Origin: a virus
Direction: 5' to 3' (one strand)
Length of the DNA: 29,178 nt
Virus record (IMG/VR): IMGVR_UViG_3300032263_000002
Span: 1-29,178 of that record
Positions 1 to 29,178 of the stretch are shown here, one piece after another. The notes under the pieces are model-generated. The model saw only the letters and a list, made by a program, of their open reading frames with translations. It was not told the origin of the DNA and searched no databases. How positions within the stretch are numbered: position 1 is the first letter of the stretch; every line of letters starts with the position of its first letter. A program made the translations under genes and the position numbers.

Positions 1-77
1 TCTTGCTGCCTCATCCAGACCTGGGAGTATACTGACCAATATGTTACCGTTCCGTTTCGATGACAAGTTGTTTTCAT
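1..77 (-). CDS. small conserved phage protein, C-terminus beyond window
   Basis: An ATG at 77 (minus strand) follows a perfect AGGAGG with good spacing. The frame stays open for 25 codons to the window edge and begins MKTTCHRNGTVTYWSVYSQV. This N-terminus resembles a family of small uncharacterised phage proteins starting M-x-x-T-C-H-R-x-G-T-V-T-Y-W-S-V-Y; that likeness is from memory, not from a search. It lies 45 bases after the stop of the last beta-helix gene on the same strand, so it is probably the next gene of the leftward operon. No function is known to me. It is partial only because the window ends. Confidence 0.75.
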   Translation of the reverse strand, partial: MKTTCHRNGTVTYWSVYSQVWMRQQ

Positions 78-122
78 TTTGTCCTCCTGTTATAAGCTTA
101 ACTCTGTCTGGTAGCCTGTCAA

Positions 123-1079
123 CTATTCCTTCCAAATTTTTTTGCAAATCGCAGCGTACCCGTGGGTATCAGCGTCTCCACAGACCCGGGCACTCCCATA
201 GACCTCAGCGTCTCCGTAGACCCGGGCACCCCCATAGACCTCAGCGTACCCGTAAATCTCAGCATGACCGTAGACCTCAGCGTCCCCATAGACCCGGGAA
301 TCACCGCATACCTTAGCGTCTCCGTAGACCCGGGCATCACCGGAGACCTCTGCGGTGTCAGAGATCTTTGCACGGCCAAAGACCTGTGCATGATCAAAGA
401 CCTGTGCATTGTCAAAGACCTCACCGCTACCCCAAACCTGAGCGTACCCGTAGACCTGTGCATTTTCAAAGACCTCACCGCTACCCCAAATCTGAGCGTA
501 CCCGTAGACCTGAGCGTATCCGTAGACCCGGGCATCACCGGAGACCTCTGCGGTGTCAGAGATCTTTGCACGGTCAAAGACCTTAGCGCTACCGTAGATC
601 TCGGCGCTACCGTAGACTGTGGCGTCTTCGTAGACACTGGCATCCTCATAGACCTGAGCGCTACCGAGTACCTCGGCGACACCGTAGACTCTGGCGTGAT
701 CGTAGACTCTGGTGTTCCCATAGATCTGGGCGTATCCGTAGACTCTGGCGTCTCCGTAGACTCTGGCATAATCGTAGATCTCAGCGTGATCGTAGACTCT
801 GGCGTAATCGTAGATCTCAGCGTGACCGTAGACTCTAGCCCTACCGTAGACCTCGCCACCCCAGCAGACTCTAACGAAATCGTAGACTCTGGCGTCTCCG
901 TAGACTCTGGCGTCATTGTAGACCCAACAGTCGCCCCCCTGACTAAGATTATCAAGTCCCTGCACCCATCCACCTAGATCGCCTTCTCGGACGTCCGAGA
1001 AGGCTCTGAGCGCTCTAATGCGATATAGAGTCTGACCGCTGGGGAGGGTCATTGTTTCTGATGTTAGTTCATATTTCAT
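123..1079 (-). CDS. YdcK-like left-handed beta-helix hexapeptide-repeat protein (copy 1, longest)
   Basis: 318 residues. Residues 1-53 form a conserved cap (MKYELT, then GDLGGWVQG and LSQ-x-GDCWVY) like the N-terminus of E. coli YdcK. From about 54 to 310 there are roughly 43 hexapeptides of the form G/D-x-A-x-V-Y/F, the signature of a left-handed beta-helix. The short C-terminus is not repetitive (KKIWKE). The start ATG overlaps the stop of the upstream copy as ATGA and has a GAGGGAG site, so translation is probably coupled. It carries a 54-bp (one-coil) tandem duplication and a 65-bp dispersed repeat. The structure is clear; the biochemical function is unknown. The family is common in phages, often annotated as transferase-like or polymer-forming without proof. 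Confidence 0.85.
   Translation of the reverse strand: MKYELTSETMTLPSGQTLYRIRALRAFSDVREGDLGGWVQGLDNLSQGGDCWVYNDARVYGDARVYDFVRVCWGGEVYGRARVYGHAEIYDYARVYDHAEIYDYARVYGDARVYGYAQIYGNTRVYDHARVYGVAEVLGSAQVYEDASVYEDATVYGSAEIYGSAKVFDRAKISDTAEVSGDARVYGYAQVYGYAQIWGSGEVFENAQVYGYAQVWGSGEVFDNAQVFDHAQVFGRAKISDTAEVSGDARVYGDAKVCGDSRVYGDAEVYGHAEIYGYAEVYGGARVYGDAEVYGSARVCGDADTHGYAAICKKIWKE
321..583. repeat. internal duplications in beta-helix copy 1 (54-bp tandem and 65-bp dispersed)
   Basis: Positions 401-454 and 455-508 are a tandem pair of 54-bp units with two mismatches, encoding YGYAQ(I/V)WGSGEVF(E/D)NAQV twice. 54 bp is 18 residues, exactly one three-sided coil of a left-handed beta-helix. Positions 321-385 and 519-583 share a 65-bp segment with about one mismatch, 198 bp (11 hexapeptides) apart. 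All offsets are multiples of 18 bp, so the reading frame and the helix are preserved. Confidence 0.9.
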
Positions 1080-1681
1080 ATTTTTTCTCCCTCATAAACG
1101 CTCCCACAGACCTTGGCACTCCCACTGATCGTGGTGTCCCCATAGACTCTGGCGTCTCCGTAGATCTCAGCGCACCCGTAGACTCTGGCGTACCCGAAGA
1201 CTCTGGCGTCTCCGTAGACCTGGGCGTCCTCATAGACCTGGGCGTGACCGTAGACTCTAGCATACTCGTAGACTCTAGCGTAATCGTAGACCTGGGCGTC
1301 TCCGTAGATCTCAGCGCACCCGTAGACTCTGGCGTATCCGTAGACTCTGGCGTATCCGTAGACCTGGGCGTCCTCATAGACCTGGGTGTGATCGTAGACT
1401 CTAGCATACTCGTAGACTCTAGCGTAATCGTAGACCTTGGCGTCTCCGTAGACCAGAGCATAACCAAAGATCTGAGCATTGTGATAGACTCTGGCGTCCT
1501 CATAGACACAGGCATCACCATAGACCCAACAATCACCATGCTGGCTAAGATTATAAACACCCTGCACCCACCCACCTAGGTCGCCCATTCGGACATCGGA
1601 GAAGGCTCTGAGCGCTCTAATGCGATATAGAATCTGACCGCTGGGGAGGGTCATTGTTTTTGATGTCAACTCGTATTTCAT
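1076..1681 (-). CDS. YdcK-like beta-helix hexapeptide-repeat protein (copy 2)
   Basis: 201 residues: the same 53-residue MKYELTS cap as copy 1, then about 23 hexapeptides such as YGYARV, YEDAQV and YGDARV, and a tail ending YEGEKI. The middle is a 144-bp near-perfect tandem duplication (eight hexapeptides). The start at 1681 overlaps the stop of copy 3 by four bases (ATGA), and its weak GAGG ribosome site lies inside a small hairpin (1684-1699), so translation may depend on ribosomes arriving from copy 3. Function unknown. Confidence 0.83.
   Translation of the reverse strand: MKYELTSKTMTLPSGQILYRIRALRAFSDVRMGDLGGWVQGVYNLSQHGDCWVYGDACVYEDARVYHNAQIFGYALVYGDAKVYDYARVYEYARVYDHTQVYEDAQVYGYARVYGYARVYGCAEIYGDAQVYDYARVYEYARVYGHAQVYEDAQVYGDARVFGYARVYGCAEIYGDARVYGDTTISGSAKVCGSVYEGEKI
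1151..1438. repeat. 144-bp tandem duplication in beta-helix copy 2
   Basis: Positions 1151-1294 and 1295-1438 align without gaps and with about six mismatches. The unit is 144 bp, eight hexapeptides. It keeps the frame but is not a whole number of 54-bp coils. Confidence 0.9.
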
Positions 1682-2250
1682 TCAGACACCTCGGTGTCTA
1701 AAACTACACCATAGACTCTGGCATTGCCGTAGACTTGGGAGTCCCCGTAGACACACGCCTCGCCAAAGACCCAGCAATCCCCATAGACTTCAGACGCACA
1801 AAAGACTCTGGCCTCATCACGTATCCGAGCGTTGCCATAGGCTTGAGCGGTACCACAAATCTGGGCGTTGTAATAGACTCTGGCGTTTTCGTAGACTCTG
1901 GCTTTATCATAGACCTGAGCGTGGTAATAGACTCTGGCGTTGTCATAGACTCTGGCAAGGTCATAGATCTGAGCGTCTCCATAGATCTGAGCGTCTCCAT
2001 AGATCTGAGCGTTGTCATAGATCTGAGCGTTGTCATAGACTCTGGCGTTGTCATAGACTCTGGCATTGTCATAGACTTTGCCGTCGTCGTATATCCAACA
2101 GTCATCCTCCTGACTAAGATTATCGAACCCCTGCACCCACCCACCTAGGTCGCCCATTCGGACATCGGAGAAGGCTCTGAGCGCTCTAATGCGATACAGA
2201 GTCTGGCCGCTGGGTAAGGTCATTGTTTTTGATGTTAGCTCATACTTCAT
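1678..2250 (-). CDS. YdcK-like beta-helix hexapeptide-repeat protein (copy 3)
   Basis: 190 residues from the ATG at 2250, which follows an AGGAG site and gives the MKYELTS start shared with its paralogues. The frame stays open upstream to 2625, but that part runs antisense-like through copy 4 and has no relation to the family. The cap (1-53) is followed by about 20 hexapeptides rich in YDNARV and YDNAQI, then a region with Cys and Trp (CASEVYGDCWVFGEACVYG) and an unrelated tail, DTEVSE. The repeats are encoded by almost identical 18-bp units at about 1960-2080. Its stop overlaps the start of copy 2. Function unknown. Confidence 0.82.
   Translation of the reverse strand: MKYELTSKTMTLPSGQTLYRIRALRAFSDVRMGDLGGWVQGFDNLSQEDDCWIYDDGKVYDNARVYDNARVYDNAQIYDNAQIYGDAQIYGDAQIYDLARVYDNARVYYHAQVYDKARVYENARVYYNAQICGTAQAYGNARIRDEARVFCASEVYGDCWVFGEACVYGDSQVYGNARVYGVVLDTEVSE
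1684..1699 (-). promoter_or_regulatory. hairpin covering the ribosome site of beta-helix copy 2
   Basis: The two arms 1684-1690 and 1693-1699 are complementary (agacacc / ggtgtct). The weak GAGG that would serve copy 2 (start 1681) lies in this stem. Because the stop of copy 3 also overlaps this start, ribosomes finishing copy 3 could melt the hairpin. The pairing is visible; the coupling is inferred. Confidence 0.4.
1955..2080. repeat. 18-bp minisatellite in beta-helix copy 3
   Basis: Consecutive 18-bp units differ by one to three bases. Pairs of identical units are visible (gatctgagcgtctccata twice, then gatctgagcgttgtcata twice, followed by gactctggcgttgtcata variants). Each unit encodes one hexapeptide on the minus strand. 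The array is coding sequence, not a CRISPR: there are no unique spacers. Confidence 0.85.
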
Positions 2251-2260
2251 ATTTTTTCTC

Positions 2261-2770
2261 CTAAAGACCGCGGGAAACCCTGCCAGTGATTTGAGCGTCT
2301 CCGCAGACTCTGTCATTGTCATAGACATGGGTGTCTCCGTAGACTTTGTCGTATCCGCAGACTTCAGCGCATCCGTAGACTTTGACGCAACCGTAGACTT
2401 CAGCATATCCGTAGACCTCGGCATGACCGTAGACTCTAGAGTTTCCACGGACTTTGGAGTATCCACGGACCTTGGAGAACCCGTAGACTCTAGAGTTTCC
2501 GTAGATCTCAGAGTTTCCGTAGATACCGGCATCGCCAAAGATCCAAGAGTTACCGAAGACCCGAGCATTCTCAAAGACGCATGCTCTATCAAAGACACAA
2601 GCACAATCATCGATCCAGCAAGCACCGTACTGGCTAAGATTGTGATATCCCTCTACCCATCCGCCGAGAGCACCTTCTTTGACGTTACTGAAGGACTGGA
2701 GCGCTCTAATGCGATATAGAGTCTGACCGCTGGGGAGGGTCCTAATATCATTTGTTAGTTCATATTTCAT
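2261..2770 (-). CDS. YdcK-like beta-helix hexapeptide-repeat protein (copy 4, divergent cap)
   Basis: 169 residues. The cap differs from copies 1-3 and 6 (TNDIRTL, SFSNVKEGALGGWVEGYHN) and closely matches copy 5, so copies 4 and 5 form a second subfamily. The first coils are Cys-rich (CWIDDCACVFDRACVF), then about 17 hexapeptides use N/G-x-S as well as x-x-A. The start ATG at 2770 overlaps the stop of copy 5 as ATGA, with a GGAG site inside the end of copy 5. Ten bases separate its stop from the copy 3 start. Function unknown. Confidence 0.82.
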   Translation of the reverse strand: MKYELTNDIRTLPSGQTLYRIRALQSFSNVKEGALGGWVEGYHNLSQYGACWIDDCACVFDRACVFENARVFGNSWIFGDAGIYGNSEIYGNSRVYGFSKVRGYSKVRGNSRVYGHAEVYGYAEVYGCVKVYGCAEVCGYDKVYGDTHVYDNDRVCGDAQITGRVSRGL

Positions 2771-3300
2771 TTTCTTTCTCCTTCAAAAACACAACCACAA
2801 ACGTTGGCGTTCCCATAGATCTGGGCGTATCCGTAGATCTGGGCGTAACCGAAGATCCCAGCGTGCCCATAGACCTCGGCGTATTCATAGACTCTGGTGT
2901 AACCGAAGACCCCAGCGTGGTCGTAGACATCGGCGCTACCGTAGACATCGGCATGTCCGTAGATTCTGGCGTCTCCGAAGACTCTGGCGTGTCCGTAGAC
3001 TTTGGCGTCTCCGTAGACTCTGGCATTGGCATAGACTTGAGCGTCTCCGTAGACACAAGCGTCTCCGTGGACCCAAGCATTGTGAGAGATTCTAGCGTTG
3101 TCAAAGACACAGGCATCACCAAAGACGCAAGCACTGTCATCGACCCAGCAATTGCCATAATGACTTAGATTGTGATATCCCTCTACCCACCCACCGAGAG
3201 CACCTTCTTTGATGGTACCAAAGGCTCGAAGCGCTTGGATGCGATACAAAGTCACTCCGTTGGATAGGGTCCTAATATCATTTGTTAATTTATACTTCAC
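2767..3300 (-). CDS. YdcK-like beta-helix hexapeptide-repeat protein (copy 5, GTG start)
   Basis: 177 residues starting at a GTG at 3300, placed by alignment with the paralogue caps and by an AGGAGG a few bases upstream. The cap (KYKLTNDIRTLSNGVTLYRI, then GALGGWVEGYHNLSHYGNCW) belongs to the same subfamily as copy 4. About 20 hexapeptides follow (YGDACV, YANARV, YGHARV), ending in VCGCVFEGERK. It overlaps the end of copy 6 by 11 bases and the start of copy 4 by four. Function unknown. Confidence 0.82.
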   Translation of the reverse strand: MKYKLTNDIRTLSNGVTLYRIQALRAFGTIKEGALGGWVEGYHNLSHYGNCWVDDSACVFGDACVFDNARISHNAWVHGDACVYGDAQVYANARVYGDAKVYGHARVFGDARIYGHADVYGSADVYDHAGVFGYTRVYEYAEVYGHAGIFGYAQIYGYAQIYGNANVCGCVFEGERK

Positions 3301-3886
3301 GGTACCTCCTCAGTACTCTACACACTAGAGCACAGCTTTTAGGGTCGATACTGATATTACCTAGCAGAGCACGTCGCAAATCTCTGCTACGATATGACCA
3401 CACGTCATCTACATATGGCGCATAGTATGTCTCATTGTCTATCATTATTTTGATTAATTTCTCCCCTCGTCGCATAACCAACTCGGCACTAACTACGCGT
3501 TCGCAGCCATAGACATTGGCGTCTCCATAGACATGGGCGTCTCCATAGACACGGGCGTTATCCCAAATCTTAGCGTTATCCCAGATCTCGGCGTTATCGT
3601 AGACTCTGGCGTTGTCATAGACTCCGGCGTCTCCATAGACATTGGCGTTGCCAAAGACTCTGGCGCTATCGTAGACTCTGGCGCTATCATAGACCTCGGC
3701 ATTATCATAGACTTTGGCGTTGTCATATATCCAGCAATCGCCCTCCTGACTAAGATTATCAAGTCCCTGCACCCACCCACCTAGATCGCCTTCTCGGACG
3801 TCCGAGAAGGTCCGGAGCGCTCTAATGCGATATAGAGTCTGACCGCTGGGGAGGGTCATTGTTTTTGATGTTAGTTCATATTTCAT
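3290..3886 (-). CDS. YdcK-like beta-helix protein with distinct C-terminal domain (copy 6)
   Basis: 198 residues. The cap (1-53) is nearly identical to that of copy 1 at DNA level. It is followed by only about 13 hexapeptides (residues 52-128, e.g. YDNAEV, WDNAKI, YGDANV). From about 129 the repeats stop and a 70-residue basic domain follows (RRGEKLIKIMIDNETYYAP, then SYRSRDLRRALLG and VCRVLRRYREV) that none of the other copies has. The start at 3886 has an AGGAG site and overlaps the preceding leucine-rich gene by 11 bases. It is the first of the six beta-helix genes to be transcribed. The C-terminal domain is not recognised; function unknown. Confidence 0.83.
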   Translation of the reverse strand: MKYELTSKTMTLPSGQTLYRIRALRTFSDVREGDLGGWVQGLDNLSQEGDCWIYDNAKVYDNAEVYDSARVYDSARVFGNANVYGDAGVYDNARVYDNAEIWDNAKIWDNARVYGDAHVYGDANVYGCERVVSAELVMRRGEKLIKIMIDNETYYAPYVDDVWSYRSRDLRRALLGNISIDPKSCALVCRVLRRYREV

Positions 3887-4514
3887 TTCTTTCTCCTATT
3901 TGGGATCCGGGCGGACAAAATGGCGATCGCCCACAGACCTTGAGGGGCCCTAAGAAACGCTTGACAGAGACCCCAAATGCGTAGAAATTGCCTCCCACCG
4001 TAAGGCCCCTGGGTATCTCAGTAATCCCTGTGTGAGAGATATTCAAATCGCAACCCACTGTGAGATTAGTCGGCAATTCCTCTATCTTAGAATAATGTAG
4101 ATGTAGCTTACCTTCTACGGTGAGGTTGTCAGGCAAACGCCTGATAGACGTCCCTCTTAGATTTAGATTGCCATTGTATGCAATTAGGTCCCTGGTCACT
4201 CCATCTCCAAATACACCTTGGCCTAGGATCTCAAGATGATGTCTCACCCATAACGGCAAGCGCCTGCGGCAGGCTGCCTCCGCCTCCTCTGGATCGTACC
4301 AATCTGGGAGTAGATCTTGGTCTGTCTTGAATTTCCACGCGCTGAACGGCCGCGAGAAGTCTAGGTCGGGCGGAGTGATCTCGACCCGAACGAACTGCGG
4401 TGTGAATGAGTCGTCTCGGAGGCCATGCTCGAATAGAATTATATCATGGTGATCACTAACTCTGGAAAATAGGGCCTGATGTCTTGTCACGATGAAACTT
4501 GCTGGTTTACACAT
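3876..4514 (-). CDS. MC-x-PASF domain / leucine-rich-repeat protein (copy D)
   Basis: 212 residues. Residues 1-110 are a conserved domain: MCKPASFIVTR, FVRVEITPP, TDQDLLPDWYDPEEAEA, then GQGVFGDGVTRDLIAYNG. Residues 115-194 are four 20-residue leucine-rich repeats of the form G-x-L-x-L-x-x-T-x-I-x-x-L-P-x-N-L-T-V-x, similar in length to YopM-type repeats. The last 18 residues (CPPGSQIGERNEI at the end) are unique. It starts at ATG 4514 after a GGGAG site, overlapping copy C by eight bases. I recall similar N-terminal domains in other phage proteins fused to different repeats, but know no function. It is probably cytoplasmic; no signal peptide is seen. Confidence 0.82.
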   Translation of the reverse strand: MCKPASFIVTRHQALFSRVSDHHDIILFEHGLRDDSFTPQFVRVEITPPDLDFSRPFSAWKFKTDQDLLPDWYDPEEAEAACRRRLPLWVRHHLEILGQGVFGDGVTRDLIAYNGNLNLRGTSIRRLPDNLTVEGKLHLHYSKIEELPTNLTVGCDLNISHTGITEIPRGLTVGGNFYAFGVSVKRFLGPLKVCGRSPFCPPGSQIGERNEI

Positions 4515-5181
4515 TTTTGCTCCCTAATTCTGCCATGTATGACTCAATACTGTTCTGGAGATGTTCCCATAGGATCGAATCATGAGTGTGTACCCTCCCT
4601 CGTACCAATGATGGACCCAGATAGCGCTTGATAGAGACTCCCCACGCGTTCAGATCACCTCCCACCTTAAGATTCTCGGGGAACTCATCAATCTTTGTGT
4701 AATAGATGTTCAGATTGCGACCTACTGTGAGGTCGTTCGGCAGCTTCTCTATCTTAGTATACCCTAGATCCAAATCACCCTCTACTGTCAGGCCATCCGG
4801 CAGGCGCCTGATACGTGTCCATCTCAGACCTAGGTTCCCGTCATACGCGATCAGATCCTTAGTCAGTCCGTCGCCGAACACGCCTTGACCGACGACCTTC
4901 AGATGATGCTCTGCCCATGCTGGCAGCTGCCTCCTGCATGCTGCCTCGGCCTCGCCTCGGCTATACCAATCTGGTAGTAGATCTTGGTCCGTCCTAAATT
5001 CCCATTCATCGAAAGGCAGCAAGAAGTCCATCCTGGGTGGAGTGACCTCGACGCGAACGAATGCCGGATTAAGGGAGTCGTCTCGGATGTCGTGTTCGGC
5101 TAGAATTATGTCATGGTGGTCACTGACCCGGGAATATAATACGTCGTGTCTTGTCACGATGAAACTTGCTGGTTCACACAT
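4507..5181 (-). CDS. MC-x-PASF domain / leucine-rich-repeat protein (copy C)
   Basis: 224 residues, the longest of the four. The N-terminal domain (MCEPASFIVTRHDVLYSR, FVRVEVTPP, TDQDLLPDWYSRGEAEAACR) is followed by repeats such as LDLGYTKIEKLPNDLTVGRN and LNIYYTKIDEFPENLKVGGD. It ends with a longer helical-looking tail (SILWEHLQNSIESYMAELG). The ATG at 5181 has a GGAGG site seven bases upstream and overlaps copy B by eight bases. Function unknown; the solenoid surface suggests a binding role, which is inference. Confidence 0.82.
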   Translation of the reverse strand: MCEPASFIVTRHDVLYSRVSDHHDIILAEHDIRDDSLNPAFVRVEVTPPRMDFLLPFDEWEFRTDQDLLPDWYSRGEAEAACRRQLPAWAEHHLKVVGQGVFGDGLTKDLIAYDGNLGLRWTRIRRLPDGLTVEGDLDLGYTKIEKLPNDLTVGRNLNIYYTKIDEFPENLKVGGDLNAWGVSIKRYLGPSLVRGRVHTHDSILWEHLQNSIESYMAELGSKNV

Positions 5182-5806
5182 TTTTTTGCCTCCATAAGTC
5201 TAGGTCATTAGTGAATACGTTTCCTCGTATCACCGCCGAGTCAGAGACGCGCTTGATAGAAATTCCACTTGCGAAGAGACTACCTCCTACCTTAAGACCT
5301 TCGGGAATCTCGGTAACCCATGTGTAAGAGATATTTAAAGTGTATCCTACTGTGAGGTTATTTGGTAGCTTCTTTATCCTAGAATATTCTAGATATAGAT
5401 CACCCTCTATGATGAGGTCATCTGGCAGATATTTGATATTTGTTTCACACAGGTCTAGACTACCATTGTATGCAATTAGATCCCTGGTCACTCCATCTCC
5501 AAATACACCTTGACCAATGATTTTCAAATGCCATCTCGCCCATAACGGCAAGCGCCTGCGGCAGGCTGCCTCAGCCTCCTCTGGATCGTACCAATCTGGG
5601 AGTAGGTCTTGGTCCGTCCGGAATCTCCACTCATGGAACGGCCGAGAGAAGTCTCTGTCTGGCGGAGTGACCTCGACGCGGACGAATTGTGGGGTAAAAA
5701 AGTCGTCCCTAAAATAATTATCGGCTATGATTACGTCGTGACTATCACTGGTCCTGGAAAATAATACATTGTCTTTTGTTAATATGAAACTTGCTGGATT
5801 ACACAT
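5174..5806 (-). CDS. MC-x-PASF domain / leucine-rich-repeat protein (copy B)
   Basis: 210 residues. It opens MCNPASFILTKDNVLFSRTS and keeps the conserved FVRVEVTPP, TDQDLLPDWYDPEEAEAACR and GQGVFGDGVTRDLIAYNGS blocks. Four 20-residue leucine-rich units follow (e.g. LCETNIKYLPDDLIIEGD). The end is VIRGNVFTNDLDLWRQKNV, which aligns with the tail of copy C. The start at 5806 has a GGGAGG site and lies one base after the stop of copy A. Stretches of DNA are almost identical to copy D (around 5460-5620 versus 4160-4320), which suggests recent duplication or gene conversion. Function unknown. Confidence 0.82.
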   Translation of the reverse strand: MCNPASFILTKDNVLFSRTSDSHDVIIADNYFRDDFFTPQFVRVEVTPPDRDFSRPFHEWRFRTDQDLLPDWYDPEEAEAACRRRLPLWARWHLKIIGQGVFGDGVTRDLIAYNGSLDLCETNIKYLPDDLIIEGDLYLEYSRIKKLPNNLTVGYTLNISYTWVTEIPEGLKVGGSLFASGISIKRVSDSAVIRGNVFTNDLDLWRQKNV

Positions 5807-5807
5807 T

Positions 5808-6377
5808 TTACCTCCCTGAATTCGTCATGTAGATGCCGAATGCACAGATACCACCCCTCACCGTAAGGTCCCTGGGTATCTCAGTAATCCCTGTGTAAGA
5901 GATACTCAACTCACCACCCACTGTGAGATTGTTCGGCAACTTCTCTATCCTAGTCCTTGTCAAGATCAAATGTCCCTCTACCGTTAGGCCGTCCGGTAGA
6001 ATTCTGATGTCCGCCCCTCTCAGATCTAGGTCGCCGTTGTATGCGACTAGGCCCTTAGTCACTCCATCTCCAAACACGCCTTGACCGACAACCTTAAGGT
6101 GGTGTCTTGCCCAAGCTGACAGGCGTGCTCTGCATGCTGCCTCGGCCTCGCCCCGGCTATACCAATCTGGGATTAGATCTTGGTCCGTGATATATCTCCA
6201 CTCGCTGAACGGCCGCGAGAAGTCTCGCCTGGGTGGAGTGATCTCGACCCGAACGAATGCCGGATTAAGGGAGTCGTCCCTTAGGTTATTCTCTTCTAGG
6301 ATTACCTCGTGACTGTCACTGAATTTAGAAAATAGTACACTGTCCTTTGTTACGACGAAACTTGCTGGATTACACAT
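5808..6377 (-). CDS. MC-x-PASF domain / leucine-rich-repeat protein (copy A, first gene of the leftward operon)
   Basis: 189 residues from the ATG at 6377, which has a perfect AGGAGG with seven-base spacing and begins MCNPASFVVTKDSVLFSK like its paralogues. An open 36-codon extension to 6485 runs through the promoter and is rejected. The domain order is the same as in copies B-D, with three full leucine-rich units plus a short one. The protein stops at AFGIYMTNSGR, so the 20-35-residue tail of the other copies is missing. The predicted promoter puts its transcription start almost at the ribosome site, giving a very short leader. Function unknown. Confidence 0.83.
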   Translation of the reverse strand: MCNPASFVVTKDSVLFSKFSDSHEVILEENNLRDDSLNPAFVRVEITPPRRDFSRPFSEWRYITDQDLIPDWYSRGEAEAACRARLSAWARHHLKVVGQGVFGDGVTKGLVAYNGDLDLRGADIRILPDGLTVEGHLILTRTRIEKLPNNLTVGGELSISYTGITEIPRDLTVRGGICAFGIYMTNSGR

Positions 6378-6396
6378 TTTTTTGCCTCCTATTTTG

Positions 6397-6440
6397 AGTA
6401 TACAGTTAGTTACCGAAGTGTCAATTCTTTTTTTAAAAAA
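6397..6440 (-). promoter_or_regulatory. sigma70-like promoter for the leftward operon, with UP-like tract
   Basis: Read on the minus strand: TTGACA at 6424-6419, a 16-base spacer, then TATACT at 6402-6397. A run of A and T (6425-6440) lies directly upstream of the -35, as in UP elements. Transcription would start near 6390, at the AGGAGG of the first gene. Confidence 0.75.
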
Positions 6441-6446
6441 GTGTAT

Positions 6447-6480
6447 GTGTGACTTATGTTGTGCTAGGTGTGACTTATGT
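6447..6480 (-). promoter_or_regulatory. pair of 13-bp direct repeats, possible activator or repressor sites
   Basis: gtgtgacttatgt occurs exactly at 6447-6459 and 6468-6480, 21 bp apart (two helical turns, same face of DNA). Centres lie near -63 and -84 of the predicted leftward start, positions typical of activator binding. The binding protein is unknown. Confidence 0.5.
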
Positions 6481-6497
6481 GACATATTAAATACCGA

Positions 6498-6870
6498 ATT
6501 CCTTAATGTTTTTTGATGATCCAGATGAATTCTTCAATGATATCAAGTATTTAACCACATGATCCAGATGACGATTTTTATGTGGTACACCGAATCCTCA
6601 ATGATTCCGCGAGGTTAACCAGATGATCCAGATGATCCACATGTTTTCTTATATATATATATATATATAATAATAACTACTATTTTATATAAATTACTAT
6701 AAAGTTTACAAATCATCTGGATCATCTGGATCATGTGGTAAAGACATCGTAATCATTGAGGAATTTGGTGTGCCAGATACTGGATTTCGTCGGAAATCAT
6801 CTGGTACATGTGGTTAAATACTTGATATCATTGAAGAAATCATCTGGATCATGTGGATCATTAAGGAAAT
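6498..6870. repeat. large imperfect inverted repeat with six 13-bp GATC iterons and AT-rich core
   Basis: This is most of the gene-free gap 6378-6933. Arm matches include a perfect 32-bp inverted pair (6530-6561 with 6807-6838), 17 bp (6623-6639 with 6718-6734) and 11 bp (6596-6606 with 6751-6761), all centred near 6680-6684. The exact 13-mer ATGATCCAGATGA occurs at 6516, 6559 and 6623, and in reverse orientation at 6713, 6722 and 6840: three per arm. At least eight GATC sites fall in the arms. The centre (about 6645-6710) is almost pure A/T with an (AT)n run. It may be a replication origin, a partition site or a shared operator for the divergent promoters. Confidence 0.85.
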
Positions 6871-6877
6871 ACGAGTT

Positions 6878-6888
6878 TATAATTGACA
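6878..6888 (+). promoter_or_regulatory. candidate rightward promoter elements
   Basis: A perfect TATAAT at 6878-6883 would start transcription near 6890; its -35 region (about 6854-6860) is poor and lies at the edge of the right palindrome arm, so it may need an activator. A TTGACA at 6883-6888 has only a weak -10 (tacaaa, 15-base spacer). One of these probably drives the virion genes. Confidence 0.45.
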
Positions 6889-6933
6889 ACTCGCCCACTC
6901 GGATACAAAGACATATTGTAGATAGGAGGTCAA

Positions 6934-7158
6934 ATGAAAATATTGCTCACACTCTTCCTCGCGGGTTGCGGCTCCTTTTTGGGCCCTATGGTCACAGAGA
7001 CATGTCTGGACGCTTGTGCGCTCTCCGCTGCCCCCTCGGTAGAGACGTGCTATCGAGCATGCGACCTATTACCGCTCGGGCCTGCTAACGGGTGCGACGT
7101 ATTCTGCGATGACATCATGATCGAGGCCATGGAGGCATGCGATGCGAAGTGCCGTTAG
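6934..7158 (+). CDS. small Cys-rich lipoprotein with four C-x3-C motifs
   Basis: 74 residues. The ATG has AGGAGG four bases upstream. MKILLTLFLAGC is a very short signal with an L-A-G-C lipobox, so the mature protein should begin at the lipidated Cys12 and sit on a membrane. Eight further cysteines form four C-x3-C pairs (CLDAC, CYRAC, CDVFC, CDAKC), spaced like helix-turn-helix disulphide proteins. It is the first rightward gene and overlaps the next by 17 bases. Possible roles are an outer spanin, superinfection exclusion or another envelope function; nothing in the sequence decides. No membrane-anchored inner-spanin partner is visible beside it. Confidence 0.75.
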   Translation: MKILLTLFLAGCGSFLGPMVTETCLDACALSAAPSVETCYRACDLLPLGPANGCDVFCDDIMIEAMEACDAKCR

Positions 7159-7447
7159 CCGATTGAAGCCCGATGTCGCTAAGCGAATTTGGGCACTCAC
7201 TCGCGAGGGCACAATGTCTACTGAGGAGATCTTGGTACGACTAGATCAATATAGAACGTATTATATACATTTATGGGAGCATCTCCTCGAGTCGGGTAAC
7301 CCTTCGGATACTGAGATGTGCTTGACGATGACCAAGGCGATCACGTGTCTATTCGAAGACCTCCGGAATGAGAGGGGCCGTGCTGATGTGATCATCGAGC
7401 GCACGATCATGCAATACCCTCTGGTGCTTGAGGCGCTCGAAGCGTGA
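7142..7447 (+). CDS. putative terminase small subunit
   Basis: 101 residues, with a GGAGG six bases before ATG 7142, overlapping the lipoprotein end. It is mostly helical-looking and charged, with no family motif that I recognise. The assignment rests on position: its stop overlaps the GTG start of the large terminase as GTGA, the usual place for a DNA-recognising small subunit. The N-terminal stretch (KPDVAKRIWALTREGTMSTE) could be a short helix-turn-helix. It could equally be an unrelated small protein. Confidence 0.45.
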   Translation: MRSAVSRLKPDVAKRIWALTREGTMSTEEILVRLDQYRTYYIHLWEHLLESGNPSDTEMCLTMTKAITCLFEDLRNERGRADVIIERTIMQYPLVLEALEA

Positions 7448-8865
7448 AATTAGTCTCAAATATTTACCGTCGGCTAGACCTAGACGGCAAGCCTATCATT
7501 GGCCCCCCATATCCTAAGCAGCTGGAAGTGTTGCGTGAACTATTTCGTGAGCCATATAATGGCGAGTTGCGCAAGCTCCATTTGTCTTGCGGGTGGGGCT
7601 TCGGGAAGACGTATCTCGGCATTGACATAGCACAGGCTTTGTTGGATTTGGGACCAAATAGCAATGGGTGGTTCATTGAACCGACAGCCCAAATGATGTA
7701 TGGTCACTTCTTGGGCACCTGGCAACGCACAGTGCCGCCTGAGTTGTATACGCACAACAAGGAGCGTCGCACTATCACGTGGCTGCGGACAGGCTCCACC
7801 CTTCGGTACGAGCATCGCAATACCACTGGGTCGCTTCAACATACACTGGACAAATTCCAGGGTCACAATATCGCATGGTATATAGATGACGAGGCAGCTA
7901 CCGGATGTCACCCAGAGGTACATCGATGTCTAAGAGGACGTGTTAGACAACCGCAAGCGCCTCTGTACGCCATTGTGACGCTCTCTACGCCTCGTATGGG
8001 TCCCTACGCTGATCTTATCAACGAGAGCGGCTCAGTGGTCATCAGGGGCCGTACAGAGGATAATCCATTTTTATCGCCTCAAATCGTGGCGGATATGAGA
8101 GCCTCCATGTCGAGAGCGCAAGCAGCTCGCGATATGGATGGAGAACTCATAGCTCTTGAAGACCAAATATGGGACATGGTCGACCTAGAGCACCCGTGGC
8201 CTGTTGGGAATGTGGACTATAATCATCCTCGGTTTAACAGTAATCTACCATGGTATCTAGGGATAGACATTGGGTCCTCTACCGGGGCTTATGTCGTGGT
8301 GCAACCAGTGCCCGATGGCATTAGGCGAGGTGAGCCTAGGTGGGTCATTGTTGCCGACTATTGCCCGCAGGCTAATGCTGACGTACGTCGGGCTTTTCGG
8401 CGTCTGAGAGAAGAATTTGGCGTCCCTGCAGGTGTGGTAGCCGGTGCTGACATCAACACAAGGGCCTCTACGGACGGCGCAACTGTGTCATACTTTGTAC
8501 GCAAGATATTTGGCAACGTGCGAATCATGATCGCGGATGAACATGTGACTCCCAGACATACCGCATACGACCTTACTAATTATTTGTTCAGGTCGGCGGA
8601 TGGTACCCGTAGATTGACAGTGGCCTCCAGTTTGGTCGACGGTGATAGGCCGGGTGTGTTAGACAAAGACTCCAAACGTGGCATAGTAGAGATGGTCCAA
8701 CAAGACATTTGGCCACCGATTGAAGAAGTTCGACAAGGGCAATACTTGCCCAAAGGACAAAAAATACGTGTGTCTCATATAAGGGATGCACTTCTCAATG
8801 TGGCCTCCGAGGCCATTAGGCCTCCCACATGGGCAGGCGACCCAGATGATAAACCATGGCACTAA
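7444..8865 (+). CDS. terL: terminase large subunit (packaging ATPase / nuclease)
   Basis: 473 residues, GTG start overlapping the previous stop (GTGA). This motor cuts concatemeric DNA and pumps it into the prohead through the portal. Walker A is GWGFGKT (residues 50-56, K55). Walker B is YIDDEA (146-151, E150 catalytic). The coupling motif is VTLSTPR (178-184). The C-terminal RNase H-like nuclease shows YLGIDIGS (D275), AGADINT (D337) and HIRDALLN (D448) as candidate metal ligands. Length is normal for the family. It stands directly before the portal block, as is usual. Confidence 0.93.
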   Translation: MKLVSNIYRRLDLDGKPIIGPPYPKQLEVLRELFREPYNGELRKLHLSCGWGFGKTYLGIDIAQALLDLGPNSNGWFIEPTAQMMYGHFLGTWQRTVPPELYTHNKERRTITWLRTGSTLRYEHRNTTGSLQHTLDKFQGHNIAWYIDDEAATGCHPEVHRCLRGRVRQPQAPLYAIVTLSTPRMGPYADLINESGSVVIRGRTEDNPFLSPQIVADMRASMSRAQAARDMDGELIALEDQIWDMVDLEHPWPVGNVDYNHPRFNSNLPWYLGIDIGSSTGAYVVVQPVPDGIRRGEPRWVIVADYCPQANADVRRAFRRLREEFGVPAGVVAGADINTRASTDGATVSYFVRKIFGNVRIMIADEHVTPRHTAYDLTNYLFRSADGTRRLTVASSLVDGDRPGVLDKDSKRGIVEMVQQDIWPPIEEVRQGQYLPKGQKIRVSHIRDALLNVASEAIRPPTWAGDPDDKPWH

Positions 8866-8867
8866 TA

Positions 8868-8999
8868 ATGGATACTTCGCAAATAATGGACGCGAGTGCT
8901 GGTGAGGCAACCCTTACCGACGAAGAATTTGATACCTTATGCGCAATATTGGCAGAGTGGTTTAAATATTGCATGGAGGATGACGTTGATGACTACTAA
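8868..8999 (+). CDS. tiny acidic protein of unknown function
   Basis: 43 residues beginning MDTSQIMDASAGEATLTDEE, starting two bases after the large terminase stop. It contains FDTLCAILAEWFKYCMEDD and is strongly acidic. There is no clear ribosome site of its own, so it would rely on reinitiation after the terminase stop. The GGAGG for the next gene lies inside it. It fills an otherwise empty gap, which supports it. Function unknown. Confidence 0.5.
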   Translation: MDTSQIMDASAGEATLTDEEFDTLCAILAEWFKYCMEDDVDDY

Positions 9000-9168
9000 A
9001 CCATGGTTCAAGAGCCGACTGTTGTGGCTCGGGGTCACTGCCGTCATGACAGCCGCAGTTAATTGGCTCGCCACAGGCGACACTGACCCGCGTAATCTCG
9101 CTATTGGTGCACTCGGTGCTTTGGTGGTCATATTGAGGCCACTCACTACTACTCGGTTGGTCCCCTAA
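8989..9168 (+). CDS. small membrane protein, holin-like
   Basis: 59 residues from the ATG at 8989, chosen because GGAGG lies nine bases upstream; a longer open frame back to 8896 has no ribosome site. A basic N-terminus (MTTKPWFKSR) is followed by two hydrophobic segments (LLWLGVTAVMTAAVNWLA and LAIGALGALVVILRPL) joined by a short polar turn (TGDTDPRN). This topology suits a class II holin or the small W-F-K-S/T-x-W membrane proteins found beside phage structural genes. It overlaps the portal start by one base. A holin role is not shown. Confidence 0.7.
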   Translation: MTTKPWFKSRLLWLGVTAVMTAAVNWLATGDTDPRNLAIGALGALVVILRPLTTTRLVP

Positions 9169-10802
9169 TGTCTGGGCTAATCAGGCATCTGTGGGATGAC
9201 CTGACCTCCAACTCGGACGACCAATGGACAGAGGAGGTGTGGGTCGAGCCCGACGCGGTGCAAACGGGAACTATCCTCGGTTATTTCGGCCGAGTGTCGG
9301 ACAAGGCACAAATCCGAGAGGCGATCGTCAAGCGATACGGGACACGAATTAAGACTGTTGTCGACCCCGTCACCGGCCAAAAAACGGAGACCTACACCAA
9401 AGCGGGATTCGTTGACCGGATGCTGGCAGGCCATATCGAGACAGTGTCGACGGGTCTCGGGCATAAAATCACCTCGGTGTTCGCTAATTTATTCTCTGAG
9501 CCTGGACAAAAATTTGCCCTCGTCCCCCCAACGGATAGTACCGATGTATCCGAGTTGGCCGAGTATCTCGACGCGTCAAGAGAGGGGTCCAATTATTTGG
9601 CCTCACTGGTCGAGGCCGATGAGATGTCAGTCCAATTAGGCTCCTCTATCATATGGCTAGAGTATCGTGAGGGGGCGGTCCATTATCGTGTGGTCGACCC
9701 CGGCAAAGTCGCCATTCGATTCGATGGTGCGATTGAGTCGGATGGCAAACTCAGACCTGTCAATTACCTGGACCTCGAAGATGCAACATGCGTCATAATT
9801 GAGACAGGCACAGTTGATGCGTTGACCAAGACCTACGTGGCGATATTTGCCAGGTCGTATAAATATCCGCTCGGTAGATACGTGGTATACAAGAGCGCTG
9901 TCGATGGTAAGGACGTCCCCGATGTCGGTTCGAGCGGCTGTTTTGACTGGCGGACTGAGTCTGGAGACCTCGCCAACCCGTTGAGTTGGTACGCTGAGCA
10001 ACAACAAAATCTTCCTATACCAGAGTATCCACTGGTGATACTCTTGAGCGGACAAGTACAAAGGGACCGCTTATTGCCGATTTCCACGTCCCTGCTGGAA
10101 GAATCGATTGAAGCAGACATTGCAGCCAGTCATCTAAGGGCGATTGCCGGTGATAATGCACGTGGTACCCTCAAGTTAATGCGGTCGAATAGGAGTGCTA
10201 CGCTACCATTGCCCGAGTCGTTAAGAGGCGATGTGGTGCTCTATGACGGCGATGACCTTGACGCGGTCAATACGGACTCCAGGGCTACAGAGGTCGGTTG
10301 GTCGTTACTTCGAGAGCAGATGGTCACCTCCGCACAAGGCTGGTCGGTACCTGATTATTATATTTCGTCGGAAGACCATACGATTGAAGCTGCCAGTGGT
10401 GTAGCCTTGCAAATCAGAGCGATCCCATTGAAGAAGGCACGTGATAGGCGAGTGTCTATCAATGCACCGTCGGTCTCCAAATTGTTCGAGATCGAGAAGG
10501 CGCTCAATATTATATATGATAAAGAGCTGTTCAAGCGTGGGCTACAAGAGTTACTCGAACAATGTAGTCAAACATGGGATCCGGGGGAACTTAATCTGCC
10601 AGAGCCCGAAAAAGAGCGTATCGAGAACATTAAATCCTTGACGGAGCAAGGGTTATATGACACTATAGAGGCACTCAAAGCAGCATATCGACTCCCATCG
10701 GATGCTGACGCGGTGGAGAAATATGAGGCTCTTAAACAACGAGCTGCTAAATATCCACCGTTAAAAGAGGAACCGGTGTCCCCAGAGACACCGTTTGATT
10801 GA
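9168..10802 (+). CDS. portal protein
   Basis: 544 residues. It lies directly after the terminase and before scaffold and capsid, and its length fits a portal. The sequence has the usual layout: an alpha/beta wing and clip region (e.g. VDPGKVAIRFDG), a stem/crown region with IPEYPLVILLSGQVQRDRLL and SLLEESIEADIAASHLRAI, and a C-terminal helical part rich in charged residues (EKERIENIKSLTEQGLYDTI). It would form the dodecameric gate of the head, bound by terminase and later by neck proteins. Recognition rests on position and general pattern; the subfamily is not certain. Confidence 0.82.
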   Translation: MSGLIRHLWDDLTSNSDDQWTEEVWVEPDAVQTGTILGYFGRVSDKAQIREAIVKRYGTRIKTVVDPVTGQKTETYTKAGFVDRMLAGHIETVSTGLGHKITSVFANLFSEPGQKFALVPPTDSTDVSELAEYLDASREGSNYLASLVEADEMSVQLGSSIIWLEYREGAVHYRVVDPGKVAIRFDGAIESDGKLRPVNYLDLEDATCVIIETGTVDALTKTYVAIFARSYKYPLGRYVVYKSAVDGKDVPDVGSSGCFDWRTESGDLANPLSWYAEQQQNLPIPEYPLVILLSGQVQRDRLLPISTSLLEESIEADIAASHLRAIAGDNARGTLKLMRSNRSATLPLPESLRGDVVLYDGDDLDAVNTDSRATEVGWSLLREQMVTSAQGWSVPDYYISSEDHTIEAASGVALQIRAIPLKKARDRRVSINAPSVSKLFEIEKALNIIYDKELFKRGLQELLEQCSQTWDPGELNLPEPEKERIENIKSLTEQGLYDTIEALKAAYRLPSDADAVEKYEALKQRAAKYPPLKEEPVSPETPFD

Positions 10803-10810
10803 TCCCCATT

Positions 10811-10909
10811 GTGGTCTCTGTTGACTGCGTTACACTAACACTGTTGACGCCCCCCAAGCGATAGATCTCCCATCTATAAAACAAACGTAACGCAGTCAAC
10901 AGAGACCAC
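10811..10909. repeat. 23-bp perfect inverted repeat between portal and scaffold
   Basis: Arms 10811-10833 and 10887-10909 are exact reverse complements over 23 bp, separated by 53 bases that hold a smaller stem (atagat 10861-10866 with atctat 10872-10877). It fills the 125-base portal-scaffold gap, the longest gap in the rightward operon. No T-run follows, so it is not a normal terminator. In RNA the long stem would be a good RNase III substrate. The ribosome site of the scaffold gene begins just after it. Confidence 0.88.
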
Positions 10910-10927
10910 TAATCACCGGAGAAAATA

Positions 10928-11527
10928 ATGGAAAAAGAACTCGATTTGGGTGCAGAAGGCACCGATGCCACACCTGACGTACAAGACGTAGAGGCGGTTG
11001 TTGAACCAAAAGACGAATCTTGGATCAAAGAATTGATTGCGGCCAAAGCGGAATTGGACAAAATCAAGTCGGATCAGGCAGAACGCGAAGCCCAAGCGGA
11101 ACGGGACAAAGCGGAGCAAGAAGGGCGACTCGATGAGGCGCTCGCACTCGAGAAATCTAGGTATGAGGAGCTTAAGAAAAAATATCAAGCTGATACGACT
11201 CGGTTGCAACTAAATGCTGCATTTGCTACGGCTGACATAGCAGACCTACGTGCAATCAAGCTCTTCGAAGACGAATTTAACCCGGAGACTGAAGATGCAG
11301 CTGCATTTGTTGCGCGGATCAAGGCGGATCCAGCAAATGCCCTGTACTTTCGGGATCCTAAATCGAGACCTATTCAGACACCCCCAATGAGTGCCGCGCG
11401 AGGAACAATTGATCCATTTGTTCCCGAGCGTGACAGTGAGACATGGCTCAAATCTAGTGACCCGAAAAAGCGGGAACGCGCCATAGCTCATCATAGGGAG
11501 GTGTATCGAAAGAAATATGGTCTTTAG
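10928..11527 (+). CDS. capsid scaffold protein
   Basis: 199 residues, ATG with a GGAG seven bases upstream. It has an acidic N-terminus, then a long charged coiled coil (about residues 30-90, rich in E, K, A and Q), then a more globular basic C-terminus (KRERAIAHHREVYRKKYGL). Size, composition and place just before the capsid gene are typical of internal scaffolds that guide prohead assembly and then leave. The C-terminal basic part would bind the capsid protein. No protease motif is visible here or nearby. Confidence 0.82.
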   Translation: MEKELDLGAEGTDATPDVQDVEAVVEPKDESWIKELIAAKAELDKIKSDQAEREAQAERDKAEQEGRLDEALALEKSRYEELKKKYQADTTRLQLNAAFATADIADLRAIKLFEDEFNPETEDAAAFVARIKADPANALYFRDPKSRPIQTPPMSAARGTIDPFVPERDSETWLKSSDPKKRERAIAHHREVYRKKYGL

Positions 11528-11536
11528 GACGAAAAC

Positions 11537-12445
11537 ATGTATGATTTTGACACAGCTGGTTTCATTCAGACTGTAGTTATGCCAGAGGTAGAAGACACCC
11601 GGTTTGTGAAGCCTTATAGGGAATTGGTATCCAATTTTTCTGAGGAGACTGAGAACGAAGGTGGTCCCTCGATCGTTAAGCAGTTGATTACCTCGAGCAC
11701 GTCAACCGCACGAAATTTCACGAAATCTGATGTTGACCCACAGTCCGGTACCTTCGCTGGTGCGGTTGCAAGGTGGGATTACACGTACCAAGAGGCAGCT
11801 GCCACTGTCCACAATATCGATATCAACCAAGCCCGCAATAAAGGCGTTCTCGGTATTGAGAATCTACTCACACAGTCGGTAGGGATGGCCGCTGACGGTC
11901 TTTGGTCGTTGATTTACGACAATGTCTACGCGCAAATCAAGGCCGACCTCTTGAATTCAGGAACCTTTTCGGACGCGGCGCTTAATCGGTCGACTTATCC
12001 GACTTTGGCACTGTATAATGACGTCACCGATGCCACTATTACGGTGTCGGATCTCCGGACGTGCCAGTTTCAGACGACATTCAACAAAAATGGGGTTGAC
12101 CCCTCGCAGTACGTATTCCTCATGGAGCCTACCGTGTATCACCAAGTGCAACCACAGATTGCGCTGCTAAATACCTGGAATCAAACGAATACCGGGGCAC
12201 CGGTCAAGGGTGGTTATGCCCCGATCGCAGAGTTCCAGGGCTCGAAAGTAGCAATTGCGCAAGGTATGACTGTGGGCGATGTATTCTTCATTCGGCCGCA
12301 AGACGTGAAAATCCGTAAGCACATGGAGTTCACAACCGAAGTCAAGCAGACTGGCGCGTTCACAACTAAGATTATTCTCCGAGTCGGCATTAATGCGTAT
12401 GTGGAGAATGTGGGCAAGCAAGGCATGCTCACCAACAAGGACTAA
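11537..12445 (+). CDS. major capsid protein (HK97 fold)
   Basis: 302 residues. It follows the scaffold by nine bases. The pattern fits an HK97-type coat: an N-arm, an E-loop region around residues 45-75 (SIVKQLITSSTSTARNF), a spine-helix region (NKGVLGIENLLTQSVGMAAD) and a C-terminal domain ending with repeated beta strands (FRRP-type turn FFIRPQDVKIRKHMEF, TKIILRVGINAYVEN). The length suits an unprocessed coat protein. The ribosome site is weak (GGACGA), which is odd for the most abundant virion protein; coupling to the scaffold stop may compensate. Confidence 0.82.
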   Translation: MYDFDTAGFIQTVVMPEVEDTRFVKPYRELVSNFSEETENEGGPSIVKQLITSSTSTARNFTKSDVDPQSGTFAGAVARWDYTYQEAAATVHNIDINQARNKGVLGIENLLTQSVGMAADGLWSLIYDNVYAQIKADLLNSGTFSDAALNRSTYPTLALYNDVTDATITVSDLRTCQFQTTFNKNGVDPSQYVFLMEPTVYHQVQPQIALLNTWNQTNTGAPVKGGYAPIAEFQGSKVAIAQGMTVGDVFFIRPQDVKIRKHMEFTTEVKQTGAFTTKIILRVGINAYVENVGKQGMLTNKD

Positions 12446-12456
12446 TAGGAGATAAC

Positions 12457-12816
12457 ATGGCATTTTCAGCAGCTTTGAGCACGAATCAGCAGGGTGTTAC
12501 CGCGATTGCCGGTATTGATTATTTTGGCATTTTCACGATTACTCCTGATAGTAGTTGTGACGCCACGGGCGAGGCCGTCGACCTGACAGACTATTTTTCG
12601 ACTATCGACGCGGTTATCCCGTGCGGAGTAAGCGCCATCGCGGCCGCAGGGTATGTACCAGCGTTCTTCTTCACCCCAGGCGCTGCTCATACGTCCAGTA
12701 GCTTGAAGGTAGTATTTATGAATCAAGATGGGGACGCAGGTGCCTTGGAGCCCGCCTCCGCAGTTGACCTCTCCTCCTATACCTTTCAAGTGATGGTCTA
12801 TGGAAAAATGAAATAA
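12457..12816 (+). CDS. capsid accessory (decoration-like) protein
   Basis: 119 residues, ATG after AGGAG. It is rich in beta-forming and small residues (e.g. GIDYFGIFTITPDSS, TFQVMVYGKMK), has three cysteines and carries no signal peptide. It lies 11 bases after the capsid gene, where head-decoration or stabilising proteins usually stand. No family is recognised; the call is from position and composition. Confidence 0.5.
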   Translation: MAFSAALSTNQQGVTAIAGIDYFGIFTITPDSSCDATGEAVDLTDYFSTIDAVIPCGVSAIAAAGYVPAFFFTPGAAHTSSSLKVVFMNQDGDAGALEPASAVDLSSYTFQVMVYGKMK

Positions 12817-12823
12817 TTTGCGA

Positions 12824-12843
12824 AACGGGGCTCCGGTCCCGTT
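12824..12843 (+). terminator. GC-rich hairpin after the capsid block, weak terminator or processing site
   Basis: aacggg (12824-12829) pairs with cccgtt (12838-12843), with an eight-base loop, eight bases after the accessory protein stop. There is no T-run, so termination is likely partial at most. It could protect the abundant capsid mRNA from 3' decay. Confidence 0.3.
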
Positions 12844-12903
12844 ATTCGGGTGTTGTGGCCCGAGTCTGATGAGCAGCTAGCGGGTCCGAGGAGGGACGAG
12901 CGC

Positions 12904-13545
12904 ATGAAAGTTATTGATTACGATTATTTGAACCGAGCACGTAGTGCCACATTGCGGATGGACAGAGCGCACGAGATTTTAAGGGAATATGCTCCGAATG
13001 ATCCTCCATATCTGAGCAATGTCTATGCAAATTTAGACCAAGGCAGCCAAACTATACTGATCGCTCTTGCTGAGCAAGAGCAACAACAGAAGCGACCGGG
13101 CGGTACTCCGTTCACGTGGAATCTGTTGGTCAGACGCGACGAATTCGGCAATATACCCGCAGCTGGTGAATATGTCGAGCGTGTTATCCCGATAAACCGC
13201 AAGGACCGCGAGGGCGCACCCGTTCAATCTAAGATCATCAATGCCGCTATGCTAGATGGTTCGTTCTCGGAAAAATTTGAGATGCGTACTAAGTATCTCA
13301 TCGATTCTAAAGGCTGTATCCAGTGTACTTTTTCAGATGCCGGATATTTTTTGTACAATTGGGGCGTGCATCATAAGACTAACCGAGGTATCACCACGCG
13401 TCCGGAGTTGTCCGCCGAGCCGTATGACACCCCCGAGGGTAAATTGCATGTGTGGTACTGGCGATACAGCGAAGTAGATGCAGAAGATTACCTGAAATTG
13501 CCCGATCGCGTAGTTGGGCTAAGTCGCAAAAGAGGCGGTAAATGA
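12904..13545 (+). CDS. unknown protein of the head module
   Basis: 213 residues from ATG 12904, which has AGGAGGG eight bases upstream; the open frame extends to 12850 without a ribosome site. The sequence is mixed alpha/beta with a Q/E-rich helix (ALAEQEQQQKRPGGTP) and a C-terminal half rich in aromatic residues (YFLYNWGVHHKTNRG, LHVWYWRYSEVDAEDY). It overlaps the next gene by four bases (ATGA). It is probably a virion or head-completion component by location; the family is not recognised. Confidence 0.7.
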   Translation: MKVIDYDYLNRARSATLRMDRAHEILREYAPNDPPYLSNVYANLDQGSQTILIALAEQEQQQKRPGGTPFTWNLLVRRDEFGNIPAAGEYVERVIPINRKDREGAPVQSKIINAAMLDGSFSEKFEMRTKYLIDSKGCIQCTFSDAGYFLYNWGVHHKTNRGITTRPELSAEPYDTPEGKLHVWYWRYSEVDAEDYLKLPDRVVGLSRKRGGK

Positions 13546-14153
13546 GAGCAATCTATTCGGTGTTGCCGGATAACGGTCGATCGTTAGAGATAGACGACAA
13601 TACCGCTCTGTGGCTCATGCGCATGTGTGTGGGCGAAGGCGGCCGAAGTTGTTCTCGCAAAAAGGCCAGTGCGTTGTTGTGGGCGATCACTAATCGATAT
13701 CTGTTGTATCCTGCTACCGAGCGCATCGTGGCTCTTGCGCCTGGATATGGCAATCTCGACCCACACGAGCATCCTTTCGTCGGTGTTATCCGGATGTTCT
13801 CGCAACCGATTAATCGTCGGTGGATGAAGGGTGGAGACAAGGCCATCAAGTGGGCTGGCACAGAATTTGCCAGTCCGGCTAGACTAAAACGACGGGCTGA
13901 AATAGTGCGATTAACGGACATCCCAGATCGCATTAGCCGAGCGGTCACACAATTTGCCGAGGGGCTGCTGTTTCCTCCGGAAGAATTAACGCGACTCAAT
14001 CGACCTCGGATTAGCGATTGGGCGAGCTTGAAAAAGACACCACAAAAATTCCCATGGGGGATTAATATCGCCGGGGATTGGTTCTTCGAGAGTCGTATTC
14101 TCCGCGAGGGCACTGTGATTGTGAGACTGCCAGGAGATAATATTAATGAGTAG
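13542..14153 (+). CDS. putative peptidoglycan hydrolase-like virion protein
   Basis: 203 residues. The N-terminal half reads ALWLMRMCVGEGGRSCSRKK, then ASALLWAITNRYLLYP, then FVGVIRMFSQPINRRW. This matches my recollection of phage proteins with a lysozyme- or SleB-like active site, in which the Glu of the G-E-G-G motif (E32) would be catalytic, with an N-R-Y and an F-S-Q-P-x-N motif. The second half is unassigned (RISDWASLKKTPQKFP, GTVIVRLPGDN). There is no signal peptide. It may be the lysis enzyme (the two-TM protein at 8989 could be its holin) or a virion-borne muralytic enzyme. Overlaps flank both ends (ATGA with the gene before, eight bases with the gene after). Confidence 0.5.
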   Translation: MRAIYSVLPDNGRSLEIDDNTALWLMRMCVGEGGRSCSRKKASALLWAITNRYLLYPATERIVALAPGYGNLDPHEHPFVGVIRMFSQPINRRWMKGGDKAIKWAGTEFASPARLKRRAEIVRLTDIPDRISRAVTQFAEGLLFPPEELTRLNRPRISDWASLKKTPQKFPWGINIAGDWFFESRILREGTVIVRLPGDNINE

Positions 14154-15048
14154 ACGATCGTATAATATGGCCGCCACTACCTCGGCTGTGAGCTGGGAGG
14201 TTTTCGAGCGCGATGAGTTCAACCTATCCAGACTAGATATCACATTTGACTTGGCTCCAACCACAGCTGGTAATGTCACGATCACCAAAGACTCGGTTTA
14301 TGGGGCCGCCTACGATGTCGTATTGGCCTCGGAGTCTCCTGTCGGGGTGACGTCTCTGTCGTTCGGTCCCTTTGTCGGGATGACCAGAGGTGATAAATTA
14401 GTGGTTGAGTATACCAATGCGGACGCTAGATCAGTGGTAGCCAGTGCGACAACGGAATGTCTGTATATTGCCGATTTGATCTCGGCCGGGCTATCTGCGT
14501 CGAGTGGTGTTATCCGGTCCGCGACGAACAGCTATTATCATTTTTTCGCGATGAATCTCGCTAGCGCCAACCCAGGAGCCTCTGGTGCAACTTATAGGCT
14601 GCCTACCGCTGATCATCTCGGGGGACAAGAGCTAGACGCCGTGGGTGACACGTTAGTCGGGTGTTTTCCGCTACAAGGGGATTATCAAGTCGGAACAAAT
14701 CCCGTGTTACTCGCATGTGTGACTAATATGGTCGATAATACGACAGGTGACCCTGCGGATGTTATCGAATTTGAGTTCAATCTCTGGTACAAGCGCGATG
14801 GGGATACAGCTTGTCGGACACAGTCGTTTAATGCCTCCGTGACTGTCGGACAAATGGAGCAATACTATCAACTTCATCTCCACAAAGAGGTAGATCAAGG
14901 GACCGCACCTAATGACTTGAAAGTCGGTGATATTGTGTACTATTCTGTGAATCTCACAGCTGGAAGCGACATCTCCGAGGTTATGATAAACGGCGCTGGA
15001 GTCTATTATCCGATTAACCGACTCGGTGTAGAGACAGGCGATGTTTAA
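14146..15048 (+). CDS. virion structural protein, beta-rich, unknown
   Basis: 300 residues; AGGAG lies nine bases before ATG 14146. It looks all-beta with many T, V, S and G residues (AGNVTITKDSVYGAAYDVVL, LSFGPFVGMTRGDKLVVEY). The C-terminal half (QSFNASVTVGQMEQYYQLHL, LTAGSDISEVMINGAGVYYP) resembles fibre-base or jelly-roll-like folds. It directly precedes and overlaps (eight bases) the large adhesin gene, so it may anchor that protein to the particle. The family is not recognised. Confidence 0.6.
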   Translation: MSRRSYNMAATTSAVSWEVFERDEFNLSRLDITFDLAPTTAGNVTITKDSVYGAAYDVVLASESPVGVTSLSFGPFVGMTRGDKLVVEYTNADARSVVASATTECLYIADLISAGLSASSGVIRSATNSYYHFFAMNLASANPGASGATYRLPTADHLGGQELDAVGDTLVGCFPLQGDYQVGTNPVLLACVTNMVDNTTGDPADVIEFEFNLWYKRDGDTACRTQSFNASVTVGQMEQYYQLHLHKEVDQGTAPNDLKVGDIVYYSVNLTAGSDISEVMINGAGVYYPINRLGVETGDV

Positions 15049-17440
15049 TTCACGAAAATCAGCTCTTGAGTGCGAATTACGCCGAGGGTGTACATTTTCG
15101 GAGACATTTATTTCTGAGGTCAGATCGGATGAACGAGGTGGGACTTCCCATGGCTCCATCTTCAATCGTCCCGTGTTTGCTAGGGGGTTGACAGTCGATG
15201 GAACAAATTATATCGATTATGGCATCATACCGCAGGCTTTGCCCTCTTCAATTGTCGTTCAATTTACCGCGCCTGCCGCTTGTGAGGCGGTACTCGTCGG
15301 TAATACGGGGTACCAGATCACCGGAGATGGATTTTGTATATGGATTGACTCGGAGGGTGTTAAGGCCAATTATTCCGACGGAGTGTCTACCGAGACAGAG
15401 CTGAGTGTTCCCGTCGGTTATGCTGATGGTGAAGTTCACACTGTGACATATGTCATAGGAGCCACCAATCATACTCTATATGTGGATTCATTGACGGAGG
15501 ATACCGCCGCTGTGTCTACCACCGGTCCGATTGGCACAGCGACCGACCTTAATATCGGTGGAGACTCTACATATCTTTTGACCGGGACTGTTCTACTTGT
15601 CAAGATTTTCGACGCAGAATTAACCTCGACGGAGCATGGGTTATACCGAGACGGCAAAGTCACCTCCTTTGTATTGGACGCCTACGCAGCGTATAGCTGT
15701 GACGGATTTGGTGATGACACTGTCGGACACCTCATATGGTCGACCAAATATAACGACAAAGATCTAACAAAAGGGGATGGCACTACTTCGGCGACTTTCC
15801 CCACATTGGTGACAAATGCAAACCACAATACTGAGTATTATTCTTTCGACGGTGCAAATGATTACGTCTCTGATTGGCCGCGTCCGACCGGGACCTACAC
15901 GGTATCAGCGGCGATCTCGACAGCGTACCCCACGGGGACGCCGAACGTAAATCAGTGCAACGACACTACGGTAGAGGATCTACTCACTGTAGGCGGTGCA
16001 TTTAGTGGCAATTTACACAGTCTCTACATTTTTGAGGGGGAATTATCCCCGTTGCAACTATATCATCTGGAGTATACACAGCTGCAAAGGTGTTGGCGGG
16101 AAACACGCATAAATCCCTATCTAGCCGAGCTTATCCGAGCTGGTGTATGTGTGATGGCGTATGAATTTAGTCATCCGGAGACGTTGCTCAACGACTACGT
16201 TAGGGTACATACTCCTACAGCCAGCGGTGTAGCCTGGGATGAGGGCCTTACAATACCGACTGACGCAGATTATGTCGATGTGGCAAATCATTCATCGCTC
16301 CAATTAGACGCCTTGACGATATTTGTCGCAGGGGATTTTTCTACCGGGACTGTAGTGGAAAAAGGCGCGAATTATCTGTTTCAGGTCGGATATAATCCGT
16401 CAACAACGGAGGTGTTTCCCTCGTTCAATTTGGTCGATTTGGACACAGCATACTATGATCTGAAGCCGAGGTCGGTTGCTGTTACGATGACTGAGTCAGG
16501 TGATACTCCAGAATTTTTCGTGAATGGAAAATCGGCTGGTCCTGGCGACTCAACAGCGACTTTGACTTCTTCGGATACCTCTGTTGTCACAATCGGTAAT
16601 TTGAATTTGCATGCCACGAGGATGCAAAACAAGTTAAATGCGTTATATATTTTCAATAAGCCGCTCGCAGAACGTGAGATAGAGATGCTACATCATTACG
16701 CGTCGGGAAATATGTACGACGCAAGCGATATTTTGCGAGCTCAAATATATGATGTAGATGGTGACGATAGTATAATAGGGGGCCAAACAGACGTTATCAT
16801 GCAAACCAAAAATGCAGGAGCGTCTGAGGGGGATATTATATTAACTAATAATGAGATATATGACGCATCTACTATAACAGTAGAGCAATCAATAGATTCT
16901 TGGTCACAAAAGCAGATACAGTTTGACGTAGCTCAAGGAGGATTGACCGCTCCTGGCACTGTATATGCATGGGTCAAACGATCGGATGGGGTAATCTCTG
17001 CAGAGCCGTATCCAGTGACTCTTTTGGCGAATATTTTAGTTGACGGTAACATGGAAGCTGCGGATACCTCTGCGTGGACAGTGGTATCAGGAGGTATTCT
17101 GGCAAAAGAGGCAGGGGCTCGTACCGGCGGTACTGGGTCATTGGTGATGTCTATTGATAAGACTACTGGAGATAACTCGGGTGCGATGTCGCAAAGTGTG
17201 TTAACCAACGGCGTGGATTACAATATCACTGGATGGGCCAGGGGTTCTGATACAGCAGGAATACCGACAATCGGCGATGTTACATTTACCAACATTTTCA
17301 CCGGCACAACTAGTAGTACCTGGCAGTATTTCGACGTTGATTTTACTGCGAGTGGAACCCTAATCTATTTTGTGAATTTGATTGTCACCACTACAGGCGA
17401 CAAAGTCTATTTTGATGACGTCGTAATTACTGAGGTTTGA
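15041..17440 (+). CDS. large multidomain lectin-like virion adhesin (head or neck fibre candidate)
   Basis: 799 residues. Visible blocks: a LamG/concanavalin-like domain at about 45-215 (TVTYVIGATNHTLYVDS, then DLNIGGDSTYLLTGTVLLVK); a second, shorter one at 262-350 (YSFDGANDYVSDWP, LHSLYIFEGELSPLQ); a third at 400-555 (PTDADYVDVANHSSLQLDAL, KLNALYIFNKPLAEREIEML); an IPT/Ig-like domain at 565-660 (SWSQKQIQFDVAQGGLTAPG); and a carbohydrate-binding beta-sandwich at 664-799 (LVDGNMEAADTSAWTVVSGG, YFDDVVITEV). Such modules bind glycans, so a role in binding the host surface is likely. Its place among neck genes rather than after the baseplate is unusual. The IPT stretch (16740-16940) is AT-rich with many ATA codons, as if acquired separately. 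Confidence 0.78.
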   Translation: MFNSRKSALECELRRGCTFSETFISEVRSDERGGTSHGSIFNRPVFARGLTVDGTNYIDYGIIPQALPSSIVVQFTAPAACEAVLVGNTGYQITGDGFCIWIDSEGVKANYSDGVSTETELSVPVGYADGEVHTVTYVIGATNHTLYVDSLTEDTAAVSTTGPIGTATDLNIGGDSTYLLTGTVLLVKIFDAELTSTEHGLYRDGKVTSFVLDAYAAYSCDGFGDDTVGHLIWSTKYNDKDLTKGDGTTSATFPTLVTNANHNTEYYSFDGANDYVSDWPRPTGTYTVSAAISTAYPTGTPNVNQCNDTTVEDLLTVGGAFSGNLHSLYIFEGELSPLQLYHLEYTQLQRCWRETRINPYLAELIRAGVCVMAYEFSHPETLLNDYVRVHTPTASGVAWDEGLTIPTDADYVDVANHSSLQLDALTIFVAGDFSTGTVVEKGANYLFQVGYNPSTTEVFPSFNLVDLDTAYYDLKPRSVAVTMTESGDTPEFFVNGKSAGPGDSTATLTSSDTSVVTIGNLNLHATRMQNKLNALYIFNKPLAEREIEMLHHYASGNMYDASDILRAQIYDVDGDDSIIGGQTDVIMQTKNAGASEGDIILTNNEIYDASTITVEQSIDSWSQKQIQFDVAQGGLTAPGTVYAWVKRSDGVISAEPYPVTLLANILVDGNMEAADTSAWTVVSGGILAKEAGARTGGTGSLVMSIDKTTGDNSGAMSQSVLTNGVDYNITGWARGSDTAGIPTIGDVTFTNIFTGTTSSTWQYFDVDFTASGTLIYFVNLIVTTTGDKVYFDDVVITEV

Positions 17441-17442
17441 TA

Positions 17443-18315
17443 ATGATTACATATACTCCAGATACGACAACGATAGTACTCAGCCACCCGAGGCATTGGG
17501 ACCCAGCGTTGTTGACGGATGTCACGTTGACCGTAGCAGACAGAGATGGTAATGAGTTGCAAGCTGCAACTTCAGCCGCTTTATACACTGCCACTACACT
17601 AGATGCAGATAGGGACCGATTTGCTTCGTCTATTACACTGTCTGCGGGTGCGGGGGCACTAGTTGTTGGGGACATTATCCGCATCCAAGGCGTCAATGGA
17701 TATGAAGATCATACAGTCAAAGGATATGACGCGGCAACAAGAACCGTTTTGTTAGAGCTTATCCTCGGACGAGATTTTGAGGACGGTGCCGATGTCTATC
17801 GCTTATCGTCGGTTGCCACGGTAGACTTTTCCACGTATTCGCCAGGCACACAACTCTTACTGACTTGGACGCCTACGGGTACAGGTAATATATTTACAGA
17901 ATTAGCGGAAATAGAAGAATCCTCACAAATTAATGTTGCCGCTTTTACACGTGATTTCAAGGCGTTATATCCTAGAGCGTATGACGCATTGTCGGTTCCC
18001 GCAGATCGACTCGACACTATTATCCGCCTGTGTCAAGACGAATTGCGAACGACCTTCGCCGCACAAGGACTCAATATCTCACGCTTGAAAGACCAACGGC
18101 TATTAGTTCCGCCATTGATGGCCTTGGTTGCGAGATATTGGACTTTGAACGGCGACGAGGCACTCAGAGATGAGCGCGAGATAATCAATGCCGCTTATTC
18201 CGCAGCGGTACAAAACCTAAGAGATTCGCCTGTTTGGGTCGATCTCGACAATGATGGAATAGAGGAAGACGGTGAAACACTTTCTCATTCTGTGATTTTT
18301 GAAAGGGTGTGGTGA
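17443..18315 (+). CDS. head-tail connector / neck protein
   Basis: 290 residues from ATG 17443, with GAGG seven bases upstream; an in-frame TTG six bases earlier is less likely. The N-terminal half is beta-rich (YTPDTTTIVLSHPRHWDPAL), the C-terminal half helical (DRLDTIIRLCQDELRTTFAA, LMALVARYWTLNGDEALRDE), ending with an acidic D-N-D-G-I-E-E-D-G-E turn. A helical bundle with this kind of ending is seen in many phage head-tail adaptors, and the gene lies just before the tail-completion genes. Assigned by pattern and context. Confidence 0.6.
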   Translation: MITYTPDTTTIVLSHPRHWDPALLTDVTLTVADRDGNELQAATSAALYTATTLDADRDRFASSITLSAGAGALVVGDIIRIQGVNGYEDHTVKGYDAATRTVLLELILGRDFEDGADVYRLSSVATVDFSTYSPGTQLLLTWTPTGTGNIFTELAEIEESSQINVAAFTRDFKALYPRAYDALSVPADRLDTIIRLCQDELRTTFAAQGLNISRLKDQRLLVPPLMALVARYWTLNGDEALRDEREIINAAYSAAVQNLRDSPVWVDLDNDGIEEDGETLSHSVIFERVW

Positions 18316-18316
18316 G

Positions 18317-18667
18317 GTGAAAATTTTTGCAGTAAATGCATTACCTGTCACATGTAGCGATGGTACAGTGGTCCTATTAAGGCCCGGTAAGCACGATTAT
18401 CCGATGATTTCCAACAAAGACTCAGTGGTCTCCGAGCAATTGAGAGTCTATCGCAAACATGGCAGAATCGGTTTTGACGAATATCTACCTTCGGACGTTG
18501 AATTGTTGGCGAAGATGCCTGGCAAAGCCGATAAGACAGCTGAATTGATCAAATTGATTAGTTTGAAGCCTAATCCCGTCGGTAGAGAGGTGAAAAATGA
18601 GACCAGACGAAATAAAGGGCTTGATAAGCCGACTGGAAAATCTGGGGGCAAAGGGGGTAAGAGTTAA
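18317..18667 (+). CDS. small basic protein of the neck region
   Basis: 116 residues with GTG at 18317, chosen because AAGGG lies nine bases before it; it begins one base after the previous stop. Residues 1-75 are a small mixed domain (VKIFAVNALPVTCSDGTVVL, then HGRIGFDEYLPSDVELLAKM). The C-terminus is very basic and Gly-rich (DKPTGKSGGKGGKS) and is encoded in a 71-base overlap with the next gene. Function unknown; possibly a minor neck component. Confidence 0.6.
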   Translation: MKIFAVNALPVTCSDGTVVLLRPGKHDYPMISNKDSVVSEQLRVYRKHGRIGFDEYLPSDVELLAKMPGKADKTAELIKLISLKPNPVGREVKNETRRNKGLDKPTGKSGGKGGKS

Positions 18668-18953
18668 GGCCGCAGGTAAATATCCTGTTGCGCGTCGAAC
18701 CCCTGTCCAAGATGTTGCCATGTATCAGAATAATGGAACCGAGCGCATCACTCCTTCTAGATTCGTCGAGAGAGCGGAAGCAAAGGGTGGGTGGGACAAA
18801 TTGATAAACAATGCTGGTGAAGCGTATCTCAAAGGTGGTGGGGACATCGCCCTTTTGAAGGCTGGGTCCAAAATAGCGAGCGATATTAGTGATATGTGTG
18901 ATAGGATTGACACAGGTCAACTAAAGGCATCGTTTGTGGCAGGGGTACTATGA
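18597..18953 (+). CDS. tail completion / HK97 gp10-like protein
   Basis: 118 residues with a GAGAGG site before ATG 18597. The pattern fits the gp10 / virion-morphogenesis group: a basic N-terminal part, then VAMYQNNGTERITPSRFVER, comparable to the usual Y-x-x-x-N-E-x-G-T ... I-P-x-R-P-F motif, then two helices, the second being DTGQLKASFVAGVL. Such proteins finish the tail top or join head and tail. The first 71 bases overlap the gene before in another frame, and the end overlaps the next start as ATGA. Confidence 0.65.
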   Translation: MRPDEIKGLISRLENLGAKGVRVKAAGKYPVARRTPVQDVAMYQNNGTERITPSRFVERAEAKGGWDKLINNAGEAYLKGGGDIALLKAGSKIASDISDMCDRIDTGQLKASFVAGVL

Positions 18954-19465
18954 ATCCTGACGCAGTAATTCGCCCGTGGTTATTGGGTTGCGGTGCTCCG
19001 TTCGGGGCACGCCATGCTCATCCATATAGGTGGCCAGACGTTTCCACGCGGCCTGAAACACCTTATTTTACTTATCGACCCGTTTCGGCGTCTCCAGATT
19101 TCGCTAATGGTTTCGACCAAATACACGAGATCAAGAATACGTATGACGCGATTTCTACATATCAGCAGCATTGGACTTTGCAGATTCAAGTAGACTTGTT
19201 CAATTCTGCCTCGGGCATGTCGGATTTAGCCGGGTGTGCCATAGCGGCAAAAGTTGAACAAAGTTTCCTGAATTTATTTGTTGCGAACAACGCTGCTTTC
19301 TCTAAAGTTGTGTCGATCTCGGACATGACAGAGGAAGATGCCGAGCGGATTTATTATCATCAAAGGATGGTATGTGAGTGGTATACCTACATGGTATATC
19401 GTCATGAGAACATCAATCACGTAGTCACGTCGGTAGTATTGGACGATCCATTCGGCGTAGACTAG
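18950..19465 (+). CDS. neck / tail terminator-like protein
   Basis: 171 residues, start overlapping the previous stop (ATGA). It contains FTYRPVSASPDFANGFDQIH and HWTLQIQVDLFNSASGMSDL, the strand-helix pattern of tail terminators (an N-terminal region, beta strands that read W-x-L-Q-I-Q-V-D, and a C-terminal strand HVVTSVVLDDP). It stands between the tail-completion gene and the sheath, which is where the terminator that stops tube growth is normally encoded. The family is not named with certainty. Confidence 0.6.
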   Translation: MNPDAVIRPWLLGCGAPFGARHAHPYRWPDVSTRPETPYFTYRPVSASPDFANGFDQIHEIKNTYDAISTYQQHWTLQIQVDLFNSASGMSDLAGCAIAAKVEQSFLNLFVANNAAFSKVVSISDMTEEDAERIYYHQRMVCEWYTYMVYRHENINHVVTSVVLDDPFGVD

Positions 19466-19475
19466 GAGTACACAC

Positions 19476-20915
19476 ATGAAATTATCAGAGATTGTGCCGT
19501 ATACGATCGGACTAAGCGCCGTACCTGCCCAAACCGCAGGGTTCTCGGTGCCTGGGTTGATTGTAGATGCCTCTGAAGTCCCGATCGACAAACGGATCGA
19601 GATTGCAGACAAAAGCACATACGCAACTATATTTACCACCACTACGTCGGTCGCCTCTTGGTTGGCGACTCTGTGGGGGCAAAGCAGTGGCGGTCCTACG
19701 GAAGCATATGTGATCCGTTGGGTTTCCGCTGCGTCTTCACCCTATTTTGTCGCTGGCAGCCCGGGTACCACACTCGCAAGTTATACCGCTGTTACGGCAG
19801 CAGACCTTGCAATCACAGATGGTACCTCGACGGAAGAATTTTCCACTGGAACAATGGCAGGTGTTACATCAATGGCCGATGTTGCCGCGATTATCCAGAC
19901 CGAGGTTAGGACTTCCGTCACTTTCGCGGCTGATTTGTCAGCTGCAACAGTGACGTATGACCGATTCGGGAGATTCATCCTTACCTCGGCAGATACGGGT
20001 TCCACAGCGGAGACGTATTCCATTATCGCCCCTACGGGGGGTGCAGGTACCGACATCACCACGGCGAATTTCCTGAATATTGGGACTCAGTCTTTCGTCG
20101 TTGCTGGCCTTGACGCGGAAGACCCAGACGATGCTCTCGCGGCAGCGTTGGAGATTGACGAGACACCATTTTTGATCGCTGAAATTGGTGCGTCGATTGC
20201 ACAACAGCAAGCACTTGCCACCGCATGCGCCGTCTACAAGAAATTTTACGAAATCGACGTTCGGGATGCAGACGCCAAAGACTCCGGCGCTTCTACTGAT
20301 ATCGCGTATCTGTTAAGTAATGCGAGTAACAACAATGCTCACGGCTCATACAATGAGCATACCGCGAAATATCCGTCCGCTGCGATTATAGGCGAGATCG
20401 GTGTCATGGCAGAGGGGAAGGGGCAACTAAGTCTACATGCACTATCCGAGGTAAATCAGTCTGGACTAGATAGCGACGGTGTCACAGTCAAATCATTAAC
20501 AGCGACTGAACGTAGTGCGCTAGATGCAAAATACTGTGATTATCTTGTTAAACCTGCAAATCTTGTCCATTTGGTCAAAGGGCTGACTTTTGGGGGTATT
20601 GAAGTCCGACATCGCATCGGGTATTATTGGGCGGAGAAGCGCACCGCCGAGGAAGTTTACGCTTTCTTGATGACGAATCAGGTCACTACATTTAGCGACA
20701 AATACATTCAGGCGCTCGGAGCCATCGCAGCTAAATACCTCGGTATTCTTGTTGATCGTGAATGTGTAGAGTCATACGCTTTGAATCTTCCAAGCGCGGC
20801 AGACATCTCGGCAATTGAAAAAGCTACACACGTGTTGACTTTGACCGATGTGGCTTCCATAATCTCGCAATATGCGATTAATTCTGTGGTAATGACTGCC
20901 ACAGCGACAGTCTAA
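19476..20915 (+). CDS. contractile tail sheath protein (DUF3383-like)
   Basis: 479 residues, ATG after AGGAG. The N-terminus (AGFSVPGLIVDASEVPIDKR, YATIFTTTTSVASWLATLWG), the middle inserted domain (about 95-200) and the C-terminal part (VKGLTFGGIEVRHRIGYYWA, YIQALGAIAAKYLGILVDRE) follow the plan of DUF3383-type sheaths found in small myoviruses. The sheath contracts to drive the tube through the envelope. The next genes (tube, chaperone, tape measure) support the call. It shows that the phage is a myovirus. Confidence 0.88.
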   Translation: MKLSEIVPYTIGLSAVPAQTAGFSVPGLIVDASEVPIDKRIEIADKSTYATIFTTTTSVASWLATLWGQSSGGPTEAYVIRWVSAASSPYFVAGSPGTTLASYTAVTAADLAITDGTSTEEFSTGTMAGVTSMADVAAIIQTEVRTSVTFAADLSAATVTYDRFGRFILTSADTGSTAETYSIIAPTGGAGTDITTANFLNIGTQSFVVAGLDAEDPDDALAAALEIDETPFLIAEIGASIAQQQALATACAVYKKFYEIDVRDADAKDSGASTDIAYLLSNASNNNAHGSYNEHTAKYPSAAIIGEIGVMAEGKGQLSLHALSEVNQSGLDSDGVTVKSLTATERSALDAKYCDYLVKPANLVHLVKGLTFGGIEVRHRIGYYWAEKRTAEEVYAFLMTNQVTTFSDKYIQALGAIAAKYLGILVDRECVESYALNLPSAADISAIEKATHVLTLTDVASIISQYAINSVVMTATATV

Positions 20916-20926
20916 GGGAGGTTTAA

Positions 20927-21385
20927 ATGCCATATTATACACCTCCGGTGTCTTATATGCCGCACAATTTTAATTCGTCGGTATTGACAATAAATTCACC
21001 GGACCTAGACGGTGCTTTCACGGTTGAAGCTCTAGAGTCTATCGAAGTCGAACTAACGGATAATCGATGGGATGTGCATGACGTTAATTCGGGAGACGCT
21101 ATCCACGTGCATAATCCGAGGCGAAAAGGGACCATCAAATGTACCATCGCCGATTATTCACAAAGTCAAGGGTTTCTCTCCCAGTTGGCGCGATCGGATT
21201 CGCCCGTTACCGTGACTTTCACTGACGAAAATGCCCCCGAGCTTAATTGCTCCTCCAATCAGGCGCGTATCGAGAAACACGCTACTGTGAGTCGGAGCGG
21301 AGAGCCCTCAACTCCTGAGTGGGTATTCGTTTGCACTTATCTTACATGCGAGACAGGCGGATATCGCTTGCAAAGTGTAGCATAA
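20927..21385 (+). CDS. tail tube protein (DUF3277-like)
   Basis: 152 residues with a strong GGGAGG site. It is an all-beta protein; visible pieces are NSSVLTINSPDLDGAFTVEA, KGTIKCTIADYSQSQGFLSQ, SDSPVTVTFTDENAPELNCS and a closing strand EWVFVCTYLTCETGGY. The S-Q-S-Q-x-F-L-S-Q-L pattern between strands is typical of myovirus tubes paired with DUF3383 sheaths. It would stack as hexamers to make the inner tube. Confidence 0.82.
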   Translation: MPYYTPPVSYMPHNFNSSVLTINSPDLDGAFTVEALESIEVELTDNRWDVHDVNSGDAIHVHNPRRKGTIKCTIADYSQSQGFLSQLARSDSPVTVTFTDENAPELNCSSNQARIEKHATVSRSGEPSTPEWVFVCTYLTCETGGYRLQSVA

Positions 21386-21386
21386 A

Positions 21387-21875
21387 ATGAGTATCGGCGT
21401 CGAAACAGTAGCATCCCTATTAGGGTTGTTTCCCGCAACAGGTCGGATTGACTATACCCCATATGATTTCAGGGACGTAAGTGTACTATTCGGCGCTCCG
21501 ATCGTCGAATTAAGAGGCTTAGATTATGTTTTAGCGCGACACAACGCCCCTCAAACCAAGAGATTTCAATGCCTTAGAGGGGGAGGGGTGTTTGTGTCCA
21601 ATGTTAATTCATCAGGAATTATTGAAATAGGGGTGATGGGAGGCTCGGTGTCCCAAGGGCAAATCGAACTCATGCAAGCTACGGGTATCCCCTATCCAGT
21701 GATCATCCAAGACAAATCAAGTGGTGGGTCGTCACAAGTGATCGCCACAGCTTGTCAACTCGTCCAGACACCTGAGTGGAAGAGAGCCGCAGTGCCCGAA
21801 ACAGTTGTCTATACATTTGAAACTACTCGGCTTTTTGTGGCTCATGGGGTTAGATTGCCGTATCTAGTGATATAG
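21387..21875 (+). CDS. second tube-fold tail protein
   Basis: 162 residues starting one base after the tube stop, without a clear ribosome site, so coupled. It reads like a divergent tube protein: GIIEIGVMGGSVSQGQIELM matches the tube's K-G-T-I-K-C-T-I ... S-Q-S-Q-x-F-L block, and GIPYPVIIQDKSSGGSSQVI matches its S-P-V-T-V-T-F-T-D block, ending in TVVYTFETTRLFV. It may be a tube initiator, a tube-terminating ring or a minor tail protein. Confidence 0.65.
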   Translation: MSIGVETVASLLGLFPATGRIDYTPYDFRDVSVLFGAPIVELRGLDYVLARHNAPQTKRFQCLRGGGVFVSNVNSSGIIEIGVMGGSVSQGQIELMQATGIPYPVIIQDKSSGGSSQVIATACQLVQTPEWKRAAVPETVVYTFETTRLFVAHGVRLPYLVI

Positions 21876-21885
21876 GAGGAAATAT

Positions 21886-22347
21886 ATGAAAGGTACTGAT
21901 GGTTTTGGAAATCCGCGTGAATATCAATTCAAACTCTTGTCCGCGTTGGATGGGCTACGTCTAGTGTATGAGTACGGCTCGGTTTTGACGAACGCCCTGC
22001 CCCAAATAGCGGCCCTTTTTGAAGCCTGGGCAGAATCCGCAGAATCGGAAGACGAAAAGCTTGCGGATTTGGTTATCAAGGACTTAGCAACGGGGGAGGG
22101 TCCCGTGTTGGATATGATCCAACTTATTCCCCTAATTGTCACTCCGGATAAATTAATTGCACTTTGTAAATATTTTTTAGCAGGTGCTACAATCAACGGG
22201 CAAGAATGTGATGAAGATGGAATGTGTGAATTATTTAGAGGCCGCCCCCATGAGCCCATCGCGGCATTAGCGCATGCGATAGTGGCTAATTTCCCGGATT
22301 ATCTCCCTTTTTTGGGGAACCCCGACGATACGGGGGATGGCAACTAA
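21886..22347 (+). CDS. tail assembly chaperone, short form (G)
   Basis: 153 residues with AGGAGG upstream. It is helical and acidic (ALFEAWAESAESEDEKLADL), contains a small domain NGQECDEDGMCELFRGRP, and ends soon after the shift site. Standing directly before the tape measure and having a -1 extension identify it as the G-type chaperone that coats the tape measure during tail assembly. It is absent from mature virions in known systems. Confidence 0.8.
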   Translation: MKGTDGFGNPREYQFKLLSALDGLRLVYEYGSVLTNALPQIAALFEAWAESAESEDEKLADLVIKDLATGEGPVLDMIQLIPLIVTPDKLIALCKYFLAGATINGQECDEDGMCELFRGRPHEPIAALAHAIVANFPDYLPFLGNPDDTGDGN

Positions 22348-22550
22348 ACGGTAAGATCGAGGAATTAGATCTAATTTATCCTTCTATGCGGATCCCGCCG
22401 TGGGAAATAGAGATTAACACGGTAGCCGAGTATTATAGAGTCAGTCCTACAGAGGTAGAGACATGGCCAATCACACAATTCGCTAGGCGGCAAGAGTTCA
22501 TGCACTTGCGAATGGAGCTGAAGAGACAGGTGAGGAATTCCTATGGTTGA
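21886..22550 (+). CDS. tail assembly chaperone, frameshifted long form (GT)
   Basis: A -1 shift at 22305-22314 joins the G frame to an open frame that ends at TGA 22550. The fusion would be 221 residues. The T part reads PPWEIEINTVAEYYRVSPTE, then TWPITQFARRQEFMHLRMEL, a compact domain with no good start codon or ribosome site of its own. It fills the 195-base gap before the tape measure and overlaps its start by eight bases. This is the classic G/GT arrangement, with the T part recruiting tube protein. Confidence 0.82.
22305..22314 (+). promoter_or_regulatory. -1 programmed ribosomal frameshift site
   Basis: In the G frame the codons are CTC CCT TTT TTG GGG. Two overlapping X-XXY-YYZ heptamers are present: C-CCT-TTT (22305-22311) and T-TTT-TTG (22308-22314). 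Either lets both tRNAs re-pair after a one-base slip back. The G frame ends 10 codons later (TAA 22345-22347), while the -1 frame stays open to 22550. Confidence 0.82.
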
Positions 22551-25263
22551 TAAGACTCAGGTATATACGATCAAGTATGACGTCTCTAAAGCCCTAGAAA
22601 ATTTAAAGAAATTAGAAAAAGTCTTACTAAACGCTGACAAAATGGGTAAAGACGTACTCAGGGGGGTGCGTTTGGACCCAGACACGCTGAAAGGTGTCAA
22701 GTCTCTCGCCGCAGCATTGAAGCCTGTTGCGGCTGGAGCTTCCCCCATCAAAGCTGGATTTGACGGGATTGCAGACGCGTCGACAAAAGCGGGTAATGAA
22801 TTTGAAGCCGCGATGGCAAAATTTCGCGCTTCGGCTGCAAAATTTCCTCCCGTTCAAGAAAAAGTTACGCAAAGCCTAAAAAAGACGCAAAAACAGGGCG
22901 AAAAACTTGACCAAATGATGGCTAGATTTAGCAAAAAATCTACCCTTGGCCAAGAAAAAATTAAAAAAGCGACAGACAAAACAACTGAGTCGTTGGCTCG
23001 GACAGACAAAGCCCTACGTAGAGCAATGGCCCCGAAGGGCGAGCGTCGAAAAGCGCAAGACATTCGCGCTATTGCAGCCGCTTCGGGTCTTGCTTCTCAA
23101 TCAATTACTGGCCTGGCGGCAAAATTGTCACTGTTGATCGGAGTAGGAGCAGGTGTCCGGTCGGTTGTATCAGATTACAAGGAATTCGATGCCGCAGTAT
23201 TTTCCGCAGCCGCTAAATTTTCTCGTTTAAATGCAGATCTAAAGCCCGGTACCGAAGCGTTTAAGAATTTCAAAAAAGAACTACGTGAAGCAGGATTAGA
23301 GACAGAGCACAGTGCGGCCGGTGTGGCCAGAGCGGCAGATTTTTGGGCTAAAGCGGGTAAATCTTTAGAGCAAACGAAGGCTGTTCTCCCTATCACCTTA
23401 GATTTCGCCTCGGCTAATCAAAATGCTGAGGGCGCGATGCTAGACGTTGCAGAAGCGGGCGATATCCTGTCGGATGCGTTAGGTCAATTTGGGTTAAACG
23501 CCGAAGATTCGACCAAGTTGATGGAGAATACGGCCCTTGTGTCCGATGTGATGTCCGCAGGTGCTAACCGAGCTAATGTATCTGCCACAGAATTATTCGC
23601 GGCTTATCGTGATGGTGGTCCCGCGATGACCGCTGTGGGACAAGACATTGTGAGTGCGACTGCTCCACTTTTGTTCTTAGCTGATGCTGGCATTAAAGGA
23701 GCCAAAGCCGGGACGCAATTAAAGATTGCACTAGCTTCACTTAATGCGCCGAGTCGACAACAACAAAAAATACTAGACAAGCTAAATGTATCCGTCAAGG
23801 ACTCAAAGGGTAATTTCCGCGGGTTAACTAATATCCTTCTCGATATCACAAAAGCGACTTCCGGTATGGGAACATCGGAAAAATATGGTATCATCTCTAG
23901 GATAATTGGACGCGAGGGTTCGTCGGCTTTCGTGAATCTCCTTGCCCAGGGCGGCGACAAATTAGAAAAGCTTATAGAGGAAATACGAAAGTCTTCGGGC
24001 GAGAGGCAAAGACTCGCTGAATATATGCGTCAATCGGCCTCGGCGCAAATTGAAAGATTTAAACAAAAAATTACTGATCTCGGTTTCCAAATAATTGAAA
24101 ACACTGGTATATTCGACCGCCTTACTGCGGCGATGGACAAAGTTGATTGGAAAAAAGTAAGCGAGGTTGTTGAGAAAGACATCATCCCGGCATTGATCAC
24201 CGCAGGGAAAGTTTTCACAAATACTATAATTCCAGCGCTTCAAAATGCTTATCGGACGATTTCTACTGTTCTCTCTCCGGTGCTAAAAGTATTAAGTGTT
24301 CTTTTCGGAGATCTCAGTAAACAAGGTAACGGGATGGCCGAGACTCTCGGCAATCTAATCTCCCTATGGGTTGCATATCGCGCTGCGATGATGGCATCCA
24401 AGGCAACTGGGATCATATCTTGGTTTGTAGATTTGGTCAAAGGAGCCCAAGCGGCCTCGGCGGCTCAAGTCGCATTAAATACGAGTACCACTGCCACTAA
24501 TGTATCCCTTGGCGAAAGTGTTAAAGCATTCGGTTTATTAAGATCTGCCTCCGCGATATTCGCTGCGGGGATGGCGGGTTGGGCTGTTGGCACTATTATC
24601 CATGAGACACTTATTGACCCCTTGGCGAAGGCTGTTCATGAGTTAAACACCCTTAAACAGGGTATGGATGAATTAAATAATGCAGACTTGTCCAAACGCA
24701 GTCTTGGGGTCCTAAAAGCCGACGCGAAAGATTTAGAAAAAGCTGAAAAATTAGTCGAAAAAACAGAAAAAACGCTTGATCTAGCTTCTGCTATGACCGG
24801 TATGGGTGGTATGGGTGCCATGGGTGCCGGGTTCGGATTTGCGCCTAAGCGAAAACGTGAGATGGGCGAGGTTAAGGAGCTGCAGTCTAAAGTAGGGGAA
24901 GAAATCGAAAGGCGCGAAATCCCGTTGCGGCGAAAGGCGAGGCTAGAACGAGTCCCCGAAGGGTGGGAATCTCCTATGCCGATGCCAATGCCACAGGAGA
25001 CTGGCCTAGGACAATGGAGTGAAATTTTTGTAAAGACACAAAAGGATTATGCGGATAAAACATTGGCATTATTGGCGAAAAAAGAGGCTGGACAAACTAC
25101 CCAGCATTTTGAGATTGGGCCAACAACGATCAATGTAGAAGCCAAAGGAACATCCATCGAGGCTGTCCAAACTGCGGTATCTCGGGGGATTGACCAAGCA
25201 AATCGCCAACAACGCGAGAATGCAAAAGAAATTGCACGTGGGATTGGTCCGAGTGAGATATAA
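22543..25263 (+). CDS. tail tape measure protein
   Basis: 906 residues, GAGG seven bases before ATG. The N-terminal 180 residues are Lys-rich coiled coil. Residues about 205-500 match the TP901-type tape measure core (YKEFDAAVFSAAAKFS, AADFWAKAGKSLEQTKAVLP, GNFRGLTNILLDITKATSGM, IISRIIGREGSSAFVNLLAQ). Hydrophobic stretches near 187, 607 and 671 could enter the host membrane. A Gly/Met-rich linker (GMGGMGAMGAGFG) and a MPMPMP run precede the C-terminus. At the known ratio of about 1.5 angstrom per residue, the tail would be roughly 130-140 nm. It is the longest gene in the window, as expected. Confidence 0.9.
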   Translation: MVDKTQVYTIKYDVSKALENLKKLEKVLLNADKMGKDVLRGVRLDPDTLKGVKSLAAALKPVAAGASPIKAGFDGIADASTKAGNEFEAAMAKFRASAAKFPPVQEKVTQSLKKTQKQGEKLDQMMARFSKKSTLGQEKIKKATDKTTESLARTDKALRRAMAPKGERRKAQDIRAIAAASGLASQSITGLAAKLSLLIGVGAGVRSVVSDYKEFDAAVFSAAAKFSRLNADLKPGTEAFKNFKKELREAGLETEHSAAGVARAADFWAKAGKSLEQTKAVLPITLDFASANQNAEGAMLDVAEAGDILSDALGQFGLNAEDSTKLMENTALVSDVMSAGANRANVSATELFAAYRDGGPAMTAVGQDIVSATAPLLFLADAGIKGAKAGTQLKIALASLNAPSRQQQKILDKLNVSVKDSKGNFRGLTNILLDITKATSGMGTSEKYGIISRIIGREGSSAFVNLLAQGGDKLEKLIEEIRKSSGERQRLAEYMRQSASAQIERFKQKITDLGFQIIENTGIFDRLTAAMDKVDWKKVSEVVEKDIIPALITAGKVFTNTIIPALQNAYRTISTVLSPVLKVLSVLFGDLSKQGNGMAETLGNLISLWVAYRAAMMASKATGIISWFVDLVKGAQAASAAQVALNTSTTATNVSLGESVKAFGLLRSASAIFAAGMAGWAVGTIIHETLIDPLAKAVHELNTLKQGMDELNNADLSKRSLGVLKADAKDLEKAEKLVEKTEKTLDLASAMTGMGGMGAMGAGFGFAPKRKREMGEVKELQSKVGEEIERREIPLRRKARLERVPEGWESPMPMPMPQETGLGQWSEIFVKTQKDYADKTLALLAKKEAGQTTQHFEIGPTTINVEAKGTSIEAVQTAVSRGIDQANRQQRENAKEIARGIGPSEI

Positions 25264-25808
25264 TGACGATACCGAAAAATATAGTAGACGTTGCGAGTCA
25301 AATCAAAAGTGGGACCCTAGGTGTCATCGAGCTCATTAAAATTGGGGACCTCCAAGTATCCGCCTTGACGGCACTATCCGCGCCGAGAGAAAAAGAAGTC
25401 ACTCGCCGAAGAGTGCAAGCTGGGTTTTCCGTAATCAATGGCGTCATTGAATTGCCTACGGATATAGTGCTTGAGATTGTGCTATCCGACCCCGATTTTT
25501 CACCGGAGGCTGGTGTTACTGCGGCATTAACGGGTTCATGGGCTGGATTCACAGAGTCTTGGCGCGACAAACGAGACACCCTACTCGGATATTACAACAC
25601 CAATGAAGTGTTGTCAGTAGTCACGCATGAAAATGTTTATCCGACTAGGGTGATCTCTAAAATTGATCCTCTTTTTGACGCGAATGAAAACTGGAACTGT
25701 TATATCGCCAGTGTGACATTTACGCCATTCGACAACAAACAGCTCACTTCAGCTGCGGATGTAAATAGCGCATTGACCGCGAGTATGATCAACGTCGGAG
25801 GTTTGTAG
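25263..25808 (+). CDS. baseplate / tail-tip protein after the tape measure
   Basis: 181 residues; the ATG shares one base with the tape measure stop. There is a short helical N-terminus, then beta-rich parts (AGFSVINGVIELPTDIVLEI, SWRDKRDTLLGYYNTNEVLS, NWNCYIASVTFTPFDNKQL). It sits where distal-tail or hub-adaptor proteins linking tube and hub are found in small myoviruses. The family is not recognised with certainty. Confidence 0.6.
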   Translation: MTIPKNIVDVASQIKSGTLGVIELIKIGDLQVSALTALSAPREKEVTRRRVQAGFSVINGVIELPTDIVLEIVLSDPDFSPEAGVTAALTGSWAGFTESWRDKRDTLLGYYNTNEVLSVVTHENVYPTRVISKIDPLFDANENWNCYIASVTFTPFDNKQLTSAADVNSALTASMINVGGL

Positions 25809-25809
25809 A

Positions 25810-26124
25810 ATGATCGTCATAAAAACCCTGCCAGGTGTGCCGTACTACGAGGGCACTAAGTCCCTAGATGGCGTCCCCTATCGATTCCGGATTAAATGGG
25901 CGACTTCGTCGGAAACATGGTATATGCATATGACGAGTCTAGTCGACTCAAATGTGACCCTCCGTGGTATCGCGCTATTGCCTGGCAAAGACCTGTTTGC
26001 CAGATATGGTTATTCACACCTACTTGGCAATTTATGGGTAGTTGACCGATCTGGCGCAAACGAGAATCCCGATTATTATGAGATGGGTGTGAGGTGGGAA
26101 TTGCGATATTTCCCCAGAGGATAA
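25810..26124 (+). CDS. baseplate plug protein (Pam3 gp18-like)
   Basis: 104 residues starting one base after the previous stop. The pattern SLDGVPYRFRIKWATSSETW, then LRGIALLPGKDLFARY, HLLGNLWVVD and MGVRWELRYFPRG matches the small beta-barrel domain known as the cyanophage Pam3 baseplate plug (older DUF annotation). It would close the hub's central channel. It is followed by hub and spike genes, as in Pam3-type baseplates. Confidence 0.8.
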   Translation: MIVIKTLPGVPYYEGTKSLDGVPYRFRIKWATSSETWYMHMTSLVDSNVTLRGIALLPGKDLFARYGYSHLLGNLWVVDRSGANENPDYYEMGVRWELRYFPRG

Positions 26125-26125
26125 T

Positions 26126-27205
26126 ATGCCAAGTGTAGTTAACCCACGCATCGCACTACTCATTAAGGGTGCGAGTGACTGGGAATCCGATGGGGAAGTC
26201 CCCAAACTTGACATGTCGATAGATGTGTCGAAAAATTTAGATCCAGAACCGAACGAAGCGACTGTAACTATTGATAATTTAAATGAAAATACCAGATCTC
26301 GAATAATTGACCCCTCGGTACGGGACACCCCTATCGAGATATGGTTTGCCCCGTTCGGCTCCTCCGACTTAGTCAAATGTTTTGTCGGTGAAATAAATTT
26401 TGCACGATCTGAATATCAAGCACCGGGCATACGTACTACACTGGCATGTACCTCCCAACAGTGGCACATGCGCTCAAAATTTATTAGTCGGAAAACGTAT
26501 GAAGCTGGTACCTCTATTTCACAGATCATCGATGATTTAATTGAGGTGATTGACCTACCGACGCAAAAAGCCGATATCCCTACGGGGAACATTATTTTGT
26601 CACAGTCTTTCAGCGGCCCGGCATATATGTTGTTAAAGAAGTTCATCATGAACTACGGTCTTTTTTGTCATATTACAGATGGGATACTTAATATATCAGG
26701 GGTTTATAGTCCTTCTAATCCGACTATCGTCAAAATCCCACGAACGATTCAAGTGTCGGAACCAATGCCTACAGAGCGCAAAGACGCTGTAGACGTACTT
26801 TTGCATACAATTACCGACACGAACAATATCAACCCCTTCGCCAAACAAACAAAACGAGCAAAGCGCCGATGGTCAAAACAGGCCTTGAGTCGCAATGATT
26901 ACACCGAATACGAGGCTGTCGATGACATTATTTTCGGCGTAGAATGCGAGACTCTCGGTATTCCCGTGATAATCCCAGATAATATTGTAGAATTCGAGGG
27001 ACTCCCCTCGAAATATCGTGTCCAAGCTGTTACGCACCATGGGGATACCCGAGAAGGCGTAATCACTAACATACGGGCCGACATCTACGAGGGAGAGACC
27101 ACATATGGAGGAGCGTTCGGTGGGCCAGCAGATGACGCGGCATTAGACCAGATGCGAATCGATATCAAGAAGGATTACGACACCTTAGTGGAGGAGGCCG
27201 GATGA
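26126..27205 (+). CDS. baseplate hub protein (gp27/gpD-like)
   Basis: 359 residues. The N-terminal beta-barrel block (NEATVTIDNLNENTRSRII, IEIWFAPFGSSDLVKCFVGE) and the middle helix-strand block (GTSISQIIDDLIEVIDLPTQ, AYMLLKKFIMNYGLFCHITD, GILNISGV) are typical of hubs related to T4 gp27 and P2 gpD. The C-terminal barrel reads ECETLGIPVIIPDNIVEFEG. As a trimer it would connect the tube to the spike. It overlaps the spike gene by four bases. Confidence 0.85.
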   Translation: MPSVVNPRIALLIKGASDWESDGEVPKLDMSIDVSKNLDPEPNEATVTIDNLNENTRSRIIDPSVRDTPIEIWFAPFGSSDLVKCFVGEINFARSEYQAPGIRTTLACTSQQWHMRSKFISRKTYEAGTSISQIIDDLIEVIDLPTQKADIPTGNIILSQSFSGPAYMLLKKFIMNYGLFCHITDGILNISGVYSPSNPTIVKIPRTIQVSEPMPTERKDAVDVLLHTITDTNNINPFAKQTKRAKRRWSKQALSRNDYTEYEAVDDIIFGVECETLGIPVIIPDNIVEFEGLPSKYRVQAVTHHGDTREGVITNIRADIYEGETTYGGAFGGPADDAALDQMRIDIKKDYDTLVEEAG

Positions 27206-28062
27206 TAGGCTTGTCGGGCATTAAACAACTAATCACTAATTTATTGTGGGCGAAACAGACAGAGATACGGACGCATCTAATCGGGCAAGTTATCTCGTAT
27301 GACCCAGAAACAAATACGGCACAAATTCAACCTGTTACGCGTGTTTTACGCATGACTGACCCGACAAATGTTACGACTGTGGATCTCCCTCAAATTGATG
27401 ACGTACCAGTTAGTCAGGTCGGATCGGGCAAAGTGTGGTGTACAATAGCACCTGCGGTTGGGTCTTATGGGGTTCTACACGTAAGTGATCGTGAAATAGA
27501 GACGTGGCTATCCACTGGGGGGATAGTTGACCCGCAAGTCATTCGACTACATGACATGACGGACGCAATATTCGTCCCCTCGGTTGTCCACCTTAATGAA
27601 GAGGGTGACAACGGCAAATTTGTTGAACAAATCCAAACAGATAGGATTTCATTGCGAACAAGATCCGGAATTACCGAGGTTTCTGTTTTGGATGATGAGA
27701 CCATTTTGTTAAAATCCGAAAAACAACAAACGTCGATTGACGTTGATGGGAACGTCTCCATAGAGACAGATGGAGACATCACTTTCACGGCAGGAGGCAA
27801 TGTCACTACAGACGCAACGGAAACAGTATTGCAGGCTGGGTCAGACTATGCCGTCCAATTCACCGCACTCAAGAGTGCCTTTGATACACTAGTCGGAGAT
27901 TTCAATACCTTGGTTTCCACGTATACTTCACATATACATATCACCACAGCTACAGTCGGAGCAACACCAACACCCGGGGTAATTGCCCCAACAGTGTCTA
28001 CGGGTACCCCGTCTACCGCCTCGATGGATGGCGCAAAAGTCACAGACGTGAGATTGTCATGA
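27202..28062 (+). CDS. baseplate central spike (Gp138 N-terminal domain type)
   Basis: 286 residues. Residues 25-130 fit the Gp138 N-terminal OB-fold: GQVISYDPETNTAQIQPVTR, LPQIDDVPVSQVGSGKV, then SDREIETWLSTGG and RLHDMTDAIFVPSV. A beta-helical stalk of short repeats follows (TSIDVDGNVSIETDGDITF, TAGGNVTTDATETVLQAG). The end contains H-I-H-I, a histidine pair of the kind that binds a metal ion at spike tips, and a Pro/Thr-rich stretch. It pierces the outer envelope at contraction. Confidence 0.88.
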   Translation: MIGLSGIKQLITNLLWAKQTEIRTHLIGQVISYDPETNTAQIQPVTRVLRMTDPTNVTTVDLPQIDDVPVSQVGSGKVWCTIAPAVGSYGVLHVSDREIETWLSTGGIVDPQVIRLHDMTDAIFVPSVVHLNEEGDNGKFVEQIQTDRISLRTRSGITEVSVLDDETILLKSEKQQTSIDVDGNVSIETDGDITFTAGGNVTTDATETVLQAGSDYAVQFTALKSAFDTLVGDFNTLVSTYTSHIHITTATVGATPTPGVIAPTVSTGTPSTASMDGAKVTDVRLS

Positions 28063-28451
28063 AATTGATACATATAAGCAAAAATGACGCAGGAGACTTC
28101 GACATCGAATTAGAAGACGGGATATTTCGCATGTCCGAAGATGGTGAAGCTGCGGCTGTCTCCATGACAGAACGTGTATTGACCGTCCGAAGCGAAGCGC
28201 TAGCGAATCCATTGATTGATATCATCTTAAACCCCTTAGCCGGAGTGGATTGGTATGGTATCATATTCCGTTCGGATGCCACTCGCGCCGAAAAGGAAAC
28301 AGAACTTAAACGCGCTATCTTGTCGACTCCGGGTATAGAGGGTATTATCCGATGGAATTGGGCCCAAACGGGACGGACAGTGACAATCGACGTGAAGGTC
28401 AAATCTGAATGGGGTACCCTCGGGTACACAGAGGAGGTTACTCCACTATGA
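28059..28451 (+). CDS. baseplate wedge protein (gp25/W-like)
   Basis: 130 residues, overlapping the spike stop by four bases. It contains FDIELEDGIFRMSEDGEAAA, then RSEALANPLIDIILNPLAG and RAEKETELKRAILSTPGIEG, followed by a beta strand segment VTIDVKVKSEWGTLGYTEEV. Length, the strand ending I-D-V-K-V and the place between spike and J-like gene are those of the small wedge protein that starts sheath assembly. Confidence 0.75.
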   Translation: MKLIHISKNDAGDFDIELEDGIFRMSEDGEAAAVSMTERVLTVRSEALANPLIDIILNPLAGVDWYGIIFRSDATRAEKETELKRAILSTPGIEGIIRWNWAQTGRTVTIDVKVKSEWGTLGYTEEVTPL

Positions 28452-29178
28452 GCACATATGATTCGACAGGGCTGACTGTCGACACCTACGCCGAGGTGGT
28501 AATAAATCTAATAGCCTTGGCAAAGGATACATTTGGTGAGTCGGTGTCTACCGACGATCAAGAGCTACTCGGACACCTTATTAGACAAGTTGCACTTCAA
28601 ACAGCCGAAGCTAATGAGGTCATACAATCTGTGTATGATAGTTTAAGCGTGGCGAACGCTTCGGGTGTCAGGTTAGATAACCTATTAGAATTGTTGGGGA
28701 TTTTGCGACTTGGGGAAGCATATAGCACAATTACCCTGACATGCACCGCGACAAAGGCATGCACTATACCAGCCGGTAGCCTTGCACGTACCGCAGCCAA
28801 TGTCTATTTTCAGACGGATTCAGATCTCGTATTTACTGGCGCGGGTTCAGACGATGTATCGGCTACATGTACCGTTCGTGGACCATACACAGCAGGTGTC
28901 GGGGATGTAAGTTATATATCCTCAACAGTGAACGGATGGTCAACGGTAACCAATGCCGCAGCTGCTATCCCCGGTAGATATAGAGAGACAGATGCCGAGT
29001 TGAAGGTCCGACATACCGTAGCCGTGGCCACCTCTGGGGATAGAGACGCGGCGAGTATTGTTGAGGCCGTGGGGCAGGTGTCAGGTGTATCCGCAGTGAG
29101 TCTTGTTGAAGATTTCGATAGTCCGACACCGATCTACGTATACGTCATTGGTGGTTCGGACGACGACGTCGCCTCGGC
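28448..29178 (+). CDS. baseplate wedge J-like protein, C-terminus beyond window
   Basis: 243 complete codons are visible from ATG 28448 (GAGGAGG upstream, stop/start overlap ATGA) to the window edge. The family signature is clear: ALQTAEANEVIQSVYDSLSV then ASGVRLDNLLELLGILR, the beta domain ITLTCTATKACTIPAGSLAR, and RYRETDAELKVRHTVAVATS, then SIVEAVGQVSGVSAVSLVED. This is the gpJ / Mu gp47 / gp6 family that forms the ring of the baseplate. It is partial only because of the window edge. Confidence 0.9.
   Translation, partial: MSTYDSTGLTVDTYAEVVINLIALAKDTFGESVSTDDQELLGHLIRQVALQTAEANEVIQSVYDSLSVANASGVRLDNLLELLGILRLGEAYSTITLTCTATKACTIPAGSLARTAANVYFQTDSDLVFTGAGSDDVSATCTVRGPYTAGVGDVSYISSTVNGWSTVTNAAAAIPGRYRETDAELKVRHTVAVATSGDRDAASIVEAVGQVSGVSAVSLVEDFDSPTPIYVYVIGGSDDDVAS

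Follow-up and report, generated by a model that had tools for sequence, protein, structure and literature searches.

The intergenic region at positions 6498-6870 of a 29,178-base linear virus fragment from IMG/VR (a partial contig, referred to in its whole length as the window) is most likely an enlarged replication origin of the iteron-dyad type, because the same sequence word and layout adjoin DNA-unwinding genes in five unrelated viruses. A preliminary description of the region had placed an origin, a partition site and a divergent operator side by side. Comparison with other phages strongly favours the origin, whereas the operator and the centromere keep lower probabilities.

Architecture of the dyad

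The dyad is real and very unlikely to be a product of chance. The gapped arm-to-arm score was 204, compared with a mean of 47 and a maximum of 69 among shuffled sequences (n = 500), which confirmed the imperfect inverted repeat of about 370 bp described previously. A scan with 250-bp arms gave 187 at the dyad and 87 at the best place in approximately 1 Mb of other viral DNA. The outer arms (6516-6571/6797-6852) are 95% complementary across 56 nt, including the 32 identical base pairs noted earlier, and the inner arms (6595-6669/6688-6762) are 75% complementary. Coordinates of the features are given in Table 1.

The 13-mer ATGATCCAGATGA occurs in three exact copies per arm, as first reported, and these six are the only copies in the window, where the word could have been scattered; with up to two mismatches there are 12 matches versus approximately one expected. 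The underlying unit was refined to an iteron with a 9-bp period, CCA(G/C)ATGNN. Thirteen copies of CCA(G/C)ATG lie within 6521-6856, six in the left arm and seven as reverse complements in the right arm, every one oriented toward the centre, and the other 28.8 kb of the window hold only five. Between the arms the AT-rich core seen in the preliminary description was verified, and it contains the lowest-GC windows of the record. Each arm also carries one perfect match to the IHF consensus, suggestive only of candidate IHF sites. Outside the centre, the columns of the arm-to-arm alignment that belong to iterons were conserved in 43 of 50 cases and the other columns in 80 of 113 (p = 0.048), a weak sign of selection.

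Table 1. Features of the dyad and of its flanks (window coordinates).
Feature	Position	Strand	Remarks
First leftward gene	5808..6377	-	Leucine-rich-repeat protein, MCNPASF start, AGGAGG site; transcribed away from dyad
Leftward sigma-70-like promoter	6397..6424	-	TTGACA-N16-TATACT; outside dyad
Whole dyad region, candidate replication origin	6498..6870	.	Inverted-repeat score 204; DNA folding z-score -18
Iteron CCAGATG, left outer cluster	6521..6527	+	Start 6521
Perfect IHF-consensus match WATCAANNNNTTR, left arm	6541..6553	+	Consensus match; candidate function only
Iteron pair CCACATGAT CCAGATG, left middle cluster	6555..6570	+	9-bp period; starts 6555, 6564
Iteron triplet CCAGATGAT CCAGATGAT CCACATG, left inner cluster	6619..6643	+	9-bp period; starts 6619, 6628, 6637; architecture score 31.5
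AT-rich centre, candidate DNA-unwinding element	6644..6712	.	69 bp, 9% GC, (TA)n run
Inverted iteron triplet, right inner cluster	6714..6738	-	Reverse-complement starts 6714, 6723, 6732
Inverted iteron pair, right middle cluster	6798..6813	-	Reverse-complement starts 6798, 6807
Mirror copy of IHF-consensus match, right arm	6815..6827	-	Consensus match
Inverted iteron pair, right outer cluster	6841..6856	-	Reverse-complement starts 6841, 6850
All-helical protein, 101 aa	7142..7447	+	Directly ahead of TerL; usual small-terminase position
Large terminase (TerL)	7444..8865	+	Weak PF03237 match, 19.5 bits versus cut-off 22; Walker-like motifs

Recurrence of the iteron word in other phages

Searches by homology returned no relatives that share the dyad. 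The terminase, the capsid protein and the first left gene had no homolog in IMG/VR, the portal and terminase had none in named phages, and a DNA similarity search with the dyad region gave no meaningful match in phages or plasmids. Several candidates were rejected: relatives of the leucine-rich-repeat family (distant loci only, without a dyad), matches to a single-strand 17-mer pattern (mostly one-sided repeats, apparently 9-bp coding repeats), short array-piece matches in named Acinetobacter phages (located within a primase gene), two sparse matches among 388 genomes of one phylum (not convincing as arrays), and four of the five stretches found with a first gapped pattern (without a dense array).

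The whole of IMG/VR was then searched using the pattern CCAGATGNNCCAGATGN{55,85}CATCTGG, a tandem pair followed by an inverted copy 55-85 bp further on. Nine stretches were found, against approximately 0.5 expected by chance according to a rough estimate made by hand rather than computed. Dense two-sided CCAGATG arrays of 4-11 copies each were present in five of the nine (L132, L135, L139, L141, and L142); the remaining four (L136-L138 and L140) were dropped for want of a dense array. In all five phages the array is placed behind a gene for a DUF5906 or VapE-like SF3-like helicase and precedes the small and large terminase genes, the flanking helicase and terminase genes being co-directional, and the tandem CCAGATG pair is absent from the rest of their records. 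The five phages are unrelated, with loci of 49% to 66% GC; the terminase of L132 has no similarity to that of the window, and the small terminases near the arrays match different families or none. The arm symmetry named in the preliminary description recurs together with the iteron word, in the same geometry. Adjoining the CCAGATG array of L139 there is a second, nested inverted array with a 9-bp period (4434-4530; TGCAACATG-like word).

These phages also bear on methylation. At least eight GATC sites had been claimed for the region, and exactly eight were counted in 6498-6870; across the whole window GATC is not enriched (146 versus 166 expected). The dinucleotide NN between copies is AT in the window and TT, GT, GC or GA in the relatives, so that GATC is not conserved and arises in this phage simply from the AT at that place, which weakened the proposed sensitivity to Dam-type methylation.

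A non-functional relic, i.e., an ancient inverted duplication that serves no function, or else an RNA hairpin or terminator, would account for arms that are homologous over most of their length and for the strong predicted fold. This explanation is very improbable given the better conservation of the iteron columns between the arms, the recurrence of the word in unrelated phages, and the lack of any Rfam match over the dyad at the gathering score. The Rfam matches that did appear scored far under it and were set aside as chance matches to a long hairpin.

Position of iteron arrays at helicase loci

The 7-mer architecture scan (2.08 Mb) gave matches only in the window, in the five CCAGATG phages and at helicase loci, with none among approximately 125 loci fetched for other reasons. 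A motif-free scan was performed on 87 helicase loci, 80 from IMG/VR and seven from named phages. All ten places scoring at least 26.5 were downstream of the helicase match, nine of them within 700 bp (binomial approximately 5e-10), a set that again includes the L132 and L135 contigs as well as the near-duplicates L152 and L153. The words of the arrays differ: AGTCCTAGC was found in L189, ACCCTGACC in L203 and L228, and TACCCAGAC in L162, where the array is 2.7 kb from the helicase. Strong 9-bp inverted arrays were also observed approximately 3 kb downstream of the DUF5906 helicase gene in L273 (4766-4898) and L274 (8509-8622, reverse strand).

As an independent check, 60 helicase loci were taken from genomes that belong to a different phylum. 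Four of the nine non-duplicate places scoring at least 24.5 sit 0-60 bp past the helicase stop (approximately 2e-6); these are L279, L293, L316, and L287, with L289 being a near-duplicate. Array centres were AT-richer than their own locus in all 19 arrays (p = 2e-6). In the motif-free scan, coding 9-bp repeats and low-complexity DNA can score as high as 26.5, the maximum of the controls, which had been picked for the 17-mer pattern and hence are rich in 9-bp coding repeats. Single weak places are therefore unsafe, and the evidence lies in the positional enrichment. Most DUF5906 helicase loci, those of the named phages YuA, Pam3, and CN1 included, showed no detectable array, and the design is accordingly not universal even among helicase loci.

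The distance from the helicase stop to the array was 5-556 bp (the range both in the nine tabulated loci and in the five CCAGATG phages), whereas that from the array to the terminase varied from overlap up to 1.7 kb, and no recognisable terminase was found near the array of L194. The short helicase spacing, set against the variable terminase spacing, counts toward an origin.

Genomic setting and alternative functions

As described previously, the dyad divides the gene blocks of the window, and this holds for every gene on either side: all left genes run leftward and all right genes rightward. The left block consists of accessory genes that form tandem paralog arrays at 123-6377 (-): six encode YdcK-type beta-solenoid proteins, and four encode leucine-rich-repeat proteins starting MC(N/K/E)PASF. 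The first left gene most likely starts at 6377 and not at 6485. Directly upstream of the leftward promoter, a 16-bp word occurs in two direct copies (TATGTGTGACTTATGT / TAGGTGTGACTTATGT; 6444-6480, 21 bp apart), possibly activator or repressor sites. The right block contains genes for the large terminase, the portal (by position), a capsid-like protein, tail sheath, tape measure, and baseplate. The 101-aa protein ahead of the large terminase is all-helical in a single-sequence model (pLDDT 78); family and fold searches with it returned no match, and by its position it is a small-terminase candidate. A Type II hammerhead ribozyme (Rfam RF02276, 56 bits, E 3e-9) lies at 12818-12882 (+) among the structural genes, right behind the gene at 12457-12816. 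Cumulative GC skew, which had been put forward as a check for an origin, does turn at approximately 6500 but is uninformative, because the coding strand changes at the same position.

Lying between divergent operons, the dyad could also be an operator, on whose symmetric sites a phage repressor or activator would jointly control the leftward accessory and the rightward late operons. The leftward promoter is strong, and candidate -10/-35 sequences abut the right edge of the dyad. Operator sites would overlap the promoters they control; those candidate sequences adjoin the dyad, and the leftward promoter lies outside it. Against an operator, that promoter is more than 90 bp from the first iteron, and an extremely AT-rich centre would be unnecessary. 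Since the genes flanking the array are co-directional in the five other phages, divergent control is not the common theme, and we regard an operator as unlikely.

A role in packaging initiation would fit the position of the dyad just upstream of the candidate small terminase and TerL. At a pac site the small terminase would bind repeats flanking the cut site, and in phage P1 these are TGATCA/G hexamers with Dam sites on both sides of the cleavage region (PMC10028697). The window likewise has GATC-containing repeats on either side of a centre near terminase genes, its hexamer being TGATCC and not TGATCA/G (PMC10028697), and all five phages with the exact CCAGATG word carry terminase genes near the array, a point that also counts against an origin. 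The GATC of the window is nevertheless not conserved in the relatives, and P1 pac is inside the pacA gene whereas the window region is intergenic, the candidate gene starting only at 7142. The layout follows helicase genes, with the array hugging the helicase stop and the terminase sometimes far off or not recognisable nearby, and the small terminases concerned match different families or none. We consider a pac site improbable.

The iterons and the symmetry would also suit a parS-like partition centromere of a phage-plasmid. No ParA/ParB-like gene was found among the window proteins searched (the contig being partial), and the comparative link runs to helicase genes; we consider a centromere extremely improbable.

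Further observations speak against the favoured origin as well. Searches of the 29-kb contig revealed no replication gene (helicase, primase or other), and the gene next to the dyad on its left codes for a leucine-rich-repeat protein and points away. The initiator may be encoded elsewhere, the contig being partial.

Proposed mode of initiation and comparison with known systems

In the proposed mechanism, a phage-encoded SF3-type initiator helicase, its gene lying off this contig, would bind the iterons of each arm. The opposed orientation of the two iteron sets would lead to head-to-head loading of a pair of helicase rings, one at each flank of the AT-rich centre, which would melt and allow bidirectional replication to begin. 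Initiator boxes beside or flanking an AT-rich tract are also present in HSV oriS/oriL and in the SV40 origin, an analogy only, as the viruses and words are unrelated.

In PICIs the origin lies immediately 3' of the rep initiator gene and is made up of an AT-rich region with an iteron set on each side; this segment drives plasmid replication (PMC6092414). The SaPI Rep protein binds the iterons, apparently as two hexamers (PMC7581432). Like this pri-rep-ori arrangement (PMC6092414, PMC7581432), the window has two sets of short iterons around an AT-rich stretch that may melt. It differs in having 13 copies with a 9-bp period over 337 bp in strict dyad symmetry, in belonging to a tailed myovirus and not to a satellite, and in the dyad not being beside a rep gene on its contig. 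A position immediately 3' of an initiator helicase gene was found in L132, L135, L139, L141, and L142 and not in the window; as the contig has no helicase gene, we do not assign the dyad to the PICI-type origin family and propose only that it works in a similar way.

The plasmid pRN1 needs a 100-bp stem-loop that starts 54 bp past its primase-SF3 helicase gene; the authors of that study noted a similar stem-loop in phage BIP-1 (PMC4234260). Inverted arms, a centre of tens of base pairs that is unpaired or AT-rich, and the association with SF3 helicase replicons are shared with the window (PMC4234260), whose region is several times longer, whereas the published description of pRN1 is of a single stem-loop rather than of tandem iterons. 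The NrS-1 polymerase provides a structural precedent: its helicase domain is similar to SF3 helicases and assembles into hexameric rings (PMC7102993).

Implications

It is conceivable, though we hold this only tentatively and at somewhat less than even chances, that a single origin design is common to many tailed phages whose SF3-like helicases are of the DUF5906/VapE kind: iterons with a 9-bp period on both sides of an AT-rich centre and pointing inward, with a word that changes per lineage and with CCAGATG recurring in phages that have unrelated terminases. In the present phage the design would have grown to 13 iterons and been relocated from the initiator gene to the edge of the late operon. 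For most metagenomic phages no replication origin is known, and a recognisable design of inward-facing 9-bp iterons around an AT-rich centre, usually right behind an SF3-like helicase gene, would allow origins to be called from sequence alone.
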